This document shows positions 1-64,000 of a stretch of DNA of 64,000 bases, one piece after another. The notes under the pieces were generated by a model. That model was not told the origin of the DNA. It searched no databases and saw only the letters and a list, made by a program, of their open reading frames with translations. Location: assembly GCA_025457615.1 (NCBI GenBank), contig JALOTZ010000008.1, positions 1 to 64,000 of the forward strand, written 5' to 3'. This DNA is from Verrucomicrobiota bacterium (GTDB lineage Bacteria > Verrucomicrobiota > Verrucomicrobiia > Limisphaerales > DSYF01). Every line of letters starts with the position of its first letter. Position 1 is the first letter of the stretch. A program made the position numbers and the translations under genes.

Positions 1-1
1 C

Positions 2-2059
2 GGCGCGCTTTGGATCAACCGCACGTTTAACGACGCCGGGAATCTGCTGACTGAATCCTACGCCGCCGGTCCGCTGGCCGGGCTGTCCGTCAGCAACAGT
101 TACGACGCCCTGCTGCGGCGTACGAATCTGGCGCTGCTCCAATCCACCACTCCATTGCTCCAGCACTTCTACAGTTTCAGCCCCGACTCTGGCCGTCTGG
201 CCAGCGTCTCGGATGGCACCCACTCGGCCACTTACGGATATCTGGACAACTCCAGCCTGGTGGAACAGATTCAGTTCCAGCAAGGCACCACGACGCGGAT
301 GATGACCACGAAGTCATACGATGGGCTCAACCGGTTGACGAACACCGTCAGCAGCGCGGGCGGATCGAATGTGGTGTGCTTCGCCTACACCTACAACTCC
401 GCCAACCAGCGCACGTCGGTAACCAATGTAGACGGCAGTTACTGGGTTTACAGCTATGACGATCTGGGGCAGGTCGAATCCGGAAAGAAGTATTGGGCTG
501 ACGGGACTCCCGTCGCCGGGCAGCAGTTCGAGTACGGCTTTGATGACATTGGCAACCGCGAGACGGCGACGCGCGATGGCAGGCAATCCGACTACAGCGC
601 CAACTTCCTCAACCAGTACGAGAGCCGCACAGTGCCCGGTTACGTGAACATCCTCGGTCAAGCCACCAACACAGCCACGGTGACGGTGAACCTCCAGCCC
701 GCCAGCCGGAAGGGGGATTACTTCCGGGCGGAGTTGCAGGTGAGCAACAGCGCCCCGCTCTGGCTGGGCGTGACGAACATCGCCGTGCTCCAGCAGGGCA
801 CCAACGCCGACATCATCGCAACGAACCTCGGCCATCTGCTGATCCCGCAGACGCCGGAGGCATTCACCCACGATGCCGACGGCAACCTGACCAGCGACAG
901 CCTGTGGACCAACACCTGGAACGCTGAGAACCGGCGGACACTGATCGAGAGCCTAGCCAACGTGCCGGTGGGCGGTCGCGCCCGGGAACAGTGGACGCAC
1001 CTGCCGGATGGCCGGTGGGTGGAGCGAATTGTCTCGACGAACAACGGGAGCAGCTACGTGGCGATGCAGACCAACCGGTATGTGTGGGATGGGAATGTGT
1101 TGCTGGCGGTGCTGAATCACACCAACGGCCTCGAACTGTCCTTCATGCGTGGCTTGGACTTGAGCTGCACGCTGCAAGGCGCTGGCGGGGTCGGCGGATT
1201 GCTGGCGGTGCAAGTCGGGTCCGCGGGACCCGCAAGCCTGACGAACACAACACACTTCGCCGCCTACGACGGCAACGGGAATGTGGCCGCGCTGGTCAAA
1301 GGATCAGACGGGTCCGAAACCGCCCGCTATGAATACGGCCCCTTTGGTGAAGTCATCCGGGCCACCGGCCCGATGGCCAAGGTGAACCCCATCCGCTTCA
1401 GCACCCAGTACGCGGACGACGTGACCGGCGAGCTCAAGTATCTCCACCGCGATCTCGATGCGGCGACGGGACGGTGGCCAAACCGAGACCTCATCGGGGA
1501 ACGTGGAGGGCTGAACCTTTACGGGTTCGTGCGGAACAATCCGATTAACTACTACGACCTCTTGGGTTTGAAAGCCAAGAAGTGCAAGGAAATCACCAGA
1601 AAGGATGGGACGCCGTTCATCTTCTTCGACTCACCAGCGAGCGAAGGCGGCGGATGGAAGATCTCCCGGTTTGACTTCATTTCTGGGGGCGGATCGACTC
1701 TCACGTTAATGGACGGTTTCAGCGTTGGATGGTCCGCAAAGGTCGAAGTCTACTGCCGCTGTGACGACGGGTGCTTCGAGGCTCGCAAAGGAACTCGCAT
1801 TCACTCGAAAACGTTCAATGGTCCGCGTGATTGGTTTCCAGTGTATGAGGCAGGCGCAATGCCGATAAGCATCCCAACGCCAACAACATTCCTTGAAGCC
1901 ATTGGGGAAGCCGTCGCCACAGTTGTTGACTCGAATCTTCCTAAACCCATCTCGATAGATTCATCCACCGCGAACGAAATTGCTGGAAAGATCGCGGCGA
2001 ACCGCCCAACAAAGCCAACTGGCGGTAAATGGAAGGACAAGTCTCCATGCGAAAAGTGA
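2..2059 (+). CDS. RHS/YD-repeat protein, 3' part (truncated by window start), with variable C-terminal region
   Basis: Frame is open from base 2. YD-type repeats, then RHS core-like 'RYEYGPFGEVIRATGPMAKVNPIRFSTQYADDVTGELKYLHRDLDAATGRWPNRDLIGERGGLNLYGFVRNNPINYYDLLGL', then a divergent ~160 aa tail. Confidence 0.9.
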   Translation, partial: GALWINRTFNDAGNLLTESYAAGPLAGLSVSNSYDALLRRTNLALLQSTTPLLQHFYSFSPDSGRLASVSDGTHSATYGYLDNSSLVEQIQFQQGTTTRMMTTKSYDGLNRLTNTVSSAGGSNVVCFAYTYNSANQRTSVTNVDGSYWVYSYDDLGQVESGKKYWADGTPVAGQQFEYGFDDIGNRETATRDGRQSDYSANFLNQYESRTVPGYVNILGQATNTATVTVNLQPASRKGDYFRAELQVSNSAPLWLGVTNIAVLQQGTNADIIATNLGHLLIPQTPEAFTHDADGNLTSDSLWTNTWNAENRRTLIESLANVPVGGRAREQWTHLPDGRWVERIVSTNNGSSYVAMQTNRYVWDGNVLLAVLNHTNGLELSFMRGLDLSCTLQGAGGVGGLLAVQVGSAGPASLTNTTHFAAYDGNGNVAALVKGSDGSETARYEYGPFGEVIRATGPMAKVNPIRFSTQYADDVTGELKYLHRDLDAATGRWPNRDLIGERGGLNLYGFVRNNPINYYDLLGLKAKKCKEITRKDGTPFIFFDSPASEGGGWKISRFDFISGGGSTLTLMDGFSVGWSAKVEVYCRCDDGCFEARKGTRIHSKTFNGPRDWFPVYEAGAMPISIPTPTTFLEAIGEAVATVVDSNLPKPISIDSSTANEIAGKIAANRPTKPTGGKWKDKSPCEK

Positions 2060-2442
2060 CATGGATAACAGCCGGAACGCTCGTTGTCGGATGCCTTTTC
2101 TTCGTCGCCGGCTACTACATTGGTCGGCTTCTGCGAGATCGCGAAGAGGTAAGGGTTAACATCCCTATGTATGTCCGAATGCACAACGACCTCTTGAGCG
2201 GAAGGCTTGATAGGGCCACTAATTATCTTGGAATGTATTTGATGGACCAGACCAAACGGTATGATGAACTCCAGGGGAACGCCTTACTTCGACTAGCCAC
2301 CGCGAAAACGTATTTCGAGTCTCCTAGCTTTCAGACAAGCCTTTCCGAAGCGCGGAACATCGCAACGCAGCAAGCCACGAACATGATTTGGATCGGACCA
2401 CCAAAGAACGCCGATCTGCCGGCTGTCCCGCTCAAGCGGTGA
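2047..2442 (+). CDS. Small protein with N-terminal TM helix; possible immunity protein for the RHS tail
   Basis: ATG at 2047 overlaps the RHS stop (2059). MRKVTWITAGTLVVGCLFFVAGYYIGRLL is a TM segment. Confidence 0.55.
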   Translation: MRKVTWITAGTLVVGCLFFVAGYYIGRLLRDREEVRVNIPMYVRMHNDLLSGRLDRATNYLGMYLMDQTKRYDELQGNALLRLATAKTYFESPSFQTSLSEARNIATQQATNMIWIGPPKNADLPAVPLKR

Positions 2443-2585
2443 GAAGGAATCTAGCGCGCCTCAGGCCGACGCGAAGTAGGTCGGCCACCCGCGCCTGCCG
2501 CACGGCGCCGGGCGTTCTGGCCGGATCCAAGAGAAGCAATAGGGTCGTGTCCAAAAAGTGGTTCCTCGCTGATTTCGGTGGGTGA

Positions 2586-3019
2586 CTACAAGGCGGGAAG
2601 CCGGAGTTTGCCGGCGACGAAGTAGAGCATGGTGCGCAGATAGACAAAGGAGCGGAAGCCTCGCGACCGGCGTTTCACCGCGCTGAACACGCTGTTCAGT
2701 CCTTCCAGGAACGCATTGGTGATGCGGTGTTTCCAGTGGGCCAGGATGCCCGCCAGGTGCTTCTCCACCGACTCGGCGAATTTTACCATCTCGCCAAACA
2801 CCGCCCCAAACTTCCGCCCGCCCATCCGCACCCAGCGGCACCAGGCTTGGAGCCTTCGCTTGGCCGCGCCCGCCCCCTCCAGCCCATACGCGTCCTGAAA
2901 GGCCAGCCGCATTTGATACGCCTTCACCGTGGCCAGGTTGGTCTGCGTCAGCACCGCCAGTTCGGCTTGTTGTTCCTCGTTGAGATTCTCCGGGTTCTTG
3001 CGGAAGAGCCAGCGCGACT
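2586..3019 (-). pseudogene. Truncated ISL3-like transposase, C-terminal fragment
   Basis: ESRWLFRKNPENLNEEQQAELAVLTQTNLATVKAYQMR...HRITNAFLEGLNSVFSAVKRRSRGFRSFVYLRTMLYF is ISL3 transposase-like. An in-frame TAG lies immediately upstream of ESRWLF and the N-terminal part is missing. Confidence 0.8.
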
Positions 3020-3113
3020 CCTAAAACGTGTCGGTTCTCACTTTTTACAGTTCTGTGTTGAATACAGCAGATTCGAGACGTTCGACCGGCTGCCCATCCT
3101 CACCCGCCCGCGG

Positions 3114-4652
3114 CTACGCCATCGCCAATGCCCCGGCGACACAGCGCTGCCGCAGCTCCGCCGTGGCGGCGGACAGCTTGTCCCACAGGTTGGGGTCGTA
3201 GGCGTAGAGCAGGTTGAACATGTGGGCGACCTGCGGATCCAGGGCGATGATGTCGATCGTGGACACCGTCTGCCCGTTGACTGGATACGGTTTGCCGGGC
3301 TTGATGTGTTGGAAGTCGTAACGGCCCACCGAGCTGATGAGCATGCGGGCCTCGTTGGTCATTCCTTCCAGGGCGTAATTGACACAACCGCGAGCGCCGG
3401 CCACAACATGATCCGTCTCAGAGGCCTCGTCCTCGGTGAAGTTGGCCCGTCCGGCCATCGCCGCCACCAGGAAGGCTTTTCCAAACGCAAGCCCGTCCGC
3501 CCCCAAAGCCAGGGCTTTGGACAGGTCGCGTCCCGTCACCAAGCCGCCCGCCAGGGAGTAGTCGATGTTGGTGAAGCCCCGCTGTTTGGCCTTGGCGATC
3601 GCCAGCAGGCAGGTGAGCGTGGGCAGCCCCATGTCATTCATCGGCCCCAACGGGCTCATCCCGGTGCCACCTTCGGTGCCATCGATGGTGATGTGCATGC
3701 GCCGTCCGGTCTGGCGGGCCAATCCGTCCAGGATCTCGATCTGCGTCATCAAATCCCCGTAAGGCCCCGTCTTCCACCAGATCTGGGCCAGCGGAAACTG
3801 TTCACACATCTGCCGGAGCTGGGCTTCCATGGATTCCGGTGTGGCCGTGCCGGGCACCGAATGCCGTTGGTAAAGCGACTGCTCGACCTCGAAGGGATTC
3901 ACTGGGAAATGATAGAGATTGTAAAGCGCCTGGGCGCGGTCCCGGGGCAGCTTGACCTCCCCGCCCATGCCGGGTTTGGCCCCCTGTCCGCCCTTGGCCT
4001 CGAAACCAATCAGGCCCGCCTCGAAAAACTCGCGAAACTCGGGATCCCCGTAAACCCGCTTCCACACACCCACCCGATCGTCCTCGACGTTCTGTTGAAC
4101 CACGATCCCCCCCTGGCCACTCGTCGCATGCCGGGTGAATCCCCGAATGCGATCCTTCAGGCAGGGTTGATCGGCGCGGATCCGTTCCTCGTAACCCCAC
4201 ATGTTGATGATGTTTTCGCCAATGGAATTGACAAAGCCGCCTTGGGCGGCCGCGCGGCTCAGATCGACTCCCAAGGTGTTGGCCACAGGGGTGGATCCCA
4301 TCGCGGCGATGATGACCGGGGTTTTGACCTGGAACCCGCCCAACTGCGCTTCACTGCGACAATGGACGTAGAGGGGTTCCTTCCCGATCTCCTCGCGCTT
4401 GGCCACCCGTTCGGTCCCCAGCAACTCGGGAACAAAGCACACATCCCGCAACGCCTTGTACCGCGGCTGGCCCGGCAGGAACTGTTCACCCGCCGACTGG
4501 GTCCGCCCGAACATCGTGTTCTCCTTCTGGTCGTTGGAGGGAAAGTTGCCATCCAAGCCGTGCACCGCCGTCCGGGCCGGATAACAGAGTTTCGGGCTTC
4601 CGCTTCCGCAAAAATTGCAGTGAGAACAAAGTTCGTCTTGTACCTTAAACAT
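3114..4652 (-). CDS. FMN-binding glutamate synthase family protein with N-terminal Cys-rich motif
   Basis: GltB-like central/FMN domain: GGQGAKPGMGGEVKLPRDRA, TIDGTEGGTGMSPLGPMNDMGLP, SLAGGLVTGRDLSKALALGADGLAFGKAFL. N-terminal CSHCNFCGSGSPKLC. Confidence 0.88.
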   Translation of the reverse strand: MFKVQDELCSHCNFCGSGSPKLCYPARTAVHGLDGNFPSNDQKENTMFGRTQSAGEQFLPGQPRYKALRDVCFVPELLGTERVAKREEIGKEPLYVHCRSEAQLGGFQVKTPVIIAAMGSTPVANTLGVDLSRAAAQGGFVNSIGENIINMWGYEERIRADQPCLKDRIRGFTRHATSGQGGIVVQQNVEDDRVGVWKRVYGDPEFREFFEAGLIGFEAKGGQGAKPGMGGEVKLPRDRAQALYNLYHFPVNPFEVEQSLYQRHSVPGTATPESMEAQLRQMCEQFPLAQIWWKTGPYGDLMTQIEILDGLARQTGRRMHITIDGTEGGTGMSPLGPMNDMGLPTLTCLLAIAKAKQRGFTNIDYSLAGGLVTGRDLSKALALGADGLAFGKAFLVAAMAGRANFTEDEASETDHVVAGARGCVNYALEGMTNEARMLISSVGRYDFQHIKPGKPYPVNGQTVSTIDIIALDPQVAHMFNLLYAYDPNLWDKLSAATAELRQRCVAGALAMA

Positions 4653-4879
4653 ATTCAGTCTCCTGTGAGTTCAGTCCGACCCCGACACCGGCCCGTCCAA
4701 CGTTAGGGGGGCTATGCGGCGCTCCATGGCAAGTCAACGGCAATGAGATGCCGCAGCATCGCTGGGTCCGCATTCAGGGTCGCCGTTACACTGATCGCGA
4801 GATCTGCTGTTAGGAAGACTATTGTGCGAGTTCCGCGAGTTTTTAGATTGTCGTCTGACCATCAGCAGGTCGGCATTAT

Positions 4880-4904
4880 TGCCGTTGAGCTTGCCTTAAC
4901 GGCA
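4880..4904. promoter_or_regulatory. Inverted repeat TGCCGTT-N11-AACGGCA in the divergent intergenic region
   Basis: TGCCGTT 4880-4886, AACGGCA 4898-4904. Further copies: AACGGCA 4736-4742, TGCCGTTGAGC 4973-4983 (same 11-mer as 4880-4890). Confidence 0.45.
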
Positions 4905-5002
4905 GTGAACTCTTGCCTCCTGAAGTCTGTTGCCGCAAGATGGCCGGTGTTCGGCAGCTAGGAATGCAATGCTGCCGTTGAGCCGTCCGTTCGAGGTGAC
5001 AC

Positions 5003-6025
5003 ATGAGAGCCGCATCGCAACAGCGAAAGGACCGATACCGCCAGGTGATCCTGAACGCCCTCCGGCAGGAGGGGCGCCCGATCACCTCCGTGGATCTGGC
5101 GGCCCGGCTCAAGGCCGGGGGTTGTGAACTGAGCGAGCGCAGTGTTCGCATCTATCTGAGCGAATTGGATGCGGAGGGATTGACCCAACCGCACGGTCGC
5201 CGCGGGGGCCGCTCGATCACGGCCAAGGGGGTGGCGGAGACGCGCGCCGCGCGCGCCCTGGATCGCGTGGGTTACCTCTCGGCCCGCATTGACCAGATGA
5301 CGTATCGGATGACGTTTGACCTGCACACGCGGGCGGGGGCGGTGGTGGTGAATCTCTCGCTGATGGCGCCCCAGCGGCTGGCGACGGCGGCGGACAAGGT
5401 GTGCCAGGTCTTTGCGCAGGGATACGCGATGGGCAGCCGGATTGCCCTGCTGGGACCGGGCGAGCGGTTGGGCGACCTGGTCGTGCCGCCGGACCGGGTG
5501 GGGTTTTGCACCGTCTCCTCGATCACGCTCAACGGCGTGCTGCTCAAGCATGGCATTCCCACAGCCTCACGGTTCGGTGGCCTCCTCGAAGTGCGCAACC
5601 GCCAGCCGACCCGGTTTGTAGAGATGATCGATTACGACGGCACCAGCATCGATCCCCTGGAGGTGTTCATCCGGGCGGGCATGACGGACTATCATGGGGC
5701 GATCCACGATGGCAACGGGGTGATTGGCGCCAGCTTTCGCGAGCTGCCGGAGGACAGCCGGCATCTCGTGCTGAGCCTGGCAGATCAGCTCAAGACCATT
5801 GGTTTGGGAGCGTTTATGGCGATCGGCCACGCAGGCCAGCCGCTGGCGGGCACCCCGGTCAGTGAGGGGCGCATCGGCGCGGTGATCATCGGGGGGTTGA
5901 ACCCGGTGGCCATCCTCGAGGAGAGCGGATTCCGTGTGGATTCCCGCACCATGGCCGGGCTGATGGAGTTCAGCCAGCTCGTGTCGTACGAGGAATTGCC
6001 CGCGCGACTGCGCAAGCACGTGTGA
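5003..6025 (+). CDS. NrpR-like (DUF128) transcriptional regulator with N-terminal winged helix
   Basis: N-terminal HTH (RKDRYRQVILNALRQEGRPITSVDLAARL) followed by an NrpR regulatory-like domain (GRIGAVIIGGLNPVAILEESG). Confidence 0.8.
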   Translation: MRAASQQRKDRYRQVILNALRQEGRPITSVDLAARLKAGGCELSERSVRIYLSELDAEGLTQPHGRRGGRSITAKGVAETRAARALDRVGYLSARIDQMTYRMTFDLHTRAGAVVVNLSLMAPQRLATAADKVCQVFAQGYAMGSRIALLGPGERLGDLVVPPDRVGFCTVSSITLNGVLLKHGIPTASRFGGLLEVRNRQPTRFVEMIDYDGTSIDPLEVFIRAGMTDYHGAIHDGNGVIGASFRELPEDSRHLVLSLADQLKTIGLGAFMAIGHAGQPLAGTPVSEGRIGAVIIGGLNPVAILEESGFRVDSRTMAGLMEFSQLVSYEELPARLRKHV

Positions 6026-6035
6026 CCACGCCGCG

Positions 6036-6938
6036 TCAGAACACCTTGGTCAGGGTGAAGACCACCGCCTGGCCTTGCAGCCGGTTGGCCGCCGCGAATT
6101 CGTATTCGTAGCGCAACGTCCAGCCGAGTTTGTAATCCGGATAAAACATCCCGATCTCGGGTCCGATGGCCGCCACGCGATCCAGGTCCGAGCTGGCACC
6201 ACTGCCGCTGTCCGAGGTGGTCTGCTGCTGGTAATAACCCACGATGCCGACATCGATGGTCTTGCGGAAGGTGTGGGCAATGCCCCACTCGATCGTGAAG
6301 GCTTGTCCAGGCGTGATGTCCGAATCGCGCTGTTCCGTGTTGAACTCGTAGCGGTTCAGGGCAGAAATGGACCACTGCTTTTCCTGGTCGAAATAGTAGG
6401 TCGCCCCGGCAGTCAGCATGACCGTCCAAAAGCCCGCCCCCGCCCGCACCGTGGGCTGCTCCGCCGAGTTGCCGGTCGGGGCCCACACGCCCAAGCCGAT
6501 GGCGATATCGAAATTGGTCGGATGCCACGTCAGGGTGGACTCTGCGAACAAATCACCGATCCCGAAGGTGCTGTCCGAGTAGGGCCCACCAGGCGTCGTG
6601 ACGTTCAAGTCGGTGTATTGCAGCGGCAACAGCGCGTCCACGCCCACAAATCCGCCCAGCAGCGTGGTGTCGGTGATCCAGATCACACGCGGCACATTGG
6701 CATAGATCAATGCCTTGGCATCGGCTGCGTCAACCTTGTTGCCGTCGTTGTCGTTAAATCGGCTCGATTCGTAGAAGAAATTGTAGTCGCGCACGTAAAC
6801 CCCCGGCGGCGGCAGGGAGGCGCCTTTGATGCCTTCGGACCCAGGCACGTAGTGGGCGCTGGGTTGGGCCAGGAGACTGGCGACCGAAAACAGGGTGAGG
6901 CCGAGGGGCAGTGTGAATGATCGAATCGAGGTTTTCAT
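6036..6938 (-). CDS. Transporter-like outer-membrane protein (SphA/phenol MetA-deg-like beta-barrel)
   Basis: Signal peptide MKTSIRSFTLPLGLTLFSVASLLAQ, then barrel-like YVRDYNFFYESSRFND...GLGVWAPTGN...YEYEF. ATG at 6938; the longer ORF call extends upstream artificially. Confidence 0.7.
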   Translation of the reverse strand: MKTSIRSFTLPLGLTLFSVASLLAQPSAHYVPGSEGIKGASLPPPGVYVRDYNFFYESSRFNDNDGNKVDAADAKALIYANVPRVIWITDTTLLGGFVGVDALLPLQYTDLNVTTPGGPYSDSTFGIGDLFAESTLTWHPTNFDIAIGLGVWAPTGNSAEQPTVRAGAGFWTVMLTAGATYYFDQEKQWSISALNRYEFNTEQRDSDITPGQAFTIEWGIAHTFRKTIDVGIVGYYQQQTTSDSGSGASSDLDRVAAIGPEIGMFYPDYKLGWTLRYEYEFAAANRLQGQAVVFTLTKVF

Positions 6939-7152
6939 GATGTTATTCTGAGTCCAACGAACCAGGCCGCTGTCGGCGGCTGTTGACAGACAACGGGCCG
7001 CGCAGGCCGGAACGTTCGGGTTGACGCGTTCTCCTATACAACCCCCAGCCGGTCCCGTGCAAATCCTTTCCGCCCGTGGGACGTTCAGAACTTCCAGAGT
7101 ATCGGCCGCAGAAGAATCACCCGGGCCACCATTGGAAGCCGTTCGTTCCAAA

Positions 7153-7842
7153 TCATCCTCGGTTGCTCCGGTAGCCTTTGGGTGCCTCCAGCAGTCGCAT
7201 CTGGGCATCCGAATGGCCATTTCGCGTCGCCACGTCGTGCAGCGTGTTTGCCTCGACATCCTCATTTCCCCACTGACACCAACCCGCTCGGGCAAAGCGG
7301 GCAAACAGTTCCAAGTATGGCCCCGGCGAGCAGTCCTCGATGATATTGTAAATCTCGTCAGGCTTTCGTGAGTGCTCGCGCTTCCGTGTGGAAAACAGGT
7401 TGACCTGTGTCCGCCCCGGCTGGAGCGTCCGCATGTTACCCCGAACTCCAAACAGGACCAGTTCAGTGACGTTTCGGAAATAGAATCCCACACCGCGTCC
7501 ATCCGGCCCACCATCCTTGCGGACCTTGTACCAAACAATGTTTGATTTGTACGTGAATCCCCAGTGCTTCATCACCTTAAGGCCCTCGGCCAGCAATGCG
7601 TTGGGCACCCACAGATACAAATGACTTCGTGCGGCTGCCAGTTGAGGCACGGGCAGCCCCAAGATCTCCTCCAGCTCCATGGTGGGGTAGCGGAGCAATC
7701 GCTTGTGCTCGGGGGCCATCTTCCCGGTGCGGTTCTGGAACTGCCACGGAGGATCCGCGAGAATGGTCGCAAACCGGCCCGAAACCTTCCCGAGCAGATC
7801 ATCCGCAGCGGGAACCTGAGTCAACTCAACGATCTTCGACAT
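7153..7842 (-). CDS. MT-A70 family adenine N6-methyltransferase
   Basis: ATILADPPWQFQNRTG (DPPW motif), LYLWVPNALLAEGLKVMKHWGFTYKSNIVWYK, KREHSRKPDEIYNIIE. Confidence 0.92.
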   Translation of the reverse strand: MSKIVELTQVPAADDLLGKVSGRFATILADPPWQFQNRTGKMAPEHKRLLRYPTMELEEILGLPVPQLAAARSHLYLWVPNALLAEGLKVMKHWGFTYKSNIVWYKVRKDGGPDGRGVGFYFRNVTELVLFGVRGNMRTLQPGRTQVNLFSTRKREHSRKPDEIYNIIEDCSPGPYLELFARFARAGWCQWGNEDVEANTLHDVATRNGHSDAQMRLLEAPKGYRSNRG

Positions 7843-8419
7843 ACAGTGCCTTAGATATGCCAAACACCAATAACGGGCAGCCACCACCGCCGCCACCCTC
7901 GATTTTTGGAAGTAGTTTGCTCATGTGGGTGGTGGCCTGCCCAAAGGACTTTCCACGTCCGAGTCCTTTGACAATGCCCTGCAACTCATCGCAGCGCGTA
8001 ACAATCACACCAACCGAGAGCACCCCGATGGAGTGGAGAAGGCGAAAATTGTTTAGATCGCGGTCGAAAAATGGATCCTTGTTGTTCCACTCGATTTCCA
8101 AGCCCACACTGTTCTTGTAACAATCGATACCGTGGGTCGGAGAAACTTTTTCGGCTTCATCAACCCTGACCCGGACATCAAATTCCTTCTCGCACCAACC
8201 CTTCTTGTAGAACTCCCGGTCTATCCAGCCGCTGGTCGCAGGATTTTTGTTACCGCCTTCCTTAACCAACGCGCTCTTTGGCAGACGAAACCGGCTCAAC
8301 ACGTCAATGATATCATCAAACTCCTGCGGGAAATCCTGCTTGAGGATCGCGCATGCATGCCGCCACTGGTGGACTTCATACAATTTCCTCAAACTCGCGG
8401 GTAGAAGTGTCTGTGACAC
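7826..8419 (-). CDS. BglII/BstYI-like type II restriction endonuclease
   Basis: VGLEIEWNNKDPFFDRDLNNFRLLHSIGVLSVGVIVTR is characteristic of the family. GTG start at 8419. 17-nt overlap with the downstream methyltransferase. Confidence 0.85.
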   Translation of the reverse strand: MSQTLLPASLRKLYEVHQWRHACAILKQDFPQEFDDIIDVLSRFRLPKSALVKEGGNKNPATSGWIDREFYKKGWCEKEFDVRVRVDEAEKVSPTHGIDCYKNSVGLEIEWNNKDPFFDRDLNNFRLLHSIGVLSVGVIVTRCDELQGIVKGLGRGKSFGQATTHMSKLLPKIEGGGGGGCPLLVFGISKALYVEDR

Positions 8420-8582
8420 GCCAGAACTTTACCGTGAGCGGAGTGACCTGTTCAAGGCGGTTCCTTCTCAAGCTTCGCCACTCGCGTTCCCGGCTACGGG
8501 TAACAGTTACTTTTGGCGCACTACGCTCCTTTCTGCCTCCCGGGTTTACGCGCCCGGTGCGGCGGTGTATCCTTGGCGACCC

Positions 8583-9665
8583 GTGTCGGGCTCCAAGAAC
8601 ATCCGGGTGTTGTGCGGCATGAGTGGCGGGGTGGATTCGTCCGCCGCCGCGGCCTTGCTTTTGGGGCAGGGCTACGATGTGGTGGGAATCACCCTGAAGC
8701 TGTGGCCGCAGGACTGCGTGTCGCGCGCGGAGGACAAGTGCTGCGGTCCGCAGGCGGTGGCGGACGCGCGGGCGGTGTGTCACCAGCTGGGCATCCCCTA
8801 CTATCTGATCGACGAATCGGAGGCGTTCCAGGACCGGGTGATCCGGTATTTTGCCGACGAGTATCGGGCGGGGCGCACGCCCAATCCGTGTGTGATGTGC
8901 AATCAGCACCTCAAGTTCGGGGCGCTGATCGAGCGGGCGGACCGGCTGGGGGCGGCGTTCATCGCCACCGGCCACTTTGCGCGGCTCGACCGGGATGAGG
9001 CCACGGGCCGCACGCTCTTGCGGCGCGGCCGGGATGCGCGCAAGGACCAGAGCTATTTCCTCTTTTCCCTCCGGCAGGACCAGTTGTCCCGCGCGCTGTT
9101 TCCGTTGGGCGAACTGACCAAGACGGACACGCGGGACCGGGCGCGGCATTGCGGACTGAAGACCGCGGACAAGGAGGAGAGCATGGAGATCTGCTTCGTG
9201 CCGGACAACGATTACGGTGGATTTCTGGAGAAGGCCGGCCTGGTGGCGAAGCACCGGGGGGAGATTGTGGACACGGCGGGGCGGGTGTTGGGTCACCACG
9301 ACGGGATCGAGTTTTACACCATTGGACAGCGCAAAGGATTGGGGCTTTCGGCGCCGAGTCCGCTTTACGTTCTCGAGTTGGATGCGGAAACCAACCGGGT
9401 CGTCGTGGGGGACGGGTCCGGCTTGGAACGGGATGCGTTTGAAGTGCGACAGTGCAACTGGATCGCCTTTGAACAGCCGCCCAAAACGCTCGAGGTCACC
9501 GCGAAGATCCGCTACAACCACCCCGGAACGCCGGCCACGGTGTCCGCGCGGCCGGACGGGATGGCCCGGGTGAAACTGCATCAGCCGCAGCGGGCCATTA
9601 CCCCCGGCCAGGCGGCGGTCTTTTACGCGGGCGACCTGGTCGTGGGTGGTGGTTGGATTGGCTAG
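8583..9665 (+). CDS. mnmA: tRNA-specific 2-thiouridylase MnmA
   Basis: CGMSGGVDSSAAAALL, TPNPCVMCNQHLKFG, ATGHFAR, KDQSYFLF, FYTIGQRKGLG. Confidence 0.96.
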   Translation: MSGSKNIRVLCGMSGGVDSSAAAALLLGQGYDVVGITLKLWPQDCVSRAEDKCCGPQAVADARAVCHQLGIPYYLIDESEAFQDRVIRYFADEYRAGRTPNPCVMCNQHLKFGALIERADRLGAAFIATGHFARLDRDEATGRTLLRRGRDARKDQSYFLFSLRQDQLSRALFPLGELTKTDTRDRARHCGLKTADKEESMEICFVPDNDYGGFLEKAGLVAKHRGEIVDTAGRVLGHHDGIEFYTIGQRKGLGLSAPSPLYVLELDAETNRVVVGDGSGLERDAFEVRQCNWIAFEQPPKTLEVTAKIRYNHPGTPATVSARPDGMARVKLHQPQRAITPGQAAVFYAGDLVVGGGWIG

Positions 9666-9722
9666 CGCGGCCGGAGAGAATTTCATTCCCTTGCGCCGCG
9701 CCCTGCATTAAGACTATCGGCC

Positions 9723-11519
9723 ATGGCATCCTCGAACGGCTATCGTGAGACGATCTTTCACGGGATTGCCGTCTCCGCCGGGGTCGCGCGCGCCAGGATT
9801 CGTGTTCTCAGCCGCACCCAACTGGCGGTGGGACGCCAGCCCATTCCGCCCGAGGAAGCGCCGCGGGAAATCCAGCGTCTCGAGAAGGCGCTGGTGGACG
9901 TCCGCCGCGAGATTCAGGAAGTCCAAAGCCGGGTGTCCGCGGATATGGGCGCGGAACACGCGGCCATTTTCGACGCGCACCTGCTGGTGCTGGAGGACCC
10001 GGTGATCCTCGACGAGGTCACCCGGCTGATCCAAACCGAGAATCTGAACGCGGAATACGCCTACCAGCAGGTGGTGGAACGCTACGCCGCGTCCCTGGCC
10101 AAACTCGGAGACGCTTATCTGCGCGAGCGTGTATCGGACATCGAGGATGTCTCCACCCGCGTGCTGCACAACCTCGTCGGGCACAAGGCGGGTGACGAAC
10201 TGCGCAATCTGGAAGGTCCCTGCATTGTGGTGGCGCATGACCTCGCCCCCTCGATGACGGCGCACTTGGATCCCGCCAAGGTGGTCGGGTTCGCCACGGA
10301 CGCGGGCAGCCGGACTTCGCACACCGCCATTCTGGCCCGCTCGCTACAGATCCCCGCGGTGGTGGGCTTGGGCAGCATCACGGACGCGGTGGAGAGCGGC
10401 ATTGAAGCGTTGTTGGACGGCTACGAGGGGTTGGTCATCGTCCATCCCTCCGAGGAGACGCTGTATCGCTACGGCCAACTGGCGGCCAGACGCGAGCCGC
10501 TCCTGATCCAGATCCGCAAGGCCATGGCGGAACCGGCGATCACCCTCGACGGCCGTCGCATCACCGTTTCGGGCAACATTGAGGAACCCCGGGATGTCGA
10601 ATCCGTCTCTGCCAACGGCGCGGAAGGGGTGGGGCTCTTCCGGACCGAATACCTATTTATTGACCGGGACGCCTTTCCGTCCGAGGACGAGCAGTACGAG
10701 TCCTACCGGCAGGTGGCTGCGACTCTGAAGCCGGATCCGGTGATCATCCGCACCCTTGATCTGGGAGGTGACAAGTTCCAGCATCCGACCGTGCCCAAGG
10801 ACAAGAATCCGTTCCTGGGCTGGCGGGCCATCCGGTTCTGCCTGCATGAAAAGGATGTGTTTCGGGCCCAACTCCGCGCCATCCTGCGGGCCAGCGCCCA
10901 TGGCAACATCAAGATGATGTATCCCATGATCTCCGGCTTGGAGGAATTGCGTCAGGCCAATGAACTCCTCGACGAGTGCAAGGGCCAGTTGCGTGCCGAA
11001 GGCAAGCCGTTCAATGACCAGATGGAGGTGGGCGCCATGGTTGAAACCCCGTCGGCGGCCATGATTTCCGACTCCCTGGCGCGCCGGCTCAAGTTTTTGA
11101 GCATCGGCACGAACGATTTGATCCAATACTGCCTGGCGGTGGACCGCACCAACGACAAGATCGCCCACCTGTACGAACCCACGCACCCGGGCATCCTGCG
11201 CCTGATCCACGGCTCGGTGGCCGCGGCTCATCAGCACGGCATCTGGGTGGGTGTGTGCGGTGAGATGGCCGGGGATATGGTGCTGGTCCCCCTGCTGCTG
11301 GGTTTGGGAGTGGACGAGTTGAGCGCCGCCCCGCCGGTGGTGCCCCAGATCAAGTACCTGATCCGCCGCCTCAACCTGAGCGCGGCCCGGGAGTTGGCGG
11401 AGTTCGCCCTGGCCTCCGAGTCCGGCGGTGACGTGCTCGAGCGCTGTCTGGAGTTCGTCAACGAGGTCGCCCCGGGATTGCTCGAACAGGGCCCGCGCAT
11501 CGACCTGGCCCTGCCTTGA
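9723..11519 (+). CDS. ptsI: Phosphoenolpyruvate-protein phosphotransferase (PTS enzyme I)
   Basis: GSRTSHTAILARSLQIPAVVG (His loop), GVGLFRTEYLF, LDLGGDKF, FLSIGTNDLIQYCLAVDR, VGVCGEMAGD. Confidence 0.97.
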   Translation: MASSNGYRETIFHGIAVSAGVARARIRVLSRTQLAVGRQPIPPEEAPREIQRLEKALVDVRREIQEVQSRVSADMGAEHAAIFDAHLLVLEDPVILDEVTRLIQTENLNAEYAYQQVVERYAASLAKLGDAYLRERVSDIEDVSTRVLHNLVGHKAGDELRNLEGPCIVVAHDLAPSMTAHLDPAKVVGFATDAGSRTSHTAILARSLQIPAVVGLGSITDAVESGIEALLDGYEGLVIVHPSEETLYRYGQLAARREPLLIQIRKAMAEPAITLDGRRITVSGNIEEPRDVESVSANGAEGVGLFRTEYLFIDRDAFPSEDEQYESYRQVAATLKPDPVIIRTLDLGGDKFQHPTVPKDKNPFLGWRAIRFCLHEKDVFRAQLRAILRASAHGNIKMMYPMISGLEELRQANELLDECKGQLRAEGKPFNDQMEVGAMVETPSAAMISDSLARRLKFLSIGTNDLIQYCLAVDRTNDKIAHLYEPTHPGILRLIHGSVAAAHQHGIWVGVCGEMAGDMVLVPLLLGLGVDELSAAPPVVPQIKYLIRRLNLSAARELAEFALASESGGDVLERCLEFVNEVAPGLLEQGPRIDLALP

Positions 11520-11520
11520 T

Positions 11521-12021
11521 CTAAGGCCTGGGGGCCGGGTCCAGGAAGTTGATCCTCAACCCGCCTTTGCGGCTTTCAGACAGCTTGTCCGCCAGGCTGG
11601 CCGCCTTGGGGTGGACCGGCTCGTCCGGTGGGGATGGGGGGCAATCCGCGGACGATTCCAGGGCGGCGCGCAACGCGCCTTCGACCAACTGGGCGCAGTG
11701 AATCTTCATCGGCGGCAAAGGGCCGAGCTCTCCGGAAAGTTCCTCGCTCTGGAGCGCCAGCGCCTCCTCACGGGTCTTGCCGCGAATCAATTCGGTGGCC
11801 AGACTGGCCACGGCAATGGCGGTTTCGCAACCGAAGGACTGGAACGTGGCCTTGTCAATCACCTGACGCCCCCGGTCCTCCTTGAATTTGACCCAGAGGC
11901 GCAGCATTTCGCCGCAGTCGGCGTTGCCCACGGTGCCGATCGAATCCGCATCCGGCATCTCCCCCATGTTCTGGGGATTCTTCAAAGCCGCTTCGATTCG
12001 TTTCTGCAGGTCGTGGTTCAT
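11521..12021 (-). CDS. NifU/SufU-like Fe-S cluster assembly scaffold
   Basis: LKNPQNMGEMPDADSIGTVGNADCGEMLRLWVKF...FQSFGCETAIAVASLATELIRGKT...KIHCAQLVEGALRAAL. Confidence 0.88.
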   Translation of the reverse strand: MNHDLQKRIEAALKNPQNMGEMPDADSIGTVGNADCGEMLRLWVKFKEDRGRQVIDKATFQSFGCETAIAVASLATELIRGKTREEALALQSEELSGELGPLPPMKIHCAQLVEGALRAALESSADCPPSPPDEPVHPKAASLADKLSESRKGGLRINFLDPAPRP

Positions 12022-12024
12022 GGA

Positions 12025-12573
12025 TTATCCGAGCGTGTAGCGTCGCATGCGCTTGTCCACCTGCTGCGCCCAGGCATCGATGCCTCCCTGGAGGCAGCGG
12101 ACGTGCTGGAAACCGTGTCCGAGGAAATAGGCGGCGGCGTCCAGACCATGCCGGCCTTGGTGATCCACCACCACGAAGGCGCGGTCACGCGGCCAGTGGG
12201 ACAGCATCTCCTGCATGACCGGTTGGGAAAGCAGCACGGCCCCCTCGATGTGCACCGCCTCAAACTCCTCCCGCGATCGGACGTCCAGCAATCGCAGCTC
12301 CGGGTTGGTCCGGCGCAGTTGGTCCAATTCCAGCGGGAGGATGAAGGTCCGGGCATCCTGCTCGTGGCTGGACTGCAGGAGTGCGAGCACCTGGCGGACA
12401 TTGAGCCCACCGTTGCGGGCGCAGAGTTGCGCCAGGGTTTCGTCCGGGGAGAAGGCGCAACTGCTGCAGCCGCCGATGTGATAATGGCGGAACAGCGCCC
12501 GCTGTGCGCCAGGGAATGCCTGCAACACCTCGCGCATCGGGGAACCCGGAGCGATGGCTTCGCCAGGGGTCAT
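12025..12573 (-). CDS. Rhodanese domain protein with N-terminal ScdA_N/DUF1858-like domain
   Basis: N-terminal VLQAFPGAQRALFRHYHIGGCSSCAFSPDETLAQLC; rhodanese LRLLDVRSREEFEAVHIEGAVLL...LQGGIDAW. Confidence 0.78.
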   Translation of the reverse strand: MTPGEAIAPGSPMREVLQAFPGAQRALFRHYHIGGCSSCAFSPDETLAQLCARNGGLNVRQVLALLQSSHEQDARTFILPLELDQLRRTNPELRLLDVRSREEFEAVHIEGAVLLSQPVMQEMLSHWPRDRAFVVVDHQGRHGLDAAAYFLGHGFQHVRCLQGGIDAWAQQVDKRMRRYTLG

Positions 12574-12699
12574 GAATCAGGTGGGGTTCAAGGGTGGACG
12601 GGGCGTGAGCAGCGGCCTTCAACGCCTGGTCAAGTCCGCGCTGGACTCCGGCTTCGGGTTCATGGCCGCATTATGCCACGGGCGCCCGGTTTGTCGAAT

Positions 12700-13977
12700 T
12701 TAGCCGCTGAAAAACTTCTGGATGTCGCGGATAACCTCCACAAAGCAGTCGATTTCCCCGGTCGTGTTGTAGAAATAGAAGCTGGCGCGCGAGGTAGATT
12801 CGACCCCGAGTTTGCGCATGAGCGGCTGGGTGCAGTGGTGCCCGCCTCGCAGGGCCACACCGCGCTGGTTGGCCAGTTCCACCACGTCGTGAGCATGGAC
12901 GTCGCCCAGGCAAAAGCTCACAATGCCGGCCCGCCCCACGTGCGGTCCGAAGATCCGGATGCCATCCAGGCCGGACAGCCGGGCAAAAGCATACGCGCCC
13001 AGTTCCATGTCGTGCTGCGCAATGCGGTCCCGGCCCACGTGGTCGAGGTAGTCCATGGCGACTGCCAGCCCGATGGCGCCGGCGATGTCAGGCGTGCCCG
13101 CCTCGAACTTGTGCGGCGCATGTTTCCAGGTGCTTCGCCCGTATTCGACGTTGAGGATCATTTCCCCGCCGCCCTGCCAGGGGGGCATCTCATTCAACAG
13201 GGCCTCCCGCCCATACAACACGCCGATGCCGGTCGGGCCGCACATCTTGTGTCCGGACAACACCAGGAAGTCGCAGTCCAGCTCTTGCACGTCCAGCCGG
13301 CGGTGCCCGGCGCTTTGGGCGGCGTCGATGAGGGTGGTGATGCCCCGCTTGCGGGCGCGGGCGCAGAGTTCGTTCACGGGGTTGATGGTGCCGAGGGAGT
13401 TGGAAATATGCACCATGGCCAGCAGCCGGACCTCGCTCGTCAGGAAGTCGTCCACCCGCGACAAGTCCAGCCGTCCGTCGTCACCGGTGATCGGCAGGAA
13501 GGCGAGCCGGGCGCCGGTGCGCTCGGCCAGGAGTTGCCAGGGCACCAGGTTGCTGTGGTGCTCCATCTCGGTGAGCAGAATGACGTCGCCCGCACGCACG
13601 CGGCTGCCGCCCCAGGCGTTGGCCACCAGGTTGAGGCCCTCGGTGGCTCCCCGCGTGAAGATGATCTCGTTGGGACTGCGCGCGTGGAGGAATCGGGCGG
13701 CGGTTTCACGCGCGGACTCGAATCCAGCCGTGGCGCGGTTGCTCAGTTCGTGGATGCCACGATGCACATTGGCATTGTCACGCTCGTAATACCGGCTCAA
13801 CGCCTCGATGACGGACGTCGGCTTCTGCGAGGTGGCGGCGTTGTCGAAGTAGATCAGCGGCTTTCCATGCACCTGCTGATGCAGGATGGGAAAATCCGCC
13901 CGGAACGAGGCCAGATCCGGTTTTGTTGCGCTAGCCTTCACCGAGGTGGACATAGGTGGAGTGGTGGGGTTGTTCAT
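12700..13977 (-). CDS. sufS: SufS-type cysteine desulfurase
   Basis: YFDNAATSQKPTSVIEALSRYYERDNANVHRGIHELSNRAT, VLSGHKMCGPTGIGVLYG (PLP Lys), ALRGGHHCTQPLMRKLG. Confidence 0.95.
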   Translation of the reverse strand: MNNPTTPPMSTSVKASATKPDLASFRADFPILHQQVHGKPLIYFDNAATSQKPTSVIEALSRYYERDNANVHRGIHELSNRATAGFESARETAARFLHARSPNEIIFTRGATEGLNLVANAWGGSRVRAGDVILLTEMEHHSNLVPWQLLAERTGARLAFLPITGDDGRLDLSRVDDFLTSEVRLLAMVHISNSLGTINPVNELCARARKRGITTLIDAAQSAGHRRLDVQELDCDFLVLSGHKMCGPTGIGVLYGREALLNEMPPWQGGGEMILNVEYGRSTWKHAPHKFEAGTPDIAGAIGLAVAMDYLDHVGRDRIAQHDMELGAYAFARLSGLDGIRIFGPHVGRAGIVSFCLGDVHAHDVVELANQRGVALRGGHHCTQPLMRKLGVESTSRASFYFYNTTGEIDCFVEVIRDIQKFFSG

Positions 13978-14013
13978 GCCAGTGCTCCAACACTCGAGCA
14001 CTCCATTTCCCGC

Positions 14014-14565
14014 TCACATCAGCCCGAGCTGCAGTTTGGCGGCTTCGGTCAGCATGCTCTGGTTCCAAGGCGGATCCCACACCAGTTCCACGCTCACGTC
14101 ATCCACCGGCTCCAGGCAGAGGATCTTATTTTGCGCGTCCTGCTGCAGCACCGGTCCCATGCCGCAGCCGGGGGCGGTGAGGGTCATCTTGACGCAGACC
14201 TTGAAGCTGTTCTCCGCCAGCGGTTCGACCACGCAATCATAGACCAGGCCGAGGTCCACGATGTTGACCGGGATTTCCGGGTCGTAACAGGTCTTGAGCT
14301 GGTCCCAGACGAGCTTTTCCACTTCCTCCCGGGTGTAAGCCCCCGAGCCGGATCGGGCGGGCCCGGCCTGCACCTCGCGACCCAGGGCGTCGGCATCCTG
14401 GCCGTCGATGCGAAACAGGTTGCCGTTGAGGATCACGGTGTAGCTGCCGCCCAGGGATTGCGTGATGTGTGCTGTTTCTCCCTTCATCAGCTTCACCCGC
14501 GTGCCCGCCGGAACAATCGCGGCCTCGACGTCGCGGGTCAGCGTGACAGATTCATTCAAGTTCAT
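14014..14565 (-). CDS. SufT-like Fe-S assembly protein (DUF59)
   Basis: VWDQLKTCYDPEIPVNIVDLGLVYD...VKMTLTAPGCGMGPVLQQDAQNKI. Confidence 0.88.
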   Translation of the reverse strand: MNLNESVTLTRDVEAAIVPAGTRVKLMKGETAHITQSLGGSYTVILNGNLFRIDGQDADALGREVQAGPARSGSGAYTREEVEKLVWDQLKTCYDPEIPVNIVDLGLVYDCVVEPLAENSFKVCVKMTLTAPGCGMGPVLQQDAQNKILCLEPVDDVSVELVWDPPWNQSMLTEAAKLQLGLM

Positions 14566-14643
14566 AGGCCGGCAATGTAGCGTGTTCAGCCGGGTTTGCC
14601 AGTGTTTCCCCTACGCTGCGATCCCCAAGCGGCCGGCACCCGC

Positions 14644-15804
14644 CTATTTCAACCCCATGATCAGCACGATCAGATCAACAATGAACAGGACCACAATGGT
14701 CGCTTCCAGCCAGACCATCAGGCGGTTGGTCCGGTCGCTCTGGAGCATCCGGTAAAGGTCGTCCAGGGTCCGCACCTTGCCCTCGATGGTGCGGTGCCAG
14801 TCCGCCAGGTGGAACCGCGCCGCCAACGCCTCGTAGAGCCGGGCCAGATGCCAGTCGCCAAAGAACTTGGTGATGTTGGACAGCTCATCGTTGAACCGGG
14901 CCATGTCCACACGGATCTCACGGATCTCGCGCAAGCTCTCGCCCTTGGACCGCAGCGAGCGCCGGGCCAGGTCGCGGTAAGACCGTTCGAGGGCGTTGTC
15001 GAGGATGCGATCATAGGCCTCGAGTTCGGCCAGTTGCAGGTTGGCCAGTTCCATCAGGTAAAGCGCCTCGTCAAAATCGCGCGGTTCGTCCACCAGCAGG
15101 GCGGCATCCCAATCCACCACCACCACATCCCCCTGGTAGTAGCTCAGATGGCGCGCGGTGGATTCATCCGATTCCTGCTGCGAAAGCCGGTCCACATCCT
15201 CCTCCTGGGTCAGCAATGCGGCCACCTTGCGGCGATGCAATTCAAACCATGCCCCGGCCGTCATTTCAGCGCCCTCGGACGTTCGCAACGGGGAGGCGAT
15301 GCAGAAGACCGTATAGGCCTCCTCCTGCGCCAGTTGCGCGTGGGGCCGGATCAGATTCGGCTTCAACTCGGCAATGACCTCCTCGGCCAGCCGGCGCACC
15401 TCCTCGTGCAGGGAACCGGTCTGGAACTGGAGGTCGTGATAATCCACCAGCGATTCCAGGTGCTCGACGCCGAAGGGGACCTGGACCGTGATGCTGATGG
15501 CGCCCACCGGCAGCAGCTTGATCGCGCGTTGCACGCGAATGGGGCCGTGGGGTCCGACCCGCTCGAGCGGCGGAAGCCTCACCATCTGTGGCTTGTAGAA
15601 GAAGGATTGCCGCGGACTGCGTTTGTCCACGTCCACGGCGAACTGCGCCACGGGCTGTCCGAGCAGTTCGCGGATGGCGCCCCGCCTCATCTCGTAGGCG
15701 ACATCGTAGGCGTAGATGTAAACCACCTCGCCGCTGTACGGCCTGGGGCTGGCCCGGCTGCCTTTGGACTCGATACCTTCGGCGGGTGGAATCGCGGTCT
15801 TCAT
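14644..15804 (-). CDS. RMD1/DUF155-like membrane-anchored protein
   Basis: Long helical C-terminal half ending in a hydrophobic segment (VWLEATIVVLFIVDLIVLIMGLK); layout resembles RMD1/DUF155 proteins. Confidence 0.5.
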   Translation of the reverse strand: MKTAIPPAEGIESKGSRASPRPYSGEVVYIYAYDVAYEMRRGAIRELLGQPVAQFAVDVDKRSPRQSFFYKPQMVRLPPLERVGPHGPIRVQRAIKLLPVGAISITVQVPFGVEHLESLVDYHDLQFQTGSLHEEVRRLAEEVIAELKPNLIRPHAQLAQEEAYTVFCIASPLRTSEGAEMTAGAWFELHRRKVAALLTQEEDVDRLSQQESDESTARHLSYYQGDVVVVDWDAALLVDEPRDFDEALYLMELANLQLAELEAYDRILDNALERSYRDLARRSLRSKGESLREIREIRVDMARFNDELSNITKFFGDWHLARLYEALAARFHLADWHRTIEGKVRTLDDLYRMLQSDRTNRLMVWLEATIVVLFIVDLIVLIMGLK

Positions 15805-15888
15805 GACCCGCCTCACGTTACCCCGGCTCCCACGGTTTGTCGAAAGCCTCGGCCCGCTCGCCGCAAGGCCAAGCCCGTGAAACAAGGT

Positions 15889-15919
15889 TCATCCACAGCC
15901 TGTTCACCGGTTATCCACA
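15889..15919 (+). other. DnaA-box-like pair
   Basis: TTATCCACA at 15911-15919 (consensus) and TCATCCACA at 15889-15897 (1 mismatch); ATCCACAGCCT repeated with a 22-bp period. Confidence 0.4.
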
Positions 15920-16123
15920 GCCTCCAAAAAACACCCGATGCCTGCAATGTTGTGATTGAACTGAAACCGCATCGGCCTATCATCGGGTTTGTTCTTGAAT
16001 CAGTGTTGTCGCGAAACCGCGCTGGAGAATCGAACAGCATCGTCCGGCAGGGACTGGACGGCGGTGGCCTCATTTCGGGGTCCGGGCGCAGGCCCGGCGT
16101 GTTTCGCGAACCGGAGTCAACCT

Positions 16124-17155
16124 ATGACATTCACTGTGGCTGAGATTGCGAGCCGCCTGAAGGGCGAGGTGGTGGGCAACGCATCAACGGAAATCACGGG
16201 GTTTTCGCCCGCAGACCGGTCGCGTCCAGGGGACCTGACGTTCGCCGAGAATGACAGTTATCTGCAACGCGCGGAGAGCAGCGCGGCGGCGGCGGTCCTT
16301 GTGGACCGCAAGAGCCAGGTGGTTTCGTCCAAGGCGCTGTTGCGCGTCGAGAATGTCCGCGTGGCCTGCGCCAAGGTGTTGCCCTTGTTCTTTCCCGAAA
16401 AGCGGTTTGCCGGCGGCATTCATCCAACCGCCGTGGTGGCGGACTCGGCCCGGATTGATCCCACGGCCTACATCGGTCCGGGCTGTGTCATTGGCGAGGA
16501 AGTGCGGATCGGCCCCGGCTGTGTTCTGGAGGCGCTGGATTTTGTGGGAGACGGTTGCCGCCTGGGCCATGACGTCCGGCTCTTTCCCCAGGTGACGCTC
16601 TACAGCCGGACCGAAGTGGGCAACCGGGTGCGCCTGCATGCCGGAACCGTTGTGGGTTCGGACGGGTTTGGTTACGTGGAAGAAGGGCGTTCGCACCTCA
16701 AGGTGCCGCAGATCGGGCAGGTGATCATTCGGGACGACGTCGAACTGGGCGCCCTGGTGGCGGTGGACCGCGGAGCGCTGGGGCCGACGGTAATCGGGGA
16801 GGGCACCAAGGTGGACAACCTGGTCCAGATCGCGCACAACGTGGGAATCGGTTCCAACTGCATGATCGTCGCGCAAACCGGCATCGCCGGCAGCACCAAG
16901 ATCGGGGACGACGTCACGCTGGGGGGACAATCTGGTGTGTCCGGCCACCTGCGGCTCGGTAACCGGGTGGCGGTGGGGGCGCGTTCGGGGGTGATGCGCA
17001 ACCTGCGGGACGGCGAATGCGTGTTGGGCACGCCCGCAGTGCCGGATCGGCAGGCCAAACGCCAGATCATCGCGACGCAGCATCTGCCGGATCTGGCGCG
17101 GCGGATTCAGGAATTAGAAAGACGGGTGGCTGAACTGGAGCAGGGCAAAGTGTAG
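16124..17155 (+). CDS. lpxD: UDP-3-O-acylglucosamine N-acyltransferase
   Basis: Hexapeptide repeats: [83 protein letters not shown]. Confidence 0.96.
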
Positions 17156-17261
17156 TGACCCGCCATGAGCAGAACAGGCTGGCCCGCGCCGCGGGCGCTG
17201 ATCGGGGCCGCGCGTTCCAAGCTCAGGGCGAAACTCTTGAAGTGAGGAAGCGTAGGTTCTG

Positions 17262-20200
17262 ATGGCACGAGGTTCCTTAAGAAACGGGACGGCGAAGCGT
17301 CCGTCCGGCACGTCGAAGTACGACGCCCATAACAAGGTCCTGAGCAGCGCCTATGGCGCCCTGGCCGACCTGCGCCGTGAGTTGTCAGACTCCAAAGGCG
17401 CGGTGGTCGAGCGCGAGGAACTGCTCAAAACCTTTTCCACCTGCCCGGATTCCCAGCGCGCCTGGTTGTTGCTGGAGGATTACTTCGAGAAGCTGTGGTT
17501 GTCGCGGAAGGATTTTCCGGATGACGACTGGTGGCCGCGCGTGCTCAAGGCCAGCGGCGAGGAGCGGCTGGAGGAACTGGCGTTCGTCTTCATCCGCGCC
17601 AAACGGTCCATCCCCACGGAACTGCTGGCCCACGCCAACTATGACCGCTTTGCCCAGGTGCAGGAAGCCGAGCGGGAGGATCAGTTGGTCAAACGCCTGG
17701 AAACCTGGATGCTGCCCAAACAGGCGCTCCATCTGGACGTGCCCAAGGCTTCATTGCGTGTCCGCTGTGAGGCGCAACCCGACCCGGACCGGCCGGGCCG
17801 GCACCGGTTGGCGGTCCAGTTCCATCTCACACGCCAGCGCACCGGCGAACGGCCCCGCAGCGTGGCGGAGTTGATCGACCTGTCCACCCGCGCCGCCCAT
17901 GAACGCGAGCTGTTTCCGCCGGCCGACTGGGATTTCATCGAGTGGATCACCGTCACCTACAAAGGCAGGCCGGACACGGCGGAAACATTTCTGTTGCCGG
18001 ACGCCGACTTGTTCACCTGGCTGGCGAGGTGGGGGCATACCGAGCGGCTGGAGCAGATGGATTCCGGGCAGGCGCTGCAATTCCACGGGCACCTGGCCGA
18101 GTTGGTGCCGCACCTGGAAAACCACGACAAGGTGCTTTCGTTCACGCATTGTCTGAAGCTGCCTGACGGCGGCCGGGAATCCCTGGACTCCGTCCAGTTT
18201 TTCACCTTGCAACCGCCCCTGGCGCTGGTCGGCAACGCCTTCTACGTCCTGCGCAACGCGCCCTCGCCCGAGGTGCTCGAGCACTGGGCCGTCACCCCCT
18301 CGGTGCCGGTCAGCAAACTCAGTCACCGCTTGCTCGGGCACTTGCGGCGCAACCATGCGAAGGACGGGTTCAATTGGGACAAACTCTGCACCATTCACGT
18401 GGCCAAGCCGCAGTTCCAGTTCGAGTTGCTCGATGACCTGGTGCATCTGCGGTTGACGGCGCGGAGCACCGCCGACGATTCGGTATGGATCTGGCAGGGA
18501 CACGAGTGGGTGCTGGACCGCCCGGCCAAACGTGAGTCCGAGAAGCCCGAGATCCTGGATGACCCGCGCCTCGAGCCCGCCGTGCAGTGGCTCAAGAAGC
18601 TGGACTGGTTTTCGCCCGAGCCGGGCCTTTGGACCGGGGACGCGACTGAAAACTTCCTGGGGGCCCTCGCGGAAGCGTGGGGGGAGAAACCCCGGCAGGC
18701 GGATTACCTGGGCAACGCGGCCTTTCAACGGCTCTTCCTCCAACCCCGCCAGCTCAAGCCCAAGGTGATCGTCAAGGGCAGTGGCATCGACTGGCTGAGC
18801 GTCTCCGCCGAGTGGGAGGCGGAAGGCATGCGGCTGAGCAAGAAGGATCTTGAACGACTGGCCGCCGCCACCAGCCGGTTCGTCAAACTGCCCCATGCCG
18901 GCTGGGTCGAGCTCGACACCGGCGCCGTGCAGGAGGCGCATGAAACCATGGCCGAGATCGGGGTGGACGGCCTTGCGCCCATGGCCCAGAAGGTGGGGTT
19001 GGAACAGGTGGTGCACCTCGACCAGGCTGGACTGGAGCGGTTCGGGGCATCACCCCAGGCCCAGGCGCTGCGCGAGCGGCTCAAGGAGTTTCAAGGCGTC
19101 CCGGATACCCACCTGCCCGATTCCGTCACCGCCCAATTGCGTCCGTATCAGAAAGCCGGGTTTGATTTCCTGTGCCACCTGACCCGGATGAAGCTGGGCG
19201 GGATCCTGGCCGACGACATGGGTTTGGGGAAAACGCTGCAGACGTTGACGTGGCTGGCCTGGTTGCAGGGCAAGTTCAAGAAAAGGCCCAAACCCTCGCT
19301 GGTGATCTGTCCCGCCAGCGTGCTGCACAACTGGCGACGCGAGGCCGAGAAGTTCGCGCCCACCCTCAAGGTTCTGGTCCTGGAAAGCGGAGCCGCCCGC
19401 CACAACCTGCGCGGCCAGATTCCCGAACATGATCTCATCGTGACCAACTACGCCATCCTCCGGCGCGACCTGGAGGAGTTGGGCAAGTTCTCGTTCCGCG
19501 CGGTGATCCTCGACGAGGCGCAGTTCATCAAGAACCCGGGCGCCCAGGTCACGCAGTCGGTCAAACAGGTCAACTCGGAGTATCGGCTCGCCCTCACCGG
19601 CACGCCGCTGGAAAACCGGCTGCTCGATCTCTGGAGCATCGCGGACTTCATCCAACCCGGCTACCTGGGATCGCAAGAGCATTTCGCAGAAACCTATGAG
19701 CCCAAGGGCGAGGGGGCCGAGGGAGCCCAGCGGATCGCCCGCAAACGCCTTTCGGCGAAATTGCGCCCGCTCCTGTTGCGCCGGCTCAAGAAGCACGTGG
19801 CCAAGGATCTGCCGGACCGCATCGAGGAGCGGATGGACTGCCCGCTTGGCGAAGACCAGCGCAAGCTCTACCTGGCCGAACTGCGCCGCAGCCGCGAGCA
19901 GGTGATGAAGGCCGTGGAAACCCAGGGCCTCGCCAAGAGCAAGATGCACGTGCTGGCGGCGCTGACGCGCCTGCGCCAGGTCTGCTGCCATCCCCGCCTG
20001 GTCGGCAACGACTCGCCCTCGGGCAAGACGGACACCTTGTTCGAGTTGCTCGATCCGCTTATTTCCGAAGGGCAAAAGGTGCTGGTCTTCTCGCAGTTCG
20101 TTCAAATGCTCGAGTTGCTGGAAAAGGAATGCCGCACCCGCGAGATCTCCACGCACATCCTCACCGGCGCCACCAAGGACCGCCAGCAGGTGGTGCAATC

Positions 20201-20528
20201 CTTCCAGGATGACGAGCGCCCCGCCGTCTTCCTGCTCAGCCTGCGCGCGGCCGGGACCGGATTGAACCTGACCGCGTCGAGCTATGTGGTGCTTTACGAT
20301 CCCTGGTGGAACCCCGCCGTGGAAGCCCAGGCTATCGACCGCTCCCATCGCATCGGCCAGACGCAAACCGTCAACGCCTACCGGCTCATCGCACCCGGCA
20401 CCGTCGAGGAGAAAATCTGGGAACTGCAACAGCAGAAGGCGCAGACCATCGCCGACGTGCTCGGGGAGGAAGGTTTCGCGCGCAGCCTCTCCGCCACCGA
20501 CCTCGAATACCTGTTCGCCGAAGATTGA
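17262..20528 (+). CDS. SNF2-family helicase (HepA/RapA-like)
   Basis: ILADDMGLGKTLQTLTWLAW, ILDEAQFIKNP, LTGTPLENRLLDLWSI, LLSLRAAGTGLNLTASSYVVLYDPWWNPAVEAQAIDRSHRIGQ. Confidence 0.95.
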   Translation: MARGSLRNGTAKRPSGTSKYDAHNKVLSSAYGALADLRRELSDSKGAVVEREELLKTFSTCPDSQRAWLLLEDYFEKLWLSRKDFPDDDWWPRVLKASGEERLEELAFVFIRAKRSIPTELLAHANYDRFAQVQEAEREDQLVKRLETWMLPKQALHLDVPKASLRVRCEAQPDPDRPGRHRLAVQFHLTRQRTGERPRSVAELIDLSTRAAHERELFPPADWDFIEWITVTYKGRPDTAETFLLPDADLFTWLARWGHTERLEQMDSGQALQFHGHLAELVPHLENHDKVLSFTHCLKLPDGGRESLDSVQFFTLQPPLALVGNAFYVLRNAPSPEVLEHWAVTPSVPVSKLSHRLLGHLRRNHAKDGFNWDKLCTIHVAKPQFQFELLDDLVHLRLTARSTADDSVWIWQGHEWVLDRPAKRESEKPEILDDPRLEPAVQWLKKLDWFSPEPGLWTGDATENFLGALAEAWGEKPRQADYLGNAAFQRLFLQPRQLKPKVIVKGSGIDWLSVSAEWEAEGMRLSKKDLERLAAATSRFVKLPHAGWVELDTGAVQEAHETMAEIGVDGLAPMAQKVGLEQVVHLDQAGLERFGASPQAQALRERLKEFQGVPDTHLPDSVTAQLRPYQKAGFDFLCHLTRMKLGGILADDMGLGKTLQTLTWLAWLQGKFKKRPKPSLVICPASVLHNWRREAEKFAPTLKVLVLESGAARHNLRGQIPEHDLIVTNYAILRRDLEELGKFSFRAVILDEAQFIKNPGAQVTQSVKQVNSEYRLALTGTPLENRLLDLWSIADFIQPGYLGSQEHFAETYEPKGEGAEGAQRIARKRLSAKLRPLLLRRLKKHVAKDLPDRIEERMDCPLGEDQRKLYLAELRRSREQVMKAVETQGLAKSKMHVLAALTRLRQVCCHPRLVGNDSPSGKTDTLFELLDPLISEGQKVLVFSQFVQMLELLEKECRTREISTHILTGATKDRQQVVQSFQDDERPAVFLLSLRAAGTGLNLTASSYVVLYDPWWNPAVEAQAIDRSHRIGQTQTVNAYRLIAPGTVEEKIWELQQQKAQTIADVLGEEGFARSLSATDLEYLFAED

Positions 20529-20559
20529 GGCCCCAGGCGAATTCGCTCCCGGCTGGCTG

Positions 20560-21606
20560 ATGCAGCTCCACTTTGAACCACTCGATCTTCGCTTGCGGGA
20601 TGGCTGGTCCACGGCGCGCACACGCAACAGCCAGGTCGCGCGTGTGGTCATGGTAACCCTGACGGCCGAGGACGGAGCCGTCGGCTCGGGTGAAGCGGCG
20701 CCCATCTCGCGCTACGGCGAATCGAATGAATCCGTGCTCGCCTTCCTGGGGCGTATCGACCCCACGCGCCTGGATCCAACGGCTCCGGACCGGGCCAGGG
20801 ATTACCTGGATTCCGTGGCGGCCGGACAGTCCGCCGCCAAGAGTTCGATCCTCTGCGCCCTCTGGGATCTGGCCGCGCAACGAAAGCGCCAGCCCTTGCA
20901 TGATTTCCTGGGCCTGGGTTTTCGCGAACACCATCACACCACCTCGTTCAGCATCGGCATCGACACCGCGGCAAACATCGAGCGCAAGGTGAAAGCCGCC
21001 GCCGACTTTCCCGTCCTGAAAATCAAGCTCGGGGCCGACCACGACCGGGACATCCTCGCGGCGGTGCGGGCGGCGGCACCCGACAAGCCGCTGCGGGTGG
21101 ACGCCAATGAGGGCTGGCGGACGCGCGGACTGGCACTGGACCGGATCGAGCATCTGGCGGCCGACGGCCGGATTCAGTTTGTGGAGCAGCCGATGCCGGC
21201 CAACGCTGCCCCGGAAGATCTCCGTTGGCTCAAGGAGCGATCCCCGTTGCCACTGTTTGCTGATGAATCGTTCCACACGGCCGCCGACCTGGCGTCCTGC
21301 CAGGAGGCGTTTCACGGGGTGAACGTCAAACTCGCCAAGACAGCGGGGATTCCCGGCGCCTTGGGAGCCCTGAAGGCCGCGCGCGCCGCCGGATTGATGA
21401 CCATGGTGGGTTGCATGGTGGAAAGCAGTGTCGGCATCACCGCCGCGGCCCACCTTGCCGAACTCGCCGATTACCTGGACCTGGACGGAAACCTTCTGAT
21501 CGAGAACGACCCGTTCGCCGGCGTGCAGGTGGTGCGCGGCCGGCTGTCCTTTGCCTCGGCGCGGCCGCGGAGTGGATTGAGGGTGTGGCGGCGGGACTCC
21601 ACCTGA
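20560..21606 (+). CDS. Dipeptide epimerase-like enolase superfamily enzyme
   Basis: LKIKLG (KxK), LRVDANEGW, FVEQPM, LFADESFHTAADL, VNVKLAKTAGIPGAL. Confidence 0.88.
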   Translation: MQLHFEPLDLRLRDGWSTARTRNSQVARVVMVTLTAEDGAVGSGEAAPISRYGESNESVLAFLGRIDPTRLDPTAPDRARDYLDSVAAGQSAAKSSILCALWDLAAQRKRQPLHDFLGLGFREHHHTTSFSIGIDTAANIERKVKAAADFPVLKIKLGADHDRDILAAVRAAAPDKPLRVDANEGWRTRGLALDRIEHLAADGRIQFVEQPMPANAAPEDLRWLKERSPLPLFADESFHTAADLASCQEAFHGVNVKLAKTAGIPGALGALKAARAAGLMTMVGCMVESSVGITAAAHLAELADYLDLDGNLLIENDPFAGVQVVRGRLSFASARPRSGLRVWRRDST

Positions 21607-21661
21607 GCCGGATTCGCGGACGGGATTCTTGGGGAACGCCCCCGGGCGGAATGCGCGTTGG

Positions 21662-23110
21662 TCAGGCTGCGGCCTTGGCCGCTTCCAGATCGCTGCGGCG
21701 CTGGGCCATGCTCTTGAAGAACTCGTAGCCCTCGCGCAGGCGGCGGACGCAGACGTCCTTGTCCTCGAGCATGGTGCGGATGATCCGCAGGATCGGTTTC
21801 GGACGCAGGTAATAGCGGTGGTAGAAGCGTTCGACCGATTCGAAGATCTCTTCCTTGCTGAGGCCGGGGTATTCGAGGGTGCTTTGCTGGAGCCCGTCGC
21901 TTTCCACCAGGTCGGTCTTGTCTTTCTTGACGAACCAACCATTGAGCCTGGCCTGCTCGTAGAGCTCAGTGCCGGGATACGGCGCCGCCAGGGAGACCTG
22001 CAGACTGAACACGTCCAGCTCCTGGGCGAAGCGGATGGTTTGCTCGATGGTTTCCCTGGTTTCCACGGGCAGCCCGAGGATGAAGGTGCCGTGGATGACC
22101 ACCCCGGCCTGATGACAGGCCTTGGTGAAACGCCGCATCTCGTCGGTGGTCACGCCCTTCTTGATCCGCGTGAGGATATCGTCATTGCCGCTCTCGTAGC
22201 CGACGAGGAACAGGCGCAGCCCGTTGTCCTTGAAACTCTGGATGGTGTCGTAATCGAGGTTGGCCCGGCTGTTGCAGGACCAGTGCACCCCGAGCGGACC
22301 CAGCTTGCGGGCGATCTCGCGGGCCCGCGGCAGGTTGGCCGTGAACGTGTCGTCGTCGAAAAAGAACTCCCGCACCTGCGGAAAGAGCCGCTTCATGTAG
22401 GCCATCTCGTCGGCCACATTCTGGGGCGAGCGGACCCGGTACTTGTGTCCGCCGATGGTCTGCGGCCAGAGACAGAAGCTGCACTGGGCCGGGCAGCCGC
22501 GCCCGGTGTACATGCTGATGTAAGGATGCAGCAGGTAACCGATGAAATACTTTTCGATCTCGAGATCCCGCTTGTAAACGTCTGCCACCCAGGGCAGCCG
22601 GTCCATGTCCGCGATCAACTCCCGCTCCGGGTTGTGTTGGATCCGGCCGTTGGCATCCTTGTAGGACAAGCCGGCGATCGAGGACAAGGCCCGGCCTTCA
22701 GCCACCTCCTGGCAGGTGAAATCGAATTCCTTGCGCCCCACCCAATCAATGGCCGGCGAAGCCTTCAGGGTTTCCGTGGGCAACACCATGGCGTGAGCGC
22801 CCACAAACCCGATGGTCGTGGCCGGCTTCTGCGCCTTGATGGCTTCCGCCACCTTGCAGTCGTTCTTCAGCGAAGGCGTGGAGGTGTTGATGATGACGTG
22901 ATCGTAGTCCCGGGCAATGCGGAGGCATTGCTCGACCCCGATGTGGTGCGGGGGGCAATCGAGGAGCCTGGATCCGGGCACCAGGGCGGCTGGCTGCGCC
23001 AGCCAGGTCGGATACCAGTAGCTGGTGACTTCCCGGCGAGCCTGATACCGCGCGCCGGCGCCGCCGTCAAAGCCGTCGAAGGAGGGTGGGGATAGAAACA
23101 GTGCGCTCAT
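21662..23110 (-). CDS. hpnJ: B12-binding-domain radical SAM protein, HpnJ-like
   Basis: GRGCPAQCSFCLWPQTIGGHKYRVRSPQNVADEM and preceding cobalamin-binding-like domain match the HpnJ pattern. Confidence 0.8.
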   Translation of the reverse strand: MSALFLSPPSFDGFDGGAGARYQARREVTSYWYPTWLAQPAALVPGSRLLDCPPHHIGVEQCLRIARDYDHVIINTSTPSLKNDCKVAEAIKAQKPATTIGFVGAHAMVLPTETLKASPAIDWVGRKEFDFTCQEVAEGRALSSIAGLSYKDANGRIQHNPERELIADMDRLPWVADVYKRDLEIEKYFIGYLLHPYISMYTGRGCPAQCSFCLWPQTIGGHKYRVRSPQNVADEMAYMKRLFPQVREFFFDDDTFTANLPRAREIARKLGPLGVHWSCNSRANLDYDTIQSFKDNGLRLFLVGYESGNDDILTRIKKGVTTDEMRRFTKACHQAGVVIHGTFILGLPVETRETIEQTIRFAQELDVFSLQVSLAAPYPGTELYEQARLNGWFVKKDKTDLVESDGLQQSTLEYPGLSKEEIFESVERFYHRYYLRPKPILRIIRTMLEDKDVCVRRLREGYEFFKSMAQRRSDLEAAKAAA

Positions 23111-23253
23111 GAAAAAGGGTGGTTTGGAATCAGGGACCGGTCATCGGGCTCTGGCAGTTCAGCGGCTCTTGCGCCCGTGCCGTTCGAGCCAGCAGTGCGG
23201 CTCCCACGATGCGTCGTGGGGTGTTTCCGGGCCCGGGAAAACAGTCCACTGGG

Positions 23254-24684
23254 TCACCTGCCATGGTTCGACTCTGCAATCTTGGCCAGCAAGGCGTCCC
23301 GTTCGGAGGGGTCCCCGTTCCCGCCGCAAAAGCTCCCCACGTGGTCCCCGGCCCCGCCCTCCCTGCGGACGTAAGCACCCTGCGCCCCGGGGGCGGGGGA
23401 GTTGATGGCAGCCTTGGCTTCGGCCAGATGCCCCTTGCTGATGCTGGCGCCGTTGAAAGCACGCTTCTCCAGTTCCTGGGAGTACGGAACGGGGGCCGGC
23501 CGGGGCCAGAAGTTGTATTTGAAATTCTTCCAGTTGTCGCCGGCCTGGTAATTGGTGCCCAGCGCCCCACTGGGATCGTAACCGCAGTGCACCATGCAGT
23601 TCTCGCAACGTGGGTCGCGGGCCACGCCGTTCACCACCCCGTACCTGTCCCAGTCCACCTTGTCCAGCATCTCCTGGTAACCGGCGTAGTGCCCGTCGGT
23701 CATCAGGTAACAGGGCGCCTTCCAACCCCGGATGTTGTAGGTGGGGATCGCCCAGGCGGTGCAGGTCAGGTCGCGTTGGCCAGCCAGGAATTCCTGATAG
23801 ACCGGGGTGCCGAAGATGGTGAAGAGGCGGCCCCACTCCCGGATCCGCGCGAACTTCTTGATGGTCATCGCGCGGGTCAGGAAAAAGTCCTCCGGCTGCT
23901 TGCCCAGGCGCCTGACCATGTCCTTCTTGGCGGCGTCATAATCGTAGCCGGGAGAGACCGTATGGCCATCCACATTCAACGAACTGAGGAATCTGAACAT
24001 GTCCTCGAGCTCGGCCACGTCCGTCTCCTTGTACACCGTGGTGTTCGTGGCCACCTGGAATCCGAGGATCTTGGCCATGCGGATGGCAGCGATGCATTCC
24101 TTGAACACACCCTCGCGCTCGACGATCAGGTCGTGCGTGTACTCCAGGCCATCCACGTGAACGTTCCAGTAGAGCCACTGGCTGGGGCGGATGACGGTCT
24201 TGCGCCTGGCGTCGGCGCTCGCATTGCGGATGGCGTCGGCTTCCTTGTCCGAAATGAGGGCGTCCGAGAGCAGGCGTTTCAGGCGGGACTCATGGGACGG
24301 ATTGGCGGGATCATGGATTGCGGCCAGATATTCGCGCATCTTCTTGCGCATGAACACGCCGTTGGTGCAGATGTAGATGATGCGTCCCTGCTGGCGCAGG
24401 CCGTCCACCAGCTCCTCGATCTTCGGATAGATCAGCGGTTCCCCGCCGCAAATGGAGACCATGGGGGCGTCGCAGTCGCGGGCGGCCTGCAGACAATCCT
24501 CCAGGGGCACCATGTCCTTGAGGTTCGTGGAGTATTCGCGGATGCGGCCGCAGCCGGTGCAGGTGAGGTTGCAGGTGTGAAGCGGTTCCAACTGCAACAC
24601 CATGGCGAACCGCGGGGTGCGTGCCAGCTTGTGATGAATAATGTGCCGGGCAATCTTGACCGACAGGGCCAATGGAAAGCGCAT
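23254..24684 (-). CDS. hpnH: HpnH-like radical SAM protein (adenosyl-hopene transferase family)
   Basis: HTCNLTCTGCGRIREYS, ICGGEPLIYPKIEELVDGL, TPVYQEFLAGQRDLTCTAWAIPTYNIRGWKAPCYLMTDGHYAGYQEMLDKVDWDRYG, CENCMVHCGYDPSGAL. Confidence 0.85.
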   Translation of the reverse strand: MRFPLALSVKIARHIIHHKLARTPRFAMVLQLEPLHTCNLTCTGCGRIREYSTNLKDMVPLEDCLQAARDCDAPMVSICGGEPLIYPKIEELVDGLRQQGRIIYICTNGVFMRKKMREYLAAIHDPANPSHESRLKRLLSDALISDKEADAIRNASADARRKTVIRPSQWLYWNVHVDGLEYTHDLIVEREGVFKECIAAIRMAKILGFQVATNTTVYKETDVAELEDMFRFLSSLNVDGHTVSPGYDYDAAKKDMVRRLGKQPEDFFLTRAMTIKKFARIREWGRLFTIFGTPVYQEFLAGQRDLTCTAWAIPTYNIRGWKAPCYLMTDGHYAGYQEMLDKVDWDRYGVVNGVARDPRCENCMVHCGYDPSGALGTNYQAGDNWKNFKYNFWPRPAPVPYSQELEKRAFNGASISKGHLAEAKAAINSPAPGAQGAYVRREGGAGDHVGSFCGGNGDPSERDALLAKIAESNHGR

Positions 24685-24688
24685 GACG

Positions 24689-24874
24689 TTAGTTCAGGAA
24701 GGCCAGTTCCGGCGTCACGGGGACCCCGTTGGTTTCACACGGGGTGGACGGTGAACGCCCGGGCGTGGTTGAGCCGAAGCCCGGCAGCAGGAATGTGGCA
24801 GGAGAAACGCTGCCCGAGGTGTTGACTCCGCTGCACCCGCAGCAAAGGATCAGGGCAGCCAACGCCGCAAGCAT
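24689..24874 (-). CDS. Small putative lipoprotein
   Basis: MLAALAALILCCGCSGVNTSGSVSPATFLLPGFGSTTPG...; hydrophobic leader then Cys. GTG start at 24898 also possible. Just upstream of hpnH on the same strand. Confidence 0.5.
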   Translation of the reverse strand: MLAALAALILCCGCSGVNTSGSVSPATFLLPGFGSTTPGRSPSTPCETNGVPVTPELAFLN

Positions 24875-24919
24875 GGCCAACTGGGTGTTTAAGTTCACCA
24901 ATGCGAGACTATAGATGAG

Positions 24920-25720
24920 ATGATACCTCACGCAACCCAGAAATCCTGGCTCGCCGTCAGCCTCCGGGCGTGCTGGCTGGCTTGTGGAGCCCTCTGGGTG
25001 GCGGGCTTTGTTCTGGCCGCCGATCCGCCCCCACCTGATCAGGCAGCCCAAGCCGCCTATCAGGACGCCCGGAAGAGGGTTCAGCAGGCCACCGGGGATC
25101 CCGCCGCGGCGTGGCGGCTTGGCCGGGCCTGCTTTGACTGGGCGGAGTATGCCACCAACGACGCCGGCCGGGCCGAACGGGCGCGGGAGGGTATCCGGGC
25201 TTGCGAACAGGCGGTTGCCCTGAATCCCGACCTCGCCCCGGCTCACTATTACCTTGCCATGAATCAGGGGCAGCTAGCCCGCACCATGAGCGTGGGCGCC
25301 CTCCATCTCGTCCAACAGATGGAGACGCACTTCCTGAAGGCCCGGGAGCTGGATGCCCAGTTCGATGAGGCAGGCCCAGACCGAAACCTGGGCCTGCTCT
25401 ACCTGCAAGCCCCGGGGTGGCCGGTCTGTGTGGGCAGCCGTTCCAAGGCCAGGGCACACCTGAGCAAGGCGGTCAAACTGGCGCCAGACTATCCCGAGAA
25501 TCGTTTGAACCTGATGGAGGCCCATGTTCGATGGAAGGACAATCGGGCTGTGCGGCAGGAGCTGGAGGCGTGGGATGCCCACGTGGACGCGGCGCGAGGC
25601 CGATTCTCCGGAGACCGATGGCACTGGGATTGGCTGACGTGGGAGCAGAGGCTGGAGGCCGTGAAGCAGCGCCTCCGGGATTCGGCCACGCCGCATCAGA
25701 CGCACAAGCAAAGGGGTTAA
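24920..25720 (+). CDS. TPR-like exported protein (TatT-like)
   Basis: Signal peptide, TPR-like repeats (REGIRACEQAVALNPDLAPAHYYLAMNQGQLAR; KAVKLAPDYPENRLNLMEAHVRW). Confidence 0.6.
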   Translation: MIPHATQKSWLAVSLRACWLACGALWVAGFVLAADPPPPDQAAQAAYQDARKRVQQATGDPAAAWRLGRACFDWAEYATNDAGRAERAREGIRACEQAVALNPDLAPAHYYLAMNQGQLARTMSVGALHLVQQMETHFLKARELDAQFDEAGPDRNLGLLYLQAPGWPVCVGSRSKARAHLSKAVKLAPDYPENRLNLMEAHVRWKDNRAVRQELEAWDAHVDAARGRFSGDRWHWDWLTWEQRLEAVKQRLRDSATPHQTHKQRG

Positions 25721-25726
25721 CCCTGC

Positions 25727-26599
25727 TCAGAGCACGGCAATGGCTGTCCAGTTCGTTGCGCCAAGGCGGGCCAGCACCATCTCCCGAAGAGACTCCGCCG
25801 ACGCCAGTGAACCGGCCAGGGCAAAGGTGGTTGAACCACTGCCCGACATGAGCGCCGCTGCGGCCCCATGTTCCAGGAGCGCTTCCTTGAGCACCGCCAA
25901 GACGGGATATTTATGAAAAACGGGGGCCTCGAAAGAATTGAAGAATGCGCTGCCTGTCGCACTCAGCCCTCCCGATCGCAGTCGCTGGATCAGGTCCGTG
26001 GCTCTTCCCGGCCTTCCCTTCAGGGATTCCGGATGCTCGGCAAGTTGACCGTAGGCCCACGGTGTGGAGATGCCGAACCTGGGCCGAACCAGCAGGACAG
26101 CGCAGCCCCGCAAGGATTCAAAAGGCTCGAGGGGCTGGATGCGTTCCCCCCGTCCGGTTCCCAGCGCCGGCCCACGCTGAAGAAAGAACGGCACGTCCGA
26201 GCCCAGGGTCGCGGCCAGATCGTTGAGTTGAACGCCAGAAAGGGGGTGCCCGAACAACTGGTTCAACCCCAGCAAAGTGACTGCGGCGTTTGCGCTCCCT
26301 CCCCCCAGGCCGGCCGCCATCGGGAGCCGCTTGTCCAGGCGGATCCGGACGCCATCCCGAACCCGAGCAGCCTCCCGGAATGCAGAGGCAGCCCGATGAA
26401 CCAGGTTGGAGCCGTCCACCGGCAGCGCAGGCTCGGAACAGGTGAGCGCAATACCGCTCCCGCCCCTTTGGAATCGCAGACCGTCGTGCAGAGGCAGCGG
26501 TTGGATCACCGTCTCCAATTCGTGAAACCCGTCCGCCCTCCGGCCGAGGATGTTCAGGAGCAGATTAACCTTGCAGGGTGAATTCAGCTCGATCGTCAT
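25727..26599 (-). CDS. ispE: 4-(cytidine 5'-diphospho)-2-C-methyl-D-erythritol kinase
   Basis: CKVNLLLNILGRRADGFHELETVIQPL, RLPMAAGLGGGSANAAVTLLGLN, LGSDVPFFL, ALMSGSGSTTFAL. Confidence 0.95.
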   Translation of the reverse strand: MTIELNSPCKVNLLLNILGRRADGFHELETVIQPLPLHDGLRFQRGGSGIALTCSEPALPVDGSNLVHRAASAFREAARVRDGVRIRLDKRLPMAAGLGGGSANAAVTLLGLNQLFGHPLSGVQLNDLAATLGSDVPFFLQRGPALGTGRGERIQPLEPFESLRGCAVLLVRPRFGISTPWAYGQLAEHPESLKGRPGRATDLIQRLRSGGLSATGSAFFNSFEAPVFHKYPVLAVLKEALLEHGAAAALMSGSGSTTFALAGSLASAESLREMVLARLGATNWTAIAVL

Positions 26600-26642
26600 G
26601 GGGCAATAGCTGGACAGGATGGACCGGTCGCAAAACGACAAC

Positions 26643-26661
26643 GCGCCGACACAGTCGGCGC
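26643..26661 (-). terminator. GC-rich hairpin between the TIGR04073-like gene and ispE
   Basis: Perfect GCGCCGAC-ACA-GTCGGCGC; on the - strand followed by GTTGTCGTTTTG. Confidence 0.45.
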
Positions 26662-26692
26662 GAGCGAGAGCAGCAACTGATGCGGGGAACGG

Positions 26693-27139
26693 TCAGTGGA
26701 CCTGCTCGTAAATGTGAAAGCGGCTGCCCGGGACGATCGGCAGCACATCTCCCCCGCTGTAGCCCAAGGAGGTATCCGTGGCAAAATTCTGGTCGGCCGC
26801 CAGATTGGGCCGATAACTGTCCGGATACACCGGGTTGGGCGCCAGGTAGTTGGTCCAGACCGGCTCGTACGAAGGGATGGGGAAGGTGACGATCTCGTAA
26901 ACGCCCAGCCCGGTCCGCGCCAGGGTCCGGTTCAAGCCGCTGATGAAACCGCGGGTGTAGCCTTCCTCCGGGGAGTAAAAGACAGCGGTCTGTTCAACAC
27001 TGCGACGGCACTCGCCCCAGCGAACAATCTCCCCCAAGTTGGCCATGCCGCGACCAAGTTTCTTCTCGGGACCCGCACAACCTGTGGCGAGCAGAGCGAG
27101 GGTGACGACCGACATCATGAGGATCAGTGACTTTAGCAT
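26693..27139 (-). CDS. TIGR04073-family exosortase-system-associated lipoprotein
   Basis: LLATGCAGPEKKLGRGMANLGEIVRWGECRRSVEQ...GFISGLNRTLARTGLGVYEIVTFPIPSYEPVW; family recalled from knowledge. Confidence 0.7.
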   Translation of the reverse strand: MLKSLILMMSVVTLALLATGCAGPEKKLGRGMANLGEIVRWGECRRSVEQTAVFYSPEEGYTRGFISGLNRTLARTGLGVYEIVTFPIPSYEPVWTNYLAPNPVYPDSYRPNLAADQNFATDTSLGYSGGDVLPIVPGSRFHIYEQVH

Positions 27140-27215
27140 AGGTTTGCTCGAAGAATTTGATCGCAGGTTAACCGCCGTGCTTTGGATGTAAAGTCGCATT
27201 TGGCAGCCCCATCGC

Positions 27216-27275
27216 GCTTCCGGCCCGTGGCGGGCCGGAAGCAGGACGACCACCGGGGCCTGAACTCGGCCCCGG
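27216..27275. repeat. Two adjacent perfect hairpins in the intergenic region
   Basis: GCTTCCGGCCCG-TGG-CGGGCCGGAAGC (27216-27242) and CCGGGGCC-TGAACTC-GGCCCCGG (27253-27275). Confidence 0.6.
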
Positions 27276-27293
27276 CGGACGCGGAGAACAACC

Positions 27294-27965
27294 TCAAGAC
27301 TTGGGTGCGGCTGCCGGTGCGGCCGCCGGTCCCTTCGAGGACATCTTCGCGGCCAGATCATGAATGTCTTTCGCCGCCTCCTGCAGCGCCGAGCGAAGAT
27401 CCTCGCCATGGGCGATGGCCTTCTTGGTGGTTCCTTTGATTGAATTGAGACCCCCCTGCGTCAAGTCCAGGTTCAGGACCTGTTGAACGTCCTTGAGGTC
27501 AGACAGGAACGGGTCAAAGGCCTCCTTGGACTTCTTGAGGCTCTGTGCGACCTCCTCGAACGCACTGGAAACCTCCGCCCGCCGCGCTTCGCTGGTCTTG
27601 CGCAAGTCCGGATTGGTGATGTTGGTCATCCCGGCGTCCCATTTGGCGAAATAGTCGTCAGCACGCTTCTTCATCTCCGCCGCCTTCTTGTCCACACTTT
27701 CGGAGAGGGAGTCGAGTTTCTTGGTTTCGCGCGTGAACGCCTTGTACTGCGGCACCAGATCCGGAGCCGGATTGTAAACAAGGTTGCTGAGCGAGCTCAG
27801 CGTCAGCTCGGTCTGCGCTACGATGGCTTCCACCTCGCGGCCCGTCTTGTCCATTCCTTTGGAGGCGTCTCCTCCCTTGGAATAGCCGGTGGCAGCACAG
27901 GCCGTCATGACAAATGCAAGTGATACGACCGATCCCAGCATGATTCCTTGAGCGATGTTTTTCAT
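27294..27965 (-). CDS. DUF2959-like lipoprotein
   Basis: MKNIAQGIMLGSVVSLAFVMTACAATGYSKGGDASKGMDKTGREVEAIV...; coiled-coil rich. Confidence 0.6.
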   Translation of the reverse strand: MKNIAQGIMLGSVVSLAFVMTACAATGYSKGGDASKGMDKTGREVEAIVAQTELTLSSLSNLVYNPAPDLVPQYKAFTRETKKLDSLSESVDKKAAEMKKRADDYFAKWDAGMTNITNPDLRKTSEARRAEVSSAFEEVAQSLKKSKEAFDPFLSDLKDVQQVLNLDLTQGGLNSIKGTTKKAIAHGEDLRSALQEAAKDIHDLAAKMSSKGPAAAPAAAPKS

Positions 27966-28112
27966 ATCGTTGATTGAGTTTTGTTTGGTGTCTTCGGGTC
28001 GATTTGCACGGAAGACCCGTTTCGTTTGCCAAGACAAGGGAATGCGCAAGGCGCAGATTGTCAATGGCATTCCGAGATGAAGATCGGGGGCGGGCCGGAC
28101 TGGTCGGCTCCA

Positions 28113-28628
28113 TCAGCGTCCAGCAGACGCCGGCGAGGCGCCCTTCGCGTCCAGCCGCGCCTTCACCTCATCCAGGATCCGCTGATAGCTCTTGGCGCTG
28201 ACCATCATGATCCGTGTCTCATCCTCCAAGACCGACTGACCCGCATCCCGCACGGAGAAGACGTCGCAACGCAGGAAGAAGGTCTCCGGACTCAGCTCCT
28301 GCAAATCGACCTTGGCACGAATGACCACCCCGGAGCTTCCGAAGGAACCGTACTTGATCTGTTCTCCCTTGGTGGCCGGTCTTTCAAAGATCATCCGATC
28401 CGTTTCCGAACGAGCCAATACGAACCCGTTATCGTTAAAAGCATCGCGTACCGTTGGAGCAACGTCGGCAACCCCATGACCTTTAATGGTCACGGCAGCA
28501 TGGCTGGCGCTCCCAGAGGAGGTGGAGGAACAAGCGGTCAAGAGGCCAAGGACCAAGGCCAAAGCCAGTGGCAGTGCAAGGACCGACCTTCGACGCGATT
28601 CAGTCAACCCAAGATCAAGCGGACGCAT
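28113..28628 (-). CDS. Putative lipoprotein
   Basis: ALPLALALVLGLLTACSSTSSG lipobox-like leader. Confidence 0.6.
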   Translation of the reverse strand: MRPLDLGLTESRRRSVLALPLALALVLGLLTACSSTSSGSASHAAVTIKGHGVADVAPTVRDAFNDNGFVLARSETDRMIFERPATKGEQIKYGSFGSSGVVIRAKVDLQELSPETFFLRCDVFSVRDAGQSVLEDETRIMMVSAKSYQRILDEVKARLDAKGASPASAGR

Positions 28629-28784
28629 GTGGACAGTATTCGGCACGCGGGGTCCGATGGCTAGACTTAACCCTCAGATTCTTGGGCGCCTTGATGTCCT
28701 GGATCAAAGCGCGGGATTGTGGACAGGACGCCGCAATGGATATGCTGTCCAAGGTCGGCCGAAATCCGGCCGGACTTGCGAACC

Positions 28785-29495
28785 ATGGAAGCCAACGAAG
28801 CGCCACTTTATTTCGTCTGGGGTATCGACCACGTGGCCTATGGCCCGGTGGAACTGCCCACGCTGGTGAACTGGATACGCGACGAGCGGGTTGAAAAGGA
28901 CACCTGGATTTACGACCAGCGTGGCCGGGCGTGGCTGCAGGCGCTGGAACTCGCCGAACTCAAGGCGGTGTTCAGTCGGCGCTCCACGGCATACGCCGCG
29001 CCAGGCAATACGACCGCCGTCATCAAGCCCGGCTCGCTGCGCCGCATCAAAGCCCTGGCTGAGCTCGCGGATGAACAACTGCAGTCGTTTGCGCGCTATC
29101 TTGACCTGGTGCGTCTGCCCCAGCACACCACGGTGGTCAAGGCGGGCGACGAGGGCGACGCCATGTTCATGCTGCTGGAGGGGGAATTGCGCGTGCGCGT
29201 GCTCGTGCGCGGCAAGGAATCCATCCTGGCCACGCTGGAACCCGGCGAATCATTCGGTGAGCTGGCGCTCCTGGACGAAGGCAAGCGATCAGCCGACGTG
29301 ATTGCCAACGTGGACAGCATGGTACTGAAGATCACCCGGGCAGGACTCAAGAAGCTGTTCGATGAAGCCCCGGCGCTGGCCGCACCCTTCCTCCACGCCC
29401 TGGGCCGGGCCACCGCAGCCCGACTGCGCGCCACCAACCGGCGCGTCGAGGATTCCATCCGTCTGAGCAACTCTGTTCAGGGAGCCGAAGGCTAG
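28785..29495 (+). CDS. GYF_2-like plus cyclic nucleotide-binding domain protein
   Basis: N-terminal LYFVWGIDHVAYGPVELPTLVNWIRDERVEKDTWIYDQRGRAWLQA; C-terminal VVKAGDEGDAMFMLLEGELRV...GESFGELALLDEGKRSADVIA. Confidence 0.82.
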   Translation: MEANEAPLYFVWGIDHVAYGPVELPTLVNWIRDERVEKDTWIYDQRGRAWLQALELAELKAVFSRRSTAYAAPGNTTAVIKPGSLRRIKALAELADEQLQSFARYLDLVRLPQHTTVVKAGDEGDAMFMLLEGELRVRVLVRGKESILATLEPGESFGELALLDEGKRSADVIANVDSMVLKITRAGLKKLFDEAPALAAPFLHALGRATAARLRATNRRVEDSIRLSNSVQGAEG

Positions 29496-29917
29496 GGTTG
29501 CCCGGCTTTGCGGGTGTAGGCACTCACCGTCTTGACGTTGGCCTGCTGGGCGGCGTCCATCACCTTCACAATCCTCCCAAATGGGGCGCCTTCGTCCGCC
29601 CGAATGGCCAGCGGCACGTCCGGATTCTTCAACGTTTCGATCTTCAGCCGATCCCCCAGAGCAACGGGCGTGATGGGTTTGGGATCGGATCCGAACCGGA
29701 GATCGCCCACCAGGTCCACCGAAACCAGCAGGGCGGCATCCTGACCGGCACCCGGCTTCTGTGCCTGGGTGGATTCAGGAAGCGTCAACTTGACGGCGGG
29801 ATGCTGACGAAACGTGGTGGTCGCCATCAGGAAGATCAGCATGACAATCAGCACATCGATCAGGGCGATGATGATCACCGCCGGCGTCTGCCTGCGTTTC
29901 TGGACTGCAAAGTGCAC
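29492..29917 (-). CDS. ExbD/TolR family protein
   Basis: ALIDVLIVMLIFLMATTTFRQHPAVKLTLPES. Confidence 0.88.
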   Translation of the reverse strand: MHFAVQKRRQTPAVIIIALIDVLIVMLIFLMATTTFRQHPAVKLTLPESTQAQKPGAGQDAALLVSVDLVGDLRFGSDPKPITPVALGDRLKIETLKNPDVPLAIRADEGAPFGRIVKVMDAAQQANVKTVSAYTRKAGQP

Positions 29918-29920
29918 GTG

Positions 29921-30520
29921 TCAGGTATCGCTCGACCGGTTGCGATATTGTCGGCGGAGGAACTCATCGCACAGGGTTTCCATCTCCACCGTCATGGTTT
30001 CCACCTTCTTGGTGTAGTAGCTCCAGGAGATCAAACAGGGGATGGCGATGAGCAGGCCCATCAGGGTGGCGTTGAGGATGAGCCCGATGCCTTTGGCCAG
30101 AGCCGCCGTGTCGCTCAGGCCCGTTTCACCCAGGCCTCCAAACAGCGACATCATGCCGGCGATGGTTCCGACCAGCCCCAATAATGGCGCGATGCCCACG
30201 ATGACCTCCAGCACCACCAATCCACGCTCCAGTTTCACGATTTCACGCCTGGCCTGGGTTTGCAGGGCATCAACGGTCTCGGCCTTGGGCCAGTCGAGAT
30301 GGTCGCTGGCCAGGACGAGGATTCGGGCCAGGGGTGAGGGATGCCTCTCGCAGACCTTTCGCAGCAGCCCCACCTCCTCAGTGTTGCCACAGGAACGGAC
30401 GGCCGCCTCGATCGCGGGCGGCAACACCTTGGCCCAGCGAAGGGCCAACCCCCGTTCAATGATGAAGGTCAACCCCACCACCGAGGTCAGGACCAGCAAG
30501 ATGTAAACAACCAGTTCCAT
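29921..30520 (-). CDS. MotA/TolQ/ExbB family protein
   Basis: LVVLEVIVGIAPLLGLVGTIAGMMSLFGGLGETG...ALMGLLIAIPCLISWSYY. Confidence 0.9.
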   Translation of the reverse strand: MELVVYILLVLTSVVGLTFIIERGLALRWAKVLPPAIEAAVRSCGNTEEVGLLRKVCERHPSPLARILVLASDHLDWPKAETVDALQTQARREIVKLERGLVVLEVIVGIAPLLGLVGTIAGMMSLFGGLGETGLSDTAALAKGIGLILNATLMGLLIAIPCLISWSYYTKKVETMTVEMETLCDEFLRRQYRNRSSDT

Positions 30521-30548
30521 GTTTTCCTTTCAGCATTCCACAAGGGAA

Positions 30549-31568
30549 TCAATTGTAATAAAAGGTGAATCGCACGTCACGATAGTTGGTGCCGATCATC
30601 CGACGCATGTCGCTGGGCCACCGCGCATAGGGCGAAGGATCCATCACCGCCTTCTGACACAACAGGCTCAACATCTCGTCCACCGTGTTCTCCGACACCC
30701 TCATGCCGGAAATCCGCCCATCGTGATGCAAACGGAAATCCAGCACCACCCGACCGCTCATCTCGTGGCCGAATCCACGCGCGTCCAGCAAGTCAAACCA
30801 GCGGTTCTGAATGGCGACAATGATGGCCCGGTCGTAATCCCCGAACGGCGAGGCTTTCACGTCCAGCGACGACAGCGTGCTCAGGCGACGCACCCCGCCC
30901 TCCTGCTTCATCTTGCGTCCGGCCAGCGCATTGACTTGGGCTTCGGGGGTTCGGGCCATCGCTTCTTTTAGGGTTCGTGGCCGCGGCTTGATCTCCGGCG
31001 GTTGGAGTTCCTTGGGCTGCTCCCGGTCGGCGGCTTTGGCCAGCCTCAGATCGCCCTCCGGTTCCTTGGTCGGCTCGGTAGTCTCCGGCTTGGATTCCGG
31101 CTCCGGGACGGGCTCGGGTTCCGGCGGCGCCGCGGCAGGTTGCAGCGGGACAGCCTTGAGCGGGGGAACATCCTCGGTTCGAACCAATTGCTCCTGACGC
31201 CCATCAAACATGGGTGCCCCGGTCACCTCGTCGGTCAAGGGATTGGCGGCCTGCGAACTCTTGTCGGAGTAGTAGGGCGTGTCTTGCGGAACCTCGGAGC
31301 TGGCCACAGCGGGGTTCACGTCCACAAAAACCAGCGGCATCTGGCGTTCAGGGTCCTGCAAGGCAATCTTGGCCGCCTGGAGTTCCTCGATCACCTGCCC
31401 CATGGGCTTCCAATGGAGGCGTTCCCATAATCCCAGTTTCTGACCGCCCTTGTAGGTCCCATAAATTACCAGATGCGCCAGCAGCGACAGCGCAAAGGCG
31501 GCAAGAAGCCTTGAGTGCTCAAGGCTTCCCAAAACCCGCACTTCGGATAACGGCCGTTGGGCAAACAT
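30549..31568 (-). CDS. TonB-like energy transducer
   Basis: N-terminal TM, Pro/Glu-rich middle (PAAAPPEPEPVPEPESKPETTEPTKEPEG), TonB-like C-terminus. Same strand as the ExbB and ExbD genes. Confidence 0.72.
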   Translation of the reverse strand: MFAQRPLSEVRVLGSLEHSRLLAAFALSLLAHLVIYGTYKGGQKLGLWERLHWKPMGQVIEELQAAKIALQDPERQMPLVFVDVNPAVASSEVPQDTPYYSDKSSQAANPLTDEVTGAPMFDGRQEQLVRTEDVPPLKAVPLQPAAAPPEPEPVPEPESKPETTEPTKEPEGDLRLAKAADREQPKELQPPEIKPRPRTLKEAMARTPEAQVNALAGRKMKQEGGVRRLSTLSSLDVKASPFGDYDRAIIVAIQNRWFDLLDARGFGHEMSGRVVLDFRLHHDGRISGMRVSENTVDEMLSLLCQKAVMDPSPYARWPSDMRRMIGTNYRDVRFTFYYN

Positions 31569-31799
31569 GCTGGAAAACAGTGCCGCAGCCCTCCATTGGT
31601 AGCAACAACTTAGCCATCAGAGGCCTTCCGGGCGGCGGCGGTTTGAAGAGTTAGACGGACCATGTCCCTGAAATGCTCAAGCGTCATCAGACAAAGCGGG
31701 ACCACGTGATGCGAAGATCAATCGGCGGGCAAAGCCCCGGCCAACAGCCAAGCCACCGGTGCGCTTGCCCGGCTCGGAGATTTCTGCAAAAGTCCGCCG

Positions 31800-32852
31800 A
31801 TGCGCCGGTTATGTCTTCTTGGGATCCTGGTTGCCGGAACGGCAGCTTGGGCAGCGGAGTTGTCCATCGACTTCAGCACCACCCCTCAGGGGGAGCTGCC
31901 GAAGGGGTTTCGACCGCTGCTGGCAGGCGAAGGATCGCCGGGACGGTGGGAGGTGATACTGGCCGAGGTGCCGCCCACACTGGCCCCGCTGAGCCCTAAA
32001 GCGCCCCAGACCAGCGTCAAGCCGGTGCTCACCCAGACGGTTCACGACCCGACCGACGAACGATTCCCCATGCTGGTTTACGAGGGGGAGGAGTTCACGG
32101 ACTTCACCTTGACCGCGCGCCTTCGCCTTCTCGGGGGCGTGCAGGAACAGATGGCCGGGATGGCCTTCCGCCTGCAGGATGCGCAGAATTTCTATGTGAT
32201 CCGCTTGAGCGCGCTCGGGCAGAACCTCCGCTTCTACAAAGTGGTTCAGGGAACCCGGGGGCGACCGATCGGCCCTTCCATCCCCATCAGCACCAACACC
32301 TGGCATGAACTGAAGATTGAGTGCCAGGGCAACCAAATCCTCTGCACTCTCAACGGACAACTCGTGATGCCCGCCTTGCAGGATACCTCCTTCGCCCGGG
32401 GCAGAATCGCCTTTTGGACAAAATCTGACTCGCTCTGTCAATTTGCTGGAGTCAGCGTCGTTTATACGCCCACCACCCCGCTCTCCGTCCAGATGATCGA
32501 GGCAGCCTTGGCCAAGTATCCCCGCGTCATTGACCTGCGCCTCTATGCACCCCAGACAGGAAGCAACACGATCCGCGCGGTGGCCTGCAAGAACCCGCCG
32601 GATCTGGGGACCCCGGGGGGCAAAGCCGAAGTCGGCGCCATCCGCAATGCGGACATCTATGTCGGTAAGGGCAAGCAGACGGTCACGGTCGTCATGCCCG
32701 TCCGGGATCGGAACGGTGAGCCTGCAGCAGCGGCGCAGATCGTCATGGACAGCTTTGCGGGCCAGACGGAAAACAACGCGATTGTCCGGGCCAGACCCAT
32801 CGTGCGATTGATGGAAACCATGCTGCAATCCAGTCAGGATCCCTTGCGATAG
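31800..32852 (+). CDS. Secreted concanavalin-like/DUF1080-like protein
   Basis: Signal peptide MRRLCLLGILVAGTAAWA; FTDFTLTARLRLLGG...GMAFRLQDAQNFYVIRLSALGQNLRFYK. Confidence 0.6.
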   Translation: MRRLCLLGILVAGTAAWAAELSIDFSTTPQGELPKGFRPLLAGEGSPGRWEVILAEVPPTLAPLSPKAPQTSVKPVLTQTVHDPTDERFPMLVYEGEEFTDFTLTARLRLLGGVQEQMAGMAFRLQDAQNFYVIRLSALGQNLRFYKVVQGTRGRPIGPSIPISTNTWHELKIECQGNQILCTLNGQLVMPALQDTSFARGRIAFWTKSDSLCQFAGVSVVYTPTTPLSVQMIEAALAKYPRVIDLRLYAPQTGSNTIRAVACKNPPDLGTPGGKAEVGAIRNADIYVGKGKQTVTVVMPVRDRNGEPAAAAQIVMDSFAGQTENNAIVRARPIVRLMETMLQSSQDPLR

Positions 32853-32937
32853 TTCCTTGCGGCGTCTCGAAACCAACGGCGGCCAACTATTTCAGTATTT
32901 CCCCCAGGGTCGGCTAGCATCCTGCTGTCTTGCACCC

Positions 32938-33483
32938 ATGCGAGTAGCAGCCTTTATCGAACGAGACGGCCTGCTGAACCGGTTCCGGATGCAGCACGAC
33001 CTGCCGGTTGCACCGATTCAACTTGAGGAATTCCGCGTCCAACCCGAAGCCGTACCTTTGGTCCGATCCCTCCAGGACGCAGGCTACCTGGTGATCGCCA
33101 CCACCAATCAGCCCGGCCTCACCAGCGGCGAGCTCTCCCGACGGGAACTCGACCTCATGCACGAAATTCTGCTCAAAAAACTCAACCTGGACGATATCAT
33201 GGTCTGCCCACACGACGAGGCCGACCGTTGTCCCTGCCGCAAACCCAAGCCCGGCTTGCTGATCGAGGCCGGATTCAAGTGGCACGTGGATCTGGACCGA
33301 TCCGTGGTCATCAGCGACAAGTGGCAGGATGCCGAGGCGGCGCGCATCGCAGGTTGCACATCCATTCTCATCGACTCGCCCTGGAACGGTCCCGGACATC
33401 ATGACTTCCAGGTTTCCTCCTTCAAAGCGGCCGTCGCCAAGGCGCTTTCCCTCATGAACACCTCCGGCGTGCTGCTCCGCTAG
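32938..33483 (+). CDS. HAD-IIIA phosphatase (GmhB-like) with ERDG in motif I
   Basis: FIERDGLLNR, VIATTNQPGLTSGELSR, DRCPCRKPKPGLL, VVISDKWQDAEAARIAGC. Confidence 0.85.
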   Translation: MRVAAFIERDGLLNRFRMQHDLPVAPIQLEEFRVQPEAVPLVRSLQDAGYLVIATTNQPGLTSGELSRRELDLMHEILLKKLNLDDIMVCPHDEADRCPCRKPKPGLLIEAGFKWHVDLDRSVVISDKWQDAEAARIAGCTSILIDSPWNGPGHHDFQVSSFKAAVAKALSLMNTSGVLLR

Positions 33484-33490
33484 AAACACT

Positions 33491-34207
33491 TCAGGAGCAG
33501 ATGCCGGGAGTTCGTGCAGAGAGGCCTGAACGCGCGCGGACCAACACCCAGAGCAGTTGCCCGATTGGGGCGGACATCAACCCCAGCGCGACCAGGAACA
33601 GCGGCCATGGGAACGAACCGGGCAACAGCTCGCGCAGGGCCGCCTCACCCCCGGGCGCGACGCGAATCGCGTCCGCCATGAACACGTAGAGCGCGAGCAG
33701 GACGCCCAGAACGCTGAGGGCCAGCACGGGCCGGTGTGCGAGGGCTACACCTTGCAGTTGCGGGAACTGCGTGACCAACGTTCCCCAGACGATCATGAGC
33801 AGCGCAATCAGCATCGGTGCCAGAATGGGCCCCCACCACGGCAACGGAATGAGGAACAGAATGTCCCAGTCCAGCAGGGAGCGGGGCCAACCGGTCATCA
33901 GCTTGAGAAAGAGGTAGTAGAGAATGTCCCACACACCAAAGGCAACCAGGGCGTAGCCCAGCCGCGAAACCCAGGTCCGGCCGGCCAGTAACCCCACGGT
34001 CAGCAGCAGGATCATCGTCGCCGCCTCGCGCACGATTTCCACCCACACGATGCCCTCCACCAGCGGGAGCGGGTTGGGTTGATACGGGTCGATCCGATCC
34101 ACCATCGTCCGCAGGTAGAACACCACCGCCGCCTCGATCCAGGCAAACGCGACCGCAAAGACGCAGACGCTGAGCCAACGATAAAGGGCGGGGCGACGGC
34201 TTCTCAT
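33491..34207 (-). CDS. Multi-pass membrane protein, unknown function
   Basis: Several hydrophobic segments across 238 aa. Confidence 0.65.
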   Translation of the reverse strand: MRSRRPALYRWLSVCVFAVAFAWIEAAVVFYLRTMVDRIDPYQPNPLPLVEGIVWVEIVREAATMILLLTVGLLAGRTWVSRLGYALVAFGVWDILYYLFLKLMTGWPRSLLDWDILFLIPLPWWGPILAPMLIALLMIVWGTLVTQFPQLQGVALAHRPVLALSVLGVLLALYVFMADAIRVAPGGEAALRELLPGSFPWPLFLVALGLMSAPIGQLLWVLVRARSGLSARTPGICS

Positions 34208-34210
34208 CGA

Positions 34211-35133
34211 TCAGACTCCATTCTCATCGCGTGCGTACCAATCGATATTCCGCGTGGCGTGGAACAGCACCGCCAGCACCACAAACAGACCCGCGGCGCC
34301 GAACAGCAACGAGTAATCCTGCAATTGCAGGGCAATGTAAAGGAAGCCGTAAATTGCCGCCAGCATGGCCACGATGAGAAGCGTCCGCCACCCGCTTCGC
34401 AGCACCCGGATACCGTAGTACGCAATCAACAGCGTGGTCGCAGCGGCCGCTGCGGCATACGCCCACCCAAACGCGATGAACTCGGACCGGGACAGCAGGC
34501 CGAGATAAAACAGGCCGAGGGCCAGGCCGACCAGGGTGTATTGGAGTGGATGCAGGCGAAGCCCGCAGAGAATCTCGAACAGGAAGAAGACAGCGAACAT
34601 CAGGGCGATGAACAGCACGCCATACTTGATGGCCCGCTCGACGTTGCGGTAGGCGTCAATGCCCGCCAGGAAGTTCACGCCAAACAGCGAACCCGCCACC
34701 GAGTTCGGGGTCAATCCGGCGGCCGCATCCTGGTCCGTCCACTGCTGGGCGTAGTCGCGTCCGTATTGCGACAGTTGCCACGCCGCCTCAAAGCCGGTCG
34801 CCCCCACCGTCCGCTCCGCGGGCAGGAACGCACCCTGAAAGCTCGGATCCGGCCAGGGCGAGGAGAATCTGATTCGATTCTCCCCGGCCGCCGGGGTGAA
34901 GCGGATGCCGCCGCTGCCGTTGACCGTCAGATCCAACCGCAGCGCGATGTCCCCGGTGTTTTCGCGCAATCCGGCGACGCGGGCGTGGACACCGGAGGCA
35001 AAACCCTTCAGCTTGGAGCCCGGCACCAGCGGAACGCCATCAGGATCGCCACGCCCAGCATCTTGAAAAAGCTGGCGCGGCATTTCAGGAAACTCGAACA
35101 GGCAGACAGGGGCGGGGGGATTGGCGTGTTCAT
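34211..35133 (-). pseudogene. creD: creD-like inner membrane gene, apparently disrupted by an internal out-of-frame deletion
   Basis: N-terminal MNTPIPPPLSACSSFLKCRASFFKMLGVAIL is in one frame (from 35133); CreD C-terminal part (PDPSFQGAFLPAERTVGATGFEAAWQLSQYGRDYAQQWTD...VERAIKYGVLFIALMFAVFFLFEI) is in another. Confidence 0.65.
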
Positions 35134-35161
35134 GATTCGGTGATCAGTGATAAGGAGGCAG

Positions 35162-36052
35162 TCAAACCGTCGCGATACCGGCTTCCATCTCCCGCCGGGA
35201 AGGTGGTCGTTCCGCATCGTCAGCATGCTGGCCAAGGACACGTTCGACCTCGTCAATCACCCGGTCGGGCGTGGAGGTTCCGGCCGTGATGCCCACCGTG
35301 TCTTCCGCCCAAAACCATTCCGGGCGCAGGTCCGACGCCGTCTGCACATGGTGCACCCGTCCACAATGACGGCTGCAGGTGGCCACCAGTTCGCGCGTGT
35401 TGTTGCTGGCCGCCCCGCCAATCACCACCACCACATCGCAACAGTGCGCCAGCTCCACCGCCGCCTGCTGGCGCTGCTTGGTGGGCTGGCACACGGTGTC
35501 CACGAACCGCACCTCGGCAGCCGGGAACCGTTCCCGCATCTGCCGCACCCGTTCCCGCACCCGATTGATCGGTTGGGTGGTTTGGGAGACCACCCCGAGG
35601 CGCGGCCGGAACGCAAGCCCCGCCACATCCGCTTTGCTCAACACCACGTCAAAAGCGTCCAGGTCCCCTGTCAGACCCCGCACCTCCACATGGTCGCGCT
35701 GACCAATGATGACCGGATGAAACCCCGCCTTCACCAACTGCGCCAGGGCTCGATGCGCCCGATGGACCAGCGGACACGTGGCATCGCTCACCCGCAGTCC
35801 CAGTGCCCGCGCGCCCACCTTGGCACGGTCCGAGGCGCCATGGGCGGTGATCATGACCTCCGGCGTTCTCGCATCCTCGGCTCGCTCAGCGATGCGAATG
35901 CCCCGGGCCTGCAGATCGTGAATCACGGTCGCGTTGTGAACCAGGCCACCCAGGATGCTCAACGGCCCCTGCCGGGCCCGCTCGTGGGCCAGCACGATGG
36001 CGTCCCGCACCCCAAAGCACATGCCCAGATGTTCAGCGCGGAGGATCCTCAT
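35162..36052 (-). CDS. ispH: 4-hydroxy-3-methylbut-2-enyl diphosphate reductase
   Basis: HLGMCFGVRDAI, GGLVHNATVI, DATCPLVHRAH, VVSQTTQP, VDTVCQPTKQRQQAA, ITAGTSTPDRVIDEV. Confidence 0.93.
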   Translation of the reverse strand: MRILRAEHLGMCFGVRDAIVLAHERARQGPLSILGGLVHNATVIHDLQARGIRIAERAEDARTPEVMITAHGASDRAKVGARALGLRVSDATCPLVHRAHRALAQLVKAGFHPVIIGQRDHVEVRGLTGDLDAFDVVLSKADVAGLAFRPRLGVVSQTTQPINRVRERVRQMRERFPAAEVRFVDTVCQPTKQRQQAAVELAHCCDVVVVIGGAASNNTRELVATCSRHCGRVHHVQTASDLRPEWFWAEDTVGITAGTSTPDRVIDEVERVLGQHADDAERPPSRREMEAGIATV

Positions 36053-36261
36053 CGAGCAGCCCCCTTTCCCCAACCCCCGTCCCGCCGCGGGGCTATCCTT
36101 GGACCGGAGGCCGGTCGGGCCGCGCTGTGCGCGGTCCGGCGCCGGAGCACCGGCGCCCGGCCAAGGTCCGAGGCTTGAAAGCCCGCACGGGTCCGTTCGC
36201 AGCAGTCTCCCCAGGGCCACAGACGTCCCCGAGGGGTCCCACGCCCGACAAACTGCACTTC

Positions 36262-36278
36262 ACTTTGCATTACAAAGC
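36262..36278. promoter_or_regulatory. Imperfect operator-like palindrome ACTTTGC-ATT-ACAAAGC
   Basis: 5/7 arm complementarity; near copy of the perfect palindrome at 37303-37319. Confidence 0.5.
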
Positions 36279-36325
36279 TTGTGACCGGATCCCGTCCAGG
36301 ATGTTCAAACAAGCGGCTCACCGTA

Positions 36326-36634
36326 TTATTTCGGGCGGGTTTGGCGGACGATCTGTTCCAGGAGATCCACGTGGGCGGTGAAGGCACTTCGTCCGGCAGC
36401 AGTGAGCGAACAGGTGGTCAGGGGGCGCTTGTTCTCGATGGACTTGGTCACCGCCACATAACCGGCCTGCTGCAGGGTGCGGATGTGTGTGGTGAGGTTG
36501 CCGTCGGTCATGCCCAGGGTGTCGCGCAGTTCGGTGAACGAGAGTTCCGGCGAGGCGGCCAGCATGGACATGATGGCCAGCCGGCCCCTCTCGTGGATCA
36601 CGCGATCGAGCTGGAGGAAAGGCTCGGGGTTCAT
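36326..36634 (-). CDS. Winged-helix transcriptional regulator (HTH_34-like)
   Basis: LDRVIHERGRLAIMSMLAASPELSFTELRDTLGMTDGNLTTHIRTLQQAGYVAVTKS; 4-nt overlap with the upstream gene. Confidence 0.88.
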   Translation of the reverse strand: MNPEPFLQLDRVIHERGRLAIMSMLAASPELSFTELRDTLGMTDGNLTTHIRTLQQAGYVAVTKSIENKRPLTTCSLTAAGRSAFTAHVDLLEQIVRQTRPK

Positions 36635-37296
36635 CCGTTGGAACGTGGTTTCTCCGTGGCGAAGAGGTAGAGGCCGTAAAGAGTATGCAGTAATCCGAAC
36701 GCCACTCCCATCAGGCCATAACCCAAATCCACCCGTCCCACTTCGGTCTGCGGCACAGGCAAGAAGAAGCCAGCGCACCCGCAGACAATCAGAGCCCAGC
36801 CAAACAACCGGACGCCCCGCGGCATGAAGAAGCCGGCGGCGTGAACCGCGCACCCGTAAAGGATCACCCAAATCAACGGCAGGCCCACTTGGCTCAGGTA
36901 CCCGGGGGACACCCCGGGGGCGGACAAGCCGATGCTCCAACCCCGGCCGTGCGCGAGCGCCACGAGGAATCCCAGCACCAAGCCGGCAACCAGCCCCGGC
37001 CAGAGCGCTTGCGAGACACGCCGCATGGGCGGAGACCAGAAGGGTTCCGCCTGCTGCAAGGCCTGGCGCCGGATCAGCACCCCGCCCGCAGCCACCGTCA
37101 CCACCGCCACACACAGCCAGTAGAGAATGAACTGCGGGGGCGAGTCGATTCCCGCCTTCCATCCCGCCAGCGCAGCACCCATCCCGATCACCCCTGTCAC
37201 CGTCATGACCGGCGCGAGCGCGCGCCGATACAACGCCGCCCGCTCCATCAAGGTGCGTATGGTTTGCAGGTTCTCCGCCGCCCACTGATCGTTCAT
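36631..37296 (-). CDS. Multi-pass membrane protein co-transcribed with the winged-helix regulator
   Basis: Repeated hydrophobic helices; MNDQW start at 37296. Confidence 0.7.
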   Translation of the reverse strand: MNDQWAAENLQTIRTLMERAALYRRALAPVMTVTGVIGMGAALAGWKAGIDSPPQFILYWLCVAVVTVAAGGVLIRRQALQQAEPFWSPPMRRVSQALWPGLVAGLVLGFLVALAHGRGWSIGLSAPGVSPGYLSQVGLPLIWVILYGCAVHAAGFFMPRGVRLFGWALIVCGCAGFFLPVPQTEVGRVDLGYGLMGVAFGLLHTLYGLYLFATEKPRSNG

Positions 37297-37302
37297 CGCT
37301 TT

Positions 37303-37319
37303 ACTTTGCATCGCAAAGT
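37303..37319. promoter_or_regulatory. Perfect palindromic operator candidate ACTTTGC-ATC-GCAAAGT
   Basis: 7-bp arms, 3-bp spacer, 6 bp upstream of the ATG at 37296. Confidence 0.65.
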
Positions 37320-37498
37320 CTGAGCGTCAAGCCCGGGCTTGGTCCCTGGACACTCGCGCCGTCGCCGGGGCTCACTGAGGCTTTCAGAGATCCCACGAGA
37401 GCTCAAGGTTCATGGCCTTGCCCCAAGGTGCAGTCCCGGGGCGACGAGCATGGTTGCCGGGGCTTTCCCAACACCCGCCTCAAAGATTAAGCTCGGAC

Positions 37499-38254
37499 GT
37501 GCCTCGGCCTGACTTCATCGAACTGGGCGACCGGCGGGAGGTGATCCGCATCCCAATCCTGTTTGAGGATCGGTCGGTGCTGGCCATCGACAAGCCGGCG
37601 GGGTGGATGCTGGTGCCGTTCAACTGGCAGCGGACCCCATGGAACCTGCACGCGGCGATTACGTCCTCGATCCGGGCGGGCGATTTCTGGGCCCGGTCGC
37701 GCAACCTGAAGTTCCTGCGGAACATCCATCGCCTGGACGCTGAAACCACCGGCGTCCTGCTGCTGGGCAAGAGCCCGGGGGCGGTGGAGACGCTGAGCGA
37801 ACTGTTCGAGTCGCGCCGGATGGAGAAGCTCTATCTGGCGGTGGTCGCCGGGAAGCCAAAGGCATCGGAATGGGTCTGCGAGGCGCGGTTGTCCCCCGAA
37901 TCCGGCCAGTGGGGGCGCGTGCAGGTGGATCCGAGGAACGGAAAGGAGGCGGTGACACGGTTCAAGGTGCTGGCACATCGCGAGAACCGGACCCTCCTGG
38001 AAGCCAGACCTTTGACGGGGCGGACGCACCAGATCCGCGTGCACCTGCTCGACGCCGGTCATCCGATCCTCGGAGACGAGCTTTACGGCGAGTCCTCTGC
38101 AGCGGCGGATCCGCGACGAGGGCGCCGAACCTTGGTGTTCCCGATGGGCCTGCGCGCGGTGTACCTGGCCTACGTGGATCCGTTCCGGCGGCACCGGGTG
38201 GAGATCAAGGCGCCGGAAGTGGCGTTTCTCGAAGCGTTTGGATTCTCACCGTAG
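37499..38254 (+). CDS. RluA-family pseudouridine synthase
   Basis: AIDKPAGWMLVP, NIHRLDAETTGVLLLGKS, RPLTGRTHQIRVHLLDAGHPILGDELYG. Confidence 0.92.
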   Translation: MPRPDFIELGDRREVIRIPILFEDRSVLAIDKPAGWMLVPFNWQRTPWNLHAAITSSIRAGDFWARSRNLKFLRNIHRLDAETTGVLLLGKSPGAVETLSELFESRRMEKLYLAVVAGKPKASEWVCEARLSPESGQWGRVQVDPRNGKEAVTRFKVLAHRENRTLLEARPLTGRTHQIRVHLLDAGHPILGDELYGESSAAADPRRGRRTLVFPMGLRAVYLAYVDPFRRHRVEIKAPEVAFLEAFGFSP

Positions 38255-38298
38255 CGCCGGCGTCCCACCGGCTCCAAGCGGAACTCCAATGAGGGAGG

Positions 38299-38450
38299 AA
38301 CGCAATGGGCAAGGACGCAAGGACGCAAGGAGATGGCCGAAATACTCTGAGGAACAGGGCCGGGCAACGCACAACCATCAGGGCCCGCCAACCGACCGGC
38401 TGAAGTCCTCGAAATGCCTTTGCCGCTCTGCGCCATCGCGTCTTTGCGTT
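38299..38450. repeat. CGCAAAG-type palindromic element A
   Basis: Left AACGCAATGGGCAAGGACGCAAGGACGCAAGG; right GCGTCTTTGCGTT; ends match element B at 42307-42422. Confidence 0.5.
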
Positions 38451-38527
38451 CACCGTCTTCCGAATCGCGCGGGCTAAGTTCGGTGCTCGGGATGAACGGG
38501 AGGAGAAGGAGGAAGCGGTCCCGGAGA

Positions 38528-40471
38528 TCACTCCAGCTCCTCCAGCTTGGTGGCGGCGGCTTCCCACTCGGCGGTCAGCGCCTCCAATTCGGTCTCGTTC
38601 AGCCGCATCTCCCGGTTCAGCTGGGCGGCACTGCCGCCGGGCTGATAGGTCTCGGGCTTCTCCAACTCCGCAGCGATCTCCGCCTGGCGCGCTTCCAGGA
38701 CGGCGATGCGGGTTTCGAGGCCGTTCACCTGCGCCTGCTGTTCGCGCCGGACGCGGGCGCGGGCGTTGCGTTCCTCGGCCTCGAGGCGCTTGCGCTCCTT
38801 GCGATCCACCGAAGGGCGGGAGGGGTCGGGTGCGGACGCTGCCGCGAGGGCCGGATCGGATTCGCCGTCCGCCGTCAGGGCGGCCCGCGCGGAGGTGGCC
38901 TGGGTCTTGTGCAGGTAATAGTCGTAGCCGCCGGGGTAATGCACCAACTGACCGCGGTTGACGTGCACCACGTGATTGGCCAGTTCTTTGATGAAGTAAA
39001 CGTCGTGGCTGATGAACACGATCGTGCCGGAAAAGTCCTGCAGGGCGCCCAGCAGGGCCTCGACACTGGACAAATCCAGATGCGTGGTGGGCTCGTCCAT
39101 GAGCAGCAGGTTGGGCGGATCGAGCAGGAGCCTGACCAGGGCCAGCCGGCTTTTCTCCCCGCCGCTCAACACCGCCACCTTCTTGAACACGTCGTCACCG
39201 CGGAACAGAAAGCAGCCCAGCACGCTGCGCACGAACGTTTCGGTCACCCGCTGCGGCGTGTCCAGCGCCTCCTCGAGCACCGTCAACTCCGGGTGCAGGG
39301 TATCGACGCGATATTGTGAAAAGTAACCCAGCTTCACGTTGTGTCCCTCCTGACGCTCCCCGTGCTGCACGGGCAGGACCCCGGCCAGCAGTTTCAACAG
39401 GGTGGATTTGCCGGCGCCGTTGGGCCCCACCAGCACGATGCGCTGGCCGCGTTGCGCCTCGAAGTCCACCCCGGCATACACCACGTTCGGCCCGTAGGCG
39501 TGGTGAATGTCTTCCAGGGTAATGACCTTCAATCCGCTGCGCTGCGGTTGCGGGAAGGAAAAATCCACGGTGGCCTCGGGGCCGCTGGGCGCCTCGATCT
39601 TCTCCATGCGCTCGATCTGGCGCAGCTTGGCCTGGGCCTGGGTGGCCTTGGTGTTCTTGGCGCGGAACCGGTTGACGAACTCCATCAGGCGCGCGATCTC
39701 GCGCTGCTGGTTCTTGTAGGCCGCCAGGATCTGCGCTTCGTTGGCCTCCCGCTGTTCGAGAAAGGCGTCGTAGTTGCCGCGGTAACGGAACACACGTCCC
39801 AGCCGGATCTCGACAATGCCGCCCACCACGGTGTTGAGAAACTCGCGGTCGTGGGAGATGACCAGGATGGCCCCGGGATAACCCGAGAGGTAGTGCTGAA
39901 ACCACAGGACCGTTTCGAGATCCAGGTGGTTGGTGGGCTCGTCGAGCAGGAGCAACTCGGGCTCCCAGACGAGCAAGCGCGCCAGGTGCGCCCGCATCAC
40001 CCAGCCCCCGCTCAATTCGGCCGCCCGCCGGCCAAAGTCGCCGTCGCGGAACCCGAGCCCCTTGAGGATCTGTTTCGCCCGGGCCTCGAGCGTGAAGCCC
40101 CCCAGGTCGTTGAACCGGGTGTGGACGTCGTCCTCCCAGTTCACCGCGTCGTGGTCGCCGGCTTCCAGGGCCAGGACCTGCTTGCGAAGCGCGACGTATT
40201 CCTCGGAAACGCTCGTCGCGAGCTCCAGGACCGTTTCCTCACCCACCGGCGCACTCTCCTGAGGCAGGTGGCCCACGCGAACGTTGCGCTCGATGAACAC
40301 CTGGCCTTCGTCCGGCTCCTCGCGCCCGAGCAGCAGCGAAAACAGGGTGGACTTGCCGGCGCCGTTCGGACCCACCAGGCCCACGCGGTCGCCGCGAAGC
40401 AACTGGAGCGTCGCGCCGGAGAAGAGGGTCTTCCCGGCGTAGGCCTTGCCGACTTCGGACAACGTCACCAT
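38528..40471 (-). CDS. ABC-F family ATP-binding protein
   Basis: Two ABC modules: GPNGAGKSTLFSLLLG...LSGGWVMRAHLARLL...LLLLDEPTNHLDLETV and GPNGAGKSTLLKLL...LSGGEKSRLALVRLL...LLLMDEPTTHLDL. Confidence 0.95.
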   Translation of the reverse strand: MVTLSEVGKAYAGKTLFSGATLQLLRGDRVGLVGPNGAGKSTLFSLLLGREEPDEGQVFIERNVRVGHLPQESAPVGEETVLELATSVSEEYVALRKQVLALEAGDHDAVNWEDDVHTRFNDLGGFTLEARAKQILKGLGFRDGDFGRRAAELSGGWVMRAHLARLLVWEPELLLLDEPTNHLDLETVLWFQHYLSGYPGAILVISHDREFLNTVVGGIVEIRLGRVFRYRGNYDAFLEQREANEAQILAAYKNQQREIARLMEFVNRFRAKNTKATQAQAKLRQIERMEKIEAPSGPEATVDFSFPQPQRSGLKVITLEDIHHAYGPNVVYAGVDFEAQRGQRIVLVGPNGAGKSTLLKLLAGVLPVQHGERQEGHNVKLGYFSQYRVDTLHPELTVLEEALDTPQRVTETFVRSVLGCFLFRGDDVFKKVAVLSGGEKSRLALVRLLLDPPNLLLMDEPTTHLDLSSVEALLGALQDFSGTIVFISHDVYFIKELANHVVHVNRGQLVHYPGGYDYYLHKTQATSARAALTADGESDPALAAASAPDPSRPSVDRKERKRLEAEERNARARVRREQQAQVNGLETRIAVLEARQAEIAAELEKPETYQPGGSAAQLNREMRLNETELEALTAEWEAAATKLEELE

Positions 40472-40536
40472 GGTCCGGGGACCGTATCACAAGGGCCGGG
40501 CGTGCGAGAAGCGGATTCAGGCAAATGACACTCTGG

Positions 40537-42063
40537 TCAGCGCAGCAAGAACTGCCGGTGCCCGGAAAACACGGGGCGCAGCGACTTGGACAGATCGTCC
40601 TGCAACAACTGCAACTCCTGGTACACCTGGACATGAGCCGCGATGGGCTCCTTGGTTTCCGCCGCATTCAACTGAACGAACTCGTCCGTGAGGTCGCTGA
40701 TCGACACGCTCTCGCCCTGCTGCAAGCGCCAGCACCAGAGTGCTTGCAGCGCCGCGCCGTAAGCCGCGCCCTCCCCGACCTTGAGCGTCACCACTTCCGC
40801 GTTGAACACATCCGCCATGATCTGCCGCCAGATTGCCGAGTTGGCGCCGCCGCCGGTCGCGCGGATCTGGCCGGCGTTCACTCCCAGCTTGGCCAGACGC
40901 CGCAACCCGTAGTTCATACCCATCGTCACCCCCTCCACTGTGCCCCGGGCGAAACATTCGGTATTGAACGTGCGCGGGCTGACACCGAAATACACGCCCG
41001 TCCCATCCGGCACGTTCGGCGTGCGCTCGCCCTCGAGATAAGGCAGGAACATGAGCCCCTTGGAACCGGCCGGACCCCGCGCCACCGTGGCGTCAAAGGC
41101 GCGGTGATCCATCTTGAAATCGCGCCGGATCAGTTCGGTGGCGGCTGTCACGTTCATGGTGCACAGCAGCGGCAGCCAGCGATTGGTGGAATCGCAGAAG
41201 GCGGCGATCTCGCCCTGCGGATCCACCACCGGCTTGGCCGCACAGGCATAGATCGTCCCGCTGGTCCCCAGGCTGGCCGTCACCAACCCCGGCCGGGTGT
41301 TGCCCGTGCCAATGGCGCCCATCATGTTGTCGCCTCCTCCGGCGCTGACCAGCACGCCGGGGTTGAGTCCCAACTCGCGCGCCGCCGCCGCCTGGAGACG
41401 GCCCGCCGGCTGATCACTCGGGATGAGGCGCGGCAGTTTGCCGGCCAGCTCATCGTCAATGGCCCGTAGCGTCCCTTCGCACCAGACGCGCTTGCGCACG
41501 TTCAGCAACGCCGTGCCGCTGGCGTCGCCGTATTCCATCACCCGCTCGCCGGTCAGCCAGAAGTTGAGGTAGTCATGCGGCAACAAGACGGTGGCCAGCC
41601 GGGCATAGTTCTTGGGCTCGTGCTTCTTTAACCAGAGGATCTTGGACGCCGTGAAACCGGGCAACACCGCCAGGCCCTGCTGCTTGATCGTGGCCTTGAC
41701 CCCGCCCAGCTTGGTCATGATTTCCTCGCACTCCACCGCCGTGGACGTGTCGCACCACAGCTTGGCCGGACGGATCACTTCGCCCTGCTTGTCCAGGGGA
41801 ACGAACCCGTGCTGCTGTCCGCTCACGCCGATGGCCACCACTTCCGCCGCCTTGGCCCGCGCCGCGGTCAACGCGCTCCATACCGACTGGGCCGCGGCCT
41901 CGCGCCAGACCTGCGGATGCTGTTCCTTGGCACCAGGCGGGAGATTAGGAATGAGCTCATAGGCTTTCGAGGAGGCCCCCACCACCCGGCCGTTGCTGGC
42001 ATCCACCACCAAGGCCTTGGTGGACTGCGTCCCGGAATCAATGCCAATCAGCAAGTTGCGCAT
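40537..42063 (-). CDS. xylB: Xylulokinase
   Basis: LIGIDSGTQSTKALVVD, VSGQQHGFVPLD, LWCDTSTA, GGGDNMMGAIGTG, TGGGANSAIWRQIMADVF. Confidence 0.92.
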   Translation of the reverse strand: MRNLLIGIDSGTQSTKALVVDASNGRVVGASSKAYELIPNLPPGAKEQHPQVWREAAAQSVWSALTAARAKAAEVVAIGVSGQQHGFVPLDKQGEVIRPAKLWCDTSTAVECEEIMTKLGGVKATIKQQGLAVLPGFTASKILWLKKHEPKNYARLATVLLPHDYLNFWLTGERVMEYGDASGTALLNVRKRVWCEGTLRAIDDELAGKLPRLIPSDQPAGRLQAAAARELGLNPGVLVSAGGGDNMMGAIGTGNTRPGLVTASLGTSGTIYACAAKPVVDPQGEIAAFCDSTNRWLPLLCTMNVTAATELIRRDFKMDHRAFDATVARGPAGSKGLMFLPYLEGERTPNVPDGTGVYFGVSPRTFNTECFARGTVEGVTMGMNYGLRRLAKLGVNAGQIRATGGGANSAIWRQIMADVFNAEVVTLKVGEGAAYGAALQALWCWRLQQGESVSISDLTDEFVQLNAAETKEPIAAHVQVYQELQLLQDDLSKSLRPVFSGHRQFLLR

Positions 42064-42154
42064 TCCCCACTCTTAGCCTCGGCACTCTCGAAATCCACGA
42101 AAAAGTGTGCGCACCCCCACCCCGCGCCGGCCAGGTCAGTGCCGGAGGTTTGCA

Positions 42155-42183
42155 TTGCCAATGCGATCGAAGTCCTGTCTAAT
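42155..42183 (+). promoter_or_regulatory. Putative sigma70-type promoter for the thrS leader
   Basis: TTGCCA (42155-42160), 17-nt spacer, TCTAAT (42178-42183). Confidence 0.5.
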
Positions 42184-42192
42184 CTGGCCCTG

Positions 42193-42231
42193 ATGAACGG
42201 CCTTGTGGGAACAGCCACCACGACGATCTAG
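42193..42231 (+). CDS. Threonine-rich leader peptide MNGLVGTATTTI
   Basis: ATG AAC GGC CTT GTG GGA ACA GCC ACC ACG ACG ATC TAG: 4 Thr codons plus Ile just before the stop, upstream of thrS. Confidence 0.75.
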   Translation: MNGLVGTATTTI

Positions 42232-42296
42232 CGTCCGCCCGCCACCCCGGGCCGGACGCCAACGCCTCAGACCACCCGTCCGGGGCGTTTTTGTTT
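42231..42296 (+). terminator. Attenuator-type terminator with competing antiterminator
   Basis: 1:2 hairpin GCGTCCG 42231-42237 / CGGACGC 42253-42259. 2:3 CCGGACG 42252-42258 / CGTCCGG 42277-42283. Terminator AACGCCTC 42261-42268 / GGGGCGTT 42282-42289, then TTTGTTT. Confidence 0.75.
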
Positions 42297-42306
42297 CCCA
42301 GAATGA

Positions 42307-42422
42307 AACGCAAAGACGCAAGGGCGCAAAGGCGCGGAGAAACTGAATCGAGCGCGGCTGTGTGCAAAGCACCAGCCGCGCTCCGTCCGTCTTGCGTCTT
42401 TGCGTCTTCGCGCCTTTGCGTT
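42307..42422. repeat. CGCAAAG-type palindromic element B (large hairpin) in the thrS leader
   Basis: Left AACGCAAAGACGCAAGGGCGCAAAGGCGC; right CGTCTTGCGTCTTTGCGTCTTCGCGCCTTTGCGTT; inner GAGCGCGGCTG (42350-42360) / CAGCCGCGCTC (42373-42383). Confidence 0.8.
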
Positions 42423-42438
42423 GAAAGAGAGAATTGCT

Positions 42439-44433
42439 ATGCCTGACGAGAACCAACAGCAACCACCACAACCGAACCCCGAGCGCAAGACGCTCGACGA
42501 CCGGGCCAGGATGACCGAGTTGGAGCGCCTCCGGCACTCGTGCGCCCACGTCATGGCCACCGCCATCCTGCGCCTGTGGCCCGACGCGCAATTTGCCTAC
42601 GGGCCGCCCGTCGAGAACGGGTTCTACTACGACCTCGAATGCTCGCACCGCATCTCGCCCGACGATTTCGAGCAGATCGAGGCGGAGATGAAGAGGGAGA
42701 TCAAAGCCAACAACCCCTTTGAGAGAATCGAGGTCAGCCGCGAAGAGGCGCAAAGAGACGCAAAACGCGGGAGGCTTGGCGGGTTGACCGAGAGGCCCAA
42801 CAACCCGAGCAAGTTCAAGCTGGATCTCCTCCAACAAATCCCGGAGGGAGAAAAAATCTCCTACTACAAGAACGGCGACTTCATTGACCTCTGCGCCGGA
42901 CCGCACGTGATGCGCACCGGCAACATCGGCGCGTTCAAGCTCACCACGGTGGCCGCCGCCTACTACAAGGGCGACGAGAAAGGTCCGCAGCTCCAGCGCA
43001 TCTACGGCACCGCCTTCAAGAACAAGACGCAGCTCGACGAGTATTTCAAGATGCTCGAGGAGGCCAAGCGCCGCGACCACCGCAAGATCGGCGCGGAGAT
43101 GGGACTGTTCGCGATTGACCCGGAATACGTCGGGCCCGGCATGCCGCTCTGGCTGCCCAAAGGCACGGCGATCGTCGAGGAGCTGGAAAAGCTCGCCAAG
43201 GAAACCGAGTTCGCCGCCGGTTATGTCCGCGTCCGCACCCCGCACCTGGCCAAGGAAAAGATGTACCTGACCTCCGGCCACCTGCCCTACTATGCCGAAT
43301 CCATGTTCCCGCCCATGACCCTGCTCGAAGGCGAGGACATCGCCCGGCGCCCCGTTCTGCGGGAGAAGTTCCAGGAAGATCTGCACTCCGGAGCGGTCCT
43401 CACGCCTGAGAAAATCGACGCCTTCATCGAGAAGGCGTACCACGTCTTCAAGGCGGAGGGGTTGGAGGGGGATCGTTACTACCTCAAGGCCATGAACTGC
43501 CCGCATCATCACCGCATCTTTGCGGCGGAACCGCGCAGTTACCGCGATCTGCCGTTGCGCATGGCGGAATACGGCTGCTGCTACCGCTACGAGCAGTCGG
43601 GCGAGTTGTTCGGCCTCATGCGCGTGCGTTCGCTCAACATGAACGACGCCCACATCTACTGCACCGAGGACCAGTTCGCGTCCGAGTTCCGGGCAGTCAA
43701 CGACATGTATCTGAAATACTTCAAGATTTTCGGCCTGGAGAAGTACCAGATGCGCTTCAGCACGCACGCGAAGGAGGGCCTGGGCAGGAAATACGTCAAC
43801 GAACCCGAGCTCTGGCTCAAGACCGAGGACATGGTCCGCCGCGTGTTGCAGGAAAGCGGCATCCATTACGTCGAGGTCGCCAACGAGGCGGCGTTCTACG
43901 GGCCGAAGATTGACGTGCAGGTGTGGAGCGCCATCGGACGCGAATTCACCATCGCCACCAACCAGGTGGACTTTGCCGTGCCCGCGCGCTTCGGGCTGCA
44001 GTACAAGGACCGCGACAACACGATGAAGACGCCGCTGTGCATCCATCGCGCGCCCCTCGGCACGCACGAGCGGTTCATCGGCTTCCTCATCGAGCATTAC
44101 GCCGGCAACTTCCCGCTCTGGCTCGCGCCCGAGCAGGTCCGGGTGATGACCATCGGCGAGGACCAGGCGCTGCTGGATTACGCCCAAGGTATCATCAACG
44201 AACTCCGCGCCCACCAGGTGCGTGCGGAGGCCGACTTTAGTCACAACCCCATCAAGGCCAAGGTGGCCGAGGCCGAGAAAGCCCGCGTGCATACCATGCT
44301 CGCCATCGGCCCCCGCGACAGGGAGGGCGGCAACGTCAGCGTCCGGCTCCACAGCCAGGGTCACGTGGGCGCCCGGCCGAAGGACGAGGTGATCCGGGGG
44401 ATCGTCGAGGCCATCCGGGATCGCCGGACGTGA
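42439..44433 (+). CDS. thrS: Threonyl-tRNA synthetase lacking a recognisable TGS domain
   Basis: YKNGDFIDLCAGPHVMRTGNIGAFKL, YLKAMNCPHHHRIF, LPLRMAEYGCCYRYEQSGELFGLMRVRSLNMNDAHIYC, HRAPLGTHERFIGFLIEHYAGNFPLWLAPEQV. Confidence 0.96.
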   Translation: MPDENQQQPPQPNPERKTLDDRARMTELERLRHSCAHVMATAILRLWPDAQFAYGPPVENGFYYDLECSHRISPDDFEQIEAEMKREIKANNPFERIEVSREEAQRDAKRGRLGGLTERPNNPSKFKLDLLQQIPEGEKISYYKNGDFIDLCAGPHVMRTGNIGAFKLTTVAAAYYKGDEKGPQLQRIYGTAFKNKTQLDEYFKMLEEAKRRDHRKIGAEMGLFAIDPEYVGPGMPLWLPKGTAIVEELEKLAKETEFAAGYVRVRTPHLAKEKMYLTSGHLPYYAESMFPPMTLLEGEDIARRPVLREKFQEDLHSGAVLTPEKIDAFIEKAYHVFKAEGLEGDRYYLKAMNCPHHHRIFAAEPRSYRDLPLRMAEYGCCYRYEQSGELFGLMRVRSLNMNDAHIYCTEDQFASEFRAVNDMYLKYFKIFGLEKYQMRFSTHAKEGLGRKYVNEPELWLKTEDMVRRVLQESGIHYVEVANEAAFYGPKIDVQVWSAIGREFTIATNQVDFAVPARFGLQYKDRDNTMKTPLCIHRAPLGTHERFIGFLIEHYAGNFPLWLAPEQVRVMTIGEDQALLDYAQGIINELRAHQVRAEADFSHNPIKAKVAEAEKARVHTMLAIGPRDREGGNVSVRLHSQGHVGARPKDEVIRGIVEAIRDRRT

Positions 44434-44516
44434 TTGGAAGCGGGCGAGGGAGATCGGCGAAAGGAAACTGGAAGCCCCAAGCGCTGGCCGTCACCCTTCC
44501 GGCAAGAGCCCCCTGG

Positions 44517-44578
44517 AGGAGGAACAGGAGGGTCGGGATTCCGGGCTGCCCCTTGGCGGTTTCCATCCTGTTCATCCT
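44517..44578. repeat. Imperfect inverted repeat between thrS and purE
   Basis: AGGAGGAACAGGAGGG versus CCATCCTGTTCATCCT, 14/16 complementary. Confidence 0.5.
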
Positions 44579-44698
44579 GTCTCCAGACCAAGCCCCGCCT
44601 GAAGACTTCACCCACTTTCAATCGCATCCGCCCTGCCCGCTCCTCCATGATTTTCATTTGCCGACGCCCGGCGAGTGGCTATACCGCCGGTGCGCAAC

Positions 44699-45205
44699 AT
44701 GAAGACACCGAAGAAGACAACGCCCCGGGTGGGCATCCTGATGGGCAGTGACTCGGACTGGCCGGTGATGAAAAAGGCGGCCGAGGCTTGCGCCGAGTTT
44801 GGAATCGCCACCGAGGCCCGGGTGATTTCCGCCCACCGCGATCCACACGGACTCGAGGAGTATGCCTCCTCGGCCTACAAACGCGGCTTGCGCGTGATCA
44901 TCGCCGGCGCCGGCGGCGCCGCGCACCTGCCGGGCGTCACCGCCGCGTTCACCACCCTGCCTGTGATCGGCGTTCCCATTGAGAGCAAGTCTCTCAAGGG
45001 CCTGGATTCCCTGCTCTCCATCGTCCAGATGCCCCCCGGCGTGCCCGTGGCCACCGTGTCCATCGACGGCGCCCGCAACGCCGGTCTTCTGGCGATGCAG
45101 ATCCTGGGCATGGACGACGCGGGTCTCCAGAGCAAGCTGATGGCGTTCAAGGAACGGCTGGCCGCCGAATCCCGCGCGAAGAACGAAACGTTGCAGAAAG
45201 GGTGA
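44699..45205 (+). CDS. purE: 5-(carboxyamino)imidazole ribonucleotide mutase
   Basis: [85 protein letters not shown]. Confidence 0.96.
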
Positions 45206-45320
45206 AACCCGATCTCGGGTCCCTTTGCGGTCGTGGCCGGCGCTGGTGGGTTTTGGGAACGCCGGCTTGGGCTGGCACAGGGCGTCGTTCGTGGCGGTCG
45301 CGAACTCCCAGTCAAACAGT

Positions 45321-45545
45321 TCAAGCCACGGTCTTTTCACGCCGCTTCTTGAGACTGCGTTTGATCTTCTGGGGCGTGCCGAGGCGAACTTCACGATGAT
45401 TGGGGACGGGAACCGTGGTGCTTCCGGCGGGAGTCTGCCGCTGCATGACGACGTGGCTGCCTCGCTGGCGCACCTGCTGGAATCCTTCCGCCGCCAGGAT
45501 GGTGCGGACGTCGCGTCCACGGCTCGGGGAGGGCGGCCGGCGAAT
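45321..45545 (-). pseudogene. HicA-like mRNA interferase remnant
   Basis: GRDVRTILAAEGFQQVRQRGSHVVMQRQTPAGSTTVPVPNHREVRLGT is HicA-like. No good start codon in frame, and the C-terminus after GT diverges. Confidence 0.5.
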
Positions 45546-45589
45546 CCATCGTGCACGGACGCGGCTGCGTCGGTATAGTGGCTCCAACG

Positions 45590-46693
45590 ATGCACTTGGG
45601 CCGGCTCGAACTGAGTTCCAACCTGTTTCTCTCGCCCCTGGCGGGTTACACCAACCTGCCATTCCGGCGCGTGGTGCGGGAGCTCGGCGGGGTGGGCCTG
45701 TGCACCACCGACCTCGTCAACGCCCGTTCGCTGATCGAGCGCCGGCCCAAGGCGCTCAAGCTGATCGAGAGCCATCCCGTGGACCGTCCGCTTGCCGGGC
45801 AACTGTTCGGGTCTGTCCCTGAAGAGATGCGGGATGCGACCCAGATGCTTGAGGCCATGGGGGTGGATTCCGTGGACATCAACATGGGATGCCCGGTGAA
45901 GAAGGTCTGCAAGGTGGGCGGCGGCTCGGCCATGATGGCCGATCTCGACAAGACCGCCGCGCTGGTTGCCGGCATGGTCCAGGGCGTAAGGATTCCTGTG
46001 ACCGCCAAGATGCGGCTCGGCTGGGACGACGCGAACATTACCGCGCCGGATCTGGCCCGGGCGCTGGAGGACGTGGGGGTGGCGGCGATTTTTGTGCATG
46101 GCCGGACGCGGGAGCAGGGCTTTTCCGGTCGGGTGAACCTGGCTGGCATCCGCGCGGTGGTGGAGGCGGTGAAACGCATCCCGGTGATTGGCAACGGGGA
46201 TGTCACCTCGCCGGAGGCGGCGCGGGTGATGATCAACGACAGCGGCTGCGCCGGGGTCAGCATCGGACGCGGGGCATTCTACGATCCCTGGATTTTCAAG
46301 CGGACCCGGCACTACCTGGACACGGGTGAGTTGTGGCCCGAGCCGGACTTTGCCGAACGCATCCGCGTGTTGCGCCGGCATTTCGAGTTGATGGTGGAAG
46401 TGTTCGGCGAGGAGCTGGGCTGCCGGATGTTCCGCAAGGTGGCGCCCTGGTATGCCCGGCAGTTCGGTCCCGCCAGCCAGTTCAACAAGCAGGTGGTGCG
46501 CGTCAGCTCGCGTCAGGACTTCGAGGCGGTGCTGGACAACTATCTCCCATGGCGCGCGCAGTTTCTCGAGGGGGACGGCCATCTGAAGCCGCAGTTCCGG
46601 CCAGCGCCGATGATCGCCTCCTTCATGCGCAACGACATTCCGGACGCACCGAGCGCCATCCCGGTCCCCAAGGGGCCGGTGGAAGTCTGGTGA
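45590..46693 (+). CDS. dus: tRNA-dihydrouridine synthase (DusB-like)
   Basis: SPLAGYTNLPFRRVVRELG, VDINMGCPVKKVCKVGGGSAMM, PVTAKMRLGWDD, FVHGRTREQGFSG, IPVIGNGDVTSPEAA, IGRGAFYDPWIF. Confidence 0.95.
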   Translation: MHLGRLELSSNLFLSPLAGYTNLPFRRVVRELGGVGLCTTDLVNARSLIERRPKALKLIESHPVDRPLAGQLFGSVPEEMRDATQMLEAMGVDSVDINMGCPVKKVCKVGGGSAMMADLDKTAALVAGMVQGVRIPVTAKMRLGWDDANITAPDLARALEDVGVAAIFVHGRTREQGFSGRVNLAGIRAVVEAVKRIPVIGNGDVTSPEAARVMINDSGCAGVSIGRGAFYDPWIFKRTRHYLDTGELWPEPDFAERIRVLRRHFELMVEVFGEELGCRMFRKVAPWYARQFGPASQFNKQVVRVSSRQDFEAVLDNYLPWRAQFLEGDGHLKPQFRPAPMIASFMRNDIPDAPSAIPVPKGPVEVW

Positions 46694-46701
46694 GCCAACG
46701 G

Positions 46702-46809
46702 TCAGGCCAGCAGTCGAAAGACGGCCAGCAGAAGCAACCCGACGGCCACCGTGACGGCAGCCGAAACCACCCCCTGCCAGATCGGTTTCAGTGTTCCAAG
46801 TCGTTGCAT
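46702..46809 (-). CDS. Putative 35-aa single-TM protein
   Basis: MQRLGTLKPIWQGVVSAAVTVAVGLLLLAVFRLLA; AGGAG about 14 nt upstream of the ATG. Confidence 0.4.
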   Translation of the reverse strand: MQRLGTLKPIWQGVVSAAVTVAVGLLLLAVFRLLA

Positions 46810-46866
46810 GGCTCGGACCGAGCTCCTGCTCGCTCCATAGGGAGGACGCACGAAGGGGCTCGCCGG

Positions 46867-49011
46867 TTACACCACGTCCATCGGGCACTTGGGCAGGGCC
46901 TCGAGAAAGACCCGGCCGTATTGCTTGGTCAGGATGCGCGGATCCAACACCACCACGATGCCGGTGTCGGTCTTGGTGCGGATCAGGCGCCCCACGCCCT
47001 GGCGGAACTTGAGCACGGCTTCCGGCAGGGAGAATTCCGAGAACGCATTGCCGCCGCGCGCTTCGATCGCCTCCAGCCGCGCCTCGATCAGCGGATGATC
47101 CGGCACGGCAAAGGGCAGGCGCGTGATGATCACATTGCTCAGGGATTCCCCCGGCACGTCCACCCCCTGCCAGAAGCTGTCCGTGCCGAACAGCACGGAG
47201 TCAACGTCGTCCTTGAACTTCTCGAGCATCACGTTGCGGGGCGTGCCGGTGCCCTGGACGTGGCACTCGACGCCCAGCTTGTCGAAGAAGGGCTGCATGC
47301 GTTCGCCCAGTTCGAGCATCAGCTTGTAGCTGGTGAACAGCACGAACGCTTTGCCGTGCGTCAACTTGATGAAATGCTTGATCCGCCGCTCCAACGCCTC
47401 CGCATAGTCCGGCTCGCGCGGGTCCGGCATCTTGCCCGCCACGTACAACTTCATCTGGCGCTCGTAATCGAACGGCGTGCCCACTTGAAGCTGCCGGGCG
47501 CTTTCCGCCCCCACCCGACGGGTGAAATAGTGCAGCGCCGGCGTTCCGCCTGCTTCCGCTCGCGGGGAATCAGTCCGGCCTGCGGTCCGGGGACCGGGCG
47601 GCAGGCGGGACGCCTGCGCTGCGACCGCGTTGGCGGCCTTCACCCCGAGGGTGGCACTGGTCATGATCACGCTGGTGTTGCCACTGAACAGGCGCCGGCG
47701 CAGGAACTCCGCCACATCCACCGGCGCGGCATTCAGCGAGAGGTTGCGCTGCGTCTTGCCGGAGCGTTCCACCCAGTACACATGCTCCTCCGCCCGCTGC
47801 CCCAGAAACTCGACAATCTCGGTCCGCAGGTCGGCCAGGCGCCGGTTGCACTCGACCAGTTCGCCGCCCATCTCGCTGTCCTCGCTCAGCTTGATCAGGT
47901 CGCCCACCGCTTCGCGCAAGCGCTGCAGCGGCAGGGAGACCGTGTCCTCGACCAGTTCCGGACGCCGGATGCGCAGCTCCTTCCATTGCCGCGGTCCAGC
48001 CGGCCCGGCGGCCGGTCGCCGGCCCGCGTTCTGGTTCAACTGATCGCACGCCTCCTCGACCTGGGCGAAGAAGCCGTCCGCCGCCTGCAACAGGTCGGAT
48101 ACGAGTTGGACGGCCGGGCCCTGTCGGAGCGTGGCCAGGATGCCCTTCTCGGTGCGCGGGTTCCACAGGCGGTTGAGGTTGTAGCGCAGTTGTCCGCTGG
48201 AAACGCTCAGGCCGATGTGTTTCGAGGCCACGTTCTCCATCTGGTGCGCCTCGTCGAAGACCACGAAGTCGTTCTTGAACAGCACCCCGCCCTCCGTCTC
48301 CTCCTCGATGGCGCCAAGCAATGTGAAGAAGAGCGTGTGGTTCAGCACCACGACGTCCGAGGACAGGATGCGGTTGCGCGCGCGCTGGAAGAAGCAGACG
48401 CCGTGTTGCTTCCCGAACTCGCTGGGGTAACCGCACTTCTTGGGCGAACAGAGTCCGCGTTCGGAACACACCTGGTCCCAGACCTTGGGATCAGGCTCGA
48501 GATCCAGGTCCGACAGGCTGCCGTCGCGGGTGGTCCTGGACCATTCCCAGAGGCGTTTGAGTTCCTCGGTCTCGGACGAGGTGAAGAGGCTTTGGGCCTG
48601 GTGCATGGCCTTTTCGAGCCGCCGGGTGCAGAGATAATTCTGCCGGCCCTTGAGCATCGTGTAGGTGAATTTCACGGGCAGCACCCGCTCGAGCATCGGC
48701 AGGTCCTTCTCGGTGAGCTGTTCCTGGAGGTTGATGGTGTGGGTGGAGATGACCGCCTTGCGGCGGTGTTGGACGGCAAACAGGATGGCCGGGATCAGGT
48801 AGGCGAGGCTCTTGCCCACACCGGTGCCGGCTTCCACCGCCAGGTTTTCGCCCCGGGCCAGCGCCCGCGCCACCGCCACCGCCATCTCTTGCTGCTGCGG
48901 GCGATACTCGAAGTTGCTCGCCTTGGACAGCCGGCCCGTGGGGGAAAAGAACTGCTCGACCTGTTCCACCAGGTCCGAGCCGGCCGGCTGAATATCCACA
49001 GGCCCAATCAC
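46867..49011 (-). CDS. dinG: DinG-like ATP-dependent helicase with in-frame palindromic insertion
   Basis: YRPQQQEMAVAVARALARGENLAVEAGTGVGKSLAYLIPAILFA, FVVFDEAHQMENVA, MTSATLG, VLFGTDSFWQGVDVPGESLSNVIITRLPF, GVGRLIRTKTDTGIVVVLDPRILTKQYG. Confidence 0.93.
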   Translation of the reverse strand: MIGPVDIQPAGSDLVEQVEQFFSPTGRLSKASNFEYRPQQQEMAVAVARALARGENLAVEAGTGVGKSLAYLIPAILFAVQHRRKAVISTHTINLQEQLTEKDLPMLERVLPVKFTYTMLKGRQNYLCTRRLEKAMHQAQSLFTSSETEELKRLWEWSRTTRDGSLSDLDLEPDPKVWDQVCSERGLCSPKKCGYPSEFGKQHGVCFFQRARNRILSSDVVVLNHTLFFTLLGAIEEETEGGVLFKNDFVVFDEAHQMENVASKHIGLSVSSGQLRYNLNRLWNPRTEKGILATLRQGPAVQLVSDLLQAADGFFAQVEEACDQLNQNAGRRPAAGPAGPRQWKELRIRRPELVEDTVSLPLQRLREAVGDLIKLSEDSEMGGELVECNRRLADLRTEIVEFLGQRAEEHVYWVERSGKTQRNLSLNAAPVDVAEFLRRRLFSGNTSVIMTSATLGVKAANAVAAQASRLPPGPRTAGRTDSPRAEAGGTPALHYFTRRVGAESARQLQVGTPFDYERQMKLYVAGKMPDPREPDYAEALERRIKHFIKLTHGKAFVLFTSYKLMLELGERMQPFFDKLGVECHVQGTGTPRNVMLEKFKDDVDSVLFGTDSFWQGVDVPGESLSNVIITRLPFAVPDHPLIEARLEAIEARGGNAFSEFSLPEAVLKFRQGVGRLIRTKTDTGIVVVLDPRILTKQYGRVFLEALPKCPMDVV
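47531..47622. repeat. Palindromic element inside dinG
   Basis: TGCAGCGCCGGCGTTCCGCCTGC (47531-47553) versus GCAGGCGGGACGCCTGCGCTGC (47601-47622), inverted; inner CGGTCC-GG-GGACCG. Confidence 0.75.
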
Positions 49012-49110
49012 GGGACGAGCAGTATGCGCCGCGGTCCATGGCGTGGCGATGCAAAAGCGGGTTGTTCCGCGCGCGCCAATCCGTCACCCTCGCCTGCAAC
49101 CGACCGTAGC

Positions 49111-50646
49111 GTGACCAACAGGCCTGACACCTCCACCGCGCATCCGCCCCGCCCCGCCGGCGGATGGGTCCTGTTAGGCTTGGCGACGCTGGCCCTTTTC
49201 ATCGTCCGGGTCACCGGCCCCTCCAACCTGCTGGACAACGATCAGGAACGGCCGGCGGCCTATGTGATGGATGCCGTCCTGCACGGACGTTGGTGGTGCC
49301 AGACCGATTGGACCGGGGCCATCATGTCCAAACCCCCTTTGTTCACCTGGCTCGCGGCACTGGCGACGATCCCCGTGGGTCACGCGAACCTCGCCTCGCT
49401 CTACTTCCCCTGCCTGGTCGCGGTCGGATTGACGGTGGGGTTGATCTTCGGGTTCGGACGCGGCCGCTTCGGCTGGGCGGCGGGTTTTCTGGCTGCGCTC
49501 CTTTATCTGGCGTCGCCCTCCGGCGTGAAACACATTGCGCTGGCGCGAACGGACGCGCTCTTTGCGGCGACCATCGCGCTGACCGCGCTGTTGGGATACC
49601 GTGCGTGGACGCGGGGCCGGGGTTGGTTCTGGTTCTGGCTGGCGGCCGCTCTGGCGACACTCACCAAGGGGCCGCTGGGGGTTGTGCTGGGGGCGACGGG
49701 CTTGCTGGCGATCCTCTGGGAGCACTGGAGTGCGGGCCAGGCGGCGCGCGCCGGAGCGGCATCTGTGCCTTCTCCAAGGGCTTCGGGCAGGTGTGGGAGA
49801 TCGTCAGTGGCAGACCACCTCGGTGGGCTGGTCCTGTTCTTCGGGATCACGGCGGGCTGGTTCTGGCTGGCGTACCGGCAGGGCGGACAGCCGTTCATCG
49901 ACAAGGTCATCGGACGCGAGCTTGTCGGACACGTGGTGAGCAACGAGCATGGGGTTTTCGGTGCGGGCCTGGTGAAAGCCCCGCTCTACTGGCTGTCGCG
50001 CTTCCTGCCGTGGAGCCTGCTGGCGATGATGGGTTTGTGGCGGGTGGTGAAGCGCCCGGCGACGGTTCCTGAGGAACGACGCTTCGAACGCTTTCTGTTC
50101 TGCTGGATCGTGGGCGGACTCGGCGTGTTCGCACTGGCGACCCATCAACGCGGAGACCTGCCGCTGCCGCTCAACGCCCCGGCGGCGCTGCTGGCCGGAC
50201 GCGAACTGGTGCGGTGGCTCAACCGTTGGGAGCCTGCCCGACTGGTCCGGCGCAGCCTCGGCGCAGTCACCGCGGCGCTCGCGCTCTACGCCCTTTACCT
50301 GCACACCGGCTTCGCCAACACCTGGGAGGTCCGGCAATCGGAAGCGGTGGAAGCGTTCGCCCAACAACTGTCCCGTCAGCCCTCGCTTCCCCGGTTGCTC
50401 CACGTGGATAGTCCTTACGCCCTGCAGTTTCACCTCAACGCGATGGATCGCCTGGTTTCCCTCGACACTGCGGCTGCGGAACTCAAGTCGGGCTCGCCCT
50501 GCGCCGTGGCGGTGCAAGACGCGGCCCGACTGCAAGACGCCCTGGGTGATGCGGTCACGCTTTACGAGTGGGGCAACTGTCCTGGCAGCAAAGAGGGCTC
50601 CAGCGTCACCGTGCTCTCGAACCGGCCCCGCTCGCCCGGCTGGTGA
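49111..50646 (+). CDS. ArnT/PMT-like glycosyltransferase
   Basis: GTG start; DNDQERPAAYVMDAVLHGRWWCQTDWTGAIMSKPPLFTWLAAL, then multiple TM helices. Confidence 0.82.
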   Translation: MTNRPDTSTAHPPRPAGGWVLLGLATLALFIVRVTGPSNLLDNDQERPAAYVMDAVLHGRWWCQTDWTGAIMSKPPLFTWLAALATIPVGHANLASLYFPCLVAVGLTVGLIFGFGRGRFGWAAGFLAALLYLASPSGVKHIALARTDALFAATIALTALLGYRAWTRGRGWFWFWLAAALATLTKGPLGVVLGATGLLAILWEHWSAGQAARAGAASVPSPRASGRCGRSSVADHLGGLVLFFGITAGWFWLAYRQGGQPFIDKVIGRELVGHVVSNEHGVFGAGLVKAPLYWLSRFLPWSLLAMMGLWRVVKRPATVPEERRFERFLFCWIVGGLGVFALATHQRGDLPLPLNAPAALLAGRELVRWLNRWEPARLVRRSLGAVTAALALYALYLHTGFANTWEVRQSEAVEAFAQQLSRQPSLPRLLHVDSPYALQFHLNAMDRLVSLDTAAAELKSGSPCAVAVQDAARLQDALGDAVTLYEWGNCPGSKEGSSVTVLSNRPRSPGW

Positions 50647-50745
50647 GACCGATTCTCGAGAGGAATCCCCGGATCGGTGGGCTGTACTGGGCGCAGCCCG
50701 GGCATCCCGGCGCCCGGACGTTAAATGCCGGCCTCAGGCTCCCAC

Positions 50746-51543
50746 TCAGGCCCCGCTGGCCGGCTCGGACGCTTGCATCCCCATGATCTGGTAACCGCCG
50801 TCCACGTAAAGCACCTGGCCGGTGATGGCAGCGCTGCCGTCGCTGGCGAGGAAAACGCCGGTGGCGCCCAGTTCCTCGGGGGTCACGTTGCGTTTGAGCG
50901 GGGCGTGCTCCTCGTAATACTTGAGCATGGCGCTGAAGCCGGAGATGCCCCGCGCGGCCAGGGTGTTCACGGGGCCGGCGCTGATGCAGTTGACGCGGAT
51001 CTTGCGGGGACCGAGGTCGTAGGCGAGGTAGCGCGTGCTGGCTTCGAGCGACGCTTTGGCCACCCCCATCACGTTGTAGTGCGGCACCACCTTCTCGGCG
51101 CCGTAGTAACTCATGCCCAGGATGCTGCCGCCGTCGGTCATCAACGGCGCGCCCGCCCGGGCCAGGGCCACCAGCGAATAGGCGCTGACATCGTGGGCGA
51201 TCCGGAAAGCCTCGCGGCTGGTGTTGACAAACCGGCCCTCGAGCGCGTCCTTGGGCGCGAACGCCACCGAGTGCAGCAGGAGATTCAACCGGCCGAACTT
51301 CCGGCCCACCTCGTCAAAAACGCGGGCAATGTCCTCGTCCTTGGTGACATCGCAGGGGGTGATCAGGGTGTCGGCACCGAAAGCTCCGGCCAGTTCCTCG
51401 ACGTTCTTTTGCAGGCGTTCGCCTTGATAGGTGAACGCCAGGGACGCACCTTCCGCCGCCCAGGCCTGGGCGATGGCCCAGGCAATCGAGCGCTTGTTGG
51501 CGACCCCGAACACGATGCCCGTCTTGCCGTCGAGTAATCCCAT
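50746..51543 (-). CDS. fabI: Enoyl-ACP reductase FabI
   Basis: [88 protein letters not shown]. Confidence 0.95.
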
Positions 51544-51695
51544 AGCGGCGCGAGGGTAGGGCAAGGACCGGGTGAAGCCAACCCTGGAGTAAGGCAGAAG
51601 GCAGAGTGCAGAAGGCATTCGTCATTCTGCCCTGCGCCGGTTCCGCAATGCGCTTGCTGGGGGCCTTCGGCTGCGGCTAGCCTCTCCGGGATACG

Positions 51696-52769
51696 ATGCG
51701 CAGCGCATGGCTCCAGAAGGTCTCCCGGATCGTGGTCAAGCTGGGCACGGGCGTGGTCACCAATGCCGCCCGGCAGCCGGACCAGGCCCGGATGAAGCAG
51801 TTGGTGGCCCAGATGGCGGGGCAGGTGCAGGCGGGCCGCGAGGTGGTGGTGGTGAGTTCGGGCGCGGTGGGGGCCGGCATGGGCGTCCTCGGATACTCGC
51901 GCCGGCCGGTGGAAATCTCCGCGCAACAGGCCTGCGCGGCGGTGGGCCAGCCCCGCCTGATGGCCACCTACGAACGATTGTTTGCGGAGCATCAGTTGAA
52001 TGCCGCCCAGGTGCTGCTCACCCACGCCGACCTCGAGCACAAGGAACGGCACCTCAACGCGCGCAACACCCTGATCACGCTCCTCGGCCACGGCGTGGTG
52101 CCGGTCATCAACGAGAACGACACCGTCTCGTTCACCGAGATCAAGTTTGGCGACAACGACATGCTCTCCGCCCTCGTGGCCTCGCTGCTTCCAGCCGACC
52201 TGCTGGTGATCCTGACCACGGTGGACGGTTTGATCGAAAACTTCGGCAAGCCGCATGCCCGGGTGCTCCCGACGGTCGAGGACATCGCCGCCGTGGAAGC
52301 GCAGGCCGGCGGCACCGACAGCGCGACGGCGGTCGGTGGCATGGCGTCCAAGCTGGCCGCGGCCAAGGTGGCGGTGCGGTCCGGCATCCCGCTGATCATT
52401 GCGTCCGGAAAGAAGCCCGACTCGCTCGAGCGCATCCTCTCCGGCGCCGAGGAAGGCACGTTGTTTGTGCCCAAGACGGCCCGGCTGCGCGGGCGCAAGC
52501 GCTGGATCGCCTTTTTTCACCATCCCAAGGGCACGCTTTACGTCGATGACGGGGCGCGCAAGGCGCTGCGCGAACAGGGCAAGAGCCTGCTCCCCCCGGG
52601 CGTGGTCCGCTGCGAGGGGGAGTTCAAGAAGGGCGACGTGCTGCGCATCTGCGACCTGAACGGGACGGAATTCGCCCGCGGCCTGTCCGGCTTCACCGGC
52701 GACGAGATCCGCGACCGCCAGTTGAAGCGCGTGGAGATCGTGCACCGGGACAACCTGGTGGTGTTGTAG
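51696..52769 (+). CDS. proB: Glutamate 5-kinase with PUA domain
   Basis: IVVKLGTGVVTNAARQPD, VVVVSSGAVGAGMGVLGY, INENDTVSFTEIKFGDNDMLSALVASL, GGMASKLAAAKVAVRSGIPLIIASGK. Confidence 0.96.
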   Translation: MRSAWLQKVSRIVVKLGTGVVTNAARQPDQARMKQLVAQMAGQVQAGREVVVVSSGAVGAGMGVLGYSRRPVEISAQQACAAVGQPRLMATYERLFAEHQLNAAQVLLTHADLEHKERHLNARNTLITLLGHGVVPVINENDTVSFTEIKFGDNDMLSALVASLLPADLLVILTTVDGLIENFGKPHARVLPTVEDIAAVEAQAGGTDSATAVGGMASKLAAAKVAVRSGIPLIIASGKKPDSLERILSGAEEGTLFVPKTARLRGRKRWIAFFHHPKGTLYVDDGARKALREQGKSLLPPGVVRCEGEFKKGDVLRICDLNGTEFARGLSGFTGDEIRDRQLKRVEIVHRDNLVVL

Positions 52770-52919
52770 CCGCACGGGTGAAAGTGCGGACTGGTCCGGA
52801 GACTCAGGCCGGAACCAACCGGAGGAAGCCCGGGCGATCTGGGCGGCGCCGACGAACGCCTGGATCCGCCCGGCACTGCCGGTTCCAGCCGCACACTCAC
52901 GTTTGCAGCGACACGACAA

Positions 52920-53651
52920 ATGAAAAAACCATCCGCCATCCATGATCTCCTGAACGTCATGGCCCGGTTGCGGTCGCCGAAGGGCTGCCCTTGGGACCGC
53001 GAGCAATCCCACCACTCGCTGCGCTGGCATGCGGTGGAGGAGGTCTATGAGTTGATCGATGCCATCGAGGCCGGGGACGACCACGAACTCGAGGAGGAGT
53101 TGGGCGACCTGCTCCTGCAGGTGGTCTTTCACTGCCAACTGGCCCGGGAACGTGGCGCGTTCGATTTTGAGCGGGTGGCCCGCCATATCACCGACAAGTT
53201 GATCCGCCGCCATCCCCACGTGTTCGGCAACCTCCAGGTGAAGGACGTGGACGAAGTCTGGGCCAACTGGGAAAAGATCAAGCGCGCCGAAAAACACGGC
53301 ACCCATCGGGCGCGCCCCTCGGTGCTGGACGGCATCCCCAAACACCTGCCCGCTCTGCAACGCGCCGAGAAGCTGACCAAGAAAGCCCGCAAGGCGAACC
53401 TCCTGGCTGACGGGCCGGCCACCGGAGCAACCACCAGGTCACACGTCGCCCGGCAGTTGCTCGCCCTCGCGCGCTATGCGCAGTCCAAGGGCTGGTCCGC
53501 CGAGGATTTGCTGCGCCGGGAAACCCAACGGTTCGAGCGCCGCCTGCGCCAGGCCGAACGCCGGGCGCAACGTTCGTCCGAGAGAAACCCGGCGCAACCG
53601 GCTCACGGCGCGCCGGCCGCGCGTCCGCGCGGCCGCTCCCCGCATCGATGA
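52920..53651 (+). CDS. mazG: MazG nucleoside triphosphate pyrophosphohydrolase
   Basis: VMARLRSPKGCPWDREQSHHSLRWHAVEEVYELIDAIEAGDDHELEEELGDLLLQVVFHCQLARE. Confidence 0.95.
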   Translation: MKKPSAIHDLLNVMARLRSPKGCPWDREQSHHSLRWHAVEEVYELIDAIEAGDDHELEEELGDLLLQVVFHCQLARERGAFDFERVARHITDKLIRRHPHVFGNLQVKDVDEVWANWEKIKRAEKHGTHRARPSVLDGIPKHLPALQRAEKLTKKARKANLLADGPATGATTRSHVARQLLALARYAQSKGWSAEDLLRRETQRFERRLRQAERRAQRSSERNPAQPAHGAPAARPRGRSPHR

Positions 53652-53702
53652 CCGCGCACATGGCTATTGCGGAAGCGGGGACGGATTCGCGACACTGAGG
53701 CG

Positions 53703-54491
53703 GTGATTGCGAAACGTGTCATTCCTTGCCTCGATGTGCATGGGGGGCAGGTCACCCGCGGCGTCCAGTTCGGGCGGGCCGAGGAGGGGGGATTGCGCAA
53801 TGTGGGGGATCCGGTCGAGCTGGCCCTGCGCTACAACGAACAGGGGGCCGACGAGATGGTGTTCTTCGACATCACGGCCAGCGCGCACGGACGCCAGACC
53901 ATGGTGGACGTCATCGAACGCGCCGCCGACCAGTGCTTCATGCCGCTGACCGTCGGTGGGGGTATTCGCACAGTGGACGACATGTTCCTCATGCTGCGCG
54001 CGGGGGCGGACAAGGTGAGCATCAATTCGTCGGCCATCGCCACGCCCGACCTGATCCGGGCCGGTTCGGAAAAGTTCGGCAGCCAATGCATGGTGGTCTC
54101 GATCGATACCAAGCGCGTGGCGCCGGACCGGTGGGAGGTGTTTTCGCACGGTGGACGCAAGCCCACCGGCATGGAAACCGTCGAGTGGGCCCGCCGCGCC
54201 GTGAGCCTGGGGGCGGGCGAGATTGTGCTCAACAGCATTGATGCCGACGGCACGAAGCAGGGTTTTGACCTGGTGATCACGCGGCGCGTCAGCGAATCCG
54301 TGACGGTGCCCGTCGTGGCCAGCGGCGGCGCCGGCAACCTGGATCACATGGCCGAGGTGCTGATCGAGGGCAAAGCCGATGCGGTGCTGGCCGCCAGCAT
54401 CTTTCACTTCGCCGAGTTCACCGTCGGCGACGTGAAGCGTCACCTGGCGTCGCGCGGGATCCGGGTGCGACTGGAGCCGGCACTGGTTTAG
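53703..54491 (+). CDS. hisF: Imidazole glycerol phosphate synthase subunit HisF
   Basis: [82 protein letters not shown] start. Confidence 0.96.
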
Positions 54492-55459
54492 AACAGGCTG
54501 CCCACGGCCATGCCGAGGACGCTGAGCGGCCCGGTGTCCTCGAGGCTTTCGACCGATTTCTCCACCTTTTGCAGGGTCAGCTTGGCGTTGTTGTAGAATT
54601 CCTGGTCGTTGACCAGCTTGCCCACGGAACCGTCCCCCCGGTTGATCTTCTCCAGAATCTCCCGCAGGTTGGTCATGGAAGCGGTGGTTTCGTTGTAGAG
54701 CGTGTCCTCGCGCAAGAGTTTGCCGACGCTGCCCTGCCCGGCCTTCACATCGGCCATGATGCTGCGGGCGTCCGCGAGGGTGGGCTGGAACTCGCTGACA
54801 GCCTTTTGCAAGTCCGTGAGCGTGGTCAGGGCCGAGGCGTGCAGGGCTTCGTCGTAGATCAGCTTCCCGACCGTGCCCTGGCCGGAGGAAATCCTGCCGG
54901 TGATCTGCGAAATGTTGGAGATGGTCAGGCTGAGCGGCTCCTTGTTTTGTTTGAGGAAATCGGTGAACGGCCCGATGAGGTTGCCGATCTCCTCCCCGCT
55001 GAAGCTCTTGGTCATGTTCTCGACGCCGGACGCCACGTTCTCCAGCTTCTTCATGATCACGTTGAAGTCCGGTTGTTCTTCCGAGGCCAGGTAGGTGGTG
55101 CTATCCGCCAGCGGGGCGGCTGGCGAGCCGAAGCTCAGATTCACAAAGTTCTGTCCCAGCAGGCCGGCAAACTTGATGGTGGCCACGCTGTCCGTCCTCA
55201 CCACGGCGTCGCGGTGCAGCCGCATGGTCACATGAACGGCATGGTTGGTGAGTTGAATCTCCGCGACCCGGCCCACCTCCACCCCGGCCATTTTGACGCG
55301 GTCGCCGATCTTGAGTTCCTGCACGGTGGTGAACATGGCCTGCACCTGGCGGCCGGTGCCGAAACGCTCGATGCCACCGAGGATTTCGATGATCAAAACC
55401 GCAGCCAGGGCGATGAGGGCGACAAAGAGGCCCACCCGGGTTTCCAATGTGTTTTTCAT
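54488..55459 (-). CDS. mlaD: MlaD/Mce-family substrate-binding protein
   Basis: N-terminal [68 protein letters not shown]. Confidence 0.88.
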
Positions 55460-56226
55460 GAAGGTTGCGTTTTCGTGACCAGGTTAAGATCGGCGTTGAG
55501 GAACTTCCGGACTTCGGCGATGCCGCAGCGGCGGATCTCGTCCGGTGTGCCCGTGACCAGGACTTGTCCGGCGTCCATCACGGCGATGCGCTGGGCAATG
55601 CCGAACGCCAGCGCGCGCTCATGGGTGACCACCAGGGAGGTGACCCCGATGCGGCGGTTCAGGTTGACGATCTCGTGCGCGATGACCACCGCCGAGAGGG
55701 GGTCCAGCTCGCTGGTGGGCTCGTCGTAGAGAATCAACTGCGGCTCCATGACCAGCGCGCGGGCCAGCGCCACCCGCTTCTTCATCCCGCCCGACAGTTC
55801 CGCCGGCATCCGGTCCTCCGTCCCTTTCAACCCCACGACGGCGAGCTTGTCGGACACCACCCGGGCGATTTCCTCGGGCGACTGGGTGCGATGCTCGGCA
55901 AGATACAAGCCGACATTCTCCCCGACCGTGAGGGAATTGAGGAGGGCGCCGGACTGAAAGACCATGGCCAGGCGGTACTTATGCATGGTCTGGGCGCAAC
56001 TGACGGGTTCGTCTCCGATCCGGATCTCGCCGGCATCCGGCGATTCGAGTCCGATCAGGTGTCGGAGCAGGACGCTCTTGCCACTGCCGCTGGGGCCCAT
56101 GATCACGAAGACCTCCCCGGGCTGGACCTCAAAGCCCAACCCCTTGAGCACCTCCTGTCCGCGGTAGCTCTTGCGCAGCCCGCGGACGGAGACCTTCACC
56201 CCCCGGTGGTTGGGATCGGCGTTCAT
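55456..56226 (-). CDS. mlaF: MlaF-like ABC transporter ATP-binding protein
   Basis: VFVIMGPSGSGKSVLLRHLIGLESPDAGEIRI, LSGGMKKRVALARALVMEPQLILYDEPTSELDPLSA; 4-nt overlap with mlaD. Confidence 0.93.
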   Translation of the reverse strand: MNADPNHRGVKVSVRGLRKSYRGQEVLKGLGFEVQPGEVFVIMGPSGSGKSVLLRHLIGLESPDAGEIRIGDEPVSCAQTMHKYRLAMVFQSGALLNSLTVGENVGLYLAEHRTQSPEEIARVVSDKLAVVGLKGTEDRMPAELSGGMKKRVALARALVMEPQLILYDEPTSELDPLSAVVIAHEIVNLNRRIGVTSLVVTHERALAFGIAQRIAVMDAGQVLVTGTPDEIRRCGIAEVRKFLNADLNLVTKTQPS

Positions 56227-56981
56227 TATTCCAACAGCAAGCGGCTGAGGACGTAATCCAGGATGACAATCATGATGATGGAGTTGACCACGGCTTTGGT
56301 CACCGATCGGCCAATGCCCCGGGGGCCGCCGATGGTGTCCATGCCCTGATGACAGCAGATCACGCCCACGATCAGCGCGAAGCAGAAGCTCTTGAAAACC
56401 CCGTTGGCCACGTCGCCCACTTCCACGATCTCGCGCATGGTCTCGAAATAGGGTCGCATGGGAATGGCGATGCGGAGGTTGCTGGCGGCGACGATCGCGC
56501 CGCCCAGCCAGCCCACCATGATGGCAAAGATCACCAGCATCGGCAGCGCCAGCGCCAGCGCCAGCATGCGGGGCAACACCAGGTAATGCACCGGGTTGAT
56601 GTTCATCGTGCGCAGCGCATCGATCTCGTGGTACACCTGCATGGAACCGATTTCGGCGGCCATGGCCGAGCCGATGCGGCCGGCGATCAGGACGGAAATC
56701 ATCACCGGCGCCAGCTCCTTGCACATGGTGATGCCCACCATGCCGCCCACGTAATTGGCCAGGCCGCGCTCCACCAGCACGGGCCCCGACTGCAACACCA
56801 GCACGGCGCCGATGAAGAAGGAGAGGATGCACACCATCAACAGACTGGCGTTGCCAATCTCGAAAAACTGGTCAAACACCTTGCGCCGATGCCGCCAGGC
56901 CAGCGGCAGGGCCAGGAAGGTCCGCCACCCCAGCACGAAGACTTCGCCAATGCTTTGAAACATGTTCATGGTTGACTCCAA
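56226..56981 (-). CDS. mlaE: MlaE-like ABC transporter permease
   Basis: QSGPVLVERGLANYVGGMVGITMCKELAPVMISVLIAGRIGSAMAAEIGSMQVYHEIDALRTMNINPVHYLVLPRMLA. Confidence 0.93.
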   Translation of the reverse strand: MESTMNMFQSIGEVFVLGWRTFLALPLAWRHRRKVFDQFFEIGNASLLMVCILSFFIGAVLVLQSGPVLVERGLANYVGGMVGITMCKELAPVMISVLIAGRIGSAMAAEIGSMQVYHEIDALRTMNINPVHYLVLPRMLALALALPMLVIFAIMVGWLGGAIVAASNLRIAIPMRPYFETMREIVEVGDVANGVFKSFCFALIVGVICCHQGMDTIGGPRGIGRSVTKAVVNSIIMIVILDYVLSRLLLE

Positions 56982-57008
56982 CTCCAGCGCCGCAACGTGT
57001 TGAGCCCC

Positions 57009-58577
57009 TCAGCGCACCGCGGTCGGTGCGGCGGTGCCGCGCGGTTTCCCGCCGCCCAGCGGGATGTAAAACAACCGCACCCGGGACCGTTCAGCACCGG
57101 ATTGATATTGGAAAAGGCCGAAAAGGAGCGAGCCTTTTTTGGATTCCGGCGACGATTCCCGGCGGTAAAGGTTCCACAGCAGGGACTGGCTGGAGGCGCC
57201 GGTTTCCGGGTTGGACTCCGCGCGCCAGACCGACCAGAGCGGGGAATAATCGCGTTCGATGCTGTCGATGTTGGGCAGGAAGGGTTCCAGCGGGGCGAAC
57301 ACCTGCAGACGGATGCGTCCGTCCATTTCCTTGCGATGGGTGTAGAGCGGCCAGAAATCCCGGCGGCGCCGGAATTCACCGTTCTCTTTGTTCTCCTCGA
57401 TGGTGTTCGAGTAGAGGAAGAACAGGATCCGGGAGCGCCGGCGATCCAGGGTTTCGGCGTGGATGGCGTTGAACTTGTACAGGGGCCAGAGCAGGAAATC
57501 GCTTTCCAGGGCGTTGTTCCGGGAATGACTGTAGATCGGCCACACGCGGGTCGTGGTCTTGCCCTCGCCCCAGGCGAAGACGATGAACGGCCAGGGTACC
57601 CCGACCTCCTGATAGTGCCGGGCGCGGTCCTCCGTCAGGGTGAGCCCGAGGGGCCACACATAGGTGGAGGAGTCGCGATAAGGCGATCGCAAGATGCTGA
57701 AGAGCGGGAGCAGGGCGCGGAACTTCTCCTCGTTTGCCGTGCCCAACTTGCGGTCCTGGCTGAAGAAGAACGGCCAGAGAATCGTCAGGTGGCGGAACCC
57801 AGGCACCAGCTCCTCCTCACCCCATTTGTCCAGCCGCCGCGACACCTCCTTCTTCTCCCAACTGAACAGCGGCAACGCCTGATACCCCTGCAACCCCGGC
57901 CCCTCGCGGTAGTGGAAAAAGGGCGCCACCACGTTGTAGGTGGTCACATCCACCCGCCGCTCCTCGCGCCAGCGGAAGAACGGGGCAATGAACTCGTCCT
58001 CGGGGGTGCGGGCCACGCTCCCTTCGCGCTTGGTTTTTACCCACAGCGGCCAGAGCACGAATTCAATCTGCCGATAATAGAGCCGATTGTTCACCCGCCC
58101 GATCAACGGCCACACCGCCGTATAGTTCTGGGTTGGATCCGTGGACCGCTGGCTGAAGAAAAACGGGAACAACGTCAACTTGCTGCGAATGGTGTCGTCC
58201 TGGAAATCCCCGGTGGACTGGTTGATGATCTGCAGGAATTGCCACCGCTTCTGGCCGCCAAACCGGTCGTAAGTCCACACCGGATAGAGAAAATCCATCT
58301 CCTCGGCATCCGCCAACTTGTTCGTCGCGTAGCAGAAAAGCGGCGGAATCGACCAGATGAAATCCTCCTCGCGATCCTGATTGTAGAACAGCGGCCCGGC
58401 GATTTCGGTCCGCACCCCACCCGGATCGAGGGTCAACGCAAAGCGGTCACAAGCTGGCCCGGCACTGATGTCGGCACCATCCGACGCGAAACTCGCGAGG
58501 CCAGCAAGTATCCATGCCGACAAGCAGCATGCAATCAGCAGCTTACGATTCCAGCGGCAGGCCAGGGTGGTTTTCAT
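57009..58577 (-). CDS. Secreted [W/F]P-[L/F/I]-[Y/F/W] repeat protein, unknown function
   Basis: Signal-like N-terminus; repeated LFPFFFSQ, VWPLIGR, LWPLWVK, APFFRWRE, APFFHYRE, LPLFSWEK, LWPFFFSQ, VWPLGLT, VWPIYSHSR, LWPLYKFN, FWPLYTHR. Confidence 0.75.
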   Translation of the reverse strand: MKTTLACRWNRKLLIACCLSAWILAGLASFASDGADISAGPACDRFALTLDPGGVRTEIAGPLFYNQDREEDFIWSIPPLFCYATNKLADAEEMDFLYPVWTYDRFGGQKRWQFLQIINQSTGDFQDDTIRSKLTLFPFFFSQRSTDPTQNYTAVWPLIGRVNNRLYYRQIEFVLWPLWVKTKREGSVARTPEDEFIAPFFRWREERRVDVTTYNVVAPFFHYREGPGLQGYQALPLFSWEKKEVSRRLDKWGEEELVPGFRHLTILWPFFFSQDRKLGTANEEKFRALLPLFSILRSPYRDSSTYVWPLGLTLTEDRARHYQEVGVPWPFIVFAWGEGKTTTRVWPIYSHSRNNALESDFLLWPLYKFNAIHAETLDRRRSRILFFLYSNTIEENKENGEFRRRRDFWPLYTHRKEMDGRIRLQVFAPLEPFLPNIDSIERDYSPLWSVWRAESNPETGASSQSLLWNLYRRESSPESKKGSLLFGLFQYQSGAERSRVRLFYIPLGGGKPRGTAAPTAVR

Positions 58578-58726
58578 GAAAGTGCTTTGGCCCTCAGCCC
58601 ACCGGCCTGCCCGAGGCGCTCCAGCTTTTTAACGTTAACCCCGTTCAATTCCTGCGGAAGATCCAAGCATCCCGGCCCAAGGCGGGTCGTTATCCTTAAG
58701 TTTGAACAATTCATCGGCCAAAACTG

Positions 58727-58837
58727 TTGACTTGATCGGTCCTCGAACTAGACTGGGCCCACGATTGAGGTTTTTTTACCTCGGTTCCTCCTGACCCAGT
58801 GTCGAACGTGCTTCACCGACACTGGGTTCATTTTTTT
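58727..58837 (+). ncRNA. Candidate small RNA: promoter, 5' hairpin, C-rich linker, intrinsic terminator
   Basis: TTGACT (58727-58732) N16 TAGACT (58749-58754). GAGGT-T6-ACCTC (58767-58782). TCCTCCT linker. ACCCAGTGTCG (58794-58804) / CGACACTGGGT (58817-58827), then TCATTTTTTT. Confidence 0.45.
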
Positions 58838-61526
58838 CCCCGCCCCAACGGCCCAGGAGTTTCAGCAAGGCAGGCAGAAATGTCAGGCTCACAATCATGC
58901 AGGTGGCCATGCCGATGGACATGACGTAGCCCAGGCTCCGGATGCCTTGGTGTTGTCCGAGGATAAGGGAGCCGAAGCCGGCGATGGTGGTGAGGTTGGA
59001 CACCAGGACCGCCTTGCCGGTGCTCCGGCCCAGGATGCTGGGATCGTGTTCCTCGGCAAACCGGTTGAGAATGTTGATGCCGTTGGCCACACCGACCCCG
59101 ATGATGAGGGGAAGGGTCATGATGTTGGCCGGGTTGAACGGTATGCCAGCCAGTCCCATCACACCGCACAGCCACAGGAATCCGACCCCGACCGGCATGA
59201 GGGCCAGCACCAGCGTCAGCAGGCTTCGGAAGTGGATCAGGACCATGATGGAAATGGCGGCCAGCGCATACCAGGCGGCTTCCTTGTAGCTGTTCACGAG
59301 CAGCGATGTGTACTCATAAAGCTGCACTGGCGTGCCGGTCACCTCGGGATCCACCGTGCGCATTTGTGACACGAACTCCTCCTGGTTTTCGCGCTGCCAG
59401 ATATCCTTCTTGGGATACACCTGCAGCAGGTGCTTGCCGGTCACGCCCACGAAGCGCTGCCGCAGCGGCTCCGGCAGATCCTGGACGCGCATCCCTTCCC
59501 GGTCATCCTGATGGCGCAGGGCCTCGAACGTGGCCCCCACGTCCTGCAAGAGCGCGGTTTGGTACTGGGTGAGTTTCCCGGCCACGACCTGGCGTTGCGC
59601 GCCCTGGCCGGCCAGCGCCTCCTTCCGCAGTTCAAAGACCGATTCGCGCAGGGAGCGGACGCTGTTGGAAAGCGAAACCTCCTCGGGCGGAATCTCGTCC
59701 AAGGCCAGCCCGAGGTACCCCTGGAGCGCGTAAAGCGTGCGCGTCAACTCGGGCACATTGACCCGGTTGGTGTCTGGCGGCCGGAAGTCGAGGTCCTCGA
59801 TCTCCGACTTGATCTCCCGGATCAACCCGAGCTTGGGCTGCGGATCCTGGATGAGGTATTGGGCCATGGAATCGATGCTGGCCACGCTGGGCAGTTGCAG
59901 GAGCCGTTGTTCGAGTTCCTGGGCCTGCTCGGCGCTGTCGGCCAGCACGGCGCCGAAGATCACGGACTTGTCGGTGGAATCGATCAGCTTCTTCTCGCAC
60001 AGTACGGCGGGCAGGCCGGCGCTCTGCATGTTGAGGAGATCGTAGTCGAAGGCCACCTTGCGCGACTCCAACACCGCCCAAAGCGAGACCACCCCCACCA
60101 GCCCGGACACCAGCCGCGGGCGCCGAAGCCAGAGCCGCTCCAGACGGACGCGACGATCCGGATGCAGGGAAAGCTCGTGATCCAGCACATTCTGCCGTCC
60201 CCGCAGGAGCAGCACGGGCAGCAGGGTCATCATGGGCGCCAGGCAAATGAGCAACCCGCCGCCACAAATGATACCCATCTCCTGGATGCCCTTGAAGTTG
60301 GTGAAGCCCATGGCCAGAAACGCCAGGGCGGTGGTCAGCGCGCCGGTGATGATGCCGCGCCCAGTGCGGACCAAGGCCAGCCGCAGCGAGGCCTCCTCGG
60401 TCCTGCCATGCCGCAACTCCTCCTCGTACCGCGAGATGAGGTGAACCCCGAAGTCGATGGCCAATCCGTTGAGGATCGGCACAAACGTCACCGTGAGGAT
60501 GTTCAGGTGTCCGATGGCCAGGGTGGCGAACGCCAGCGTGTAGGCGATGCCGGCCAGCAGACAGAGCGTTGCCTTCAAGGGCCGTCCGGTTTCCTTGTAG
60601 GCGTAAACAAAAATCAGCGCGCACAGGAACAGGGACACGAAGCTGGCCACGGTGGAATCCTTCTGCGACTGCACCATCTCATCGAGTTCCAGCACGGGTT
60701 CGCCGGTCAAACCGGCATTGACGCCGGTGACCTCGAGTTGGGTCGCCTGCAGGAGTGCGCGCATGCGCCCGACGGCCTCGGCTTTCACCTGCTCGTTGAG
60801 CGGGTTGGCCGTGATGAGGTAAATGGTCCCGTTGGCAAAAGTGATGTAGCTACCCTGCTGCGCCTCCGAGCCCGCGCCAAACAGGGCCTCGACCCCCGGG
60901 GAAGGGGGAATGCCCGGACGGGGCAGCGCGGCGGTGGCTTGGTCCACGATGCCTTGCAGGGCGGGAAACGCCCGGATGAGCGCGTCATTCCCGGCGTTTT
61001 GACCTCGGCTGGCGGTGCGGATCTGGGTGTTCACCAGCTCGAAGAGCGAAACGAGGTTGGTCGCCTGGCTGAACTGGGTCAGGAACGGCCGGAACTCGCC
61101 CAACGTCTTGCGCAGCTCTCTCAGGTCCGATTCCGGCACAAACAGCAGCGCCTTGGATCCCAACATCCGCAGGTCGCCTTTCCAGAACACATTGCAGAGC
61201 AGGTTCGTCTCGACCTCGAGTTTGGCCCCCAGGCGCTCGACAAACTGGCGGTTCTTCTCGGGATTCTCGCTCTCGACCACCACCACCAGGTCGTCCTGCA
61301 AAGGAAACTCCTTCTTCAACCTGAGGAAGTTCTGGTGGTAATGCTTGTCCTCCCCCACCAACCCGGAACGGTCCACCCGAAACTCGAGCCCAAAAACCGT
61401 GATGAAGATGCTGGCAACGGTGAGCACCGCATGCACCAGCAGCACCGGACGCCGGTGGCGGAAGACCAGGTCCGCCACCCCCCCCAGGAACCAGTCAGCC
61501 CAGGACTTGGACGCGGGTTCAGTCAT
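58776..61526 (-). CDS. MMPL/RND family transporter (HpnN-like)
   Basis: Two RND halves: LPLIIGVGVANGINILNRFAEE, TVTFVPILNGLAIDFGVHLISRYEEELRHG, multiple TMs. Confidence 0.88.
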   Translation of the reverse strand: MTEPASKSWADWFLGGVADLVFRHRRPVLLVHAVLTVASIFITVFGLEFRVDRSGLVGEDKHYHQNFLRLKKEFPLQDDLVVVVESENPEKNRQFVERLGAKLEVETNLLCNVFWKGDLRMLGSKALLFVPESDLRELRKTLGEFRPFLTQFSQATNLVSLFELVNTQIRTASRGQNAGNDALIRAFPALQGIVDQATAALPRPGIPPSPGVEALFGAGSEAQQGSYITFANGTIYLITANPLNEQVKAEAVGRMRALLQATQLEVTGVNAGLTGEPVLELDEMVQSQKDSTVASFVSLFLCALIFVYAYKETGRPLKATLCLLAGIAYTLAFATLAIGHLNILTVTFVPILNGLAIDFGVHLISRYEEELRHGRTEEASLRLALVRTGRGIITGALTTALAFLAMGFTNFKGIQEMGIICGGGLLICLAPMMTLLPVLLLRGRQNVLDHELSLHPDRRVRLERLWLRRPRLVSGLVGVVSLWAVLESRKVAFDYDLLNMQSAGLPAVLCEKKLIDSTDKSVIFGAVLADSAEQAQELEQRLLQLPSVASIDSMAQYLIQDPQPKLGLIREIKSEIEDLDFRPPDTNRVNVPELTRTLYALQGYLGLALDEIPPEEVSLSNSVRSLRESVFELRKEALAGQGAQRQVVAGKLTQYQTALLQDVGATFEALRHQDDREGMRVQDLPEPLRQRFVGVTGKHLLQVYPKKDIWQRENQEEFVSQMRTVDPEVTGTPVQLYEYTSLLVNSYKEAAWYALAAISIMVLIHFRSLLTLVLALMPVGVGFLWLCGVMGLAGIPFNPANIMTLPLIIGVGVANGINILNRFAEEHDPSILGRSTGKAVLVSNLTTIAGFGSLILGQHQGIRSLGYVMSIGMATCMIVSLTFLPALLKLLGRWGGEKNEPSVGEARSTLGQEEPR

Positions 61527-61529
61527 GGG

Positions 61530-62255
61530 TCAGGGCAGTTCCGCATTGGAATAGACCTGCTGCACGTCATCGTGATCTTCCAGCGCCTCGATCAAGTGCG
61601 TGATCGCCCGCGCGGTGGCTTCGTCCTCGACCGGCACCGTCAGTTGGGGCAGCGCCGCCACCTGCACCGCCTCGCACCGGATGCCTTTGGCCTCGATGGC
61701 CCGCTGGACGGATTCCAAGGCGGCGGGTGTGGTCAAAATCTCGTAGCCTTGCTCGTCGGCCTTGAAATCCTCCGCGCCGGCTTCCAGGGCAATCTCCATC
61801 AGGGCATCCTCGGCGGCAGCCTCACGCGCCACCATGATCTGGCCGCGCTTCTGAAACAGGCGGCTCACCGCTCCCTGTGCCGCGATGCTGCCCCCGGCCT
61901 TGGTCACCAGGCTCCGGACCTCGGCCGCCGCGCGGTTCCGGTTGTCCGTCGTGATCTCGGCCAGAATGGCCACCCCACCGGGCGCGTAGATCTCATAGAC
62001 CAGCTCCTCGAAGTTCGAATCCGCACCGCCCCCTGTGGCCTTCTGCAGCGCCCGTTCAATGTTGTCCTTGGGCAGGCTGGCCGCGCGGCACTTGAGCAAC
62101 ACCATCCGCAGCCGCGGATTCAAGCCGGGATCGCCCCCGCCCAGCTTGGCGGCGACGGTGATCTCGCGGGACAACTTGGCGAACACCTTGCCCCGCTTGG
62201 CGTCGATGGCGCCCTTGAACCGCTTGACCTTCGCCCATTTGCTATGACCGGCCAT
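61530..62255 (-). CDS. yebC: YebC/PmpR family transcriptional regulator
   Basis: MAGHSKWAKVKRFKGAIDAKRGKVFAKLSREITVAAKLGGGDPGLNPRLR, LPKDNIERALQKATGG. Confidence 0.96.
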   Translation of the reverse strand: MAGHSKWAKVKRFKGAIDAKRGKVFAKLSREITVAAKLGGGDPGLNPRLRMVLLKCRAASLPKDNIERALQKATGGGADSNFEELVYEIYAPGGVAILAEITTDNRNRAAAEVRSLVTKAGGSIAAQGAVSRLFQKRGQIMVAREAAAEDALMEIALEAGAEDFKADEQGYEILTTPAALESVQRAIEAKGIRCEAVQVAALPQLTVPVEDEATARAITHLIEALEDHDDVQQVYSNAELP

Positions 62256-62278
62256 GTGTTGGGTGATTCGTCACCGTG

Positions 62279-62342
62279 TTGAAGGGTGGAAAGGTTGAAT
62301 CGTGGAATTGTTCAATTGTGGAAAGTTCGCCTCGTGGACTGT
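62279..62342. repeat. Degenerate 16-nt tandem repeat, about 4 units
   Basis: TTGAAGGGTGGAAAGG / TTGAATCGTGGAATTG / TTCAATTGTGGAAAGT / TCGCCTCGTGGACTGT; GTGGA keeps its phase. Confidence 0.55.
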
Positions 62343-62398
62343 GGCGGCGTGAACGGGGGAGCGGGCGGGGTCATCTCCGGAGCGGCAGGGAAACGGCG

Positions 62399-62761
62399 CT
62401 ACGCGGTGGCGCCTCCAACGCCTTCGCCCGCCGGCTCCACAAACACCGCCGTGCCATAGCACAGCACCTCGGTGATGCCGGGGCCGATCTCGGTGGCATC
62501 GTAACGCACGCCGATGACCGCGTTGGCCCCCAGTTCGCCCGCGTGAGTCAACATCAGTTCAAAGGCATCCGAGCGCGTCCGTTCGCAGAGCGATGTGTAA
62601 ACGGTGATGTTGCCCCCAACCAGGGTCTGCAGGCTGGCTCCGAGATTCCCGATGACAGACCGGGACCGCACGATGATGCCGCGGACCACGCCCAGGTTCT
62701 TGCGGACCCGGTAGCCGGGCAGATCGAAGGTCGTGGTGGTGAGCGGATGTGTCTGGCTCAT
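62399..62761 (-). CDS. YbjQ-family protein
   Basis: [77 protein letters not shown]. Confidence 0.9.
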
Positions 62762-63019
62762 AAACAGGCGCCCATTCAACACCAGCCGCACCTGGGGAAA
62801 AAGTCGAATCTTGCGCCGGCCCCGGGAGACCCGGCGGAGGCAGCCGTTGTTCGCCACCCCGGCTCGTTTCATCGGGATTCAACCGACGAACCGGCGGGCG
62901 GCACTTTGGCCACCACCAACAGTCCTTTCAGTGCGGCGAACGCGATATCGCCCCCCGGTGACAAGCCCACCGAGAGTGGACCGGACCCATGCTCCTCGTC
63001 ATAGCAGGCGTGCCGCACC

Positions 63020-63706
63020 TCACCCGAGGCGGTCCAGGACGGACGCCAGGAGACGGTTGGCTTCCTGAAACTGCGGGTGCGCGGTCCGCATGGCGCACGC
63101 CTCCTGCACAAACCGGCCCGGGGCAAGGTCACCCGGACAGTTTTGAATCAACGCTTCCACACTTTCAGGGGTGCTCTCGAGATGGAACTGCAGGCCCAGG
63201 ACACGCGGACCGATGGCGAACGCCTGGTGGGCGCAGCCGTCGCTCTGGGCCAGCCGGGTCGCGCCGGCCGGCAAGTCGAAGGTTTCCCCATGCCAATGGA
63301 AGGCGGTGAAGGCGGCGGGCAGAACACTGAACACGGGATGCGTCCCCGCCTCCGGCGTTTGGCGCACGGGAAACCAGCCGATCTCGCGGTGCTCGTTGAC
63401 CCACACCTGCGCGCCCATGGCCTGGGCGATGAGCTGCGCCCCCAGACAGATGCCGAGCACACCTTTGCCATTCTCGATCGCGTGCCGAATGAATCGCTGT
63501 TCCGGGCGCAGCCAGTCGAAGCGCTCCTCGTCATGGACGCTCATGGGTCCGCCCAGAATCACCAGCAGGTCGAACGCGTCCCGGCCGGGCAGCGGTTCGT
63601 TGGCGAACAGGCGGACCACGGAAACCGGGAAACCGCGGGCAGCCGCCCAGGCGCCAATCCCCGCCGGGCCTTCGAAGGAAACATGCTGGAGACAGACGAT
63701 CCTCAC
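63020..63706 (-). CDS. Class I glutamine amidotransferase
   Basis: LVILGGPMSVHD, GKGVLGICLGAQLIAQAMGAQV, VLGLQFHLESTPE. Confidence 0.92.
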   Translation of the reverse strand: MRIVCLQHVSFEGPAGIGAWAAARGFPVSVVRLFANEPLPGRDAFDLLVILGGPMSVHDEERFDWLRPEQRFIRHAIENGKGVLGICLGAQLIAQAMGAQVWVNEHREIGWFPVRQTPEAGTHPVFSVLPAAFTAFHWHGETFDLPAGATRLAQSDGCAHQAFAIGPRVLGLQFHLESTPESVEALIQNCPGDLAPGRFVQEACAMRTAHPQFQEANRLLASVLDRLG

Positions 63707-64000
63707 GGCTTGAGGAATTCCTCGAGATCCTTCTGCAGCTTCCGCAGGTCCGCCTTGTTCACGTACATCATGTGGCCGGATTCATATTCGGCCAGCGTGA
63801 GGTTGCGGCGCAGGACGGGATCGATTTGCAGGTGGTCCAGACTGTGGCGCATGCCGTCCATGGGCGTGGCCAGGTCGCGCAACCCCACCAGCACCAGCAC
63901 GCGCAAGCTGGGATTCTGGCTCATCACCGAGGCGAGCTTGCCCGACACGTTCGGATAGCTGTCCCGGGTCTCGAAGTCCCACGGTTTCACCCCGGCAATG
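63703..64000 (-). CDS. S10-like carboxypeptidase, C-terminal part (truncated by window end)
   Basis: VLVLVGLRDLATPMDGMRHSLDHLQID...LTLAEYESGHMMYVNKADLRKLQKDL; frame open through the window edge. Confidence 0.7.
   Translation of the reverse strand, partial: IAGVKPWDFETRDSYPNVSGKLASVMSQNPSLRVLVLVGLRDLATPMDGMRHSLDHLQIDPVLRRNLTLAEYESGHMMYVNKADLRKLQKDLEEFLKP

Follow-up and report, generated by a model that had tools for sequence, protein, structure and literature searches.

Upstream of the gene for threonine--tRNA ligase (thrS) in a bacterium of the Verrucomicrobiota, a short reading frame with a run of threonine codons is followed by a hairpin and a terminator, and the question raised by this arrangement is whether thrS is governed by a ribosome that translates a leader peptide and, if so, by which step the position of that ribosome would be turned into termination or readthrough. 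The window, that is, the whole stretch of 64,000 nucleotides analysed (contig JALOTZ010000008.1), had led to an original prediction of attenuation of the E. coli thr and trp kind, and all the elements named in it were verified base for base in the sequence. The features of the locus are the following:

40537-42063, minus strand: xylulokinase gene, the divergent upstream neighbour (window annotation)
42155-42160, plus strand: -35-like element TTGCCA, which recurs in relatives with N17-TANNNT at a fixed spacing to the leader start
42178-42183, plus strand: -10-like element TCTAAT, N17 after TTGCCA and 9 nt 5′ of the leader ATG
42193-42231, plus strand: leader ORF MNGLVGTATTTI, with ATG at 42193 and TAG at 42229-42231; probably leaderless, conserved in 110 leaders
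42211-42225, plus strand: control codons ACA-GCC-ACC-ACG-ACG, with Thr enrichment at the matching codons in the 110 leaders
42229-42231, plus strand: UAG stop, whose G is the first base of hairpin 1
42231-42259, plus strand: hairpin 1 (segments 1:2), GCGTCCG 42231-42237 pairing with CGGACGC 42253-42259
42261-42296, plus strand: intrinsic terminator, with an 8-bp stem AACGCCTC 42261-42268 / GGGGCGTT 42282-42289
ending at 42296, plus strand: T-rich tract of the terminator, TTTTTGTTT (window sequence)
42252-42258 and 42277-42283, plus strand: candidate 2:3 pairing, CCGGACG with CGTCCGG, a complementarity of 7 bp
42439-44433, plus strand: thrS, threonine--tRNA ligase, with ATG at 42439 (TIGR00418, 575.8 bits)

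As the xylulokinase gene runs divergently on the minus strand, the plus-strand terminator (42261-42296) ends no upstream gene, and since its pattern occurs a single time in the 3.33-Mb genome, it does not simply represent the type of terminator usual in this genome. The RNA from 42180 to 42300 is predicted to fold into hairpin 1 and the terminator, with a z of -3.1 against shuffles. The leader region has no match among the Rfam families at gathering score, nor to the T-box models at E up to 5, and the leader has none in plasmid records. Between the terminator and thrS lies a REP-like 29-nt inverted repeat, AACGCAAAGACGCAAGGGCGCAAAGGCGC (window 42307-42422), pieces of which recur in the window, with similar repeats in the leaders of relatives; the matches to miRNA families in a permissive Rfam scan correspond to an inverted repeat of this REP-like kind.

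The thrS gene was located in 144 of 146 relatives, and in about half of the approximately 70 whose upstream DNA was examined there is a short Thr-rich ORF, a stop codon, a hairpin, and a terminator ending in GCGTTTT. A covariance model built from 35 leaders matches 136 of the 293 genomes of the host order at E up to 0.01, some 118 of them strongly (these E-values are rough), with one strong match per genome in nearly all cases. Throughout 390 genomes of the phylum, nothing but the window itself matches strongly; six matches of lower score (E 9e-7 to 8e-4) were rejected, as they have no thrS downstream and resemble ordinary terminators. When 110 matches were read closely, thrS was found downstream in 106, and the contig ended in the other 4. 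The distance from leader to gene in the 106 goes from directly adjoining up to 1465 nt, and in around a quarter of the leaders thrS starts no more than about 30 nt past the terminator, so that expression there needs readthrough. This order-wide conservation makes a chance origin of the leader untenable. At certain thrS genes of the host order (L007, L008, L009, L043, L044, and L052) no leader is recognisable in the 1.5 kb upstream, and at these it is lost or replaced; in the source genome, a rough scan upstream of 10 other synthetase genes recognised no similar leader.

All 110 leaders contain a short ORF of 8–15 codons that ends in the pattern Thr-Thr-Thr(-Thr)-X-stop, with threonine at codons -2, -3, -4, and -5 in 106, 103, 99, and 64 of them, respectively. 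The first and second bases of these codons are nearly fixed and the third is mixed (at codon -2, G 40, T 33, C 30, and A 7). The Thr codons are among the columns of the covariance model, and the alignments lean to it, and for this reason the count was repeated in 76 held-out leaders, from genomes outside the training set: threonine occupies the same four positions in 72, 72, 66, and 45 of them, and at least 3 of the final 6 codons are Thr in 69 of the 76, the figures for the other two frames being 0 and 0. Such a pattern of codons indicates that the leader ORF is under coding selection for threonine; the threonine-codon leader peptide first proposed for the window alone is borne out by in-frame codons conserved across the host order. 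The stop codon (TAG in 99, TAA in 9, and TGA in 2 of the 110) always stands at the foot of hairpin 1.

An explanation that does without a sensor is that the locus encodes a small RNA, or that an ORF has arisen by chance before an ordinary terminator, and indeed the terminated product, of about 105 nt, could have a role of its own. This is scarcely credible, because the leader is conserved upstream of thrS only and its variation is synonymous and in frame; as the sole explanation it is refuted by the Thr-codon counts in the 76 held-out leaders.

The promoter and the start codon lie outside the covariance model, and they therefore provide an independent check of the leader. A promoter of the form TTGCCA-N16–18-TANNNT can be clearly recognised in 68 leaders, and in 87% of these the first in-frame ATG, GTG, or TTG is found 5–9 nt past the -10 element, mostly at 6 nt, whereas in the other two frames of these 68 a start codon never falls at that distance. 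Transcription starts approximately 7 nt after the -10, so that here it would begin at the start codon, and the ORF is probably leaderless, its RNA starting at or within a few bases of that codon. The near-leaderless start suggested earlier thus finds its counterpart in the promoter-start geometry conserved among relatives. The leader RNA of Sinorhizobium meliloti trpL likewise starts at the start codon of its ORF (PMC7298713), and mycobacterial poly-Cys ORFs are leaderless according to Canestrari 2020, as cited in PMC13236596; these share the type of start with the thrS leader, and differ from it in amino acid, gene, and lineage.

The two hairpins are maintained as well. Compensatory changes occur in 5 of the 7 pairs of hairpin 1, where 97% of the alignment cells are paired, as are 96% in the 8-bp terminator stem; taken together, 96% of the cells pair and 7 of 15 pairs show double changes. 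When the segments of each leader were compared with those of other leaders put in their place, hairpin 1 reached a z of -21 and the terminator one of -9, and the covariation looked for in the 1:2 and terminator helices is therefore present. APC-corrected mutual information over the leader alignment gave no extra covarying helix. The geometry is also constant: segment 1 begins at the last base of the stop codon or directly after it, the Thr codons sit wholly 5′ of segment 1 and of its hairpin, the gap between hairpin 1 and the terminator is 0–1 nt in 70 of 99 leaders and does not exceed 3 nt in 96 of them (range 0–4 nt), and the stop codon is 24–31 nt from the terminator. Hardly any variation is seen (alignment A2, columns 26-28, 54-56, 62-66, and 91-95) in the lower stem of hairpin 1 or in that of the terminator, GCGU/ACGC and ACGCCUC/GRGGCGU, which have GCGU/ACGC in common, while the pairs in the upper part of hairpin 1 covary freely. 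One divergent leader, L184 (G071), has a hairpin 1 that by eye overlaps the 5′ arm of the terminator by several bases, and there the two would be mutually exclusive.

A short ORF rich in cognate codons and an intrinsic terminator between that ORF and the gene, which characterize leader-peptide attenuators, are thus both found before thrS, and it is highly likely, from conservation at the level of sequence, that the leader is a ribosome-mediated threonine leader-peptide transcription attenuator of this gene.

The near-invariance of the lower stems could also be understood if a protein, ThrRS or another, bound to them, the leader ORF being secondary. TGS is part of the N-terminal region used by E. 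coli ThrRS as repressor. The ThrRS of the window has editing, catalytic, and anticodon domains (Pfam PF07973, PF00587, and PF03129), and no TGS domain was found in it with Pfam; moreover, the loop of hairpin 1 is variable, with no conserved anticodon motif. It is true that E. coli ThrRS binds its own mRNA, repressing translation through anticodon-like hairpins in the thrS operator (PMC11088916). That operator has the same target gene, but it acts on translation and belongs to a ThrRS with TGS, and neither that domain nor anticodon-like hairpins of the E. coli type were recognised at this locus. Protein binding would leave unexplained the selection on in-frame Thr codons and on the position of the start codon, and it is very improbable as the main explanation. 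A T-box, with its family match, specifier loop, and UGGN antiterminator bulge, was not recognised either. Alternatives to ribosome control are weak.

The ThrRS genes of several relatives present a peculiarity of their own. In L039, L040, L041, L043, and L055, thrS consists of two pieces, with the break between class II motifs 1 and 2, and N-halves are seen in L046, L051, L053, and L111; the N-half ends in a conserved tail, ..MDEHR..RIAELEKQLADYAKK*, and at the start of the C-half there is a separate Met, with a helix that is also conserved, MSAILKDEEFVAVEAAVKAG..AFNELSALRAELKKLGE, which suggests a ThrRS of two pieces held together by a coiled coil. Between the halves there are 3–5 kb of cargo, consisting of an AccI-like restriction-modification pair in L040 and of an OLD/GajA-like ATPase with a DUF2130 protein in L039. 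Two further genes, L049 (G031) and L108 (G017), have a long in-frame insertion at the same site, which by eye resembles a REP-associated (RAYT-type) transposase.

If the leader senses threonine, how would it switch? According to the original prediction, which followed the classical trp/thr type, a ribosome that stalls at the Thr codons hides segment 1, so that segment 2 is free to pair with segment 3, within the loop and 3′ arm of the terminator, and the terminator is blocked. The window does contain these 7 bp, and most relatives could form a 5-bp core of it, YGRAC/GUYCG, with 67% of the cells in these columns paired against 28–42% in slid controls. However, double changes are found in 0 of the 7 pairs, as against the 7 of 15 for hairpin 1 and the terminator; putting in the segments of other leaders makes the pairing no worse (z +0.6); A.C mismatches are not depleted at the R:Y position that varies; when segment 1 is covered in folding, the terminator still forms with P 0.89–0.91; and segment 2 with the 5′ part of the terminator is less structured than shuffles. 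Trp and his leaders have their control codons in segment 1, so that a stalled ribosome covers it. Here, the Thr codons are entirely upstream, neither inside nor overlapping segment 1, and as this segment starts at the stop codon, a ribosome stalled at the first of them should not cover it.

A conserved 2:3 antiterminator exclusive with the terminator was thus not found, the trp/thr-type switch is unlikely, and the 7-bp match of the window would probably have arisen incidentally, for the most part, from the resemblance in sequence between two conserved stems. In other words, of the attenuator first proposed, the Thr leader peptide, hairpin 1, and the terminator stand, conserved upstream of thrS, and the 2:3 switch does not. 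Other pairings were rejected, since those of segment 1 with the terminator 5′ arm, of the ORF with the terminator, and of the ORF with segments 1 or 2 are not significantly better than swapped ones; an extension of hairpin 1 by the ORF into the terminator 5′ arm reaches P of about 0.33 before the 3′ arm exists, but swapped ORFs do so equally, and once the 3′ arm is there the terminator prevails in folding.

In the ViennaRNA fold, hairpin 1 (P 0.98) and the terminator (P 0.96) lie side by side, so that base pairing predicts no mutual exclusion, and as the two only abut, any effect of one on the other would have to be steric or kinetic. Feedback requires that thrS be induced on threonine shortage, and therefore a hairpin formed during stalling should favor readthrough. 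A ribosome covers about 10 nt 3′ of its A site (PMC4824070); applied to the leader, this means that hairpin 1 stays free while the ribosome stands at codon -5 or -4, that its first 4–5 pairs are opened when the ribosome is at codon -2, and that segment 1 is covered once the stop codon is reached. The leader would then work as follows. The RNA would start at or beside the start codon of the 8–15 codon ORF, as the conserved geometry indicates, and a ribosome, presumably loading on this nearly leaderless RNA, would meet the Thr run one sense codon before the stop. With ample Thr-tRNA, it would reach the stop codon, cover segment 1, and melt hairpin 1, and the terminator would fold and end transcription. 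With scarce Thr-tRNA, it would wait at the upstream Thr codons, so that between it and the RNA polymerase hairpin 1 would form, and this hairpin, 0–1 nt from the terminator and perhaps with the ribosome behind it, would press on the base of the terminator and sterically or kinetically hinder its closure, so that thrS would be transcribed. Hairpin 1 would thus be an antiterminator, unlike its anti-antiterminator role in trp/thr leaders.

This switch step, an antiterminator melted by the ribosome that reaches the stop codon, is put forward tentatively, with base pairing neither supporting nor excluding it; it is a better fit than the trp/thr type to an anatomy in which the stop is fixed at the foot of hairpin 1, the linker is short, the Thr codons are upstream, and there is no conserved 2:3. 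With somewhat more reserve, it may be that the whole order has such an inverted attenuation, with a leaderless Thr peptide and no 2:3, in which completion of the peptide is OFF and lack of translation is ON. It could also be supposed that the stalled ribosome blocks termination only by its nearness or coupling to the RNA polymerase, with hairpin 1 as a pause signal or spacer, and to this correspond the conserved spacing from stop to terminator (24–31 nt) and the repression by ribosomes of E. coli terminators near a stop codon (PMC4824070). But in that case a ribosome at the stop would repress termination more than one stalled upstream, which would turn the feedback in the wrong direction unless the path were shortened by hairpin 1, and this reading is decidedly improbable. 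In any case, the leader is very probably a real threonine sensor that apparently does not switch in the textbook way.

Among known systems, E. coli thrL and pheST (pheM) likewise have a short ORF of cognate codons, an intrinsic terminator, and the ribosome as sensor, and pheST is also an attenuated synthetase operon (PMC1262725); the thrS leader differs from both in having no conserved 2:3, control codons upstream of segment 1, and a probably leaderless start, and also in its target, since thrS in E. coli is governed by the binding of ThrRS. Closer in the order of events is Mycobacterium tuberculosis ilvB1NC, for which it has been proposed that the ribosome at the ilvB1 stop codon masks the antiterminator, whereas upstream stalling lets it form (PMC13236596), as proposed here for thrS, and in Corynebacterium glutamicum ilvBNC the antiterminator hairpin adjoins the terminator (PMC11857589), similarly to the thrS leader. 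In these ilv leaders, however, the antiterminator either shares bases with the terminator, as in C. glutamicum, or is described as excluding it, whereas those of thrS abut at 0–4 nt with no overlap, and gene, amino acid, and phylum are different. Before Bacillus hisS paralogues, histidine leader peptides replace the T-box (PMC2965389); they precede a synthetase, as the thrS leader does, with another amino acid and in another phylum. No description of a thrS leader peptide was found among the open papers searched, although Lopatovskaya et al. 2010, who reportedly compared attenuation across synthetase operons, might give related predictions.

A survey of 2010 knew leader-peptide attenuation only in Proteobacteria, Actinobacteria, and some Firmicutes (PMC2965389), and the thrS leader probably extends it to a new bacterial branch, the Verrucomicrobiota, while the feedback control of thrS, known from the T-box and the ThrRS operator, would take yet another form. 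Codons, stop, hairpin, and terminator keep a fixed geometry in the more than 100 natural variants of this leader, with no conserved base-pairing antiterminator, and such a set lends itself to the question of whether an intrinsic terminator can be switched by nothing more than a hairpin that abuts it or a ribosome close by.
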